Assembly (NCBI GenBank): GCA_949317995.1 | Contig: OX439046.1 | Coordinates: 74,726,286-74,790,285, forward strand | Direction: 5' to 3' | From: Acholoe squamosa | Taxonomy: Eukaryota > Annelida > Polychaeta > Phyllodocida > Polynoidae | DNA: 64,000 nt | Shown: piece after piece, positions 1-64,000 of the stretch | Layout of the letters: the number at the start of each line of letters is the position of its first letter | Numbering within the stretch: position 1 is the first letter of the stretch | Program-made: the position numbers and the translations under genes | Notes under the pieces: generated by a model | The model's input: the letters and a program-made list of their open reading frames with translations, nothing else | Told to the model about the DNA's origin: nothing | Database searches by the model: none

Positions 1-30
1 TAGATTTAACAGTTATTCTTTCGCAGTGTG
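1..30 (+). mobile_element. CACTGTAAAA-end MITE, right terminus, cut by window edge
   Basis: TAGATTTAACAGTTATTCTT followed by TCGCAGTGTG matches the right end of the CACTGTAAAA family (GATTCAACAGTTATTTTTTA then CAGTG). The rest lies outside the window. Confidence 0.5.
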
Positions 31-341
31 TTGTTCGGCGTACTAAATTCCCCATTTCTAAGGCCCATTCTAACTTAAGGAACTTCCTGAGGTTCCTAAC
101 GTGAGGTACGGCAATCACTCTGGTCCTATATCCATGATACCTTTCAATGGAGAGCTATGAATTAACCTATGATGACATGAGCATGTTTAGATACATAATC
201 CTTATTAACCTCTTAAAGTCTTGTGTGGACTTGTGCACATTGGCAATTTAATTAATGGGATACAAGACTGGTTCTTTCTAATCAATGAAGCCATTGACAA
301 AATATCAAGATTTGAACAGTTAACCTAAATGCAATAGTTTT

Positions 342-437
342 GATACACTCCCAAAGGGCCGGCATGATGCACTGTTTTAGTGCATTAGTGCATCATGACA
401 ACATAGGAAGATTATACTAATACCCATCATGCAGTCA
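342..437. mobile_element. NHF element remnant
   Basis: Contains TTGATACACTCCCAAAGGGC, GGCATGATGCAC and GTGCATCATGACAAC, which are NHF centre and hairpin-arm pieces. Degenerate. Confidence 0.5.
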
Positions 438-600
438 GGGAATGGTTATTTTAATCTATTAAATATTTAAACATTCAATAGTTCTATGACTTATTATGTC
501 ACACCAATGGTGTTAGAGTTCATAACTGTGTTTACACAATTCTAACATTAATTTACGCCCCTGACTTATCAATATTTGTATATGTGTTTACCATTTAAAT

Positions 601-731
601 GGCGGTTCTGGCAACTTGACAAAGATTCCTTGTAGCAGAGTGCCTTACTGTGCTGCCATCTGGGGCTTCATTGTGAAAACTACACTACTTCACTGTATTG
701 CAATTATGGTAATAGTCCTGCAACGTAGTTA
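601..731 (+). mobile_element. CACTGTAAAA-end MITE, internal part
   Basis: Shares GATTCCTTGTA..., ACTGTGCTGCCATCTGGGGC and the following TTCATTGTGAAAACTACACT segment with full copies at 7041 and 44675. Both ends are lost. Confidence 0.55.
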
Positions 732-1560
732 GCCAAACTATTTCTGGTCAGACCATCAACTTGATTGGGGATCAAACAACATGTCCTAGCCTACCCTCTC
801 CCCTGAGCTGACCATAGCAACATGGTCCCAGGCACCCTGTGGGGAGCTGGGGTAATTCTATTCTGTATCATACACAGAGCTGCATACACCAGACCCCTCT
901 ATGAATGAATGACTATCATATCATTGGATACGCATGAATATCCTTGTGATAATCAAATAATTTGGTAGCAGTGATACTATGATAGATTTACGGAGATTTC
1001 AGAGGTCCTTTACAAATATCGGGTTCCTCTTGTTAGTGCCATGATCTATACACAGTGTAGAGTTTTAGCTGAATCTACCCCTTAGACATCAGGCATGACC
1101 CCACACGGGAACTGTTTGATCCCTACTTAATGGCCAATCACCCATGAATAGAACTCCGCACAACCCCTAATTTATGAATGATGCCTAGTAGATTTAACAG
1201 TTATTTCTTAGCGTGTGCTCCCAATGTGTTAAGGTGGCTGGCGGGGATAGAATAAAAGTAATTAGATTTTCACCACATTATCACCAGAATCCCAAAATGA
1301 TATGTACTATTCATATATGCATTAAAAATGTGGGGGTCCCAGGCATATTTCTGAGATACAGAACTGTTACTATTATATAGGATTATACAGCAATATGCAA
1401 CATAAATCCACAGAGTCTTATCCAAAAGTAATTAGATTTCCTTATAACCTCCTCAGCACTCAGATTATATGCATATCTTTGCAGTGAGTGCAGTTCTGAC
1501 ATATGGTCCCAGCCGTATTTCTAATGTCTTGGATGATTAAAAATTTTCCTTAAGGGAAAT

Positions 1561-1616
1561 GCACCAATGCAGTGCTTGGTGACTAGACTGACCACCATTG
1601 CATTGGTGCATAATGC
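1561..1616. mobile_element. NHF hairpin A remnant
   Basis: GCACCAATGCAGTGCTTGGT pairs with ACCACCATTGCATTGGTGC across a short loop. It is an A-type hairpin with GCAGT in place of the common GAAGT, and the change is mirrored in both arms. Confidence 0.6.
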
Positions 1617-2723
1617 CGAGCTGAAGGACCCTAGATATATGTACAGCTTCATTATTCTATTCCCCTTATATCAGTGGAAATCCCCATAGGACTCTTATAT
1701 AGACAGAATAGGTCCCAATGTGATCTCCTATCACAATAATATATCACAAATGTATTCCTGGTCGGATTTAGACCCCCACTGTAAAGTCAATAAAAGCTAT
1801 TAAATGCAGGAGCCCTAGGGAAAGAAAGTGGATAGCGGAAAGTGGGAGGGATCCTTTTTTAATTCCCTAAAGGAGCCAACCCCTTCAAGTTTTTTGATTG
1901 GTGTGACCGCCCATCATGTGCTGACGCCAGGTCAATTTAACTCCTTTTGGGGTTATCTATTTCAATATAACAAAATGTTCTGAGAAGGCAGAATCACAAG
2001 GCATATCCTGAGCTGTAAGACAATCTTGTGGTACACTGTTAGACCTGGGTAAGGGTTTTGCAGTAGATTGCTTCTACTTTTGGAAAACAGTAGTAGTTGC
2101 TGTCAATACAAATATTGCCCCGTTGTAGGTTGTGCTGTACCCAGTACAGTGGTCTTTATAGCCCATTTACAATTGGGGCTGAGTGTGTATTGTTTTGTAC
2201 TGTAAAGATCTAAATGTCGTATAATGTGACAAGTTTTAAGTAACTAATCCTATTCAAGCTAATAAGTACATTCTGCTTTTTCAATGTAATGTAAATGAGA
2301 CAGATAGTCAAACAATGCTATGAACCTTTATAACCCCCCCCCCCACAACACATGACAGTTGTATAATAGGGTCTTACAGAACATCCAATAGGAAGCCTTG
2401 GGACATGCACCAACAAAGCTCCTGTCAAGGCTTTGACAACTTAATAGAAAAAAGAGAAGTGACGTGATAGTATGAATCATGTCAATCAGAAATACATGAT
2501 ATATTCTCACGAGGTTCATGAATATCTCAATGCCATTAAATCGTAACTCTTTGATATTTTTTTCACTATCACATATTCATCCACCAATTGATATCTGAAA
2601 TGGTTTTCTCATTATGAATATGACCTTAGCTAAATGGTGTTAAGCAACACTGTGAAATATGTTGTTAGATAATTTATTCTCTATTTTATTTTTAGTCTTT
2701 ATTTTCACAGAGATTCCTTAATG

Positions 2724-3003
2724 TAGCAAGCCCACTTGGGGCCAAATTGGTTTTACCTGGGACAAGGTGGTTCAAAGCGGGCAGTATCCAGTACACGGGT
2801 TTTAGGTTCGGCAGATGCTGGGTTTCCAGTCAGGGCCACACAGGGCAGCCCAAATCGGGCAAACCCACTTGAGCCCATTGGGCTCCCAATGGGTTTGGTC
2901 TGGGCCACATTGGGCTGCCCGATTTGGGCACTGGTCAGCTTTAAAATGGGCAACCACATTGGGCACAGGATTGTTTCAAAATGGGCATCCCAAGATGGGT
3001 GCT
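2724..3003. repeat. TTGGGC/GCCCAA interspersed repeat block
   Basis: Repeated short cassettes built on GCCCACTTGGGGCCAAATTG, GGGCCACATTGGGCTGCCCG and GATTTGGGC, with many small inverted repeats. A related block lies at 4420-4628. Open frames across it are repeat translation. Confidence 0.6.
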
Positions 3004-3097
3004 TAGCTGCATAAAGTCTTCTCAGTCTGGGGTGAGAGTGGGTCTGGACAGGGCAGCCTCATCTTCGGAACTGTTCTAAACTCTAAGAAGAGTGATC

Positions 3098-3585
3098 CCA
3101 CTCCCTCTCCCTTTTTTGTTTATCGCTCCCCTATCCATCCCCTACCCCTTCAATCTCCTCCTCATTCCCCTCAACCTACCCTGCCCTTTCCCCCTCTCAC
3201 CCCGCCCTGCCCTGCCCTTCTCTCTCACCCTGCCTTCCCCTGCCGTCCTGTCCTCCATTGCCCTCCCTCACCCTGCCCTGCCCTCACCTGCCCTGCCCTG
3301 CTCTCACCCAGCTCTACCCTGCTCTCACCCCACCCTGCCCTGCCCACACCCTGCCCTGCCCTCACCCTGCCCTGCCCTGCTCTCACCCTGCCCCGCCCTA
3401 CTCTCACCCTGCACTGCCCTGGCATCCCCTTCTCAAACATGCCCTGCCCTGCCCTCTTCTCACCCTGCCCTGCCCTACTCTCACCCTGCACTGCCCTAGC
3501 ATCCCCTTCACAAACATGGCCTGCCCTGCCCTCCTCTCACCCTGCCCTGCCCTCCTCTCACCCTGCCATGCCTTCCCCCCTCCCC
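3098..3585. repeat. C-rich CCCTGCC/CTCACCCTG tandem repeat
   Basis: Degenerate tandem array of CCCTGCCCTGCCCTCACCCTG-like units, about 490 bp. The complementary strand carries regularly spaced GGG runs able to form G-quadruplexes. A roughly 95-bp higher-order unit carrying AACATGCCCTGCC or AACATGGCCTGCC recurs at about 3436 and 3514. Confidence 0.85.
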
Positions 3586-4419
3586 TCCCTCCACCACTGC
3601 TGTAGGACACTTTCCCTATACCATTAATACACAGGTAGGTTCATAGTGGGATCCAGATATTTCTAGTAAAATGCAACACTGACTAGTCCTGGAAATAACA
3701 GCTTCATGTCTTTCTTTATACTAATAGGCTTGCAAGGTGTATTTGTGGTGTGGGGGCAAACAGGTCCCACACCTGGCCGGGTATAAGTGGACTATATATA
3801 GAGCCAATTGAGAAACCAAAAATATCCCCTGCCCCTGTAGGCCAGTCCATGGCAGACTCACTACAAAGTGGTTTCACAGCACTCCAAGCAGAATTCTACT
3901 ACCCATACAAAACTTATTTCTTTTAGACATAGGACAACTCGAATTGACTACTTAATCATATATGAAGTAATAATGTGCAGACTTTCTCACAGTCTGGATA
4001 TATTTAGATGATTCTAGTCAAAAGTGCAAATCAAGGTCATCTGAGTAGTAGTGGAATGGCAAAACCATTTCTATTGCACTGAACTTGGACCAAGAGCAGA
4101 TATACAGAGGTACAGTCATTGTGAACTTGAAGGCTCTCTTCTCTACTCCACCATAGGGGAGTAGTGGGGGAAGATTGAGGCCAGAATGTCACTTTAATAA
4201 ATCAAAGTGCCTTGTGTTGGCTGAATGAGTTTGGTTCAAATGAATGGTTCTGCTCTGCCTTTCCACTTAGGTAGATATTACATTTACTGCTTTGGTGTAT
4301 GGGGGGGGGATGAGATTAGCTCAAGGATTTGTTGTTCATTGACTTTTAGAAAAAAGAAGAAATGTTGGATAAATTTCTCAAAAAGAATTTTTAACATGTC
4401 ACCACTAATTTTTCATCAA

Positions 4420-4628
4420 ATCGGTCAGCCCACTTTGGGCCACACCAAAAACCCATGTTAAACTCACTTTGAGCCCAAATCGGTGACCCCAGTTTCAAAC
4501 AGATCTGTGCCCGAATCGGTTAGCCTAGTGTGGCCCAGACCCTTTGCTGAGGACAAAACCCATCGGGCGCCCACTGTGTTAACCCAGTTTGGCCCACATC
4601 AGGAGCCCGCTCTGGCCCAGAGTCGGGC
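4420..4628. repeat. Second TTGGGC/GCCCA repeat block
   Basis: TCGGTCAGCCCACTTTGGGC followed by related cassettes (CCCAGTTTGGCCCACATC, GAGCCCAAATCGG). Same family as 2724-3003. Confidence 0.5.
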
Positions 4629-4643
4629 CACACCATGTTTGCT

Positions 4644-4742
4644 ACCTGGGATTGTACCACCATACTGCCATCTGGGGCTTCATTGCCTCAGTGTAATACA
4701 GTTTTACAAGGATCCCCAATAGATTCAACAGTTATCTTTTTA
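4644..4742 (+). mobile_element. CACTGTAAAA-end MITE, right half
   Basis: Carries ACTGCCATCTGGGGCTTCAT, CAGTTTTACAAGGATCCC and AGATTCAACAGTTATC, the conserved right half of the family. The terminal CAGTG is degraded. Confidence 0.65.
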
Positions 4743-5451
4743 GGCTGAACCACTTCCAACCCATATCTCATAGTTCAAAGATTAAAGACATACGCAAACC
4801 TCTTCTAGGTGTGATAGTTGGCTAAGTCTATCAGAATCGAGCTTTCCATTGCTCATGACTATGGGTATAAAGAGGACTACACATAAAAAAAGGGGATGTG
4901 GCACAGGGACCCAGTATCCTTTCTAACTATCCTGTCAGTCACTGGGGATATGAATCTAGGTCATAGGTCAAGGGTCAAGGCCACTGGGGATCTTTATAAA
5001 AGGTCACACAGGGTCAGACCTGGGCCACGTGACAGGAAGGTGACACTGCATTATGGGAATTATGGGAAGGTAATGAAAAAGTACATCCGGGCCACCCTCA
5101 TCCTCACCCTCCCTACAGTCTGGGTTCTAGGCCACCTAATATATTTGAAGACATAAGAGTACTTGTTTCTGTTTTTTGATTATTTTTGTTTCTATTATTC
5201 TAAGCTTCCAACATGTTAACCCTGTAGGACCTCTTATATAATGCGGCATTGGTTGGTATGATGCAGCAATGAGGTGAAGTGCACAAGTTATGTTAACCCT
5301 CCTGTATTCACCAAACCCTGTAGGGTTAGCATTCTGTGTGCAAACTTCTGCATTCATCCATCATTACGACACTTGGGCGTGAGGTATGCAACAATGGCCC
5401 TTGGATGCCTAATCCACACATGTTTATTTGTTACTGATTACCATCATCAGT

Positions 5452-5685
5452 TTAACCCTTTAAAGTCCACTGACGCATTAATGCATCATGCCCATTAGTC
5501 GTCATGATGCACCAATGAAGTGCTGGCGAGCAATCTCGCCAGCACTTCATTAGAGCATCATGCCGACCCTCCAGGGTTGATACACAAATTCCCAGAGGGT
5601 TAGCATGATGCACCAATGACATGCTTCATTGGTGCATCATGACGACCAATGGGAATCAATCCATCAGCGGTCCTAAAATGGTTAA
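5452..5685. mobile_element. NHF element, A-A type, nearly complete
   Basis: Starts TTAACCCTTTAAAGTCC and ends GCGGTCCTAAAATGGTTAA, about 234 bp. The first hairpin A is intact (arms around 5503-5552). The second is an A hairpin collapsed by loss of its loop and inner stem (CACCAATGACATGCTTCATT). The centre reads CCGACCCTCCAGGGTTGATA. Confidence 0.85.
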
Positions 5686-5840
5686 TCCTTCCGGTAACGG
5701 GCACTCTGGGATATCCTGATGGAAATCACCCTGATAACTGGAAGTGACGTCATTACTCTCTGACCTCTATTAGGAAGCCCATTTATTTATAGAACAACAA
5801 TATGCCATAATCGATACATCATTTGGTCAAGCTGTGTGCT

Positions 5841-6036
5841 GGGTTGATGCACTCTGGAAGGGTTGGCATGATGCACTAATCCAGCGGTGATATTTCTGCA
5901 TCAAGACTGCAGATCTAGAGGAATAGGATGAAGGCATCATCTAGTCCTGGCGAGTTACTCGTCAGGACTGCATTCATGCATCATGACGGCCAGTGGGCAT
6001 CATACATTAGTGAATTATCGGCCATTGAAGGGTTAG
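5841..6036. mobile_element. NHF element, partial
   Basis: Begins in the central spacer (GTTGATGCACTCTGGAAGGG) and keeps a B-type hairpin (GTCCTGGCGAGTTACTCGTC, then ATTCATGCATCATGACGG) and a right terminus CGGCCATTGAAGGGTTAG. Confidence 0.65.
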
Positions 6037-6131
6037 AAATTAAAAACAATCTACATAAAATAAAAAGTCTACGAACACAAATAGTTAGAACATAAGAGCA
6101 TTGTAGAATGTGAAGGTAGCCTAACCAATCA

Positions 6132-6348
6132 TACACTCTAAAAAATAACAATTGAATCTACCACGGACCTTGTAAAACTGAACAATGAACCACTGTAATT
6201 TCAATGCAGTGAAGCACTGTAGTTCCTACAATGAAGCCCAAATGGCAGTACAGTGGTGCAAGGATCATCCGCGAAAATAATGACAGATATCTGTCAAATT
6301 TGGGACAGGATTTCAACATTATGTTGACAACATGTTCTTTACAATGTT
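6132..6348 (-). mobile_element. CACTGTAAAA-end MITE, near full length
   Basis: Reverse orientation. ACACTCTAAAAAATAACAAT at the left pairs with the right end TGTTCTTTACAATGT. Internal ACTGAACAATGAACCACTGT and GGCAGTACAGTGGTGCAAGG match the family. Confidence 0.75.
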
Positions 6349-6571
6349 CCCCACTGCCCCAAATTCCCACTTATCACCATGATCCATCCGTCCACCATCT
6401 TGGTTTTCATCCTGAGGAGGTGTGCCTACGTCACCATGACAACCATAATGACATTGATGACAACGTCGATAATCGTCCACTCTACTTTAATTAGTGAATG
6501 AAATGGAGACGCCGATAGGGGCTGGCTATGGACGGATGGGATACACTGGAAAAATGGGGTCTTCAATACCC

Positions 6572-6775
6572 TTTGGTCGTCATGATGCATGAATGTAGCC
6601 CTGGTGAGTAACTCGCTGGGGCTGCATTCATGCATCATGCCGACTCTATGGGGGTCATTACAGGCCTGGAGGGTCGGCATGATGCACCAATGAAGTGCTG
6701 GCAAGCAGACTCGCCAGCACTTCATAGGTGCATCATGATGACCAATGGGCATGATGCACTCCTGCATTAGCAGCC
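6572..6775 (-). mobile_element. NHF element, B-A order
   Basis: Hairpin B (CATGATGCATGAATGTAGCC, loop GAGTAACTC) is followed by centre GGAGGGTCGGCATGATG and hairpin A. Ends with GCACTCCTGCATTAGCAGCC. The left terminus is lost. Confidence 0.8.
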
Positions 6776-6789
6776 TACATCCACATATT

Positions 6790-6975
6790 TTAACACATTT
6801 TTCACATTCCTCATTTGCTTTTCATATTTTCTACCACAAAAGGAAAAAAAACCTGGCATATCTACCCATACATTTCTATACAAAATCAAAAAAAAATTAA
6901 ATCCAACCTACCGACCCTAGATATTTGGGCCATGTTACTGGAAACACACAGTATTTTGTTTGGGCCTGTCAACCC
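6790..6975. mobile_element. AGGCCAAAAAAAA-end MITE relative, fragment
   Basis: Shares 'CTACCGACCCTAGA', 'GCCATGTTACTGGAAACACA' and A-rich inner sequence with 38300-38645. GTTACTGGAAAC corresponds to the GTTACCGGAAAC terminus at 23217-23615. Both this copy and the 38-kb copy lie directly beside NHF sequence. Confidence 0.5.
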
Positions 6976-7040
6976 TCCAAGTGTTGTCTGGTAGGTCTAG
7001 CTGTTTGGGCCATCACATAATTATTGTAAATATGAAGAGT

Positions 7041-7263
7041 CTGTACTATGACAAAAAAATGTCATCAAAATAACAGCAGAATCTTGATCCCAAAGTTGCC
7101 AGAGATTCATCCTTAATTTCACAGAGATTCCTTGTACCACTGTATTGACACCTGGGGCATCTTGTAAAAACTACACTGGTTCACTGAGGAACAATTATGG
7201 TGGTTCATTGTTCAGTGTTATGAGGGTCCCTGGTAGATTCAACAGTTATTTTTACAGTCTGTG
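7041..7263 (+). mobile_element. CACTGTAAAA-end MITE, full length
   Basis: Left end CTGTACTATGACAAAAAAAT, right end AGTTATTTTTACAGTCTGTG, about 223 bp. No coding capacity. Internal landmarks are CCCAAAGTTGCCAGAGATTC and TCCTTGTACCACTGTATTG. Confidence 0.8.
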
Positions 7264-7784
7264 CCAGGGATGACAAGTTAGATTTATTATGCTGCTCTCT
7301 TAGATGACCCTAGTGATTCTACATTTTTTGTGTGCATGGAGGAGAGTGATCATTACTAGGGTAGTCATGCCAGGCTTTTACTCTCAAAAACTGAGCCACT
7401 GAGTTATTTTTACATTTCCATTTGGAGCTTGAGATGGCCCTGAGGGGTTCTAAGGAGGAGAACATTGATCGTGATTTAATACAGCCTGAATAGGTGTGCG
7501 CTTTGTTAACCCTATAGGGCCTAGTGATACATAGACAAAGGTACACAGTGCTGACCAATTCAAGTGCTCCTTTGTATTTATCTCAAGTTAATTAAGTCAG
7601 ATATGTTCATAATTCCTTATATTTGGCATTAGAAATGATTTTATCATCAGTTATTTGACCATTTTGGATGTTTTCCCTAGCAGTGTGATTTGGGGGAGGG
7701 TTATCACACTGTGGGGTGTGATACAGAGGTTCTTGGTTAAACCTATGGGACTCCCGTATTCAACTTGAGATAAATGAAGGTATT

Positions 7785-8085
7785 GCATGAATGCATCATG
7801 CCCAGTGGTCATCATGGTGCAGTGCTGGTGTACTTATGATTTTTTCCAATGCTTGAATCAAACTGGTAGTGATTGTGAGTTCCAGGTAGGGGTTAATCCG
7901 TTAATCCGTCAGGCGCATTGGTCGTTATGTCAGGGCTGTATAGTCAGGATACTATGGGTTGATACACGTGGGTGCTCCGTATGATGCACCAATGAAGTGT
8001 TGGTGAGCACACTTACCAGCACTTCATTGGTGCATCACGTCAACCAATGGGTTTGGTGCACGTCATGCCCTCCTGACCTTCAAGT
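7785..8085. mobile_element. NHF element, diverged
   Basis: Terminal-type GCATGAATGCATCATGCCCA is followed by a well-kept A hairpin at 7980-8038 (ATGATGCACCAATGAAGTGT with its mirror) and CAACCAATGGG. The first half is scrambled. Confidence 0.6.
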
Positions 8086-8198
8086 GCTGACTAGCAGCCA
8101 GAGGGAGGGGTTTTTCATAAATCAATGACTTCATTAAAACACGTTAAACCCCATTTAGTCACTATTGGAGATGAAAGCACACATCCCTCCCGGGCATA

Positions 8199-9509
8199 CA
8201 GCACCAACCCCCACTCACCCACATAGATATTAACCCTAAGGACCTTCGTCACAGCACCGACCCCCACTCACCCACATAGATATTAACTCTAAGGACCTTC
8301 GTCACAGCACCAACCCCCACTCACCCACATAGATATTAACTCTAAGGACCTTCATCACAGCACCAACCCCCACTTACCCACATAGATATTAACTCTAAGG
8401 ACCTTCGTCACAGCACCAACCCCCACCGACCCCCACTCACCCACATAGATATTAACTCTAAGGACCTTTGTCACAGCACCAACCCCCACTCACCCACATA
8501 GATATTAACTCTAAGGACCTTCGTCACAGCACCGACACCCACTCACCCACATAGATATTAACTCTAAGGACCTTTGTCACAGCACCAACCCCCACTCACC
8601 CACATAGATATTAACCCTAAGGACCTTCGTCACAGCACCAACCCCCACTCACCCACATAGATATTAACCCTAAGGACCTTCGTCACAGCACCAACCCCCA
8701 CTCACCCACATAGATATTAACTCTAAGGACCTTCTTCACAGCACCGACCCCCACTTACCCACATAGATATTAACCCTAAGGACCTTTGTCACAGCACCAA
8801 CCCCCACTTACCCACATAGATATTAACTCTAAGGACCTTCGTCACAGCACCAACCCCCACCGACCCCCACTCACCCACATAGATATTAACTCTAAGGACC
8901 TTTGTCACAGCACCAACCCCCACTCACCCACATAGATATTAACTCTAAGGACCTTCGTCACAGCACCGACACCCACTCACCCACATAGATATTAAACTTA
9001 AGGACCTTCGTCACAGCACCAACCCCCACTCACCCACATAGATATTAACTCTAAGGACCTTCGTCACAGCACCAACCCCCACCAACCCCCACTCACCCAC
9101 ATAGATATTAAACCTAAGGACCTTCGTCACAGCACCAACCCCCACTCACCCACATAGATATTAACTCTAAGGACCTTCATCACAGCACTGACACCCACTC
9201 ACCCACATAGATATTAACTCTAAGGGCCTTCGTCACAGCACCAACCCCCACTCACCCACATAGATATTAAACCTAAGGACCTTCGTCACAGCACCAACCC
9301 CCACTCACCCACATAGATATTAACTCTAAGGACCTTCGTCACAGCACCAACCCCCACTCACCCACATAGATATTAAACCTAAGGACCTTCGTCACAGCAC
9401 CAACCCCCACTCACCCACATAGATATTAACCCTAAGGACCTTCATCACAGCACCGACCCCCACCGACCCCCACTCACCCACATAGATATTAACTCTAAGG
9501 ACCTTCGTA
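8199..9509. repeat. 53-bp minisatellite, about 24 copies
   Basis: Unit CAGCACCAACCCCCACTCAC, then CCACATAGATATTAACTC and TAAGGACCTTCGTCA (53 bp). Some units carry an 11-bp internal duplication (CCCACCGACCC). The same run of variants starts at about 8411 and 8844, so a block of about 433 bp was itself duplicated. Contiguous units without unique spacers exclude a CRISPR array. Confidence 0.95.
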
Positions 9510-9733
9510 TTAATTTTAGGTTCTGGGATACCGTGAAGTGCTTTTTATGTCCCTTGGGGTTGTGGTTTCGGCGAGGTGCATGGTAAAATATTATCTATAT
9601 ATTTCCGAGAAAGGTTTGCTGAAACTAGGAGTAGGGGAGGGATAGGGAACAAAATCGATCTTGGCTCTGAAGGTATTTTGCTCATCCCCCTTGGGAAGGG
9701 GAAGTTCTTAGTGTAAATGTTTATGTTTATGTT

Positions 9734-9960
9734 GAAGGGCCGCTGCTGCAGTAATGCATCATGCCCATTGGTCGTCATGATGCACCAATGAAGTGCTGAT
9801 GAGACTGCCCGCCAACACTTCATTGGAGCATCATGCCGACCCTCCAGGAGTATATATGTAGGCTTGATGCTCCAATGAAGTGTGGGTGACTACTATTGCC
9901 AGTGCTTCATTGGAGCATCATGATGAGATGATGGCATGATGCACTCCTGCATGGAGGTTT
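9734..9960. mobile_element. NHF element, A-A type
   Basis: Terminus GAAGGGCCGCTGCTGCAGTA, hairpin A at 9775-9834, centre GACCCTCCAGGAGTATATAT, second A hairpin with CTCCAATGAAG/CTTCATTGGAG arms, and terminus GCACTCCTGCATGGAGG. Confidence 0.8.
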
Positions 9961-10030
9961 AATTGTAACAGCATCTCAATGTTTGTCTGTGGTTATCATT
10001 CTGTATATGGTTGTTAACTCCTATATTATA

Positions 10031-10160
10031 ACGCTGCTAATGCATTAATGCATCATGCCCATTGATTGTCATGATGCATAAATGAAGTCCTGGTGAGTAA
10101 TTCATTGGTGCATCATAACAACCAATGGGCATGATGCACTCCTGAATTAGCGCCCCTTAG
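10031..10160. mobile_element. NHF single-hairpin derivative
   Basis: About 130 bp, with both subterminal regions (GCTGCTAATGCATTAATGCA and GCACTCCTGAATTAGCGCCC) but one hairpin. Its left arm is B-like (ATGATGCATAAATGAAGTCC) and its right arm is A-like (TTCATTGGTGCATCATAA). It looks like a B/A fusion produced by deletion between the two hairpins. Confidence 0.75.
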
Positions 10161-10517
10161 GAGGATATGGAGTGAGTCTTCAATATACAGTTTGAATGTG
10201 ATTATTACTGTCCATCATTATGCAAATTTGAGGCTTTCCTGTGCATTATGATCACTACACTTTTTAAAATACACCTTGAATAAAGTGAACATTGTTGAAG
10301 GTACTCTGTATTCAAACCTGCCATCCATTTACGTTTTTTTCTCTCTTTCATTTTGATCATTTAAATGTGCCTGTTAAATAACTTTCAGAGCTATCAGCTT
10401 GGAGTGGATGAGTCAGATCAGATTTTGGGTCAGTCAAGATGTCATGATATCCCTGTGTGGATAGCATGTAGGCCATGGCTTCCCTAATTACTCAACTATT
10501 GTGTGTGATTGGTATCT

Positions 10518-10780
10518 TTAACCCTTTTAGGGCTGCAGGGATACATCATGCCCATAGGTCGTCATGATGCACCAATGAAGTGCTGGCGAGTCTGCTCGCC
10601 ACCACTTCATTGGTGCATCATGCCGACCCTCCGTAACAGTATCAACCCCATAGGGTCAGCATAAGGTGTGAATGTAGCCCTGGTGAGTTACTTGCCGAGG
10701 CTACATCCACATCCACAGATCATGACAACTAATGAATGGAATTTATCAATGCATTAAACAGTCTTTGGAGAGCTTAACCT
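10518..10780 (+). mobile_element. NHF element, A-B order, near full length
   Basis: TTTAACCCTTTTAGGGCTGC start, hairpin A with the change CCACCACTTC in one arm, spacer CGTAACAGTATCAACCCCAT, diverged hairpin B, and a decayed right end near 10775. Confidence 0.8.
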
Positions 10781-10875
10781 GAATTCCTGAGCATAATTGA
10801 GATGTTCAGAAGATAAGGCATTGTCCCTCCAGCACACACACTCCTGTCATGTCCAGTCAGTCCGCCATTGTAGAG

Positions 10876-11135
10876 GCCATTAACTCTTTTAGGACCACCT
10901 TTAGGGTTAATAATGTACACTCCTGCATCAGCGGCCCCCTAAAGTTTAACCCTTTTGGGGCACATGATTCATTTGTCATCATAATGTACCAATGCTGTGC
11001 TGGTGAGAATGCTGCCAACGATGCAGTGGAGTAGCATGCGAAACTTTAAGTATATCAACTATGTATGAATGTAGCTCAAGTGAACATACCGGTACTTGTC
11101 AGAGCTACTTTCATGTGAATTGATCGGCAAAGAAT
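10876..11135 (+). mobile_element. NHF copies, strongly diverged, one terminus abutting another
   Basis: An isolated right terminus (CACTCCTGCATCAGCGGCCC, then CTAAAGTTTAA) runs directly into a left terminus (TTAACCCTTTTGGGGC). Diverged hairpins A (ATGTACCAATGCTGTGCTGG) and B (ATGAATGTAGCTC) follow. This indicates two elements sharing or abutting one TTAA. Confidence 0.6.
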
Positions 11136-11198
11136 ATACTGCTTTAAATGCACTATAAGGAACTTAAGTAATTAAAGCCAGTACATGTAGCTGCTTAC

Positions 11199-11360
11199 CT
11201 ATTTAAGGATCGCTTATAAATGCATTAATGCATCATGGCCATTGGTCGTCATGATGCATGGATGCAGCCCTGGTGGGGTTGATACACTACAAGGTTGGCA
11301 CGATGCATCAGTGAAGTGCTAGCTAGCATGTTGCACTACTGCAATAGCGCCCCTTCAAGG
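11199..11360 (-). mobile_element. NHF element, internally deleted
   Basis: Subterminal TGCATTAATGCATCATGGCC, half of hairpin B (GATGCATGGATGCAGCCCTG), centre TTGATACACTACAAGGTTGG, half of hairpin A and right end GCAATAGCGCCCCTTCAAGG. Both hairpins have lost their return arms. Confidence 0.7.
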
Positions 11361-11461
11361 TGCACAGAGAGGCGGAATTTGAGTTCATGTGTGGAGGAAT
11401 TAGAAGAGGATATTGTGAGGGTGGGTACAGGGTAAGGGCTTAGTAAGGTTTGAAGGCTGCA

Positions 11462-11655
11462 GTGAGTGAGTGAGTGAGTAATAGATGTTTAACGCCATTT
11501 CGACAGCTAAGGTCATATTCATGGCGAGAACTATATTACACAATTTTACAGAGGCATGTGTCAGTGCCCGTGCATATGTGCACCACACACATCCGAGGGG
11601 ATAGGAAAGAGGAGATATAGACCCTTTTAAGTGGGCTAGGCCCGAAGGCGGCAGT
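11462..11655 (+). mobile_element. Dispersed repeat with GTGAGTGAGTGAG head
   Basis: GTGAGTGAGTGAGTGAGTAA then TTTAACGCCATTTCGACAGC, TTCATGGCGAGAACTATATT and CACACACATCCGAGGGG. A second copy is at 60243-60405 and part of an inverted one at 59742-59782. The GAGTGAGTGAG-TTTAACGCC arrangement recalls short repeats common in mollusc genomes (from memory). Family unknown. Confidence 0.6.
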
Positions 11656-11744
11656 AAATGGGGCTGTATGTCTGTGTATAGCTCATACTGAAAGGGGTTG
11701 TTAGGCTATTTTGTTACTAATTCCTCTCTTCACTCACGTCTCAT

Positions 11745-12062
11745 TCCCTCTCTCTCATCCTCTCTTCCCTCCCCCTGCTCCTTCTCTTTCTCCTCTCCTC
11801 TCGTCATCCTCTCTTCCCTCCTCCTGCTCCTTCTCTTTCTCCTCTCATCTCGTCATCCTCTCTTCCCTCCTCCTGCTCCTTCTCTTTCTCCTCTCCTCTC
11901 GTCATCCTCTCTTCCCTCCTCCTGCTCCTTCTCTTTCTCCTCTCCTCTCGTCATCCTTTCTTCCCTCCTCCTGCTCCTTCTCTTTCTCCTCTCCTCTCGT
12001 CATCCTCTCTTCCCTCCTCCTGCTCCTTCTCTTTCTCCTCTCCTCTCGTCATCCTCTCTTCA
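11745..12062. repeat. 48-bp polypyrimidine minisatellite, about 6.5 copies
   Basis: Unit CTCCTGCTCCTTCTCTTTCT plus CCTCTCCTCTCGTCATCC and TCTTCCCT. Strand asymmetry is complete (C/T on +), which makes long Ser/Leu/Pro open frames that are not genes. Confidence 0.9.
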
Positions 12063-12121
12063 TGGCCACTCTTCTCTCTTTACCTCCCTGGCTACATTTG
12101 GGCAGTGTTGACTCCCCTCCC

Positions 12122-12356
12122 TACACTGTCAAAATAACTGTTGAATCAACCAAGGATCTTTGTAAAACTGAACAGTGAACCACCATAATCATACAACAGT
12201 TTTTACAAGAAGCTCCAGGTGGCACTGCGGTGGTACAAGGAATCTCTGCGAAAATAACATCTCTGTGAAAGTATTGATGGATCTCTGGCAACTTTGGACG
12301 AGGAATTCTGACGAGGAATCCTTCATTACTTCGGCAACATTTTTTTTACAGTGTAG
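12122..12356 (-). mobile_element. CACTGTAAAA-end MITE, full length
   Basis: TACACTGTCAAAATAACTG at the left and CATTTTTTTTACAGTGTA at the right are terminal inverted repeats. About 235 bp, non-coding. Includes GTGAACCACCATAATCATAC and CTCCAGGTGGCACTGCGGTG. Confidence 0.9.
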
Positions 12357-12558
12357 ACTCTCTCCTTCTCCCATTGGTTGTTTCTACTGCAACCCTGAAT
12401 TTACTGCAACCCTAAACCTCCAGACCTCCTTGTGTGTATTACTTATGGCAGCCATCATCCCAAGGGGACACAAAAGGATGATTATATACAGGAGATAACA
12501 AGTGTAAAAAAGGATATAGAAGATGATATAGAAGATGACAAGGCTGTAGAGGCTGAGG

Positions 12559-12559
<1 letters not shown>

Positions 12560-12627
<68 letters not shown>

Positions 12628-12653
12628 GGTGGGTGGGTGGGTGGGTGGGTGGG
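12560..12653. repeat. (TG)n followed by (GGTG)n microsatellite
   Basis: About 29 TG dinucleotides pass into about nine GGTG units. It lies 209 bp upstream of the coding exon at 12862. Confidence 0.95.
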
Positions 12654-12710
12654 TACGTGAGTATGTAGGAATAACTGGACTGAGATCAATGGCACCAAAC
12701 CCCATCATAC

Positions 12711-12757
12711 TGTAAGGGCCGCTGATGCATTAATGCACCTCAACATTGGCCAATTTT
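12711..12757 (+). mobile_element. NHF terminus only
   Basis: TGTAAGGGCCGCTGATGCAT followed by TAATGCACCTCAACATTGGC, a solitary left end 105 bp before the exon at 12862. Confidence 0.6.
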
Positions 12758-12861
12758 TAAGGTCTTCCTAAATCTAGAAAATAAAATAAATTGTTCTTAT
12801 TGTTAGGTACATTGTAAGTTGTAATAGTTGACTAAGTGTGTGTTTTATTGTACATTTACAG

Positions 12862-12961
12862 AATGTCGGACAGGAATAGGGATGCAGAACGGCAAGATCC
12901 CAGATCACATGGTCAGCTCCAGTTCTTCATATGATGAGAGTGTGGGACCCGCTAATGCACG
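12862..12961 (+). CDS. Exon of a discoidin domain receptor-like gene (start of discoidin domain)
   Basis: Internal coding exon of 100 nt between an acceptor (TTTACAG ending at 12861) and a consensus donor (GTAAGT from 12962). The first two bases complete a split codon (Glu if the previous exon ends in G). It then reads CRTGIGMQNGKIPDHM, SSSSYDESVG and ends PANAR with the last Arg codon split. This matches the start of the discoidin (F5/8C) domain of DDR receptor tyrosine kinases, where Cys opens the domain, G-M-x-x-G-x-I-P-D follows and an Ala-Arg/Gly-Arg closes the exon. In DDRs the domain is extracellular and binds collagen. At the positions equivalent to human DDR2 Trp52 and Thr56 this exon has Tyr and Val. 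No signal-peptide exon was recognised upstream. Another discoidin-family receptor is possible but fits less well. Confidence 0.85.
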
Positions 12962-13640
12962 GTAAGTTACCATAGATTTAACCCTTCATTTTAAGAGTAC
13001 ACTGTAGATGGTTATTGAGATAATCCTACTACCATAAAACGTATCAGATGCTATAAGATGGTAGGGCTGTGGTTTTTCTTTCAAAATTGGCTTCATCCCT
13101 CAAAACAGTACCAGTTTGAGGGGTATAGGACCAGATAGTGCCTTTATCCCACAAAACTGGCTTTAAACCACAAAGTTATTATCCCACAAAACCCTTTATC
13201 TCACAAATCCTTTATCTCACAAAATCAATGATTACTTGTCTTTATCTCACAAAACCTAGATTCTGGTCTCTAAGATCATGTTACCTGACAGAATGGACTC
13301 GGCCTTATCTCACAAAACCTAAGTAAGACCCATAACCTCTGAAGTTGTCTAAAAGCCGTGATTTACACGCAGGGTTTTAGTCTATGATATGAAATATGTT
13401 GCCTTTATTTTGTACAAATATAGGCTTCTCTTGCCTTAACTTGGCCTCTATCTCCCCTTGCTTCCCAGAGCGTCGACTGATGTTTGAAAGTTCTGAATTG
13501 TTAATTACTTCTTTCTTTGAGCATTACCGCATGATATGCTATACCACATCAAACAATGATTTGTTTCCATGACGACATCCTCAACCCATACATAAGAGGC
13601 ATTCATATCAACAGACAAATATGGAAAGAGTGATTTGGGT

Positions 13641-13938
13641 TTTTAACCCCTGACGTGTCCCATGATGCATGGGTTTAGTGTCCATAACAACAACTCCAGG
13701 GGTGTAACAAGGTGAAGGAGTGACATGATGCATGAATGCAGGCACGATGCACCAATGAATTGTAGGTGAGATTGCTCTCCACCTCTTCATTGGAGCATCA
13801 TACAAATGTATCATCCCTCACCAGGTCTTCATGATGCATGAATGCAGCCCCGGCGAGTTACTCATCAGGGCTGCATTCATGCATCATGACGACCAATGGT
13901 CATGACGCATTAATGCATTGGCGCCCTTCAAAGGGTTG
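13641..13938 (+). mobile_element. NHF element, A-B order with extra internal duplication
   Basis: TTTTTAACCCCTGACG start. An extra ATGATGCATGAATGCAGGCA precedes hairpin A (arms near 13746-13801). Then comes hairpin B (CATGATGCATGAATGCAGCC, loop CGAGTTACTC) and end GCGCCCTTCAAAGGGTTGA. Confidence 0.8.
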
Positions 13939-14284
13939 ATATCTCAATAAGACCACATGATCAGTAACCATAGCAACACCTCCTAACATCCACAAACAGG
14001 GCCTATTGCATGTGAAGATTTATAGCTCAATATTGTGCCGACAAATAAGTATATTGCGTGGAAATATTTCATGCATTCAAGATCATTGTGCGTGTGGAAA
14101 GAATGGCCCAATTGATTCTCTCTTTGTGGTGGAAACCCCCATCTATCAATATCTACCACGTGTATAGGCGATATGATGCCTCCTTGTTCTTTTTGATCGA
14201 AAGGAATTATCCCCCCCCCCCAAAAAAAAAGAAAAAAAATCAGGATACAGACTCAATGAATTGTTGTCATAGTAATGATAGACA

Positions 14285-14466
14285 CTTTGCGATAAGGAAC
14301 TTATCGTTATTTTCACATAGATCCCTTGTTCCACAGTGCTTTACTGTGCTGCCATCTGGGGCTTCATTGTCAAAGCTACATTGCTTATAAATCTGCATCA
14401 CAATCATGTCGGTTTGCTATTTAATGTTATGGTGATGCCTGGTCGATTCAACGACTATTTGAACAA
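14285..14466 (+). mobile_element. CACTGTAAAA-end MITE, partial
   Basis: CGTTATTTTCACATAGATCC, TTACTGTGCTGCCATCTGGG and CGATTCAACGACTATTTGA identify the family. The right TIR is lost. Confidence 0.65.
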
Positions 14467-15283
14467 TCTTGAGGTTGAATATTTGATGACTGCATGCCTC
14501 TCCAGTAATATAGCAAATTCGTCAGCCAACTTTCAGTTTGTCAGTAAAAATTGAAATAAAGTGGTTATATCCAATAAGAGATTATCCATAGTAACAGGAT
14601 CAGGGTATATTACATAGAGCAGGGAGGCAGGGTATAGTAATGGTGTACAGACAAGATAATCCATCCCTCTATACAGGGGTACCGTGGGGGATAATCTATA
14701 TATGAGGGGTGCTCACTCTATCACTCGGAGCTGACATGGACTTATTGTAATGTGTATCACGGTTAAATTACCAATTTCTCTATATCCACGGTAACAGCTC
14801 ACTTACAAGACACATCCATTGGTACGGCAAGGGTCTAACTTACCTATAAGCCGTGTCTTAGATCTCAGGGATCGAAGTTTGTTGATGCGGATAAATGGAA
14901 AGCATGGTTAATGCCCTGATACTCTCTTTATGAGTTTTAAACACACGCCATCCCCGGCACTTATAAAAGACTATCACTTATTTGATATTTAATTTTGATT
15001 ATTCATCATTTCAAGCCCCTGTATCACTGAGACCACAGCCGACCATATAATGTAGAAAATAGTTCCATATTTGAACAAGTCTTGTACTGCCACACCAATA
15101 ATAGAGAATAGTTGAATTATTTGAATTTTTTCTTGCTGTAGAAACTGCTGTCTGATTAGGAGTGTGACAGTTAAGGTTGTACATTTAGGAGGAAATCCCT
15201 CTTGTCGTGTTTATATTACACCTTATTCTAATAACCATTAATTAATTAACAGACATGGTCCCATTCTGCATCAACTCCCCCTC

Positions 15284-15493
15284 ATTAACCCTTTATGGAC
15301 TAAGCCTGTGTGATCCATGATCCTTGGTCGGCATGATGCACCAATGAAGTGTTGGCAAGTCTGCTCACCAGCACTTCATTGGTACATCATGCCGACCCTC
15401 TAGGAGAGTTCCAACCCCATCAGGTCAGCATGATGCATGTAGATGCAGTGCTGGGGCATTTCATTATGAAAGCGCCGGGCCTTATTAAAGGAT
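15284..15493 (+). mobile_element. NHF element, second hairpin collapsed
   Basis: TTAACCCTTTATGGAC start, hairpin A at 15330-15392, spacer GACCCTCTAGGAG...ACCCCATCAGGTCAGC, a remnant of the second hairpin, and GGGCCTTATTAAAGGAT end. Confidence 0.75.
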
Positions 15494-15580
15494 AAATGCG
15501 TTTTGTAAAGGGTTATTCCTTGCGTTAAGTCTTGCTTGCTCCTTACTTCTTCTTCTACCACTAGCCCCCTTAGAGTCTAC

Positions 15581-15778
15581 AACTTCGTTGGAGCATCATG
15601 CTGACCCTCAGCGGACATATCAGCCCCACAGGGTCATCATGATGCATGAATGCAGCCATGGTGAGTCACTCGCCAGGGCTGCATTCATGCCGCATCATGC
15701 CCATTGGTCGTCATGATGCATTAATGCATCAGAGGCCCTTATAGGTTTAAGCATTATGCGGCCCCTAAAGGGTTAATA
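15581..15778 (+). mobile_element. NHF element, left end truncated, right terminus repeated
   Basis: Right arm of hairpin A, centre, complete hairpin B (ATGATGCATGAATGCAGCCA with mirror), then TGCATCAGAGGCCCTTATAG. A second terminus GCGGCCCCTAAAGGGTTAAT ends at about 15778. Confidence 0.75.
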
Positions 15779-15842
15779 TCTCTGTTAAGCCTCACTTCTT
15801 CTAGACCTAGCTCCTAGATCCTACAGCCCCAGTGGGGGCTCC

Positions 15843-16062
15843 TTAACCCTTTAAGGGAACTGGTTCATTAATGCACCATGTCCATTGGTCGTCATGATGC
15901 TCCAATGAAGCGCTGGCGAGACTGCTCGCCAGCACTTCATTGGAGCATCATGCCGACCCTCCAGGGGTTGATACATATACTCCCGGCAAGCAGTCTGGCC
16001 AGCACTTCATTGGTGCATCATGCCGACGTGCACTCCTACAACAGCGGCCCGTAATGGGTCAA
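15843..16062. mobile_element. NHF element, A plus partial A
   Basis: TTAACCCTTTAAGGGAACTG start, complete A hairpin with CTCCAATGAAG arms (15893-15951), centre CCTCCAGGGGTTGATACATA, right arm only of a second A hairpin, and end ACAGCGGCCCGTAATGGGT. Confidence 0.85.
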
Positions 16063-16972
16063 CATGCACAATATTCTGCTCCCAAACTCCCCCACCTACT
16101 CCCTCCAACCAAGATTAATCTAATTCCTCAAAATTAAAAACTGGATTATCTTTAATTACAAATTTCTCATTTCTTCGGTCCGCCCGGCACGAATGGCATT
16201 CATCAGTTGTATTATATTGCCATCTTGTAATTTATGGAAAAGTACTTGTTCGAAGCCACAGCGAAATTATGTTTTCCACAGGGAAAAGCTCGTTGGCTGT
16301 TTCTGTTCTTATGAAAGAGTTCCATTAATAAGAAATTTAATTCAAGGAAAAGTTCTAGAAAACTAAATCATTTAGCTGGACCAAATATCTGGCCTGATTT
16401 CAAGACTTTAGGCTACAAAGCAGTCTTTATGGCTTGAACATTGGCCAAACATTAAGGTCTTGCAACCCAAAAGAAAATATTGTAAAGGATAACTTACAAT
16501 TACAGATATCAAAATAAGTTAGATGATTGAAATGGTAAGGTTATTTTTGTTGATTCTTTTACTAAAGAAGGTACTAAGGGTCCCAAGACCAAGCACCAGG
16601 CGTGTTTGGCCCCTCCTTCATCTCAAGGTGCGTCTTTTATACAAGGTGCACCTCATAGGCCAGATTTTGGTCAGGGATGGAAGTCTTCATAGTTTTCCCT
16701 GATTTCAGGGATTGACAAGTTCTAAGGACCTATAAATTTTTACTATAACTTATAAACCCCATATTTTAGGGGTTCTTATTGAGTTATTCAGGAATTTCGC
16801 GGGCAGTGACAGTCTTGAAGAAATAAATTAAAGATGAATGAGCCCACAACTGCTAGTTTGTCACAAACATCATCATGTCATTTCCGCCCTTTTTGTGCTT
16901 CCTCAGAGTAAGCGACTCGGCTTCATTAATCTTCTAATCTAATTATAATCAATTGTCACTTATTAAGTACAA

Positions 16973-17222
16973 TTAACCCTTTAAGGGCCGCTGATGCAGG
17001 AGTGCATCATGCTCATTGGTCGTTGTGATGCACCAATGAAGTGCTAGCGAGACTGCTCATCAGCACTTCATTGAAGTATCATGCCGAGCCTATGGGACTG
17101 TATGAATCCCAAAGGGTCGGCATGATGCATGAATGCAACCCTGGCGAGTTACTCGCAAAAGGCTGCATTCATGGATCAGTACGACCAATGGGCATAAATG
17201 CATCATGGCCCCCCCCAAAGGG
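16973..17222 (+). mobile_element. NHF element, A-B order, full length
   Basis: TTAACCCTTTAAGGGCCGCT start, hairpin A, spacer CCGAGCCTATGGGACTGTAT...AAAGGGTCGG, hairpin B with loop GCGAGTTACTCGC, and a decayed right end CATGGCCCCCCCCAAAGGG. About 250 bp. Confidence 0.9.
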
Positions 17223-17445
17223 CACTTCAAGTACAATTAAGTCTGATTATAATTAACTGAATTATGGTCAGGTGAAAAAAGACACCAGCAGCACAGGGGG
17301 CTGAATGTGGTGGAGGAAAATGACCCAATTTCCATGATAATACAGGAATCAGATTAATTCTTCATCGCTTTGTGTAGTTTCCACCTGGAATTGCCCCAAA
17401 AATGCCGCAAACCGCACATTGAGTAAACCCTCTTACCCGTTAACC

Positions 17446-17947
17446 TGTTAAGGGGCTGCTGATGCAGGAGTGCATCATGCCCATTGGCTGTAATGATGCA
17501 TGAATACAGCCCTTTCGAATAACTCGCAGGGCTACATTCATGCATCATGACAACCCTACAGGGGGTTGATACAGTACCCGAGGATTGTCAAGACCAGTGG
17601 CGGATTTAGAGGGGGCGCGGGGGCGCCCCCCCTTTTTCCCAGTACTTAAGAGTTTACCTACATATTTTGGACCTAAAAATTTGCCCAAAAATAGGGGGTG
17701 CGCCCCCTCCTTTGGGGCCGCGCCCCCTCCTTTTCCAAATCCTGGATCCGCCACTGATTTTAGACACTCCAATGGAGATATGGTGAGCTGACAACCGATG
17801 CCCTGATACACTCATCAGGGCTGGATGCCAACCTGATGCAGTTGATACATGCCTAAATTGATGCACCAATGCATTGCTGGTGACCAGACTCACCAGTATT
17901 GCATTGGAGCATCATGACATGAACCCCCTAGAGCCAGAAAGGGTTAA
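17446..17947 (-). mobile_element. NHF element, B-A order, split by a nested MITE
   Basis: Terminus GTTAAGGGGCTGCTGATGCA, hairpin B (17492-17549) and centre GGGGGTTGATACAGTACCCG come before the insert at 17595-17756. After it come a B-like remnant and an A hairpin whose arms share a mirrored change (CACCAATGCATTGCTGG / CCAGTATTGCATTGG), ending in AAAGGGTTAA. Confidence 0.7.
17595..17756. mobile_element. CAGTGGCGGAT-end MITE nested in an NHF element
   Basis: CAGTGGCGGATTTAGAGGGG and CCAAATCCTGGATCCGCCACTG form terminal inverted repeats around 162 bp of GC-rich non-coding DNA. The shape (CAGTGGCGGATCCAG ends) is widespread in marine invertebrate genomes, from memory. Confidence 0.85.
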
Positions 17948-18117
17948 TGTAATTTTGCTGTGGTATTGAGCCTGTTCCTTTTATTTTGGAATGAGTAGCA
18001 GCAGCAGGAGGAGAGAGTAGGTTTTGAATAAGACAGTTATTAACAGGACTCCTAGTGTTCCCTCTTTGCTGCTGCATCAGCCCTCTCAAGGTGGCATGAT
18101 ACCTTCAGGTTCATGAT

Positions 18118-18380
18118 ACTTGGTTGTCCTGATGCACTAATGCCTGTTCCTTGATTCTCATGATGCACCAATGCATCTTCCTTGGTTGTCATGATGCACC
18201 GATGCATCTTTTTTGGTTATCATGATACACCAATGCATCTTCCTTGGTGGTCATGATACACCAATGCATCTTCCTTGGTGGTCATGATACACCAATGCAT
18301 CTTCCTTGGTGGTCATGATACACCAATGCATCTTCCTTGGTTGTCATGATACACCAATGCATCTTCCTTGGTGGTCATGT
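18118..18380. repeat. 31-bp minisatellite derived from NHF hairpin arm
   Basis: About eight units of CCTTGGTGGTCATGATACAC plus CAATGCATCTT. The unit is the NHF segment ATTGGTCGTCATGATGCACC with AATGCATC. Early units keep GATGCACC and later ones read GATACACC, showing spread of one variant. Confidence 0.85.
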
Positions 18381-18400
18381 GATAAATCATATTTGCCTGT

Positions 18401-18473
18401 CAGTGGCGGATTTAGAGTACTCCCTCGTTTTAGGCAACGCCCCCTCCTTTTCCAAATCCTGGATCCGCCACTG
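18401..18473. mobile_element. CAGTGGCGGAT-end MITE, 73-bp deletion derivative
   Basis: CAGTGGCGGATTTAGAGTAC at the left and CTGGATCCGCCACTG at the right, with nearly all internal sequence lost. Same family as 17595-17756, adjacent to the 31-bp array. Confidence 0.85.
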
Positions 18474-18665
18474 CCTTGTATAGGCGCCCGGGTGCTCATT
18501 GGTTTCAACCACCCGATACCCCCAGCCTGTATTCAAGACCGGTACTTATTTAAGACAGGGACTTGTCCAAGACCATTTTAGAATTTCAACACCTCTGTAC
18601 CCTCAGCATTTATTCAAGACCGGTGCTTATTCAAAAACGTGGTGCTTGTATGGGACAATACGGTA
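18474..18665. mobile_element. TACCGTA-end MITE relative
   Basis: GTATAGGCGCCCGGGTGCTC, CCCCAGCCTGTATTCAAGAC and ACAATACGGTA at the right match the ends and inner sequence of 26744-27557. The left TACCGTA is not intact. Confidence 0.55.
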
Positions 18666-18674
18666 TGCCACTAA

Positions 18675-18755
18675 CCAGCACTCCATTGATGGAACCTTGG
18701 TGAGTTATTCACTACAGTTGCATTCATGCATCATGATGAACACAGTGGGTTAAGC
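18675..18755. mobile_element. NHF right-half remnant
   Basis: AACCAGCACTCCATTGATGG, then GGTGAGTTATTCACTACAGT and TGCATTCATGCATCATGATG, ending in GGGTTAA. Confidence 0.55.
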
Positions 18756-19050
18756 CATTAAGGGGCGCTGATGCAGGAGATGTTAAGAGGGGTTCCTTTA
18801 CCTAGTTGTGGAGAAGGTCTCCTTACACACTCATATTGGTTGTCATGATGCACCAATGAAGTACTGGTAAGTCTGCTCACCAGCACTTCACTAGAGCACC
18901 ATGCCGACCCTCCGGTGGGTGTATCAACCCCATAGGGTCAGCAGGAGGTATAAAGGTAGCCCTGGCCAGTTTCCTTAAAAGGCTGCATTCATGCATCATG
19001 ACAACCAATGGGTATGATGCGTTAATGCATCAGCAGCCTTTAAAGGAACT
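18749..19050 (+). mobile_element. NHF element, A-B order
   Basis: GTTAAGCCATTAAGGGGCGC start, a diverged segment of about 60 bp, hairpin A at 18843-18902, spacer CCTCCGGTGGGTGTATCAAC, decayed hairpin B and end GCATCAGCAGCCTTTAAAGG. Confidence 0.8.
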
Positions 19051-19411
19051 TGAAGCGTTGATACCGTGTTACAAAGCGAAGCTGTAAAATAAATCCTTTT
19101 TGGTTGAAATCTGATGAAAGTAAAATGTAATACATGGAATGTGTTAAGAACAGGCCAGGGATTGGCATGATTTAAATTACTTCAATTTGTGTTTTGTGAA
19201 ACTTGAATTCATGAATTTGAAGGACCACATTGGCCTGTTTAAGTACCGGGGGTCTCAAAAAAGTGCCAGGCTCAAATTAATCCCTGGAGCTGTTGACACC
19301 AATCATAAGCACTAAAACACTATTCAAAAACTCAATACCTCGCATAAAAGGAGTGGTTCTCATATAAGATACACCCCACATATATTCACACAGCCAAAAG
19401 TAAAACGAGAC

Positions 19412-19594
19412 TACCATAAAACCTGTGTATAAGACACAGCTCTGTATAAGCCACACCCTGACTTTGGGAGACTGCTATACGCAGCACCATAGGCCCGAAA
19501 TAGTTCTGAAATAGTCTATGTAAGTAAAACCCCTTGTATAAGCCACACCCTGAGCATCTAGAGATGCTATAAGCCGTGTGCTGTATTTACGGTA
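19412..19594. mobile_element. Short MITE with TACCATAAA / TTTACGGTA ends
   Basis: TACCATAAAACCTGTGTATA at the left and GCTGTATTTACGGTA at the right. Internal TATAAGCCACACCCTGA occurs twice. Terminal inverted repeats resemble the TACCGTA family. Confidence 0.65.
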
Positions 19595-19777
19595 AGTTAG
19601 GCACATCTGAGGCTCGATTTTGAGCAATTTGCTACTGTTCTATAGTAAAATATCCTCGTCTATAGGACCCATCCCCAACTTTGGTCACTCACTCCTACAA
19701 GGCACACCGGGGTCAATCCCTGTGTATAAGCAGCACCTTATTACTATTAGTGGAGTTCTACGCTATTTAGCATTAAG

Positions 19778-19860
19778 CCTTTTAGATGCATCATGCCGCT
19801 TGGTCTTCATTGGAGCCTCATGCAGACCCTCCAGGAGTATATGTATCAGCTCAGGAGGCT
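19778..19860. mobile_element. NHF fragment
   Basis: GATGCATCATGCCGCTTGGT, TTCATTGGAGCCTCATGCAG and ACCCTCCAGGAGTATATGTA. Partial hairpin A and centre. Confidence 0.5.
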
Positions 19861-20218
19861 GTTGCTCCTATAGTAAAAGGAAGAGCTGGCTAAAAATGCC
19901 CTCATTTCTTTTCATGTAGCTATAACTTGTCCTTTTTGTTGCTCACAAGTGGTCATTCAAGTATGGTGCTCAAAAAGGGGGATTTGAGTAGGTGCCTAGT
20001 TGGGAGAAGTCAGTCAGTACTATAAACTATAAATAAACTATAGAGCGTGTGACATGAGTAGGTACCTGGTAGTGCAGCTCTATCTATTTTAAACAAGGCA
20101 GTTGACTTTTCAGACTAATGTGGTGAGTGCAAGTACTTAGGTGAAGCAGTGCACAACTTGTTTAGAAAAGAGGGCATATACTCACAGCTCTTTTTACAAT
20201 AGGAGCAACAGTCTACTG

Positions 20219-20340
20219 TAGGGTCTGCATGATGCTCCAGTGAAGTGCTGGTGAGCAGTCTTGCCAGTACTTCATTGGTGCATCATGATGACCAATGGGT
20301 ATGATGCATTGATGCTTCAGCAGCCTTTAAGGATTTAAAT
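20219..20340. mobile_element. NHF right half
   Basis: Begins in the central spacer (TAGGGTCTGCATGATGCTCC), has one complete A hairpin with loop GTGAGCAGTCTTGC, and ends GCTTCAGCAGCCTTTAAGGA. Confidence 0.75.
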
Positions 20341-20779
20341 TGCAAATGAAAAAATAAATAAATAAATAAATAAAGCCTATGAATTAAATTTACAAAATGC
20401 TTTTCTGAAGCTACTGAATCAGAATCTTTCACTCATTCTCCATTTCAACAGGATTACCCTGATCTTTGAATATTGAATTTCAAAAGCCTCCACTTGGATC
20501 TCCATATAAAATATTAATTTGTTCAATCCTAAAAGCTGTCCTTATTTCAACTGAGAGAATTAGAAGTTTGAAAACCTATCCAAAGCGTCTCTTAGAAGTC
20601 TGATCCCTGAGGGTAGTATCTGTAGCTGGCCCTCCTGTTGGACATGTTGAATGTCCAAGTAGTATATCTGTTACACTAAGCCCCTCGGTCTAAGCCCCTC
20701 GGTCTATGTCTGCCGCTCATGTATCGTATCACAGACAGGTGATGCTCATGAAATTGGCCAAAATGTATGAATCTTCATT

Positions 20780-21105
20780 AGGGGGGCCCAGCGGGTGACC
20801 AACCTCGACCACCGTATTGGCTTCTCAAGCGCACTAGCACCTACACATACCTATATAGAATTTGTATAGAAATGTAATTTTTATGGGTTTTTTTTTATGT
20901 AATTTTAGATCTAATTTGAAGTCCAAGCCCCCATTGTCCCTATCCCATTATTATGTTAATCTAATTGGAGATGCAAAGTTTAGCTTTTTGTTCAATTCAT
21001 TATGAATCCTTGGCAAAATTTGGGGGGGCAGACATACTCAGGCCCCACCTCCTTAATGATTGGGGGGCCCAGCCCCCCCTGGCCCCCACTTTTCCTACGC
21101 CCCTG
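20780..21105. mobile_element. Probable MITE with CCCAGCCCCCC/GGCGTAGG ends
   Basis: AGGGGGGCCCAGCGGGTGAC near the left and GGGGCCCAGCCCCCCCTGGC then TTTTCCTACGCCCCTG at the right. The right end resembles a terminus seen in marine invertebrate repeats. The left boundary is uncertain. Confidence 0.4.
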
Positions 21106-21805
21106 AAAAGCATTTTCTGATCATTCTGCGACATCAGTGTTCGCAGTCAGTGTACTTATGAATGTTGGGCATTTTCATTGGTTTTGGTCTGGAGGCATCA
21201 ATCATTAGTATTCCCACGCTTTTCCTCAAAAAGCTTCGACTGCTCTGAGCAAGTAGGACTGCATGTGTCTCAGCATGTGTCTGAAATAATCCTCACTCTC
21301 CGAGCACATCTAGAAAAAAAACATAAACTATGCATGAAGAGTGAGGATTATAAGTGGTGGGAGTTATGTGAACACCATACATCTGGAATAACCGGCATGC
21401 CCTATGTTTACTGTTACATTGGTTCCCTGAGGATATTCCCAGAAACCCTCAGAGCCTCCAGAGTACCCCAGTGACTGCTCCATCTGTGTCCAGATATCTC
21501 TGAGGTACCCTATGGGACGTCCGAGTGACTGTCTCAGATAGCACAAAGGTGATCTATGACCTAAGGTCCAAACCTTTACTCTTTAAAACAAGTAGAAAGA
21601 ACAGAGAACCATATGTACACCTGGTAGCCATGGGTATGGCAGATAGGTCTGTGCGGCAAAAAGAATAATAAATATTTGAATCTGAAAACAGTTTTGCCTT
21701 AATGCGCATGCAGAGAAGGAAAGAAAAGGAAATGCTCCAGAACAAAGGTGGGAATGACTTAAGTGATCAGAAAGGTTATTTATCTTTTAGTTACATATTG
21801 TACTG

Positions 21806-21990
21806 AGCCCGCCGTAGAGCATCGGCCTCAAGGTCTGAGGGTCCAGGGTTCGAGCCCCGATTGGGATGGACTTTTCCACGCAGACCACTAAAATATTACT
21901 CCACATAAAGGTACTTGAATTCCAGCCTCCAGAGGGAGTGCGTGGGTTGGGCCCTGCAGTCTTCTCTACATAATGATACAATGCCATAGG
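21806..21990 (+). mobile_element. tRNA-derived SINE-like element
   Basis: GAGCCCGCCGTAGAGCATCG resembles an A box and CCAGGGTTCGAGCCCCGATT a B box with T-loop TTCGAGC, about 70 bp in total. It then continues into unrelated sequence with no closing acceptor stem, as in a SINE head. Confidence 0.55.
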
Positions 21991-22399
21991 GAACGTTCAG
22001 CAATTACGTCACTGCTTAGGGGTGGAGAGGGTCTTTGGGTTCCTTTATATGTTCCATACAAAAACATAGCTAAGGCATCATGCCACATGTTAAGGTTTTA
22101 AGCTAAATCCCCCGTCCATGAGTCCACCCAAACCTCTCTACTCCTCGTATTAAAGACAAAGCTATGGGGGACTTTATGGGGATTCTCCAAGAATGAGGGA
22201 AATGTTTGCTCGTTAGTATAGCTTATGGTGATGTGCTGTAACCTAAAGAGCCTCTATGTATAGGATGACTGAGCACCATCGCCTCTGTCTCCTAGAATGT
22301 TGGACAAATAGTAGTACATGTATTGTGTATTTTGTTTTGGTGTATGCTGCTAGGCATTTCACAAGATGGTATGACTAGGGGTCATCAAATCATGGTGGG

Positions 22400-22575
22400 A
22401 TCCCTCACTCTGATGCCATCACAGTCCTGCATCTAGTGGTCACTAATGATTTCACTGGTACAACTGTCCTACCAAACCCTATGTAACTACTACATTAAGT
22501 GCTGATCGTACAGAGCTGTTGTAGGGGATTGCCTACAATCACCCACTCTAGTTTTTGGTGGTTTCAGATTGCAGT
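22400..22575. repeat. Low-copy dispersed repeat, copy 1
   Basis: CTACCAAACCCTATGTAACT, GATCGTACAGAGCTGTTGTA and GATTGCCTACAATC align with 55467-55680 (CTACCAAACCTTATGTAATT, GATTGTACAGAGCAGTCATA). Short inverted segments (ACTGTCCTACC/GTAGGGGATTG) suggest a foldback. Confidence 0.5.
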
Positions 22576-22796
22576 GGCTGTGTTCATATTTTCATATTGA
22601 GAGTTGACTTTAGGGATACAAGAGGTAACCTGATTGCAAAATAGGCCCAATACCATTGTTTCATTATGATGTAATTGTTAAAAAGTTCTTCTTAGAGCAC
22701 AGAAGTGTTGTGTCAGCATTTTGATCTAGCTCTAGGGGAGCATAATTTAACATGAAAGCTGTAGGATATGATATTATATGGGCCAAAGGGACAATT

Positions 22797-23033
22797 TTAA
22801 CCCATTAAAGCCCGCTGATGCAATGGGCATGATGCACCAATGAAGTGCTGGTGAGACTAGCACTCCATTGGTGCATCATGTCGACCCTCCCGGATCGCTA
22901 CATACACTCCCAGAGGGTCGGCATGATGCTCCAATGAAGTGCTGGCGACCATTCTCACCAGCACTTCATTGGTGCATCATGCCGACCAATGGGCATGATG
23001 CATTAATGTATCAGCGGCCCTTAAAGGGTTAAG
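22797..23033. mobile_element. NHF element, A-A type, full length
   Basis: TTTTAACCCATTAAAGCCCG start and GCGGCCCTTAAAGGGTTAA end, 237 bp. The first hairpin is shortened in the loop. The second has arms CATGATGCTCCAATGAAGTG and CACTTCATTGGTGCATCATG. Confidence 0.9.
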
Positions 23034-23216
23034 CTTTTAGATTGCTGTTATTATAAATTGGCACAATTATGGCTTCTGTTGGTGCTTAAGGCAAACCCTT
23101 TGTTCAAGATTTATGTAAAAGCTTTCCTGAAAGGAGTACTGGAAGGCATTTCTAAACATGGTATAACTGCACACAGCCACTATGATTTGAAGCCCTCAAT
23201 ATTAGGGAGGGTGATT

Positions 23217-23615
23217 AGGCCAAAAAAAATAATTGTAAGTTTCCGGTAACATGGTACAAAAAGTTGAGGTAGGTAGGTCGGATTTTTTTTTTTAATTTTT
23301 TTTTTTTTTGCTGACAAATATGTTGGCCGAAATATTGAGTTTTTATGATTGATAACGATCAATATTAGCTATCATACCTGCCAAAATGCATATAGCTTCA
23401 GTATAAATCTAGGGTTCCTTGCTTGGATGGAAGGGAAATCTTAAGATACTAGAAATATGAAATGAATGTGAAAAATCATGAATAATATTGAAAAAATTAT
23501 GAAAAATATGAAAAATTTTGAAAGAATTATGAAAAATTTCTTCAAAAATTCTGAGGCCGGCCCTGTTTGGCTGAGGTAGGTCGGGTTACCGGAAACCAAC
23601 CTTTTTTTTTGGCCT
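23217..23615. mobile_element. AGGCCAAAAAAAA-end MITE, full length
   Basis: Left AGGCCAAAAAAAATAATTGT then TTTCCGGTAAC; right GTTACCGGAAACCAACC then TTTTTTTTGGCCT. About 35-bp inverted ends. The inside is A/T-rich with repeated ATGAAAAATATGAAAAAT-type segments. No coding capacity. Confidence 0.85.
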
Positions 23616-23680
23616 TATAGGTAATGCGCTGTGACTACTCTCTATGGTCAGCACTTTGGTCTGGTAGGGCAGTCATAGCA

Positions 23681-23889
23681 GTGTACTGTAAAAAAGAAAA
23701 GTCATCAAAATGATGAAGGATTCCTCATCCCAAAGTTGCCAGAGATCCGTCATTATTTTCACAGAGATGTCGTTATTTTCACAGATATTCCTTGCACCAC
23801 TGCACTGCCTCCCTGGTATAATTATGGTGGCTCACTGTTCAGTTTTACAAGGATCCCTAATAGATTCAACAGTTATTTCTTACAGTGTG
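23681..23889 (+). mobile_element. CACTGTAAAA-end MITE, full length
   Basis: GTGTACTGTAAAAAAGAAAA to AGTTATTTCTTACAGTGTG, 209 bp. A small internal duplication repeats CGTTATTTTCACAGA. Confidence 0.85.
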
Positions 23890-24415
23890 TCATCAGTTTG
23901 TTGCAGGTTTGTATGAGGGAATCCATCGTCGTAGCATCTTGAGAAAAGCCCTCTGCACTGCAGTTACTGCATATTGTCTTTATCTCATTAACTTACAGAC
24001 AGAGCGTTGTTAATAAGAGATGAGAGGATAACTTGGAATGAGATGAAGGTGAATGTTAATGCATTATGTACGAGTTTACTGTCGTCCTAAGAGACAGAAC
24101 AGTAATCCGGCACGGAGTAACAGCTGCAGTAGGATCAACTCATATCGCTAATGTGAAAGCGCTTATTTTATTTCAGCATATTACATTAATGTCTTTCGTA
24201 TCACAAAGGACATGAATTATTCTGAAAACTTTATGTTCCATGGAATACGTGTATGAAAGCCTTTGGAACATCAGCGGATAGCGTTAGCATTGAAATTATT
24301 CTATTCCTGCCCTGATAATACGTCTGGTGGCTCTAGGAGACACAAAAAGATATATGTTATTAAGCTAGTTCTATAATGTTATATGTTGTTGAAGAAGATG
24401 TTTTCACGTTTTTAT

Positions 24416-24417
<2 letters not shown>

Positions 24418-24471
<54 letters not shown>
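24418..24471. repeat. (TA)n microsatellite
   Basis: About 26 TA dinucleotides; the Ile-Tyr open frames on both strands are its translation. Confidence 0.95.
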
Positions 24472-24475
<4 letters not shown>

Positions 24476-24697
24476 CACCCTGCTGTGTATTATCACCACA
24501 GCCTGTCCACCCCATAACCCCCCCCCCCGTTCCCTCACCATGTAGTAATAATACAGGCTTCTCCGTGTTTAGTACATGCCATCTCCACCAGGGGGCCGTG
24601 TTTGACAAGGCGGACGGTGTCTCAGTGAATAGTAATCCTTGTAGGACGGTGTAGCAGTGAATGTTTGCCCCAGCACCCGCTGTGTCAACTGCACCCC

Positions 24698-24712
24698 ACT
24701 GCCGCCTAGCGG
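24698..24712 (-). promoter_or_regulatory. CTCF-like motif, weak
   Basis: ACTGCCGCCTAGCGG matches the reverse CTCF core (RSYGCCMYCTRSTGG) at 13 of 15 positions by eye, in a locally CpG-rich stretch. Binding is inferred only. Confidence 0.25.
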
Positions 24713-25179
24713 CCGGTAATGGCAGCTAGAAAGTGCGCGCGCACATTGCTGAAATCTGCGCCTTTAGAAGAAATCCTTCTTTTTGGTTCTGTTTAATCAG
24801 ACCCAACGTCCCTTGCACTGCGCATGCGTGGTAGCTGTGCATCTGGCTGAGTGTTTCCATAGTAAAAGCTGGTGCTGCTGTTGGGCCTTTTGGCTCAAAT
24901 GAGGAATTCTAGTTTAATGATTTATCTTCCAATATTGTAGAAAGAAATGTATCATTGCCCCTCTTGCAATGTAAACATATTAAAATGTTAGCTGACACTG
25001 TTCAAAAGCACAAGAGCAACCAAGATATTGCCATTAGTTTCTCTCCAGTAGCTACAGAAGGAAATATCTGACTTAATCACAAATGAATAAATGCTGGCAT
25101 ACGTAGATTCACAGATTCACAGATGGCGAAAAGGCCTTAGGACAGTAGAAGGGCCATATATGTGTGTAGCATAGCAACA

Positions 25180-25437
25180 GCCTTTAAAGGTCAATAATTC
25201 ATTCATGTGTTATGCCCATTGGTCGCCATGGTTCATGAATATAGCCCTGGTGAGTAACTCTCCAGGGCTACATTCATGGCTCATGCCGACCCTACTCCTG
25301 TGGATATTGCTCCCAGAGGGTCAGCATGATGCACTAATGAAGTGCTGGTGAGCAGTCTCATCAGCAGTTCATTGGCGCATCATGCCGACCAATCAGGATG
25401 ATGCACTTCTGTATCAGTGGCCTTTAAAGAGTTTTTA
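25180..25437 (-). mobile_element. NHF element, B-A order
   Basis: CAGCCTTTAAAGG start, hairpin B with loop GAGTAACTC, centre CCCAGAGGGTCAGCATGATG, hairpin A, and end GTATCAGTGGCCTTTAAAGA. Confidence 0.8.
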
Positions 25438-26205
25438 GCACCACCCAAGCTGCATGAAGATCCAGCCCTACAATAAAGTCACTACCCCAGCCTCATTCTC
25501 ACCATGTGACCCCAACCTGACCTTGACCTCGGCCCCTGACCTTGATGACCACCTGCAGACTGGGCAATTTGCGCCCTTCATCACTAGAGGGGAGATGTGG
25601 GGGGGGGGGGGGATTTCAGGGCAGGCAGTGGGCGGATCTGGGTGTGTAAGGAGATTAGTCCTACTCAGACCTTGGGTAAGAGTCCTGGACCGATGTAAAG
25701 GAACCCCTCCTAACATCTTTTCAGTAATGGCGACCCTCTTCACCTTTTTTAGGAAATGGCGATGAAAATTCATTTTCTTTGTCTCATATTCGAGTAATAA
25801 GTGGCAAGGTTTTCACATAGCATAGAAGTCACGGAATTTCGTGGAATATAAAGCTGTTAAAAGCAATAGAATTCAATTGAATTTTATGCAGTTCAGGGAA
25901 AGTGATGGACAAGGGAAATCTGAATATTTCATGGCCCCGCAACTGCAGACATTTTTCTAGAGGTTATGACCAAAATTGAGTAATTATGTCAGGGTAAATC
26001 TTGATTTTTATCATGCAAAGTCATGGAAAATGTCATGGAATTTCAGTCTGGAGATTTTGTAGGAACCCTGATCCCTGTCCAAGCCTTACACTATTGAAGC
26101 CAACCCTGGCAGATGCAGAACAATATCCTGTAGCCCCAGCAGTAGAGGTCAGACAGGGCCGTCAGGGGGTCTGAGGGGTGTGGTGTAGTATTGGTGGCAG
26201 CTACA

Positions 26206-26462
26206 TTAACTCTTTAAGGGCCGCTGATGCAGGAGTGCATCATGCCCATTGGTCGTCATGATGCACCAATAAAGTGCTAGCGAGACTGCTCGCCAGCACT
26301 TCATTGATGCATCATGACAACCCTTCAGGACTGTATCTATCCTTGCAGGGTCATCATGATTCATGAATGTAGCCCTGGTGAGTTACTCGCCAGGGCTACA
26401 TTCATGAATCATGATGACCAATGGGCATGATGTATTAATGCATTAGTGACCCTTAAGGGGTA
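26206..26462 (+). mobile_element. NHF element, A-B order, full length
   Basis: TTAACTCTTTAAGGGCCGCT start, hairpin A, spacer CCTTCAGGACTGTATCTATC, hairpin B, end GTGACCCTTAAGGGG. Hairpin B has a perfect 28-bp stem (26351-26378 with 26390-26417) although its sequence (GATTCATGAATGTAGCC) differs from the usual B arm; both arms carry the same changes. Confidence 0.9.
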
Positions 26463-26540
26463 CCAGTGGGGCAGCTACATAACATCCTCAGCATCATGGA
26501 ATAATGATTGGGCAGCAAACATTGGTACGGCTAATACTGC

Positions 26541-26555
26541 AGTGCCGCCTGCTGG
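26541..26555 (-). promoter_or_regulatory. CTCF-like motif
   Basis: AGTGCCGCCTGCTGG fits the reverse CTCF core at 14 of 15 positions by eye. Not inside a recognised element. Function inferred from the motif alone. Confidence 0.35.
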
Positions 26556-26633
26556 CAGACTGCCAATGATTGCAGAAGGTCATAGTTTGGGGCTGTAAGG
26601 GTCTGGGTGAAGGACAAGGATATAGAATAAGGT

Positions 26634-27622
26634 CATGTATCACCTATGAAGTGCTGGTGAATCTGCTCCCCAGCACTTCATTGGTGCATCATGCCGACCC
26701 TCGGGTAGCGAATCAAACCTGCATTGTCGGCATGATGCATGAATACCGTAGTGGCCTGTAAAAGCGCCCGGGCGCTCATTAATTTCATTCCCACTGTACC
26801 CCCAGTGCTTATATGAGACAGGCGCTTATTTGAATACTGTTTTTAGTGCCTAAGAATGATTTCAGTGACCATGTACCGCTGGCACTTATATGAGTCAGGC
26901 GATTATTTGAATACTGTTTTTAGTGCCTAAGAATGATTTCAGTGACCCTGTACCGCCAGCACTTATACGAGTCAGGTACTTTTTTGAATACTGTTTTTAG
27001 TGCCTAAGAATGATTTCAGTGACCATGTACCACTGGCACTTATATGAGTCAGGCGATTATTTGAATACTGTTTTTAGTGCCTAAGAATGATTTTAGTGAC
27101 CCTGTACCGCTGGCACTTATATGAGACAGACGCTTATTTGAATACTGTTTTTAGTGCCTAAGAATGATTTCAGTGTCCCTGTACTGCAGGCACTTATATG
27201 AGACAGGCGCTTATTTGAATACTGTTTTTAGTGCCTAGGAATGATTTCAGTGACCCTGTACCACCAGCACTTATATGAGACAGGCGCTTATTTGAATACT
27301 GTTTTTAGTGCCTCGGAATGATTTCAGTGACCCTGTACCGCCAGCACTTATATGAGTCAGGCGCTTATTTGAATACTGTTTTTAGTGCCTCGGAATGATT
27401 TCAGTGTCCCTGTACCACTGGCACTTATATGAGACAGGCGCTTATTTGAATACTGTTTTTAGTGCCTAGGAATGATTTCAGTGACCCTGTACCGCTGGCA
27501 CTTATATGAGTCAGGCGCTTATTTGAGACCCCGGCGCTTAAAGAGGCCATTACGGTATAAAGGCCTGGTGAGTTTCTCACTAGGGCTATATTCATGCATC
27601 ATAACGACCAATGAGCATTAAC
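26634..27622 (+). mobile_element. NHF element, A-B order, interrupted by a nested MITE
   Basis: Hairpin A (26648-26692), spacer, then the left arm of hairpin B GGCATGATGCATGAA, where the TACCGTA MITE begins. Hairpin B resumes after it (GGCCTGGTGAGTTTCTCACT, then ATTCATGCATCATAACGACC). Confidence 0.8.
26744..27557. mobile_element. TACCGTA-end MITE carrying a 77-bp tandem array
   Basis: TACCGTAGTGGCCTGTAAAA at the left and CTTAAAGAGGCCATTACGGTA (last 20 shown by the complement) at the right form inverted ends. Conserved GCGCCCGGGCGC/CCCCGGCGCTTA follow inside. About nine 77-bp units (ACTTATATGAGTCAGGCGCT, TATTTGAATACTGTTTTTAG, TGCCTAAGAATGATTTCAG) occupy 26807-27516. Confidence 0.85.
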
Positions 27623-27898
27623 ACAAGATGCTGCATTTAAAGAGTCGTAGAGCGCTTTTCACACTTTTCTCACACTCAGCCACCCATGCTGAGGCACCAT
27701 TGCAAAAACTACACTTTCTCTTTTGTTTTGCTCAAATTACCTATCACGCACACAGCCCGGAAGGAAAATGAGGTAGGAATTGAAATAATATGGTGATACC
27801 TTAATCCGCCATGTTGGCGGTTGTAAGACCCAGATGTCAAACGCAGGGAACATTCTGATGGATTGTTGTGATAAACTGATGCGGGTTTTGTACTGGGT

Positions 27899-28169
27899 TT
27901 AACCCTTTATAATGATGCACCAATGCATCCTGCCCATTGGTTATGATACATGAATGCAGCCCTGGCAAGTAAGCCACCAAGGCTGCATTTATGCATCATG
28001 CTGACCTTATGGGGCTGATACACTCCTGGAGGGTTGGCATGATGCACCAATGATATTCTGGCGAGCAGAGAAGCCAGCACTTGACTTCATTAGTGCATCA
28101 TGCCGACAAAAAGGCATGCTGTATTAATGCATCATGCTCGCGTCAGCAGCCCTTAATTTAAAGGGTTAA
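27899..28169 (-). mobile_element. NHF element, B-A order, full length
   Basis: TTAACCCTTTATAATGATGC start and CAGCAGCCCTTAATTTAAAG then GGTTAA end, 271 bp. Centre TTGATACACTCCTGGAGGGT is in canonical B-A form. Confidence 0.9.
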
Positions 28170-28851
28170 AATAATGCAATTGAATGATGCCTGTATTTTT
28201 GCCAAATTTATTAGAATAGACTCACTCTTGTGAATGTGATTGGGGTAGAAATAAGGAGGTAAGACTATTTCTGAGACACCCTCTCCCCGCCTACACAACC
28301 ATACTGTTTACAGCGCCACCCTCTTCTGGAGTACGCATTCTACGTAATGTGGTGCTGATGTAAGAACGCCTACACAACCTCTCATTCCCTCAAAATCAGC
28401 AGAAAAGTCCACTCTAAAAGTTTGATTAAACCAGCGGAATTTATTTGGCGCGACACCGCCCTTGTTTCAGTCACTTTCATTGGCACTGGGGAACAATAGG
28501 TCGCCATGGCAACCTGACGCCGGGCATTATCCACCGTGCACCATTTTGTTTTTAGACTGAATGTTAATCAGATTTTGAGCATTTGGAGATTGCCTACTCC
28601 CTCATCACTGCTTCTGTAACTCTCAATTAAAAGACATTCCCCACAGAAGCTACCTAGATAGCTAGCCGACTGAAAGTCTAGATCCCTTCCTCAACCGAAG
28701 GAAATTGCTTGATTGGTAGCTCAAATCTTACTCGGTTGGAGTAAGAATATCCTTTTCAATTCTGCTCAATTCAGATAACCGAGCTTTAATTGCATGAACC
28801 TGATATAGATCTTTAATAATCCTCCCGCTTCTTTTACCTTAGCAACCTTAA

Positions 28852-28975
28852 CTCTGCAAGGGAGGCATCATGCAGGAGTGATGCTCAGTGGTGGTCTTGA
28901 TGTGTTCATGAAACATCATCCCAACCCTCCCAGACTGTATCAGCCTTGTGCATCAAACCGAGGCTAAAAAGGTTA
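28852..28975. mobile_element. NHF remnant
   Basis: GGCATCATGCAGGAGTGATG and AACATCATCCCAACCCTCCC then CTGTATCAGCC. Strongly diverged. Confidence 0.45.
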
Positions 28976-29339
28976 CCCCCCTAATAGAGGGATGATACCT
29001 TAATTATAGATCTGTTTTCATGATGCCCCAATACTGATACAATAATGATGCACCTGCATTTATTTGGTACTTCCTTTACAAAGAGCAAAGGGACAGGAAA
29101 CACCAAATGTGACATGTACTGGGAATAGGGTCCTTATTGCACCCTGCATTGTTAAAGGGGCCTTTTCGCAGATCCTGTCACAAATGTAGTTTAGAGAGGG
29201 TTGAATCTAATTTAAGGAAAGCCTCCATTCAGGAAACTCAGTGTAAATCTATTATACTGCCTTACTGAGGTTATGAATTAATATGGCTTTTCTCTTTGTG
29301 TGTTATTGCGTCTGAATAAACAAAATCTGTTCTGGGTTT

Positions 29340-29525
29340 TTTAACCACATAAAGGCCTCAGGATGGGTTTATGTCCCTTGGTCGTCATGTTGTAACAATG
29401 CAGTAAGTCCGCTCACAAGCACTGCATTGGTACAATTTGCGGACCCTTCCAGAGCCAACCAACTACATAGGGTCAGCACGGGTGCATGATTGCACCACTG
29501 GTGAGTTAAATGATACTATAGTGCT
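29340..29525 (+). mobile_element. NHF element, A-B order, diverged
   Basis: TTTTTAACCACATAAAGGCC start. Hairpin A reads TTGTAACAATGCAGTAAGTC and mirrors as CACTGCATTGGTACAATT, so arms stay paired after divergence. The centre keeps TAGGGTCAGCACGGGTG. Confidence 0.55.
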
Positions 29526-29594
29526 ATCGGGACTGTGAAACCCTGCATTCATTTGAATCCTTTGTCTTTTTGTAAAAGTAAACAATAACAAAGA

Positions 29595-29810
29595 GGTTGC
29601 TGCCTATTGGTCGTCACGATGCATGATACATCCCTGATGACTGACTCATTTATGCATCATGATGATCCTCCAGGGCTGATACACTTCCCGAGGGTCGGCA
29701 TGATGCTCCAATGAAGTGCTGGCGAGTAGTCTCGCCAGCACTTCATTGATGCATCATGACGACCAATGAGCATGATGCACTCCTGCACCAGCAACCCTTT
29801 AAGGGTTAAT
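29595..29810 (-). mobile_element. NHF element, B-A order, hairpin B shortened
   Basis: TGCCTATTGGTCGTCACGAT, collapsed hairpin B, centre GGGCTGATACACTTCCCGAG, intact hairpin A and end AACCCTTTAAGGGTTAA. Confidence 0.85.
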
Positions 29811-30420
29811 TGTACTTAATAAGTGACAAGTGATTATAATAAGATTAGCGGCCTTTAGAGAGTCAAGGGACATTGGGCCATTGCACACATAGAGGGTCAA
29901 GTAGAAGCTGATTCAGTATCGACTTGTATGCTTGACTTGATCTGCCAAAAACTAACTTTACAAGGATCCCATCTCTTCAATCTCGTCCCACGCCATTACT
30001 CATCGAGCAGATGGTAATTTCACCAAACTTCAGGCACATGAAAGAGAAAGCGCTCACTGAAAAAAATACCCGATAAAAACTTTAATTTCATAAATCAATA
30101 TAAACCTCGGTCTCAGCCTTTTGTGATTCCCTCGCAATGCCGTAAAAAAGACCTCCGGTTCGCAGTAATTTACTGAATTATTTAGCAGAAAATGTGTGGT
30201 TTGATTTTAACTTTAAGAAATTTGCCAGATTTTCCTTTCAGTTTTTGCCCTATTTCTAGGAAAGGAGTTGTTGTAGGAATGTGTGGATGTGAGTGAGTGG
30301 AATAAGAAGGCCCCAGGGTGATATCAATACGCCGTGTTTTGTGATTACACGAATTGTTAATGTCTTCGTGTTTTGCAATCTGCCCGGACTGGCACCAGTT
30401 CTACATTTGCAGAGAATAAC

Positions 30421-30850
30421 TAACCTTTTATAGGCTGCATGTGAGAGATCAATGCAACCCTGGTAAGTTCCTTACCAGGGCTACATTCATGCATCATGCT
30501 GACCAAAAAGGGTTGAAAGGGTGAGCATGATGCACCAATGCAGTGCTGATGAGTAGACTTAATGCATTGGTGCATCATGCTGCATTGGTGCATCATGCTG
30601 CATTGGTGTATCATGCTGCATTGGTGCATCATGCTGCATTGGTGCATCATGCTGCATTGGTGCATCATGCTGCATTGGTGCATCATGCTGCATTGGTGCA
30701 TCATTGCATCATGCTGCATTTTGGTGCATCATGCTGCATTGGTGCATCATGCTGCATTGGTGCATCATGCTGCATTGGTGCATCATGCTGCATTGGTGCA
30801 TCATGCTGCATTGGTGCATCATGACGACTAAGGAACATAAACAGTTAAAC
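30421..30850 (-). mobile_element. NHF element, B-A order, with expanded hairpin A arm
   Basis: TAACCTTTTATAGGCTGC start, hairpin B (ACCCTGGTAAGTTCCTTACC...), centre AAAGGGTGAGCATGATG and the left arm of hairpin A. The right arm of A is multiplied into the 18-bp array (30567-30826) before CATCATGACGACTAAGG closes the element. Confidence 0.8.
30567..30826. repeat. 18-bp satellite made from the NHF hairpin A arm
   Basis: About 14 units of GCATTGGTGCATCATGCT. The unit is the return arm of hairpin A (CATTGGTGCATCATG) plus three bases. One unit has a 7-bp partial duplication (ATCATTGCATC) near 30702. Confidence 0.9.
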
Positions 30851-30966
30851 CCATCCTGAGGTCAGAACTGCATTGGCCCATGAAGTGTGGGTGTGTGGTT
30901 TTGTTTGGTTTTCTTCCCCCAGGATCCCTTCTGCAAAAAGCAGGGTTATAAATGTATGAGTTTGTT

Positions 30967-31205
30967 ATGACCATGGGTCAGTGTGATTCAACAATGAAGT
31001 GATGTTCAGTTCTGTCACCAGCACTGTATTGGTGCATCATTTCCCTCTGGGAAGGTATCAAACCCGCAGGGCCAGCATAATTCCAGATTCCGGGCCTGAA
31101 TGTAGCAAGAGTAGGCTCGCCACAGCAGCATTCGTGTATCATGACACCAATTTCCATGATGCACTTATGAAGCACTCATGATGCACTCCTATAATGCACT
31201 TCTGA
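30967..31205 (+). mobile_element. NHF element, A-B order, diverged, beside an exon acceptor
   Basis: Degenerate hairpin A (CAACAATGAAGTGATGTTCA ... CACTGTATTGGTGCATCAT), centre GGTATCAAACCCGCAGGGCC, hairpin B remnant and repeated GATGCACTCCT end. Its right end lies about 33 bp before the exon at 31238, next to the polypyrimidine tract. Confidence 0.7.
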
Positions 31206-31237
31206 TACATATTTAATACTTCCTTTTCTTCTTTCAG

Positions 31238-31379
31238 GATCCGTACAGAGAATAATGGAGGGGCGTGGTGTCCACGAACACCGGTGTCCAAAAACTCAGA
31301 CGAATATCTACAGATTGACTTTGGTAAACTCAAGGTCATCACCATGGTGGAGACTCAAGGTCGTTTTGGCAATGGCCAG
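31238..31379 (+). CDS. Exon of a discoidin domain receptor-like gene (mid discoidin domain)
   Basis: Internal exon of 142 nt preceded by a strong polypyrimidine tract (CTTCCTTTTCTTCTTTCAG) and followed by donor GTAGGT at 31380. Its first base completes the Arg codon left open by the exon at 12862, and 47 codons then read without a stop. Diagnostic segments are GGAWCPRTPVS, DEYLQIDFGKL and VITMVETQGRFGNG, which correspond to the DDR segments GAWCP, EYLQVDL and VGTQGRHAGG. Trp and Cys of the AWC motif and the Arg of TQGR are kept. The Asp before GAWC in DDR2 is Gly here. The exon ends in phase 0. The following exon, expected to continue with a G-x-E-F-like segment, was not found in the remaining 32.6 kb. 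Confidence 0.9.
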
Positions 31380-31826
31380 GTAGGTCACATCTATAATGAC
31401 TTATGATCATACATTTTCTTACTTCCAAGGCTTTTCTTCCTAATGGCCGTCGTGTTATTGCTGATTAGACCTCTACATCCTGGTCGCAGGAGTTATTGAA
31501 AGATACCCGAGAAGAATTAACAAGGGTAGGTGATGCTTCAGAGTGTACAACTACCCCATGGCTTCTATTGTTGTATTTATATTGAACTCCAATGTAATCC
31601 AAATATGTTGATAGTAAATGGAGAGAGAGAAAAAGAGGATAATTGTGATGAGTATATAATTTTGTCCAACTGTGAATTGATTTGGACATTCTCCACTGTC
31701 TCCACCCACTACATTGTAAAACCCACAAAGTCTGTATCCCTGGCCCTGTATGGGGGTCGTGTATTGGATAATGAGACATTACACCCTGTCAGGCACCATC
31801 ATGGCTAAAAGGTCAGTTTCAGCCCT

Positions 31827-32045
31827 AAACCCCTTAAAGGCTTAAGGTGTACTAATGCATCATGCCCATTGGTTGTCATGATGCATGAATGCAGCACTGG
31901 TGAGTAACTTGCTGCAGGTAGCCAGGGCTGCATTCATGCATCATACTCACCCTACAGGGTCGATACACCCCATGGAGGAGAGTCCATACTCACCCTCCAG
32001 GGTCGATACATCCCATGGAGGAGAGTCAGCAGACTCGGCAACTAG
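31827..32045 (-). mobile_element. NHF element with duplicated centre
   Basis: AACCCCTTAAAGGCTTAAGG start and a B hairpin (ATGATGCATGAATGCAGCAC ... GGCTGCATTCATGCATCAT). The centre ACTCACCCTMCAGGGTCGAT-ACAYCCCATGGAGGAGAGTC occurs twice in tandem (about 31947 and 31990). Confidence 0.7.
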
Positions 32046-32827
32046 CACAGTTCAATAAATACCTAACAATTTCCCCATAACATCATTCTGGCGCTTATTT
32101 GATACTAGCGCTGAATTGAGAGCCTGGCATATGTATGAGTGAATATGTATATATAATATATCAGCCTGACTTAGGGTCAGCATGATCATGATTATATTGC
32201 CTTTAGGAGTTACTCACGAGGACATAAACAATGGCTACAAATGGTCATAATGCATTATAATCGCATGCAGTAATAAAGTGGCTAAATCTCACAGCGCAAG
32301 CATGCGATTGGCATCAAATACAACAAAATCCCATCTGAACATTCCCAAAATGGCCGCCCTAACTTCGCAGCATGAAAAGCCGGTCAATAACTATTGTCGA
32401 TATTGGGATCAATGGCGCTAGGACTTCTGCCGAAGGCTCAATATTATCAGAACGAAACGATTTCATTCACTTTTTGTGTCCTCCCATTCCTCTTTCGATC
32501 AAGACCTTTTTCACCGACAGTCGTCAGGAATTTTCCCCCTCCCTAATGACTTGACGAGCAGGAAATATCTTTCTGGATACGTCAATGGGTGTGTCTGTCT
32601 AAGATTGTTATCCCCTTTCCCCACATTTCAGATTATTTGGTATGACCTGAAATTTATTTTCTATTATGCATTAATGTTTTGAACTGCTTCAAGATCCTCA
32701 CAGCCCAAGCAATTATAAAACACGCTTCAATAGTTCAATATTCAAAGGCTCTGGATATAGCCTACCCCACATTATAAGCCCCACCTCCAAAACTCTAACT
32801 GATTCTCTAAGGCACACCTGGGCTCCA

Positions 32828-32912
32828 TCCTAATGCAGCAGTGCAGCATTGATTGTCATGAAGTGCTGGTGAGGCTGCTCAGTAGCGTTTTATTTGTGCA
32901 TTACGCCCACCA
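32828..32912. mobile_element. NHF fragment
   Basis: TAATGCAGCAGTGCAGCATT, then TGTCATGAAGTGCTGGTGAG and GTGCATTACGCCC. Single decayed hairpin A. Confidence 0.5.
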
Positions 32913-32921
32913 TGTGCACAG

Positions 32922-33166
32922 GCATGGACTGGTTACCAGGTTTAGTCTGTTTAGATGTTATCCATATGCTATAGAAGGGTGAGAAACTAAAGGGAACAGT
33001 GCAGGAACAGGGGTAACTTTGGCAAAGTCACCACTCACCTCTGTAATCAAGGTCTGTGCATAGCAAATAAAAGCACCAGAGGGCAGCACTGTTCCCTTTA
33101 GTTTCTCACCCTTCTATAGCATATGGATAACATCTACACAGACTTAACCTGGTAACCAGTCCATGC
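32922..33166. mobile_element. Foldback element with 81-bp arms
   Basis: 32922-33002 (GCATGGACTGGTTACCAGGT...) and 33086-33166 are inverted repeats with few mismatches around an 83-bp loop. A one-armed relative is at 39092-39256. It carries a CTCF-like motif at 33073-33087. Confidence 0.85.
33073..33087 (+). promoter_or_regulatory. CTCF-like motif inside foldback element
   Basis: GCACCAGAGGGCAGC matches CCASYAGRKGGCRSY at 14 of 15 positions by eye. The same motif, inverted, is kept in the relative at 39171-39185. Confidence 0.4.
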
Positions 33167-33187
33167 CCGTGACCCTGCGTGTATTAA

Positions 33188-33300
33188 CCCTAGTGAATAA
33201 ACTGCAGAAGCTACATATGCGCATCACATGAGGTTGATGCACTCCTGAAGACAGGCATGATACACAAATGCAGTGCATAAGTGCATCATGCCTGGAAATG
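33188..33300. mobile_element. NHF remnant
   Basis: GTTGATGCACTCCTGAAGAC, GGCATGATACACAAATGCAG and GTGCATAAGTGCATCATGCC. Confidence 0.5.
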
Positions 33301-34202
33301 AACAGCAAGCATTATGGCATCATGTGGCCGTGCACAGTTTACATAACACGAGTCAGTTACAAGTAGTCTCATGCTGACTTCAGCTTCTCTCACCAGGGGG
33401 CCTCTATCTAAGTAGTACACATCTGTCACGTGGTTAAAACGAGATCTGCTCTCCAAGCAGATGTATTCTGCCTTAAAGTAATAGCATTCAGCAAGATGAC
33501 GTCAGCAGCATTAAAGGGTATATGATCGGACAGTTTGAATGGTCAATTTGATGGATCATGACCTTCATTGGGTTTCTATTCATAATATAGTCCAATTCCC
33601 ATTACAGTGGATGTACACATTAAAAATACACGTTAGAATCCGGAATTCAGACAAACAAAAGTAGTGTTGGATATTTCCTCCACCATTAACCCTTGAACAT
33701 CTTGCAATTCTTCATGATTTACTCCCCTTATATTGGAACTTTCAAATGTCACGTTATTGTTGAATGGGATGGGGGGGGGGGCGGGGGGCATATGGGTATA
33801 ACTATTGAAAACATATCTACAATGTGTACCCATTGAGAAACAGCAATGTGGGAGGCTGGAAAAATAAATAGTGCCATATCTGTTGAACGTTCCCCTATGG
33901 ACAAAAAATGACGGATTGAGTTTAACAAAAAGGGACTGGCCAATCAAAAGGCATTAACCTTCCATCCCATTGTTGGGTTCTTCCCTCCCCCAGGCCCTCC
34001 CGGTAGTGAGAGGGACTCCTTTTATATCCTGGTTTGACGTTTGACCTCCAATCCCCCTTTGCTAATTCCTTTGCTCCGGTTAAATTCCATTTCCCATCAG
34101 TCTTAACTTTATTAAAGAAAAAAGAGAAAAAAAAAAAAAAAAAAACAAAGCAACAACAACAAAAACCTTTGATTACAATTTCGGTAAGATATGTTTTTTT
34201 TT

Positions 34203-34598
34203 CTTGTACAAGCCAGGGTTATATAGAGTGAACTTTGATCTTGTACAAGCCAGGTTTATACACAGTGTACCTTGATCTTGTACAAGCCAGGGTTATATAC
34301 AGTGAAACTTCATCTTGTACAAGCCAGGTTTATATAGAGTGTACCTTGATCTTGTACAAGCCAGGGTTATATAGAGTGTACCTTCATATTGTACAAGCCA
34401 GGGTTATATACTTTGTACCTTGATCATGTACAAGCCAGGGTTATATAGAGTGTACCTTGATCTTGTACAAGCCAGGGTTATATACTTTGTACCTTGATCA
34501 TGTACAAGCCAGGGTTATATAGAGTGAACCTTGATCTTGTAGAAGCCAGGTTTATATAGAGTGTACCTTGATCTTGTACAAGCCAGGTTTATAAATAT
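34203..34598. repeat. 37-bp minisatellite, about 11 copies
   Basis: Unit CTTGTACAAGCCAGGGTTAT plus ATAGAGTGTACCTTGAT. Each unit contains the palindrome CTTGTACAAG. An alternative TACTTTGTACC variant alternates with AGAGTGTACC in part of the array. Confidence 0.92.
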
Positions 34599-34687
34599 AC
34601 CTTGAATCCTAAACATTCGCCCTTCAATAAGCACAGGTCGTGTATAAAGTCCAGGGGTAATGCCCCCTCCAATTCTACGTGTCTAAG

Positions 34688-37255
34688 TTCTCACTATATG
34701 ACATGAAAGGTCACCAGTGCTGTAGTCAGGTATCTTGGTGATCTTCTCACTATATGACATGAAAGGTCACCAGTGCTGTAGTCAGGTATCTTGGTGATCT
34801 TCTCACTATATGACATGAAAGGTCACCAGTGCTGTAGACAGGTATCTTGGTGATCTTCTCACTATATGACATGAAAGGTCACCAGTGCTGTAGACAGGTA
34901 TCTTGGTGATCTTCTCACTATATGACATGAAAGGTCACCAGTGCTGTAGACAGGTATCTTGGTGATCTTCTCACTATATGACATGAAAGGTCACCAGTGC
35001 TGCAGCCAGGTATCTTGGTGATCTTCTCACTATATGACATGAAAGGTCACCAGTGCCGCAGTCAGGTATCTTGGTGATCTTCTCACTATATGACATGAAA
35101 GGTCACCAGTGCTGTAGACAGGTATCTTGGTGATCTTCTCACTATATGACATGAAAGGTCACCAGTGCTGTAGACAGGTATCTTGGTGATCTTCTCACTA
35201 TATGACATGAAAGGTCACCAGTGCTGTAGACAGGTATCTTGGTGATCTTCTCACTATATGACATGAAAGGTCACCAGTGCTGTAGACAGGTATCTTGGTG
35301 ATCTTCTCACTATATGACATGAAAGGTCACCAGTGCTGCAGTCAGGTATCTTGGTGATCTTCTCACTATATGACATGAAAGGTCACCAGTGCCGCAGTCA
35401 GGTATCTTGGTGATCTTCTCACTATATGACATGAAAGGTCACCAGTGCTGTAGACAGGTATCTTGGTGATCTTCTCACTATATGACATGAAAGGTCACCA
35501 GCGCTGTAGTCAGGTATCTTGGTGATCTTCTCACTATATGACATAAAAGGTCACCAGTGTGCAGTCAGGTATCTTGGTGATCTTCTCACTATATGACATA
35601 AAAGGTCACCAGTGCTGTAGTCAGGTATCTTGGTGATCTTCTCACTATATGACATGAAAGGTCACCAGTGCTGTAGTCAGGTATCTTGGTGATCTTCTCA
35701 CTATATGACATGAAAGGTCACCAGTGCTGTAGTCAGGTATCTTGGTGATCTTCTCACTATATGACATGAAAGGTCACCAGTGCTGTAGTCAGGTATCTTG
35801 GTGATCTTCTCACTATATGACATAAAAGGTGACCAGTGCTGTAGTCAGGTATCTTGGTGATCTTCTCACTATATGACATGAAAGGTCACCAGTGCTGTAG
35901 TCAGGTATCTTGGTGATCTTCTCACTATATGACATGAAAGGTCACCAGTGCCGCAGTCAGGTATCTTGGTGATCTTCTCACTATATGACATGAAAGGTCA
36001 CCAGTGCTGTAGTCAGGTATCTTGGTGATCTTCTCACTATATGACATGAAAGGTCACCAGTGCCGCAGTCAGGTATCTTGGTGATCTTCTCACTATATGA
36101 CATAAAAGGTGACCAGTGCTGTAGTCAGGTATCTTGGTGATCTTCTCACTATATGACATAAAAGGTGACCAGTGCTGTAGTCAGGTATCTTGGTGATCTT
36201 CTCACTATATGACATGAAAGGTCACCAGTGCCGCAGTCAGGTATCTTGGTGATCTTCTCACTATATGACATAAAAGGTGACCAGTGCTGTAGTCAGGTAT
36301 CTTGGTGATCTTCTCACTATATGACATAAAAGGTGACCAGTGCTGTAGTCAGGTATCTTGGTGATCTTCTCACTATATGACATGAAAGGTCACCAGTGCC
36401 GCAGTCAGGTATCTTGGTGATCTTCTCACTATATGACATAAAAGGTGACCAGTGCTGTAGTCAGGTATCTTGGTGATCTTCTCACTATATGACATGAAAG
36501 GTCACCAGTGCCGCAGTCAGGTATCTTGGTGATCTTCTCACTATATGACATAAAAGGTGACCAGTGCTGTAGTCAGGTATCTTGGTGATCTTCTCACTAT
36601 ATGACATGAAAGGTCACCAGTGCCGCAGTCAGGTATCTTGGTGATCTTCTCACTATATGACATAAAAGGTGACCAGTGCTGTAGTCAGGTATCTTGGTGA
36701 TCTTCTCACTATATGACATGAAAGGTCACCAGTGCTGTAGTCAGGTATCTTGGTGATCTTCTCACTATATGACATAAAAGGTCACCAGTGCTGTAGTCAG
36801 GTATCTTGGTGATCTTCTCACTATATGACATAAAAGGTCACCAGTGCTGTAGTCAGGTATCTTGGTGATCTTCTCACTATATGACATAAAAGGTGACCAG
36901 TGCTGTAGTCAGGTATCTTGGTGATCTTCTCACTATATGACATAAAAGGTCACCAGTGCTGTAGTCAGGTATCTTGGTGATCTTCTCACTATATGACATA
37001 AAAGGTGACCAGTGCTGTAGTCAGGTATCTTGGTGATCTTCTCACTATATGACATGAAAGGTCACCAGTGCTGCAGTCAGGTATCTTGGTGATCTTCTCA
37101 CTATATGACATAAAAGGTGACCAGTGCTGTAGTCAGGTATCTTGGTGATCTTCTCACTATATGACATGAAAGGTCACCAGTGCCGCAGTCAGGTATCTTG
37201 GTGATCTTCTCACTATATGACATGTGCTGTAGTCAGGTATCTTGGTGATCTTCTG
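34688..37255. repeat. 56-bp satellite, about 46 copies, with higher-order structure
   Basis: Unit TTCTCACTATATGACATGAA plus AGGTCACCAGTGCTGTAGTC and AGGTATCTTGGTGATC. Two main variants exist: ATGAAAGGTCACC with GCCGCAGTC, and ATAAAAGGTGACC with GCTGTAGTC. From about 35,940 onward they alternate in two- and three-unit blocks (112 and 168 bp). The last unit carries a deletion. Every unit holds an AGGTCA or GGTGACC sequence. Confidence 0.97.
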
Positions 37256-37506
37256 CAATTGATAGGATCCAGAGGAGCTGCCAAGGGAACAGACGTATAA
37301 GACACACCAAAAGTTTGTAGAATTGTCTAGAAAAGTTATAATGATACTCCTGAATTCAGGTATAGAGCTAAATGCACACGTGTAAGACTAACCTTATTTA
37401 TATGTGGGGCACTACAGTTCCAGTTCTGGATCGGGGCATCGTGACCATCAAGGAGCCTCGAACATGAGGCAGCATGCTGCCCCAGCAGGGTCTGTGATTG
37501 CTGACT

Positions 37507-37743
37507 GCACACTGCGAAAAATAACCATTGAATCTACCAGGGATCCTCCTAAAACTGAAAAGTCAACCACCGTAATTCTATGGCAGGGAACCAGTGTAGT
37601 TTTTACAAGAACCCCAAGGTAGGTGGCAGTATGGTGGTACACAAATGTACAAGGAATCTCTGTGAAATAACAATGACGGATCTCTGGGAACTCTGGGACA
37701 AGGATTCCGCCGTTATTTGAACAACATCTTATTTTACAGTGTG
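37507..37743 (-). mobile_element. CACTGTAAAA-end MITE, full length
   Basis: GCACACTGCGAAAAATAACC at the left, CATCTTATTTTACAGTGTG at the right, 237 bp. Internal CCAAGGTAGGTGGCAGTATG matches family landmarks. Confidence 0.85.
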
Positions 37744-38173
37744 GTAAAGTGGTATGCGGGGGGGGGGGGGTGGGGGGTAAAGTTGGAGGGGACTATTATT
37801 AGTTTTTGAAGAGTCTTTACTTTTCCTCTGGGGTAGGTCTTTAATAATGTGTGCTCAAAAATACCAAGAACTGCTCAATAACACTTTTTTTTCAAAAACT
37901 TTATTTTTTTTTAACAAAAGACTCTTTCCACCTCCTGACGTCCAACAATTACCACTTGCCGTGTTAAGGACGGAAGCGGCGCAGGGAACCCTGGGAGTCC
38001 CGTCATAATTACCTGTCCCGGATTGCGCACGCATCATTTAGTGAGATGCCCCGGTGGGGGCGCCACTGGGGAATTGCCTTCAGAATAACAGAGCAAAAGA
38101 CTCAATTTCAGTCAGTCTCGAACCCATGGTAGTTTAAATAGGGAGTCTGGCACAGTCTTCAGTGGTTGATGCT

Positions 38174-38268
38174 TTAATAAGGGCCGCTAGTGCAGGAGTG
38201 CATCATGCGCGTGATGCACCAATGAAGTGCTGGTCATTCGCCAACGCTTAATGAGAGCATCATGCTGA
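38174..38268. mobile_element. NHF left half
   Basis: TAATAAGGGCCGCTAGTGCA, GGAGTGCATCATG and hairpin A with a shortened loop (GAAGTGCTGGTCATTCGCCA). Broken at 38270 where the neighbouring A/T-rich repeat begins; a possible continuation (GACCCTCTTGGAGTGTATCA) is at 38648-38715. Confidence 0.65.
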
Positions 38269-38299
38269 GGCCTAAAAAAAGAAGGTTTGTTTGCAGTTA

Positions 38300-38645
38300 C
38301 CTGACCGACCCTAGCAAAAGAGGGCCGACCCTCGATTTTTTTGGGGGGGAATTTTTTACAATTTTTTGGGACTTTTAGGCATTTTTCCCGTAATTTTCAT
38401 AATTTTTCATCAATTTTTCATCGAGCTTATCTAGGTCCTCATCTATTGGTATACAGTTCATATCAGTCATTCATATATTTTACATGTGCTTCACATTTCT
38501 TATGTTTTTTCATATTTCTACTGTTAAATCATAGAATCCAACATGTCTGCCCATACATTTTTATACAAAATAATAAAAAAAGAAATAAAAAAGAAATGAC
38601 CTACCGACCCTAGACATTTAAGCCATGTTACTGGAAACACATATG
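38300..38645. mobile_element. AGGCCAAAAAAAA-end MITE relative, inserted in an NHF element
   Basis: CTGACCGACCCTAGCAAAAG at the left and CTACCGACCCTAGACATTTA then GCCATGTTACTGGAAACACA at the right, sharing its right portion with 6790-6975. Confidence 0.5.
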
Positions 38646-39091
38646 GCCTGACCCTCTTGGAGTGTATCAACCCCGAGCGGTTGGCACAATGCTTGAATGA
38701 AGCCATGGCAAACTCACCTGGAGGTTAGTTCAAAAGGCCCTACCATCACTACACTAGCGATGGTAGGAATTTTTCTGCCTTATCCATTTCAGCGACGGTA
38801 AGGTGAGACTGCCTTGCTTTTTCACAGCCAGCACTATGTTTTCAGTGGTGAATGTACCCTCAGCCCTGCCTACACTATTCCTCCCTCCCCTATATATGTA
38901 TACAACAGGCACATTCACTCTTGAGAGGAGGAGTGTTCCCTATAGGTGCACTTGTACTCAGCGGTAACCACTATACAATCATTTCGGTATCATCACATGG
39001 TGGTAAGGCTGGAAGAGGAATAGTGAATGATCCCCAGGAATTGCTGTGCCTGACTGGCCTACCGCCGCTATAAGACTTACCGTAGACCACG

Positions 39092-39256
39092 GGCATGGAC
39101 TGGTTGCCAGGTTTAGTCTGTGTAGGTGTTATCCATATGCTATAGAAGGGTTAGAAACTAAAGGAACAGTGCTGCCCTCTGGTGCTTTGATTTACTATGC
39201 ACAGACCTTGATTACGGAGGTGAGGGGTTACTTTGCCAAAGTCACCACTCACCTGA
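39092..39256. mobile_element. Relative of the 81-bp-armed foldback element, one arm
   Basis: GGCATGGACTGGTTGCCAGG, ATGCTATAGAAGGGTTAGAA and TACTATGCACAGACCTTGAT correspond to the arm and inverted loop of 32922-33166. The second arm is missing. Confidence 0.8.
39171..39185 (-). promoter_or_regulatory. CTCF-like motif inside foldback relative
   Basis: GCTGCCCTCTGGTGC fits the reverse CTCF core at 14 of 15 positions by eye and equals the motif at 33073-33087 inverted. Confidence 0.4.
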
Positions 39257-40329
39257 AAATATGACATGAATAACTCCTCATTTTCAAACTTTCATGTTCC
39301 CAATTGAATTGTATACATGTCTAAGCCAATTCTTACGCAATTCAATTCCTTATTGAACTTTTTTTTAACTTATTGAACTTTATGTTAAAGGCTTCAAAGT
39401 TGTCTGAAAGCGACTGGAAATGAAATTTTCCTCAAATTTTGCTCCGTTCAAACGCTACCACCCACCCAGAGCCATGTGTGCTTTACATTCATTCCCTTTG
39501 AAATCACAGACACCCACAGGGCAGCTTTGTGTGGTCAAATGATCCTTTTATAGTCAGTGTAACTGGTCCAAGATGTCTCACACAGTTCATTTCCAAATAA
39601 GGTAACATTATGTGAATTCAAAACCGTCCAGGCCGATAAAGATCTTTGAAGTCCGAGACTGTATTAACATGATTTGTATTACCACGAGAACACAGTTCCT
39701 TATCACTTGTGGTCAGTCCCACCCAACCCCTCACACCCACCCAGCAGAAGTGCTGCCTTCCTGGGAGAATTTCTTTTTATATTCAGACAAAAGCCAGAAA
39801 AAATAATGTCTCGGACGCAGCAAAAACGTGTCACCTTTGATCTGGCATAGTACAGCTTTTCACTCTCCCCCCTGAGACCCCTTGGTTCACCCCATTCTCC
39901 TCCCGGATGCTCCGTACTGTTAAAAGGGGGGATTTTTCATTTATCTCAGGCTCATTCTCATAAAAGTTGGGAATATTTCTTTATAAATCTCTGTGGGACA
40001 TGATCATATCGTTCTTTTATATTACCCTGTTAGTGAACTTTTGAGTAGTACATTCATCAGACTTGATCCTATATGTCTGGGCAGAGGGGGTTAATAGTTC
40101 ATCATTGATCATATGAAGATAACTCAAAATCCCATGTGTAATATTATTGTATGCTACCGTCTTCTCATTCTTCCTCCTTTTTATATTTTAAGAAAACAAT
40201 TTGAATAATAATGATGTTCAGGGGGGGAGGGAGGCTTCCTATATATTTCTAAATGGAAAATATTGCGAGGGCGGTGGTTGGGGTCGGTCAACTATATTGT
40301 CAAGAAACGGTATAACGTGTGGAAGCCCC

Positions 40330-40447
40330 TTATTACGGAAGCACTGCATTAGTGTCTGCGAGTTACGCGCCAGCACAGTGCCTCTGTATCATGACAGCAA
40401 ATGTCACCTTTGTCTACATAATGATAGGTCCTACCATAAAGAGTTAA
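40330..40447. mobile_element. NHF remnant
   Basis: AAGCACTGCATTAGTGTCTG then CGAGTTACGCGCCAGCACAG, and a terminal CCATAAAGAGTTAA. Confidence 0.45.
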
Positions 40448-40569
40448 TTTACAATATATTGTAATCCCAGTTCCCGTATGCTGTGCACTGGCTACACCTT
40501 TTTACAGAGAGCAATGTGTAGCGGGGTGACATCTCCCATTCCTCTCCATCTCCCACGATCTCTCGTTCC

Positions 40570-40830
40570 CGCCGAGACCATTAACTTGTTAGCGCCGCCT
40601 GGCGGGACGCCCGTGCTCTGGTGCCCGGATGTACAGGACCGCCGCTCTCCAAACATATTTCTCCCCATGCTGTATATTAGTAAATCACACATTCAACCAC
40701 CAGGAATGTGCTTGGTGGGTTAATACGGCGGCCATGTTTGTATGAGTCACGTGAGGACGAGAGTTGGCGTGGCTTCACTTTTAGTTCACCTCCCCGCTGT
40801 TAGGTGGCGTGGCGGCTTCAGGTGAGAGAA
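40570..40830. promoter_or_regulatory. CpG-rich candidate regulatory island
   Basis: A CpG-dense stretch (GTTAGCGCCGCCTGGCGGGA, ACCGCCGCTCTCC) is followed by GGCGGCCATGTTTG (YY1-like) and TCACGTGA at 40747-40754 (E-box). It looks like a TATA-less promoter or enhancer, but no exon is recognised next to it. Confidence 0.3.
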
Positions 40831-40849
40831 CGCAGTCAATCTAAGTACT

Positions 40850-41110
40850 TTAACCCTTTAAGGGCCGCTGATGCAGGAGTGCATCATGTCACTGGTCATC
40901 ATGATGCATGAATGCAGTCCTGGTTAGTTACTCGCCAGGGCTGCATTCATGCCTCATGCCGCCCCTATGGGGTGAATACACTCGATACTGGAGGGTCGTC
41001 ATGATGCACCAATGAAGTTCTGGCGAGCAGTCTCGCCAGCACTTCATTGGTGCATCATGACAACCAATGGGCACGATGCGCTCCTGCATTCTTAGCCCTT
41101 AAATGGTTAA
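40850..41110 (-). mobile_element. NHF element, B-A order, full length
   Basis: TTTAACCCTTTAAGGGCCGC start and TTAGCCCTTAAATGGTTAA end, about 261 bp, both hairpins complete. Both subterminal regions read GCAGGAGTGC/GCGCTCCTGC, whereas most copies have GCATTAATGC on the B side. Confidence 0.93.
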
Positions 41111-41586
41111 GTTTAAGTCAGCGAAATCCAAGTAAGAAAACGAGATGACGTGGACAGATTGGAGTAGATTGATGCGGCCTGGTGACCACACCCTGCCCCT
41201 GCTGCAATCGGTATTTGATATGAACAACCTTTAGGTAGAATTAACCAGAAGGCACACAGGTGTCATGGCTTCAGACATTCAAGTTTAAACATTTAAGCAG
41301 TCTGGGCTCCATCCGATTTACAATGATGAATATATGATCTCACACACACCTCACCCGCCCTATTTGTGACGAATCAATATCCCTTTTTTTGCCTTTTGCT
41401 AGCATTTCAGCTCGACCTCATGACGATTTCTTGCAAAATGATGAAATCAACCAAAATGATGAGATTTCACCTTTGTGTGTGTTGGCAGCATTTGGTTTAG
41501 GTTTTCCACAATCCACATCAACACTGATTTGATGTGACACTTTGACCTTATACACGGACACCTACAGGGGTGAAGGTAACATTTAC

Positions 41587-41839
41587 AACCCTTTGTAGGC
41601 AGCTGATGTTGGAGTATGTCAAGCCAATGGGGCGCCATGATGCACCAATGAAGTGCTGGTGAGTCTGCTCCCCAGCACTTCATTGGAGCATCATGCCATT
41701 CCCCTGGAATCATATATTCACCCCATAGGGTGGGCATGATGCATGAATGTAGCCCTGGTGAGTTACTGATTAGGGTTACATTCATTCAGATGCCCAATTG
41801 TCATCATGCATTAATGCATTAGCGACCCTTAAAGTGTTA
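41587..41839 (+). mobile_element. NHF element, A-B order
   Basis: ACCCTTTGTAGGCAGCTGAT start, hairpin A with loop GTGAGTCTGCTCC, spacer CCTGGAATCATATATTCACC, hairpin B, end TTAGCGACCCTTAAAGTGTT. Confidence 0.88.
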
Positions 41840-42299
41840 GTGAAAAAGTGATGTTGAATTAAATGGACCTTTGTAAGCTTCTACAGTAAACTTCCACAAC
41901 TTACAAATTGCTTTCAAGCGCTACTTAAACGTTTAAAGGTCGAAAGTGACGTGATCGAAGCAGTGAATTAGTCATGCCAAAGAGTGCCAAATGACAGAGC
42001 TATGGCCTGGGAGATATGGCAGACTCAAATGATATTTTTTTTTCTAATGGAATACTAAATGCTGCTCAGTGACATACAAGCACTGCTATGATTTGATTTC
42101 AATAAGCATTCCCGCATACTAAAACATTCAAACTATGAGAATTCCAAAGTCTATACTGAATAAAAATGAAAGTTCTATACCCCCGCCAATTTGTTCCCAC
42201 CCACTGTAGGAATTCCATGTTATCTATCATATCTTTTACCCTCCCCCCCCCCACACACACACATACTCCATAATACAGACGTCAGAGTCCCGCTAGGTG

Positions 42300-42465
42300 T
42301 CACTGCTAACAGCGCATGCGCGGTTGACCGTCACGCCCTGATGCTCACCGCTACCAATGCATGACGGGATCGATCACGTCACTGAATCACGTGACAGACT
42401 ACTTCCGGTAGCTGCCGGAAAGACCCGGATTTTGTATCACGTGACGACCTGTGGGTGAGCGTCAT
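42300..42465. promoter_or_regulatory. Candidate promoter: NRF1, ETS and E-box motif cluster
   Basis: Within 135 bp: GCGCATGCGC (42312-42321, NRF1-like), TCACGTGA (42387-42394 and 42437-42444), CTTCCGG (42402-42408) and CCGGAA (42415-42420, ETS/GABP-like). CpG density is high for the window and GACCTGTGGGTGAGCG could be a 5' splice donor. This combination is typical of TATA-less housekeeping promoters in animals. No coding exon was recognised downstream. Confidence 0.4.
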
Positions 42466-43140
42466 TTTTCAGTGCACACGGAGTTTAAGATATCGATATG
42501 CCACTTAGGTGTTGGCTTTTTAGAATAAATTTGATGAATGTTTTAACTTTAAGATGATTTAATGGATGTTTTAAGGTGAGGCAGACTGTTCGTGCTAAGG
42601 TACAGGAAACTGCTTCTATAATGGCTTCCCTTGTCTGCCAACCCGCTTACCCTGTATAGGGAAACGGCGCTTACAAGCATCACACTGGCTCTACAGGGAT
42701 GTAACTGTGGTTGTATCTTCAAGGATATCCTGGTATCTTTGCCTGGGTTTTGACCTTTGCACTGTGCTGGCTCTATGTCCAGGTTCTATGCACAATGCAA
42801 AATAACTGCTTTAATGAAAAAGAAAGAGTCAGTCAATTTTGTTTCAGTCACGTATATACGTACCCTGGTTGAAAGGAAATCAATCAAACACTTAATGAAT
42901 ATAACAGACATGCATATATCCTCAATATGCCCATACACATATTCACTTTATAAGGGAAGTATCTCAGTCACGTGATTCTATAAAACAGACATGCCTCACT
43001 ATATAGGCCCTGGGGTAGGCCTGGGTCAGGCATGCAGTAGACTTGACCTACACCACTGATCAAGTTAGGCACCGACACGGGCTCGCCATTTGTAATGCAT
43101 GGGGTGCCTGCTCGACGTCCGTGTTCATTTCATGCCTGAC

Positions 43141-43778
43141 AATAAACAGCCTTGGTATTCTCCCTGATTCACCCGGGTTAAACCCTTTAAGGACTGTTGA
43201 TAAACAGCCTTGGTCTTCTCCCTGATTCACCAGGGTTTAACCCTTTAAGGACTGCTGATAAACAGCCTTGGTATTCTCCCTGATTCACCAGGGTTTAACC
43301 CTTTAAGGACTGCTGATAAACAGCCTTGGTATTCTCCCTGATTCACCCGGGTTTAACCCTTTAAGGACTGTTGATAAACAGCCTTGGTCTTCTCCCTGAT
43401 TCACCAGGGTTTAACCCTTTAAGGACTGTTGATAAACAGCCTTGGTCTTCTCCCTGATTCACCAGGGTTTAACCCTTTAAGGACTGCTGATAAACAGCCT
43501 TGGTATTCTCCCTGATTCACCAGGGTTTAACCCTTTAAGGACTGCTGATAAACAGCCTTGGTATTCTCCCTGATTCACCAGGGTTTAACCCTTTAAGGAC
43601 TGCTGATAAACAGCCTTGGTATTCTCCCTGATTCACCAGGGTTTAACCCTTTAAGGACTGCTGATAAACAGCCTTGGTATTCTCCCTGATTCACCAGGGG
43701 TTAACCCTTTAAGGACTGCTGATAAACAGCCTTGGTATTCTCCCTGATTCACCAGGGTTTAACCCTTTAAGGACCGTT
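43141..43778. repeat. 58-bp satellite containing the NHF terminus, 11 copies
   Basis: Unit AATAAACAGCCTTGGTATTC then TCCCTGATTCACCAGGG and TTTAACCCTTTAAGGACTG, ending TTGAT/CTGAT. The last 25 bases equal the NHF left end. The final unit runs directly into an NHF half element, so the array arose from NHF terminus plus its flank. Confidence 0.95.
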
Positions 43779-43878
43779 GATACAGGAGTCCATCATGCCC
43801 TTTGGTCGTCATGATGCGCCAATGAAGTGCTGGCGAGTCTGCTTACCAGCACTTCATTGGTGCATCATAATTATGAGT
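43757..43878. mobile_element. NHF left half ending the 58-bp array
   Basis: TTAACCCTTTAAGGACCGTT, ACAGGAGTCCATCATGCCC, complete hairpin A (loop GCGAGTCTGCTTACC), broken off at GCATCATAATTATGAG. Confidence 0.88.
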
Positions 43879-44271
43879 GGTATTCATTCTTATTCACAAA
43901 TTTAAGCTTTCTACCTTTTAAAGCCCTGTTTATTCATAAATTTATGATGCCAATCTAAAAGCCTTGCCTTACTATTGTTCAGGAGGTTAAAACAGTGGTA
44001 AATCTGAAATAACATCCAGCTGTCTTTAGCAGGTATAAGGGGCCTAATACTCCGAATATAGTTAAATCTAAATCAAAAATGTACAGAATGATTGCCCCCG
44101 CTAAAGGGCATTTAGAATAAAATAAAACAATAGAACAAAAAGAAGAAAAATACCTGCTCATTACACTTACATATTTAGTGTATGGCTGTCATTTTCAAAT
44201 TGATGGCTAGTGTTTATTGGGAGGGCAGAATGTCGAGAATTTCCCCCAGAATTCCCTGCTCACCTCACTGC

Positions 44272-44286
44272 CCACTAGATGGCGCC
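44272..44286 (+). promoter_or_regulatory. Strong CTCF-type motif
   Basis: CCACTAGATGGCGCC matches the bilaterian CTCF core CCASYAGRKGGCRSY at all 15 positions by eye. GCGCATGCGC (NRF1-like) follows at 44310-44319 and CACGTG at 44347-44352, in CpG-rich unique sequence. Possible insulator or promoter. Occupancy is not shown. Confidence 0.5.
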
Positions 44287-44674
44287 ACCCCCTGACACAT
44301 AACCACAGGGCGCATGCGCCACCCGGGTCGTCATGGGCACCGGGGTCACGTGGTCCAGTGGTCTGCGCATGCTCATGAATAAAGCAGTCAAGGTGGGTAG
44401 TAGGGGAGGGGGTGAGAGGGCATAGCGGCTTTTGGAGGGTGGGGGGGGGGGGGGAGGGGTATAAGGGCATAGGGCAGTAGGGTGGGGTGGGGGGGAAGGT
44501 GTCAGATCAGGCCACGTAGGGCCCTATGGCTGATACTGAGTCAGGAAAGAGCAACTCTTGTAGTTCTGACATCTGTAAAGACAACTGGATATCATGTCAG
44601 TACATATGGTATTATGTTATTGTCATCTATAGGGGGAGTATTTTGCCTCAGTGCTTCATTGTGACATTTGTCTG

Positions 44675-44910
44675 CACTGTAAAAAAAAGAGTCGAAATAA
44701 CGAAGGAACACTTTTCCCAAAGTTGCCACAGATCCATCGTTATTTTCACAGAGATGTTATTACTTTCAATAGGGATCCCTTGTACCAGTGTACTGCCTCC
44801 TGGAGCTTCTTGTAAAAGCTACACTGGCCCCCTGTTATCTAGATACAATGGTTCACTATTCAGTTTTACAAGTTTCCGTCGTAGATTCAGCAGTTATCTT
44901 TTACAGGGTG
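44675..44910 (+). mobile_element. CACTGTAAAA-end MITE, full length
   Basis: CACTGTAAAAAAAAGAGTCG at the left, CAGCAGTTATCTTTTACAGG at the right, 236 bp. Holds CCCAAAGTTGCCACAGATCC and TGTACTGCCTCCTGGAGCTT. Confidence 0.9.
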
Positions 44911-44971
44911 TCATTTTTAGACTCATCAGCGCTACATGCATTCTGACACACCGGGAAGTGATATCGTCCCT

Positions 44972-45752
44972 CTAGGGTCGGCTTGATGCATGGATACAGC
45001 TCTGGGGAGTTACTCACTGTTCGTGGCGAGTTACTCACTGTTCATGGCGAGTTACTCGCTGTTCATGGCGAGTTACTCACTGTTCTTGACGAGTTACTCA
45101 CTGTTCGTGACAAGCTACTCACTGTTCGTGGTGAGTTACTCGCTGTTCGTGGTGAGTTACTCGCTGTTCGTGGTGTTACTCGCTGTTCGTGGTGAGTTAC
45201 TCGCTGTTCGTGGTGAGTTACTCGCTGTTTGTGGCGAGTTACTCGCTGTTCATGGCGAGTTACTCACTGTTTGTGGCGAGTTACTCACTGTTCGTGGCGA
45301 GTTACTCACTGTTCGTGGCGAGTTACTCGCTGTTCGTGGTGAGTTACTCGCTGTTCATGGCGAGTTACTCGCTGTTCATGGTGAGTTACTCACTGTTCGT
45401 GGTGAGTTACTGTTCGTGGTGAGTTACTCACTGTTCGTGGTGAGTTACTCACTGTTCATGGCGAGTTACTCGCTGTTCGTGGCGAGTTACTCGCTGTTTG
45501 TGGTGAGTTACTTGCTGTTCATGGCGAGTTACTCGCTGTTCATGGCGAGTTACTCACTGTTCTTGAAGAGTTACTCACTGTTCATAAGTTACTTACCCTG
45601 TATGTATCATGTTATTCAAAGGGCATTTCACAGATCGCTCTATAAAATGTCGACCTAATTCGTCAGTATGACAATATTGACAATACAGAGTCGTCATCCT
45701 GATGACTAAGGTCGTCCGGATGCACTCCTGCATCAGCGGCCATTAAAGGGTT
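44972..45752 (-). mobile_element. NHF element whose hairpin B loop has expanded
   Basis: Starts in the centre/B side (TAGGGTCGGCTTGATGCATG, ATACAGCTCTGGGGAG). The loop sequence GAGTTACTCnCTGTTC is then repeated for about 595 bp. After about 100 bp it ends with TCCTGCATCAGCGGCCATTA then AAGGGTTA. Confidence 0.7.
44999..45594. repeat. 21-bp satellite made from the NHF hairpin B loop
   Basis: About 28 units of CTGTTCGTGGCGAGTTACTCG/A. GGCGAGTTACTCGCC is the palindromic tip of hairpin B. Units vary at GGCGAG/GGTGAG and TTCGTGG/TTCATGG, and no unit is interrupted by unique sequence. Because 21 is divisible by three, all frames stay open and give a false 222-codon ORF. Confidence 0.93.
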
Positions 45753-46067
45753 ATAAGCTTAAGTGGTTGAGTGGATTATTAATCTTTGTTATTTGCTATA
45801 TATTCTGATAAAGCCCACAGTAACATTTAGCCTCCTTTTATCCTACATGTACATAGCACCATACGCAGACCTTTCTCATGAGATATTACCGACCACGGGC
45901 TGTATAATGCCCTCTTGGTTGTTTTTCCATCACATTTCTGATAAGAGCTTTTGCAGTCTTCTGATTTCTCTAATATTTATCTTGTCTCAAGTGTTATCGA
46001 AGCGAGCCCTTTGCTTGAAACATGTCACGATGTAAACACAGATAAGATATTATATATTCCAGGAGCG

Positions 46068-46109
46068 AGGGAGACAGAGACAGAGGCAGAGAGACAGAGA
46101 GAAGGGGGG

Positions 46110-46158
<49 letters not shown>

Positions 46159-46192
46159 AGAGAGAGAGACAGAGAGACAGAGAGACAGAGAC
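46068..46192. repeat. (GA)n / GAGACA microsatellite
   Basis: GAGACAGAGACAGAGGCAGA passing into (GA)n and back to GAGAGACAGAGAGACAGAGA. Confidence 0.95.
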
Positions 46193-46309
46193 ATACACAT
46201 ACTGAGACAGTCAGACTCAAGTTCCATCAGGCAGGTATACACATGTTGACATGGGGAACTGTGGATCTAGGAGCAGAGATGTTCTGCCAACCAATTATGC
46301 ACCGCCTGC

Positions 46310-46324
46310 ACTGCCCCCTGCAGG
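46310..46324 (-). promoter_or_regulatory. CTCF-like motif
   Basis: ACTGCCCCCTGCAGG fits the reverse CTCF core at 14 of 15 positions by eye. Not in a recognised element. Confidence 0.3.
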
Positions 46325-47301
46325 CAAAATGGCCAGCCACAGCTTGACGAACCATATTAGGTCCTTCATAACCATAACCGTAACATTGCAATAATGGGCT
46401 GGGGTTTGAATGAGTGCTGGTCTCAAACACGCACCGTAGGTGCTGAATCCACGCTTAAATTGAGAATATGTATACCTTGAATAAATGTCTTGTATAAGAA
46501 CCGGGAATAATCACCCCAGCAGTTCAAATCTATTAGCGCCTGGGCTGTTTATCACAACGATACAATAGTGGTTTTTTTTTTGTTTTCTTAGTGTCTGTCC
46601 CAAGCATATTTTCTGTGTAGATCCCTGAGATATTGTCTAGAGCTATCTAGATATTATGTATGGCTTGTGTTTGACCACTTAAAAGCCGCTAGTCTATTGA
46701 AGTCTGTCATAATCATACTTGAAGGCATTTCTTTGGCAATTATTAAAAAAACAATGCATAATTATATCTAAAACTTGGTGGTTTTTGATACATTTAGTCA
46801 AAGCTAAAAGTAATATCGCTCAAATCATTGAATAGTTTCCAGAGCAGAATTTTAGGTATGCCGCTTTTCCCCTCTTGTTTTCTTTGTTTTTGCCTTAGTG
46901 TGTTTTGAAATATGCTGCAGACCACCAATACACTCCTCCACCATCCACCCCCACCCACCCTCTCTCCACACCAGTCCCCTGCTGCCTCCACACATGGAGG
47001 CTAGTTAGAATTAATGTTTTATTCATGAAGGAGTCTGGAGGGTGGCCAGCCGCCCGTCGCCCGCCGTGTGAGGGCCCAATACTCAGGGGACATGTTCATT
47101 TTTCAGTCTCCATACCATGTCCCACCTTCCAATTCCCACCTTTCACTCCTCCACACACACTCAGACACTAAAATATCTAGGGTCAATTCTCCTCTGTCTG
47201 ACCAAAATTCATGCTTTTGAGCTAGGATTTTATAATACCCACAGATAAGCCGCACCCTGACTATGGGGGAAAGGTAATACTGGCTATACAGGTAGCAAGG
47301 A

Positions 47302-47420
47302 TACATTGGGCCAATGTCGGCTTATATTGGGCCAATGTCGGCTTATATTGGGCCAATGTCGGCTTATATCGGGCCAATGTTGGCATATATTGGGCCAATG
47401 TCGGCTTATATTGGGCCAAA
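47302..47420. repeat. 21-bp minisatellite, about 5.5 copies
   Basis: Unit ATTGGGCCAATGTCGGCTTAT. The core ATTGGGCCAAT is itself a palindrome. Confidence 0.9.
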
Positions 47421-48239
47421 CATGGATAAGCATGGCCCAATGCTCCAAAGCTGATTGGGGTACTTGCCATATTATAATGTCCACTTTCCTACAAAAAGAG
47501 GCTTATAAAACTCTTCCACTTGCTTTTCCTCGTGTCAAGACAAAATATTGCAACATTTGAATTCCAATCCTAGCTAGATTCAAATTTTAAATTCAGGTAA
47601 CACACTCGGCTTCACCTTATTACATGTATGTTTATACTCCTGCCCCTGTACCAAACTCATGATGCAATTTAGATTTTGGCCAAAATCATGAAAATTGACC
47701 ACAATCCACCATCCAACCACTCAGCTCCCATCAGAGCTCAGGCCTACAGGAGGCAACCACCAACTCATCCATTTATCTGGGTGCTACCTCCTGCCCCGCG
47801 ACTCGTTTCAATATCTCTTTTGCCTGCCACGGGGGCTTCCGGGGGAATATTTCACCGTTTTTCCAGATGTAATTGATGGTTGGGTGTAGCAGGGTCTAAT
47901 TGTCCTACAGGGCTGGTGTGGTGGATGGTGTACACACACAAAATGTAGGGTCACTAGGGTGTTATATATGAGTAGTATAAAATCAGCGAGTTATAACCTG
48001 TCAAATCTATCTTGATGAACCTGGTACAGACTCGCTCAGACTGATCAAAGACTTAGGTTGATTACAGTAGACGGCCTTACACTGCTTACAGGCCATTTTC
48101 TAAAGGCTTCTGGTGCAGCTTGTAACACCTCCAGGAACACAGGGTGCAGCTTATATATAATTATGTTGGGTTTTACTTACATGGACTAAAGGAAGGAATG
48201 TGCCAGGTCTGACAAATTAGATTTGACAGATTTTGCTTC

Positions 48240-49045
48240 ATTTGCTTATTGCACACTCTGAAGACCCTATGTCTTCTGTGGCTGGTTTAGGATGGAGGAC
48301 TGAGGGATGGGGGAGTCTTATTGCTCACTTTGAAGACCCTATGTTGTCAGTGCAGGGTCAGGTTGGAGGATTGAGGGATGGGACAGTCTTATTGCTCACT
48401 TTGAAGACCCTATGTTGTCAGTGCAGGGTCAGGTTGGAGGATTGAGGGATGGGACAGTCTTATTGTGCACTTTGAAGACCCTATGTTGTCGGTGCAGGGT
48501 CAGGGTGGAGGGACTGAGGGATGGGGCAGTCTTATTGCTCACTTTGAAGACCCTATGTTGTCAGTGCAGGGTCAGGGTGGAGGGACTGAGGGATGGGGCA
48601 GTCCTATTGCTCACTTTGAAGACCCTATGTTGTCAGTGCAGGGTCAGGGTGGAGGGACTGAGGGATGGGGCAGTCTTATTGCTCACCTTGAAGACCCTAT
48701 GTTGTCAGTGCAGGGTCAGGGTGGAGGGACTGAGGGATGGGGCAGTCTTATTGCTCACCTTGAAGACCCTATGTTGTCAGTGCAGGGTCAGGGTGGAGGG
48801 ACTGAGGGATGGGCAGTCTTATTGCTCACTTTGAAGACCCTATGTTGTCAGTGCAGGGTCAGGGTGGAGGGACTGAGGGATGGGCAGTCTTATTGCTCAC
48901 TTTGAAGACCCTATGTTGTCAGTGCAGGGTCAGGGTGGAGGGACTGAGGGATGGGCAGTCTTATTGCTCACTTTGAAGACCCTATGTTGTCAGTGCAGGG
49001 TCAGGTTGGAGGGACTGAGGGATGGGGCAGTCTTATTGCACACAT
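48240..49045. repeat. 71/72-bp minisatellite, about 11 copies
   Basis: Unit CTTATTGCTCACTTTGAAGA plus CCCTATGTTGTCAGTGCAGG, GTCAGGGTGGAGGGACTGAG and GGATGGGGCAGT. The outermost left unit is the most diverged and the right units are nearly identical. Confidence 0.95.
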
Positions 49046-49136
49046 CTGTCACTGGTATAGTGGTATAGGGTGTACTTACACCAAGTCTTACATTACATGC
49101 CATGCTGACACGCTGACCATACTGCTACGCTAGTGT

Positions 49137-49247
49137 TAAGGTTTTAAGGGCTGCTGATGCAGAAGTGCATCATGCCCATTGGTTGCCATGATACATCAAT
49201 GACACTGCTCACCAGCTCTTCATTAGGGCATCATGCCAACCCTCCGC
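49137..49247. mobile_element. NHF left half
   Basis: GTTTTAAGGGCTGCTGATGC, AGAAGTGCATCATGCCCATT, shortened hairpin A, and CCAACCCTCCGCA where it stops. Confidence 0.7.
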
Positions 49248-49492
49248 AATTTTTGATCTTCAAATATAATTTTTTTTTATTTTGTATTAACATAAACTAG
49301 TTACGTAGTTACGAACTGTCACTGATGATCCGTATTTTAGACCAGATTCAAGGTGAATGTAATGTCTCTGTAGTAGACCTTCCATTTGTGAGGCATCCGT
49401 CTGACCTAGAGGCATCCGTCTGACAAATGTTTGCCATGAAATTAGACCGTGCAGACCTTATTACTTCCTGCCTGGTTTCTCTTTAATTGGTT

Positions 49493-49622
49493 TAGCCCTC
49501 TAAGGCTCCGTTGATGCAGGAGCGCATCATGCCCATTGGCCAGCATGATGCAACAACGATAAGTCTTCTTGCCAGGACTTCATTGGTGCATCACGCCAAC
49601 ACGCTTCAGGATGTATCTTACA
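49493..49622. mobile_element. NHF left half
   Basis: TAGCCCTCTAAGGCTCCGTT, GATGCAGGAGCGCATCATGC, hairpin A with a damaged left arm, then ACGCTTCAGGATGTATC. Confidence 0.7.
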
Positions 49623-49639
49623 TTAGGTGGCCATGTCAG

Positions 49640-49712
49640 ACACAGGGCCTTGGTGTAGTGGTTTTCATACCTGTCTCAAGACATAGAGACCCTGGTTCGA
49701 ATCCCACAGGTT
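49640..49712 (+). mobile_element. tRNA-derived SINE-like head
   Basis: GGCCTTGGTGTAGTGGTTTT resembles an A box and CCCTGGTTCGAATCCCACAG a B box with canonical T-loop TTCGAAT. Stems do not close into a full cloverleaf, so it is read as a tRNA-derived element abutting the MITE at 49719. Confidence 0.55.
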
Positions 49713-49718
49713 CTTTGA

Positions 49719-49897
49719 CACACTGAAAACAATTGTTGAAGTAACATTGTTATTTTCACAGTGATTCATTGTACCACCATACTGCCACCTATGGCTCATT
49801 GTACAAAGTACACTGCTTCACTGCTAAACACTTACGGTGGATCATCGTTCAGTTTTCGGAGGATCCCTGGTAGATTCAGCAGTTATTTTTTACAGTA
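49719..49897 (+). mobile_element. CACTGTAAAA-end MITE
   Basis: ACACTGAAAACAATTGTTGA at the left, GCAGTTATTTTTTACAGTA at the right, 179 bp with an internal deletion on the left side. Confidence 0.8.
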
Positions 49898-50072
49898 CAT
49901 GTTTTCCACCTGTTACAGGGTTAGCCCATTGAAGGTCGCTGATGCAGGAGTGCATCATGCCAGCTGATCATGCCCATTGGTCATCATGATGCACGATTGA
50001 AGTGCCGGCCAGACTACTCACCAGCACTTCATTGGAGCATCATGCTGGCCTTATGGGGTTGATACATATAAT

Positions 50073-50421
50073 GGTAAAGGTGAACGATGAGCAGTTTGAG
50101 CTGACCGTTTTTTTACGAGGGTGACCTGCCCGTTCCACAGGAGGCTGTTAGGCCGAGTGCGAAATGGGCAGGACATCCGAGGTGTTTGGGTGTATATTTG
50201 ATCTATTAAATGGACAAAAATGGACGAAAACTCACTTTTACCTATCGTCATCACGAAATGCTGACCGCCGGCATCTTGGATGTTTACGTTTCAAAAGGGC
50301 TGCACATGCACCTTGGGTGTATGACATCATCGTGCGGATTTGGCCCCGGTTATTCAACGCAGGGGTACAATACGCGGTCTCAGTGCTTTGTCTATGGAGC
50401 ATCGATATTCATCTTGACATA
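50073..50421. other. Unclassified sequence inserted in the NHF centre
   Basis: About 350 bp, relatively CpG-rich (GCTGACCGCCGGCATCTTGG, GGTACAATACGCGGTC). A 91-codon frame exists but has no recognised domain. No clear inverted ends seen. It may be an unknown short transposon. Confidence 0.4.
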
Positions 50422-50436
50422 ACTCCCGTAGCGCCG

Positions 50437-50540
50437 TAGGGTTGGCGTTGATACATATACTCCTGTAGGGTTGGCGTTGATACATATACTCCTGTAGGGT
50501 TGGCGTTGATACATATACTCCCGTAGGGTTGGCATGATGC
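50437..50540. repeat. 29-bp tandem repeat of the NHF central spacer, 4 copies
   Basis: GTAGGGTTGGCGTTGATACA plus TATACTCCT. The last copy continues as GGTTGGCATGATGCTCC into hairpin A, which shows the unit came from the NHF centre. Confidence 0.9.
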
Positions 50541-51129
50541 TCCAATGAAGTGCTGGTGAGCAGTCTCACCAGCACTTTATTGGTGCATCATGATGACCAA
50601 TTGGCATGATGCACTCCTGCATCAGAGCCCCTTAAAGAGTTAATTCTAGCAGCAGTGGCCCATAGTTGATAAATGTCAGTGTGGAATCAGTGTGTGCTGA
50701 CCTCATTACAGTCTGTGTCAGTGTGCCTGATTTGTGACTACTACATGAGCAGCTCATGCACTAGTAGAGGGTATTAACCCTGAACGGACAGCATAATGCA
50801 TTAACCCTCTATGTACCACTGATACACAAGTTTATGTCATGGCAGATATGATCGTTACTATAGAACAGTACTGGACATGCTGTATTCAATGGGGGGATGG
50901 AATACAATATGTGCATATTCAATGGCTGCCAATCATGTGACCTGATGCAATGAACACAGCTAAATATAGTTGAATTTCTTCATTTAAAAGCTTTCAAATC
51001 TGTGTAGCCATGACATAAATGCCTCTGTGAGGCCTGTCTGCATTCAACTCCACCTATAAGGTGTCTTTGAATACGGACAGCCTCACCTCGGTGAGTACGA
51101 TGCAAAATATTCCATGGTCATTGCTTTTG

Positions 51130-51308
51130 TCTCATGCCCATTAGTCAGCGTTATCAATGAAGTGCTGGTGAGTCTGTTTCATTTTTGCATCATGCCGACA
51201 AGAGAGTGTATGAACCGAATAGACTCAGCATGATGCATGCATGCACTTACCAGGCCAGTGCTGCATTCATGTATCATGCAAACCAAGGCATGATGCATCA
51301 TAATGCAG
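51130..51308 (+). mobile_element. NHF element, A-B order, diverged
   Basis: TCATGCCCATTAGTCAGCGT, hairpin A with a decayed right arm, GAGAGTGTATGAACCGAATA centre, hairpin B remnant, and GGCATGATGCATCATAATGC. A further fragment (CCCAAGAGGTCAGCGTGACA, CATCCCGACCCTGCAGGGAT) lies at 51418-51495. Confidence 0.6.
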
Positions 51309-51930
51309 GTATGCTGAGTTTACTTCCCTGGGCAGCAGTCAACTCCTCACCCTACATGCTTGATAGGCCTGCCCTGTGGAGTACACTGAGAGAGTCTTCC
51401 CGTCATGGTTGGTATACTCCCAAGAGGTCAGCGTGACACATGAATGCAATGCTATGATCATACAACATCCCGACCCTGCAGGGATGGTGCATTCCTATAG
51501 CGAGGTTTCTTGTTTATCAAGTGTCCGCGGCCATGTTAGTTCTGTCCACGGTACCTCGGTTGCATGTGCTAGTGGCCACTAGCTGGTCTGGAGCTGGTCC
51601 CGGTGACGCACACTGATAAGATGGGACCAGCATGTTCCTGGAAGTGGTTTTCAACCAGGGACAAGGTACCCATCATGGTATGAGTTATCAGTGGGCTTTA
51701 CCTCAACCAGCAAAATTCAAAAAGGGGGCTCCACTAGGCCTCCATTCTGAGTCCTATAGGTTCAACATGACACATGAAACCAGGGCTTTTATGTCGTGGC
51801 AGATAGGATCAATACTGGCCATGTCATATTCAATGGGGGGATGGAATACAATGTGGTCGTATTCAATGACTGACGATCACATGACCCTCAGTGCTTCTGC
51901 CGGCATTCAAGTCGGCCTCGTTGACATTTG

Positions 51931-52089
51931 CTGATGTATTCATGCATCATACTGACCCTACAGAGGTGATAAGGTCCCAGAGGGTCGGCATGATGCTCCA
52001 ATGAAGTGCTGGCGAGCAGACTGACCAGCACTTCATTGGTGCATCAATTGTCAGGCTGCACTCCTGCATCAGTGACCTTTAAAGGGTTA
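51931..52089 (-). mobile_element. NHF right two-thirds, B-A order
   Basis: Right arm of hairpin B (GTATTCATGCATCATACTGA), centre AGGTCCCAGAGGGTCGGCAT, hairpin A, and end TGACCTTTAAAGGGTTAA. Confidence 0.85.
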
Positions 52090-52215
52090 AAGTAAGAAGG
52101 AGAAGCTCACATGTCAGACGTACAGATTACCTACCAGGCTGACTACGACAGACTTAGACAATGTATGACCTCAGGCCTATAGATCACAGAATGCCTTAAA
52201 GTAGCTTTTAACATT

Positions 52216-52877
52216 GGCTGTCATGGTGTATACACACAACCCTGAGAAGTAGACTCACATTCATGCACCATGGCGCCCCTCCAGGCTTGAGTAGGGTGGG
52301 TATGATATGCCTCCAGGCTTGAGTAGGGTGGGTATGATATGCCTCCAGGCTTGAGTAGGGTGGGCATGATATGCCTCCAGGCTTGAGTAGAGTCGGTATG
52401 ATATGCCTCTAGGCTTGAGTAGGGTGGGCATGATATGCCTCCAGGCTTGAGTAGGGTGGGCATGATATGCCTCCAGGCTTGAGTAGAGTCGGTATGATAT
52501 GCCTCTAGGCTTGAGTAGGGTGGGCATGATATGCCTCCAGGCTTGAGTAGGGTGGGCATGATATGCCTCCAGGCTTGAGTAGAGTCGGTATGATATGCCT
52601 CTAGGCTTGAGTAGGGTCGGTATGATATGCCTCCAGGCTTGAGTAGGGTGGGTATGATATGCCTCCAGGCTTGAGTAGGGTGGGTATGATATGCCTCCAG
52701 GCTTGAGTAGGGTGGGTATGATATGCCTCCAGGCTTGAGTAGGGTGGGTATGATATGCCGACAGGCTTGAGTAGGGTCGGTATGATATGCCGAGTGAACT
52801 CACCAGGGCTGCATGCCGGCAAGCAGTCTCACAAGCGCATTGGTTGGCATGATGGGCTCCAGCATTAAAGGGCTAAA
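52216..52877 (-). mobile_element. NHF element with expanded central spacer
   Basis: CTGTCATGGTGTATACAC..., hairpin remnants (CATTCATGCACCATGGCGCC at the left, CACCAGGGCTGCATGCCGGC at the right) and end TCCAGCATTAAAGGGCTAA flank a 32-bp array. Confidence 0.65.
52281..52792. repeat. 32-bp satellite made from the NHF centre, 16 copies
   Basis: Unit AGGCTTGAGTAGGGTGGGTA plus TGATATGCCTCC. CCCTCCAGG and AGGGTCGGCATGATG of the NHF centre can be seen in it. Variants GGGTGGG, GAGTCGG and CCTCTAGG form a three-unit (96-bp) higher-order pattern repeated in the middle of the array. Confidence 0.9.
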
Positions 52878-52974
52878 AGGTAGGAAGATGTATGCCCACA
52901 GGCTTAGTGAACTCCAATCATGATTAGACCTGTGTGCCACAATTATTTCCCATGACAAATGAGAGGAATATGTC

Positions 52975-53205
52975 TTAACACTTCAAGGGGCTATCGTTGT
53001 GGTGCAGTGATGAAGTGCTGGTAAGACTGCTCGCCAGTGCTTCATTGGTGCATCATGCTGACCCTCCAGGAGTGTATCAACCCTGTAGAGTCATCATGAT
53101 GCATGAATGTAGCTTTGGCGAGTTACTCACCAGCGCTGCGCTGATGCATCACGACGACCAATGGGCATAATGTGTTAATATCTTAGAGGCACCTAAAGGT
53201 TTAAC
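52975..53205 (+). mobile_element. NHF element, A-B order
   Basis: TAACACTTCAAGGGGCTATC start, hairpin A, spacer CCTCCAGGAGTGTATCAACC in canonical A-B form, hairpin B, end GAGGCACCTAAAGGTTTAA. Confidence 0.88.
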
Positions 53206-54517
53206 TATGCTGGGCTGAGGTAGGAGAAGGATGAGGTCTGGCTTGGAGATATGTTACTTTGAAAGGCAGGCTGAAGCACTCTGGGATGGGACTTTCTACT
53301 TCTGTGATGTATTCTGATGGAATACGGTAGATTCTCACCCGATTCAGTTTTTATCATTTTAGAACTGATATGCCCAGAAGGTGGTGTAAGTACACCCTAT
53401 ACCACAGGAGGCTGACACAGCTCACTTTTCTTTTTCGTGATCTAAATATCTGTAAAAACCTTTACCCCCCAGCACTTATTCAACACTATGACCTATACCA
53501 TGGTTAGGGCCATCCCATGAAGCTTATTCGGACAGCCCATAATAGACTTAACTTTGAAGGGCTACTGTTATAGAATCTGACTAAATCTCTCATTCAGAAA
53601 TTGTGTTGAATATTCTTTATTTTTCCTGAGTGTTAAGATGTACAATTCTGAAATTGATGCTTACCATACTTCTGGCAAACATCCTTGGATACCTCCAGGG
53701 GAGGAGGTAGTTGGTGAATAACCATCCTAGCCATCTTCCTTACCCAGAGGCCCCTGTAAGCAGCCTGCAGTTGACAGGCCTACCCTGAGGGCATTATTTG
53801 TCTCCATGGTAACCAGCCTGTTTGGGGCCTGATTAACATGACTTAGTTTGGTGGCACCCTCATCTCCCACATTGGGGACTAATGACTGCTTGCGCCCCCA
53901 TCTACCAGATTGGGCACTAATGGATGCTAGTTTGGACATCCTTATGGATAGAGGGAGTAGGGATTGATATCACGTCCTGCCATTACGGGTTCTACGTCAT
54001 GATTTTATGGGTTTAACGTCACAGAATTAAGGGTTTTATGCCAGGGGTACCAGGCCTCTGGTAGGCAGATGGGACCAGGATAGGACCCTGAAATTTATAC
54101 CCTAATCTAAGATCTAATTTAATGTTTATATGGCAATATCTTGAACTGAGAGAAACAAAACTAAAGTCCTAGATCATCATTTTGAGTACCCAATTTTGTC
54201 ACACCGTGATCTCCAATTCTAGTTTCAGTGTCCTTGTTCTAAGCAATGGTTGATGAACATTGAAATGTTTGTAATGTGGATTCAGCACCAACCCAATTGT
54301 TTAAAGCCTATGGCTTGTGTGTCTGGATGTCCCATGGTATTTGGCCACCTCAAGGGCAGTGCACCCTTTACTGTGTTATGCAATGTTTTCAAAACTCTGG
54401 ATTCAGAATCTCAGGACTATAATAGCCATGTCCACAGATACCCCTTTATTCCTGTGGTATTTTACAATGGGTTCAGAATCTTAATGTTAAACAGTCTTCA
54501 GAATCTTTCTTACAGCC

Positions 54518-54699
54518 TACACTGTATAATCTAACTGTTGAATCCATCAGGGATCCTCATATAACTGAGCAGTGAACCACCAGGTGGCAGTATGGTGGTA
54601 CACAAATATACAAGGAAACTGTGAAAATAGTGACGGATCCCTGGCACCTTTGGGAAAAGGATTGCACTGTTATTTCGCAGACATTTCTTTTTAGAGTGC
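54518..54699 (-). mobile_element. CACTGTAAAA-end MITE
   Basis: CTACACTGTATAATCTAACT at the left, GACATTTCTTTTTAGAGTG at the right, 182 bp. CACCAGGTGGCAGTATGGTG is the family's inner landmark. Confidence 0.8.
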
Positions 54700-54981
54700 A
54701 GCATCCATGGCACCATACCCATGCCTCCTACTACATTCTAACACACTGTATATAATAGACTCCCAGTGGGGTTGTAGCTCTTACAAAGTGAAGTCCAAGT
54801 GAAGTCCAGGGAGCCTCATTATGTAAAGCACACTCTCTGTACGTGATAGTCAGTTGTCTGTGTGAGAGTGCATTCATTTTAGACTTGGTGAGAAGCTACT
54901 TCTACCTCAATACTACCATGTGGAGACCATTACAGAGATGTAATTGGCAATATAGAGGATTATTGGATGAGCACCGTAGCC

Positions 54982-55376
54982 CCATCCCTAACCCTAACCT
55001 CAACCCTATCCCTAACCCTAGCCCTAGACCTATCCCTAGCCCTATCCCTAACCCTATCCCTATCCCTAACCCTATCCCTAACCCTAGCCCTAGCCCTAAC
55101 CCTAGCCCTAGCCCTAGCCCTAGCCCTAACCCTATCCCCATCCCTAACCCTAACCTCAACCCTATCCCTAACCCTAGCCCTAGCCCTAGCCCTAACCCTA
55201 ACCCTATCCCTAACCCTATCCCTAACCCTAGCCCTAGCCCTATCCCTAACCCTATCCCTATCCCTATCCCTAACCCTAACCCTATCCCCATCCCTAACCC
55301 TAACTTCAACCCTGCCCTCAACCCTAGCCCTAGACCTAACCCTAGCCCTAGCCCTAGCCCTCACACCAACCCTAAC
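54982..55376. repeat. Degenerate telomere-like CCCTAA repeat
   Basis: About 395 bp of hexamers CCCTAA, CCCTAG and CCCTAT in mixed order with a few CCTCAACC interruptions. CCCTAA is the complement of the TTAGGG animal telomere unit. An inner segment (CCCATCCCTAACCCTAACCT) recurs, showing local duplication. Unique sequence on both sides makes it interstitial. Confidence 0.9.
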
Positions 55377-55466
55377 CCTTGCACATTATCCATACTTTAT
55401 GGAATCTAAGGAAAGGATGTTGATCTGGAGGCCATTTCTTAACACACTATGACTGCTGTCCTTCAA

Positions 55467-55680
55467 GTCGTAGTGAGAAGCCTTCAGTTATTGCCATTAC
55501 AGTATTATGCACTAGCAATCGATAATGTCTGCACCAGTACGACTGCTCTACCAAACCTTATGTAATTACTGCATAGGTTCTGATTGTACAGAGCAGTCAT
55601 AGGGCCTTACCTACGATAGTCTGGCTTATTCCTGGAAGTTGTAAATCGTAGTGCATGTGTGTAGTCGTAGTACATTAAGA
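55467..55680. repeat. Low-copy dispersed repeat, copy 2
   Basis: AGTACGACTGCTCTACCAAA and GATTGTACAGAGCAGTCATA align with 22400-22575. ACTGCTCT/AGAGCAGT form inverted segments. A shorter trace is at 58640-58700. Confidence 0.5.
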
Positions 55681-56385
55681 AATGGCCTCCAGAGGGGAAA
55701 TGTCCTGTGTGGGAGATGTCTCGGGGGGAAATGTCCAGGGGGAGTTGTCCTGGCACCCATTACACAGAGCAGCTTTTAGACACACTCCCTCACCTATGTA
55801 GCTCTGGGATGAAGTACATTTTCACATTTTGGGCAAGGATAAAGTGCACGAAGGTAGTATAAAACCCTAAGGGGCGCTACTGGCCTAAGCAGAACCTTAT
55901 TTTGGGAATCACCTAGACACCATTATAAAGTATCCTGCCTGTTCGCTGTCCTCCTTTGTCAGGAATTCTGTACCCTCAAGTCTTCTTTACATATGACCGT
56001 AATTCATACAAGGCGTGGCTTCTATGTGAGGTTGGTGCTACCTTGCAGATAGGGAGGTTTGTTTTTATACTGCAGCACCAAACTACCCAACATATGACTC
56101 CATATTTACCTGATAAGTCTAGTTTAATTTAGGGTGTTTAATATATATGAGGTGCATCTTATACCTGAGAAGGTACTACCCCATAGATGTCAACCCGTCC
56201 ACCCCACACTGCACCTCATGCAGTCTATAACAGCAGCAACCGAGTTCTCCTCCTCCTCTCCTCTCTCCATTTTCCCGACCCTCCTCCCTCTCCCCTTATA
56301 CTACTCACACTCCTTCAGTCCACACAAAATGCTACTGAGTACTTCTTATGATTCCTGCCCACCCGTACCCCCTTCTATCCCCTGG

Positions 56386-56609
56386 CCCTTTAAGGGCCGC
56401 TGATGCATTAATACATCATGCCCATTGGTCGGCATGATGCTCCAATGAAGTGCTGGCAAGACTGCTCACCAGCACTTCATTGGAGCATCATGCCGACCCT
56501 CCGGTATATGTATCAACCCCATAGGGTCGGCATGATGCTCCAATGAAGCACCTAACTGGTACATCATGACAACCGATGAGAATGTTGCAACTCCTGCATT
56601 AAAGGGATA
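56386..56609 (+). mobile_element. NHF element, A hairpin in both slots
   Basis: CCCTTTAAGGGCCGCTGATG start and hairpin A with A-type spacer CCCTCCGGTATATGTATCAA. The B-side spacer CCCCATAGGGTCGGCATGAT is followed by an A-type sequence (GCTCCAATGAAGCACC) instead of B. End CTCCTGCATTAAAGGGATAG. Confidence 0.85.
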
Positions 56610-56690
56610 GAGACATGGGACGAACACCCCTTACTGCGTCCCCTCTCCCCCTCTAACCAACAGACAGCCCCTTCTAGCTCTAGGACTAAT

Positions 56691-56893
56691 GCTTTAGGGC
56701 CAGCATGATGCCTCAAAGGCTTTTTGATCATGATGCACCAATGTAGTGCTGGCAGGTCTACTCACCAGCACTACATTGGTGCATCATAACAACCCTTCAA
56801 GAGTGTATTGACCCTGTAGGGTTGGTATGGTGGATGAATGCAGACCTGGTGAGTTGCCCACCAAGGCTGCATTTATGGATTATGATATCAAAG
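56691..56893 (+). mobile_element. NHF element, A-B order
   Basis: Hairpin A has a perfect 23-bp stem (56730-56752 with 56765-56787) carrying AATGTAGTG in place of AATGAAGTG, mirrored in the other arm. Spacer CTTCAAGAGTGTATTGACCC, then hairpin B. Confidence 0.82.
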
Positions 56894-57195
56894 AATGCAA
56901 TACGTTGTTCCACTTGCAGTCCTTACAGGGTCCGTCAGAACAGGCTCTTCTAGCAGTGGGCCGATGGAATTAAGTACAGCTTCTTAGTAAGGGACCTAAC
57001 CACGTTAGCCGATGTAGTTTCCGATTTGTGTTCCGCACTGAAGGGCCATCTGGTTTCTTATTGGCTCAGGGCTGGCGGGAACGCAGTGTGCCTGTGCCAG
57101 TTGCGGGTAAAGCGACTTGTTTTGTGCTATCGACTAAATTGTATGCCATAATCGTGTTTACACTAGCCTGCTGTAGAGTTTTCTCCCCTGCCGAT

Positions 57196-57415
57196 TAACT
57201 CATTAAGTGCCATGTATTGTTTGAAGTATTATGACCCTGGTCGTCATAATCAATCTATGCAGGCGTGGCAAGTATGTATCACCAGTGCTGCATTCATGCA
57301 TCATTCCGACAGGGTTGATACACTCTCAAAGGGTCTGTATGATGCACCAATGCAGTGTCAGTGAGTAGACGCAGCAGTACTGCATTGATGCATCATGATG
57401 ACCAAGGAGCATGGA
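57196..57415 (-). mobile_element. NHF element, B-A order, diverged
   Basis: TTAACTCATTAAGTGCCATG start, decayed B, centre AGGGTTGATACACTCTCAAA, hairpin A with mirrored CAATGCAGT/ACTGCATTG. Confidence 0.72.
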
Positions 57416-57589
57416 CCTGAGGGTATCATGTGTTCTTTTATGGATTAATCGGGTAGCACTATTAGTCGTTATGATGGGCGGACTGCCCCTACAAGCCGTT
57501 CATGCGAGACACAGTAAATGAGATTTAGATGACAAAGTACAATGTTAGTGGATGACTGGTTTCAAACCTTGGTCACTGCCTTGGGTGTA

Positions 57590-57834
57590 CTCTTTAAGGG
57601 CCCCTGATGTATTAAAACATTGGATGTCATGATACATAAATGTAGCCCTGGTTAGTTACTCACCAGGGCTACATTTATGTATCATGACGACGCTATACTG
57701 GAATCCTGGAATCCTGGAGGGTCGGTATGATGCACCAATGAAGTGCTGGTGAGCAGTCTCACCAGTGCTTCATTGGTGCATCATGACGACCAATGGACAT
57801 GATGCACTCCTGCATTAGCAGTCCTTAAAGGGTT
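57590..57834 (-). mobile_element. NHF element, B-A order, full length
   Basis: TCTTTAAGGGCCCCTGATGT start and GCAGTCCTTAAAGGGTTGG end, 245 bp. Hairpin B is a perfect 25-bp stem (57628-57652 with 57662-57686) in which ATACATAAATGTAG replaces ATGCATGAATGCAG on both arms. Confidence 0.92.
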
Positions 57835-57925
57835 GGTACCAGTTTAACCAGGTTATTCCTGTCTTGTACTCCTATTTTATGGAGATGAATGGGGTTCTGA
57901 AATCAAACCCATAACTGCATGTCGC

Positions 57926-58113
57926 AGATCCAGGATTTGATAAAAGACAAGAGGAGGAGGAGGCAGAAAGAGGGAAGAGGAAAGAAGGGGTGAGGAGGTA
58001 ACTCCTTTTTCTTTTTTCTTTTTTTTTGGGGGGGGGGGTATCATCGGGCTAAATTAAGGGAATATACTCTTGACCAGCGACAGAAGGGGGGGGGCAGTGC
58101 GTGTAAATCTGCC
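57926..58113. mobile_element. CAGTGGCGGAT-end MITE, diverged
   Basis: GCAGATCCAGGATTTGATAA at the left and GTGTAAATCTGCCACTGC at the right with G-runs inside. Confidence 0.45.
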
Positions 58114-58879
58114 ACTGCAGCTGCGTTAAACTTATCCCAAACCCTATCTGCTCCTTTGACCTCATGGGTTAGTTGCCATTCATATTCAAATCCAGGCGCT
58201 CAAACTCTACTATACAGTAAAATGTCCAAAGAACAGTAGTGATTTAATGTAGATACATCAAATTGAATTGAATTGAGTGAATACTGCACATGTACCGGGA
58301 GGAGTGAGCTTTATAGCTCTATATGGTCACAGTATATAGGGTATTTGATATCTAGGCACATCTTGTCTTGTGTGTCAATGGTTCAGTGGTTACACATTTT
58401 CCCCCTACTATTCCTGCACCTAGCCAGCCACCTCATTATTGTATCCCCGTCCTCTACCCATAGGGCTCGCTGGGTGTAAACAGTACTCACCACAATCATC
58501 TTGTAACAACTAGGCAGGCTACATAGAAGTAGCCTACATGATATATGTATACGTTCAGTGGTAGGTTTCCTTCTGAAGGTCACTCATGTTTTGTTATTGC
58601 TAGAGGTCATGCAAGATTCTCAATTATCATTTGACCCCCAGTACGATTGCTCTGTACGACTTAGATGTAATGTAGTCGTACAGGATCTTTCTGGTACAAT
58701 TTGAATATCTCATTTCATTTCTATTAGAAATGACGAAATGACATTAGGGCTAGCTTGGTAGAATGTTCTGGCTATACTGTCTTGCAAGGTCCTACGTTGC
58801 CTGACACTATGGGATGCTTTTATATCCTACTTCCAACTTTGTAAGTAGCATATGAAAGCACCCCTTTGTCCCAGGTATT

Positions 58880-59365
58880 GAGAACTTCACAGTAGTTGGG
58901 GATCCAGCCAGCTCAAATATCAATATTTAAAAATCTCCTGGTGTTGAGAGCAGCACAAGATATCAGACATGGATCTGGGTAATTTGATAGTGCTGATAAC
59001 GAATCTGAGGTGCGTATCTTCATATCTATGTCGGAACAAGGTCAAATATAAGGTCAAAGGTCTCAATGCAATCGCAATGGGTCCAAATCAACTTAGGATA
59101 CATATGGATGGGAAATCCATTGTGCACTGAGGACCTCTAGTGTTAATGAATGGAAGTAAGTTCTCTCACTCTTCTATAGTAAATTTCAAATTTTGACCTT
59201 TGGCCTTTAATTTGGCCTTGTTCCGACCTAGATATGAAGATACGCACCTCAGATTCATTATCAGCACTATCAAATTACCCAGATCCATGTCTGATATCTT
59301 GTGCTGCTCTCAACACCAGCACTAGTCCATCTCGATGAGCTGGATCCCCAACTACAGTGAGGAAA
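58880..59365. mobile_element. Foldback element with about 170-180-bp arms
   Basis: Left arm 58880-59060 and right arm about 59195-59365 are inverted copies. For example GATCTGGGTAATTTGATAGT mirrors ACTATCAAATTACCCAGATC, and GTTGGGGATCCAGC mirrors GAGCTGGATCCCCAAC. The loop is about 135 bp. CTTTGTCCCAGG/CCTGGGACAAAGG just outside extend the symmetry. Confidence 0.85.
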
Positions 59366-59741
59366 ACTCATTCAAATAGCTGTTCTGGCCATACTCTGTC
59401 AGAAGATACTATGTCGCCTGGGACAAAGGACTACTATATATAGTATAATGAAAGCAATACTTTGGCCCAGGTAACAAAGTATGGTACAAATGTAGTGACA
59501 TGGGTTAGCCTGTATTACTTCATATGCATGGCCTCAGTTGTATGCATATGGAGTATCTACTTTGCATTCTAATCCCATTATTTCTGCCCTCCCCCGTGCT
59601 GTGTGACTTACAGCATATCAAATTCCTGTCCCTCCCATACCATATCTTTGTGGTGTGTATGTGTGGGGGGGATCCCCCTTCTCTCCAGTTTTCCATCCAA
59701 TTTTTATCTTATTCCTTGTTTCCTCCTTCTTGTTTGACCGC

Positions 59742-59782
59742 CAAGAATATGACCCTAGCCGTCGAAATGGCGTAAAACATCG
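59742..59782 (-). mobile_element. Fragment of the TTTAACGCC dispersed repeat, inverted
   Basis: ATGACCCTAGCCGTCGAAAT then GGCGTAAAACATC is the complement of the head seen at 11487 and 60249. Confidence 0.55.
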
Positions 59783-60242
59783 ACCTACCTACCTACCATA
59801 ACCTCACAATATGAAACATCTAAAATGGCGTCGGTGTGGTGTAGACCCTATATACACAGGGGAGACCCCTGGTGTGTGACTACTACCCTACCCTACTATG
59901 GGATGTAAGTGGTGGTTACACTGGTTGTTGGCGGGCGGCGTGCGTTCAACAGCCAAGCCCCTGCTGTACCACGGGAACCTGCGTCTGATTGGAAGCTGCT
60001 CCCTCCCAGGTCCGCGTTGCGTGTTAACACGTCATGTGGGACGGCACGTCATGGGGACGAGGCAGTGGGGGCTCCTTCAAGACGCCACCTAGCGTCTGTA
60101 GTCTGAGTTATAATGGTACACTGGATTCCTATGCAGTGTGCATTACCACTGGTATGTACCATGTTTATACACGAGGAACTACCCCTGGCGGGCCTATTAA
60201 ACACTATTAGAATCAGGTATAGTTAGGTCTCTCTCTTATTAT

Positions 60243-60405
60243 TGTGAGTGTTTAACGCCATTTCGACAGCTAAGGTCACATTCATGGCGAGAACTACATT
60301 ACACAATTTCACAGAGGAATGTGTCAGTGTCCACGCATATGTGCACCACACACATCCCGAGGGGATAGGAAAGAGGAAAATATACCCTTTTAAGTGGGCT
60401 AGGGA
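60243..60405 (+). mobile_element. TTTAACGCC dispersed repeat, second copy
   Basis: TTTAACGCCATTTCGACAGC, CATTCATGGCGAGAACTACA, CATATGTGCACCACACACAT and CCCTTTTAAGTGGGCTAGG match 11487-11640 closely. Confidence 0.75.
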
Positions 60406-61292
60406 AGCCTGCTCTCTTATTATGTAAGGCTTTCAAAGTACAGAACATTATCATATAATGACCAGAATTTGACGACCTTCGTAGGTATAATAGTCGTTAG
60501 TTTTTATGAATCTAATGCACCCAATGGGACTTGAGTTGGGGTACACCTTATACGTGAGTAGGCGAGAACTTATGTTCCTTCACTTCTCAAGGGTGGCACA
60601 ATGCCTGCATGCCCAGGTTCCAGGTTCATGTTCGTTGCTGCATGACGATGGCCTATGGGAAATGTTTGAGCCCATTCAGTATGTCAGGATGCCTGAGAGC
60701 AATCCTCCCTACTTACTAGGCTACATTCGTGTATCATGCCCACCCTGATAGGCTGATGTACTAGCGCAGTAGAGGGAGATTTACTTATATTAGACTGTTT
60801 CTGATTAAGTAGTTACCTGGTCCTGTCTAGGTAAGTTTGCCCAGAACACCAGTGTGTGTCTAGGCTATACGCTGTGTGCTATTACTGTACTGCCGTCACA
60901 AAGTTTGGGAAAGTTTAACACATGAAATACGTACCAAGCCTAAAAGTGTGCCCTGCTATATATGTATGTAATACACCATAATGGTGTACAAGGGCTACTC
61001 ATTACAGTCAGCCCAGACATTGAAATGCCCAAGATAATCAATGACATTACCTGAGGAATCCAGATGTAATTGAAACCACAGAGGCAGTTTTAGATCTTCC
61101 GTTTGAGGGATCTTAGTAATTGAAGATACGAGGGAGTGAGGGCTGCCAACGTTTTGTGACAGAGTGTTCGTGATATTATATCATTTATCACCCATACTGT
61201 GAGATTTACTGGGGGAGGGGGATTGTCTGATATCATGGACTGTAGTAGTTAGGGAACCATGGATGTGAAATGTACATGATATGGTGGCGTAG

Positions 61293-61477
61293 TTAAACCC
61301 CTTTAAAGGCCGCTGATGCAGGAGTGCATAATGCCCGTTGGTCGTCATGATGCACCAATGAAGTGCTGGTGAGACTGCTCGTCAGCACTTCATTGGTGCA
61401 TCATGACGACCCTACAGAGTTGATACATATACTCCTAGAGGGTCGGCATGATGCACCAATGAAGTGCTGACGAGCAA
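61293..61477. mobile_element. NHF element, hairpin A in a B-type flank, truncated by palindrome
   Basis: AAACCCCTTTAAAGGCCGCT start and complete hairpin A. The following spacer is of B type (GACCCTACAGAGTTGATACA). The second hairpin A is cut after GAAGTGCTGACGAGCA, inside the left arm of the 812-bp inverted repeat. Confidence 0.85.
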
Positions 61478-63926
61478 TCATGAATGTTAGTAGTTAGAGC
61501 ACTATGGATGTGAAATATACATGACATGATGGCGTGGTGCAGGCTATCCTTGCTGTACAGAAAGCCTGGCACAATGCCCCCTTTGTATGTACTACTTAGG
61601 GAGCTGAATGTGGCTGTCACGAGGCTCCATAGACTTATACTGGTCCCCTGCAGGTATTGAGGGGACATTTCTGGTGACATTTCTCCCCACATTCTGGGGT
61701 ATAGTTCACCTGAACTCCACTAGATGGGAGTATTAGATCTCCAATCACAGTTTGTACAAGAATAGTATAGGTTCCCTAGGATATGTTACTCCATAGAGTC
61801 CTATAGTGCAAGCCACCCCCCTCTACCCCCCCCCCTTCAAAGTAGGCTCCCTTTTGTGTTCAGTATTGAGTCATATGTAGGATAAGGGGGTTTATAGAGA
61901 TGTCAGGAATCTTTATCAGAGTGATATCAAATGGAAACAAGGGGCCACCTATACCAGAAAATCCTGCTGAATCCAAAATTTGTGGTCTTGATTCTCAAAA
62001 TTTGGCCAAAGGTACCTAAAAATGGGGTTTGATGATGAGAATATTTTAAAAATGTACAAAAGTTATATTGAAAATGATTGGAACTTTTTATAGATGCAAC
62101 ATGCTAATCAAAGTCAGTACCTTAATCTACATATCCCAATGTTTGCCTATCCGAACCTGACAAGTACTCTGCTTGCGTATGGCTCTACCTCTCCCACATA
62201 CTGCCTATCCCTTAGTCTGCCTATCACTCATACTACCTATCCTTCATGGTATATAGCCCTCAGTTTTTTAACTTGTCAAGTGGGATAGCATGAACGATAT
62301 GCAGCATGAAGGATAGGAAGAGGGTAATAAACAACATACATGTAGGATAGGAAGTTAGCTAGTCTAACGATAGCCATGGTGAGGCATTTTAGAAAAGCAT
62401 GATAATTCAATGGCCTGAGGGATATGTAAGGTAAACATGAGTGATATGCAGACTTGAGGATAGGTACAATGAGCGATAGGTATATTTCACAAGGCATAGA
62501 CTATAAGAGCTACTATAAAGGTAGAAAGAATAGCATACAAGGTGAGAGATACATAGATAGCTGGTTAGGTAAGCAGAGGGCTATATACCATGAAGGATAG
62601 GCAGCCTGAAGGATAGGTAACCTCAAGGATATATAGCATGAGTGATCAGTAGAAGTATGCTTGAGGTAGACTGTTGGATTTGTTCTTTAGGGGATAGGTT
62701 GACTAAGAGATCATAACAAAGGTTGGATGTGAGCTATCCCAGCTGATCAAGCTGTGATAGGCAGGAAAGCTATAAAGTGAGCTTGAGGGATAGGTATTGA
62801 AGAGGATGAGTAGCAAGGAGGATAGGTAATAATCAGTTTAAGAGATAGGTACAGAGGGTACCTTGTAAGGTGAGCATATTCAAAAGATACATTGGTGCTA
62901 GGTAATATCACAGATGTGCCAGTCAAATATGAGGAATGTGCAGATTTGAGGGATAGTCACCATGAGGGATAGGTAAAGTGAATGATAGGCAGATTGAGGA
63001 TAGGTAGACTAATGGTAAGAATGTACAGAGAAAATTAGGTACAAAGGTGAGGGGTAAACTTTAATCCTTTAAGCCATGTGAGGGAAAACCTAATTAAACT
63101 CTAGATGTTTCAGGGGATAGGTAGTATGAGTGATAGGCAGACTAAGGGATAGGCAGTATGTGGGAGAGGTAGAGCCATACGCAAGCAGAGTACTTGTCAG
63201 GTTCGGATAGGCAAACATTGGGATATGTAGATTAAGGTACTGACTTTGATTAGCATGTTGCATCTATAAAAAGTTCCAATCATTTTCAATATAACTTTTG
63301 TACATTTTTAAAATATTCTCATCATCAAACCCCATTTTTAGGTACCTTTGGCCAAATTTTGAGAATCAAGACCACAAATTTTGGATTCAGCAGGATTTTC
63401 TGGTATAGGTGGCCCCTTGTTTCCATTTGATATCACTCTGATAAAGATTCCTGACATCTCTATAAACCCCCTTATCCTACATATGACTCAATACTGAACA
63501 CAAAAGGGAGCCTACTTTGAAGGGGGGGGGGTAGAGGGGGGTGGCTTGCACTATAGGACTCTATGGAGTAACATATCCTAGGGAACCTATACTATTCTTG
63601 TACAAACTGTGATTGGAGATCTAATACTCCCATCTAGTGGAGTTCAGGTGAACTATACCCCAGAATGTGGGGAGAAATGTCACCAGAAATGTCCCCTCAA
63701 TACCTGCAGGGGACCAGTATAAGTCTATGGAGCCTCGTGACAGCCACATTCAGCTCCCTAAGTAGTACATACAAAGGGGGCATTGTGCCAGGCTTTCTGT
63801 ACAGCAAGGATAGCCTGCACCACGCCATCATGTCATGTATATTTCACATCCATAGTGCTCTAACTACTAACATTCATGATTGCTCGTCAGCACTTCATTG
63901 GTGCATCATGCCGACCCTCTAGGAGT
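61431..63926. repeat. Giant palindrome: two apparently identical 812-bp arms, 872-bp spacer
   Basis: 61431-62242 and 63115-63926 are exact complements wherever I compared them, with constant coordinate sum 125357 and therefore no indels. The outer edge of each arm is a fragment of NHF (GGGTCGGCATGATGCACC). The spacer and inner arm ends consist of degenerate GGATAGG/CCTATCC units; a further small inversion pairs 62240-62266 with about 62576-62602. An 85-codon frame occurs in both arms and reads into the NHF piece; it is not considered a gene. Could be a recent natural foldback or an assembly/hairpin artefact. Confidence 0.9.
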
Positions 63927-64000
63927 CCCCTCAATACCTACAAATTCTGGATTCAGCAGGATTTTCTGGTATAGGTGGCCCCTTGTTTCCATTTGATATC
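63927..64000 (+). repeat. Direct partial repeat of the palindrome arm, cut by window end
   Basis: CCCCTCAATACCT (also at about 63693) is fused to ACAAATTCTGGATTCAGCAG and onward, which matches 63374-63440 (ACAAATTTTGGATTCAGCAG). A deletion or template switch joined the two. The structure may continue beyond the window. Confidence 0.8.

Follow-up and report, generated by a model that had tools for sequence, protein, structure and literature searches.

The inverted repeats of this region are hairpin modules of a single repeat, a MITE of ~245 bp. The mirror-perfect arms seen in a few of them are the exception in a family whose arms have decayed almost independently, with a strong paired excess at two stem columns, 13 and 22. 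The most satisfactory account, and probably the right one, is that of an old, TTAA-flanked, non-autonomous MITE whose paired variants were inherited from source elements and were followed by independent decay. The hairpins would then be modules of an old non-autonomous DNA transposon with piggyBac-like ends and thousands of copies, whose source elements would have borne near-symmetric hairpins and some of whose source lineages would have differed by paired changes (A versus B type, C or T at column 22, G or A at column 13). Each new copy would take the form of its source, after which ordinary independent substitution would erode one arm or the other. Copies of a variant source that are young, or that have escaped change by luck, would appear mirror-perfect, and such copies would be the ones singled out in the initial annotation.

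The window, the whole 64,000-nucleotide stretch of Acholoe squamosa DNA that was analysed, lies at 74.7 Mb of a 78.6-Mb contig in an assembly of 1.48 Gb and 63 contigs. An iterated nhmmer profile search, which yielded the ~245-bp consensus, recovered 136 MITE fragments across the window and 26 loci, with 65 fragments making up 16.3% of the window, and a pattern count for one hairpin of the MITE found 3962 places in the whole genome. The consensus ends, TTAA/CCCTTTAAGGG (also given as CCCTTTAAGGGCCGCT ends), pair with each other; the left-end consensus is TTAACCCTTTAAGGGCC and the inverted ends begin CCCTTT. In the predicted consensus fold (−215 kcal/mol, RNA parameters) the ends form an outer stem that encloses three inner hairpins: A, middle and B. 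The family is short and of high copy number, with terminal inverted repeats and a TTAA target-site duplication, and is a MITE, its length of ~245 bp leaving it without coding capacity. A TTAA duplication together with CCC-type ends is typical of the piggyBac superfamily; both were found here (in the left-end consensus, and for the right end in individual copies), and these flanks and ends suggest kinship with piggyBac. The 59 long copies diverge from the consensus by 13–43%. Left ends could be recognised in 29 of these 59 copies (unrecognised in 30) and right ends in 12 (unrecognised in 47); TTAA is exact at 15 and 5 of them, respectively, the search motif itself having included TTAA and permitted up to 7 substitutions.

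An A hairpin occupies both slots in six elements, always with the second one inverted (window 5449–5676, 9732–9953, 15851–16064, 22794–23024 and 56382–56603; L025 176–417), and in the element at 5449–5676 the first is inverted as well. A recent transfer of the A hairpin to the B slot within these elements was considered and is unsupported: the identity between their two A hairpins is higher than the average with other A hairpins in five of the six, and in none is it higher than with the best other A hairpin. Among the matches listed, B hairpins also form head-to-tail arrays of ~70–75-bp units (C1:4286689–4287380, C1:4802037–4802393, C2:1490009–1491000 and C5:2930653–2930845). The window holds four minisatellites, at 30563–30823, 18119–18379, 45003–45583 and 43142–43782, with units of 18, 31, 21 and 58 bp, respectively, that by eye resemble pieces of the MITE: the stem of a hairpin, its tip and the TTAACCCTTTAAGG end. 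It is crowded by further minisatellites with 32–77-bp units (8198–9508, 34688–37224, 26808–27526, 48245–49043 and 52278–52791), one also with a 381-bp period, and includes an interstitial telomere-like (CCCTAA)n array of ~390 bp at 54986–55379.

The three hairpins that first drew attention belong to three copies of this family. The copy at 57594–57837 (minus strand; iterated nhmmer profile match, 17% from the consensus) presents its B hairpin and then its A hairpin on the plus strand. Its B hairpin (57623–57691) has mirrored non-consensus pairs at columns 13, 17 and 22 and a perfect run of 27 bp, and its A hairpin (57721–57791; inverted repeat I18) carries single-arm changes and is 88% complementary. 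The full-length copy at 26203–26458 (plus strand; profile match), the best preserved in the window and the first query, has an A hairpin at 26251–26321 that is likewise 88% complementary and a B hairpin at 26349–26418 with mirrored non-consensus pairs at columns 5, 13 and 22. In the copy at 56687–56892 (plus strand; profile match) it is the A hairpin (56727–56792) that is of interest, with a single mirrored change, A to T at column 22. The perfect stems claimed for these hairpins are exact: counted from the ends, pairing extends over 25, 28 and 23 bases at 57628–57686, 26351–26417 and 56730–56787, respectively, and relative to the family consensus the mirrored changes are present at the columns given above. 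Five perfect stems of at least 20 bp (loop of at most 15) occur among the 74 hairpin matches in the window, besides an (AT)n run, and the three hairpins belong to these five. A 30-bp perfect stem forms the first hairpin of the plus-strand copy at 56382–56603, one of those with A-type hairpins in both slots.

It had been proposed from these cases that hairpin arms stay mirror-perfect within a copy while diverging between copies, and as a rule this fails. In 314 kb, 77 A and 53 B hairpins were found, of which 57 A and 39 B were analysed with both arms, the others (20 of the 77 A and 14 of the 53 B) being excluded because an arm had under 30 aligned bases. Right arms were shuffled by permutation, a mirrored change being the same non-consensus base on both arms. 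The 96 hairpins show 705 single-arm changes versus 62 mirrored ones, where permutation gives 45. Among the A hairpins 27 mirrored changes compare with 22.5 permuted (sd 3.7), beside 372 one-arm changes, and among the B hairpins 35 compare with 22.7 (sd 4.5), beside 333. Retrieval of 40 further loci supplied a second A set of 22 hairpins, with 10 mirrored changes versus 7.1 (P = 0.14). The fraction of paired positions is slightly higher than under permutation in both types (A, 0.790 versus 0.778, sd 0.005; B, 0.719 versus 0.694, sd 0.008), and the clearest per-column excess among the A hairpins is at column 22, with 5 mirrored versus 0.5 expected. One apparent B hairpin with eight mirrored changes, L024:6685–6750, was rejected, its letters showing a junction of element ends; the row is still counted in the 96-hairpin permutation, the per-column counts, the pair distances, the tree and the long-perfect-stem tests. 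Without it the B hairpins have 27 mirrored changes versus 21.8 (P = 0.12), and with columns 13 and 22 also removed, 16 versus 15.1. The premise that independent mutation would break pairing is correct, and in most of the hairpins examined pairing has been broken.

Long perfect stems were examined post hoc, with tests picked once the cases had been seen. Two or more mirrored non-consensus pairs within a perfect stem of at least 23 bp were found in 2 of the 39 B rows versus 0.08 permuted (P = 0.003), and perfect stems of at least 20 bp in 5 of the 39 B rows versus 1.05 (P = 0.002). The corresponding A counts were 6 of 57 rows versus 3.7 for stems of at least 20 bp (P = 0.13) and 1 of 57 for a mirrored change in a stem of at least 23 bp (P = 0.30). 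Both B hairpins named in the initial annotation thus stand out as outliers, and perfect stems of such length are more frequent in B than permutation gives; the preferred reading accounts for neither. For the hairpin at 57628, an exact-anchor pattern of its mirrored 13A plus 17A form occurs at two places genome-wide, the window and C5:71115615; with only one other genomic place, no sizeable subfamily accounts for it. Beyond its 25–27 perfect pairs this stem has unpaired positions at the foot and near the loop, and these, together with the 88% complementarity of the A hairpin in the same element, indicate that the copy has not been exempt from decay. We take it as a moderately old copy of a rare source variant, with part of it unexplained.

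The check suggested in the initial annotation, a count of paired versus unpaired substitutions on a tree of copies, was run on the 96 hairpins; the tree is weak, having 68 columns and including the mis-called L024:6685 row. On its terminal branches the doubles number 34, of which 13 are mirrored, against a chance expectation of 32.1, beside 524 one-arm changes; on its internal branches there are 5 doubles, of which 3 are mirrored, against 2.9 expected, beside 164 one-arm changes. The 20 closest A pairs differ by 66 one-arm versus 2 mirrored differences, and the closest B pair (distance 0.06–0.10) by 6 one-arm and no mirrored differences. At middle distances doubles of both kinds lie above the independence figure, e.g. 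0.131 versus 0.063 of changed A pairs at 0.10–0.14, and in each A or B bin past 0.06 in which doubles occur the unmirrored kind is the more frequent, a result to be expected from variable columns and unequal ages. Unequal copy ages may also account for the slight pairing excess, the long perfect B stems and the middle-distance doubles.

The correlation between arms was then expressed for each stem column as F, the two arms being treated as two alleles, with exact pattern counts across the whole genome. At column 22 there are 1129 C/C, 516 T/T (294 expected) and 590 other hairpins, 2235 in total (F = 0.43). Column 13 gives 2007 G/G, 286 one-arm and 126 A/A hairpins (30 expected; F = 0.40), and a rough scaling for tandem arrays reduces the A/A count to about 84–86 (F = 0.37 at ~84). 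The control column 27, with 1129 C/C, 107 one-arm and 8 T/T hairpins versus 3.0 expected, has an F of 0.085 (P = 0.003). As a share of variant hairpins the mirrored excess is ~4% at column 27, 20% at column 22 and 23% at column 13. In the 113 hairpins among the matches listed, columns 25–30 pooled are without arm correlation (5 mirrored versus 3.4, 131 one-arm versus 133.4; F = 0.018), as is the CpG column 31 (F = 0.01). A set of 43 hairpins on C1, unselected at columns 13, 14, 17 and 22, was also drawn from the matches listed, 12 of the 55 listed + rows having been removed as further array members or a duplicate. Column 22 there has 8 mirrored versus 3.9 (P = 0.006, F = 0.38), and the rest of columns 10–30 shows no excess (4 versus 2.6, P = 0.25). 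F lies between −0.08 and 0.12 at columns 25–33, is 0.36 and 0.29 at columns 14 and 17, with few variants, and is −0.07 at column 13, which does not reproduce the genome-wide excess there; at that sample size no more than one or two A/A hairpins are expected. On C1 (127 Mb), C/C22 and T/T22 hairpin matches among those listed are concentrated in the first 16 Mb and past 111 Mb, with four between.

These counts bear directly on the proposal that arm-to-arm conversion or template switching maintains pairing. Occasional template switching or conversion within a hairpin (quasipalindrome correction) would, in resident copies, use one arm as the template for rewriting its partner, and could be credited with the three mirrored changes in each of two B hairpins, with the post hoc excess of long perfect B stems and with the small excess at column 27 (8 versus 3.0). 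Such a mechanism is described elsewhere: template switching that restores pairing is reported for RNA genes in PMC8794818 and for yeast inverted repeats in PMC8604942. It should, however, affect all stem columns, and the pooled columns 25–30 and the CpG column 31 are without arm correlation among the matches listed, the excess at column 27 is a small share of variant hairpins compared with those at columns 22 and 13, doubles on terminal branches are at chance and differences between the nearest A copies fall mostly on a single arm. Arm rewriting in resident copies is thus unsupported and, even as an occasional event, seems distinctly improbable; as a general and ongoing rule it is rejected on the permutation counts, the close pairs, columns 25–30, the tree and the B recount. 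Since arm-copying in resident copies should couple all stem columns and only 13 and 22 are strongly coupled, the pattern fits variants already present on both arms of the sources, and we infer that resident copies inherited the paired excess and did not create it themselves.

Mirrored and one-arm A13 hairpins were compiled from the matches listed on C1–C6, with 34 of 50 and 79 of 100 listed places kept, respectively; both sets omit members of arrays and hairpins that had gained or lost bases, which were singled out by eye. The 34 mirrored A13 copies, among the matches listed, lie on column-22 backgrounds of C/C (17), C/T (8), T/T (7) and A/C (2), which argues against one old uniform subfamily or one simple clade and can also be read as favouring arm rewriting. 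By eye, 19 mirrored-A13 loci show no other obvious shared diagnostic change, apart from a local cluster on C5. Two routes would account for this: paired states that appeared in source elements on more than one occasion, or recombination of hairpins between copies; arrays of the hairpin, with units of about 70–75 bp, do exist. Half-hairpin chimeras were considered and rejected, as one-arm A13 hairpins with C/T at column 22 have T22 and A13 on the same arm in 13 cases and on opposite arms in 11 among the matches listed. The alternative named in the initial annotation, that the symmetric variants are simply a few old subfamilies with no paired changes arising within lineages, is therefore largely borne out, in that coupling lies more between subfamilies than within resident lineages, but not wholly, given that mirrored A13 occurs with both C/C22 and T/T22.

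Inheritance from sources leaves room for a cause of their symmetry, and one reading, compatible with the preferred one, adds such a cause: the arms of source elements matched because symmetry was needed for, or made by, transposition, through a self-copied folded single strand or a transposase needing the same site twice, and the match was lost after insertion. Several columns distinguish the A from the B consensus hairpin, on both arms together, A/A, C/C and T/T states at column 22 all occur among A and B hairpins, and columns 13 and 22 are paired genome-wide, all of which would follow. Precedents are the Angel stem-loop amplification model (as summarised in PMC12628747) and the stems of DINE-1 (PMC2374699). 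Set against this, columns 6 and 15 of the A hairpin have common states that do not pair, so that source elements were without strict symmetry, and the internal branches of the tree, with 5 doubles versus 2.9, 3 of them mirrored, hold too few for proof. This reading is a tentative one, a real possibility that we would not favour. In a stricter and rather unlikely version, coupled two-arm changes would arise only during element replication, through a self-templated folded intermediate; A13/A13 and T22/T22 would have arisen repeatedly in sources on different backgrounds, and mutations in resident copies would each affect a single arm. The strong predicted fold of the consensus could suggest selection on RNA that folds, such as a structural RNA or the precursor of a small RNA, but copies decay mostly on single arms and an Rfam scan of the window gave no structured RNA family match at gathering score, making this a very remote prospect.

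On the preferred reading of inherited variants and independent decay, a few perfect copies can suggest covariation that is largely absent from a big repeat family, and treating the arms as alleles, with F for each stem column, offers a simple test. Two strongly paired columns versus a near-independent rest provide a handle on the timing of arm symmetry, at transposition or later. If coupling did arise only in replication, the hairpins would preserve, as fossils, a replicative fold-back step of an element supposed to move by cut and paste.

A text search of the open-licence literature found no paper on this MITE family, and the comparisons that can be drawn are with better known elements. With piggyBac-type non-autonomous elements the family shares TTAA flanks, inverted ends starting CCCTTT, short length and high copy number; unlike them, it consists almost wholly of inverted repeats nested within inverted repeats. 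DINE-1 of Drosophila, in which stem differences between species suggested compensatory mutations to the authors of PMC2374699, differs in its short 7–11-nt stem, its other ends and its other insertion site. In Xenopus, internal parts of the Xstir MITE also form tandem arrays (Hikosaka and Kawahara 2004, as cited in PMC12628747), comparable by description, not by sequence, with the arrays of hairpin units of about 70–75-bp seen here. The zebrafish MITE Angel is likewise a stem-loop MITE and was proposed to amplify via its stem-and-loop structure (Izsvak 1999, as cited in PMC12628747); the likeness is again one of description, not of sequence, and the present family differs from it in enclosing three inner hairpins within an outer stem.
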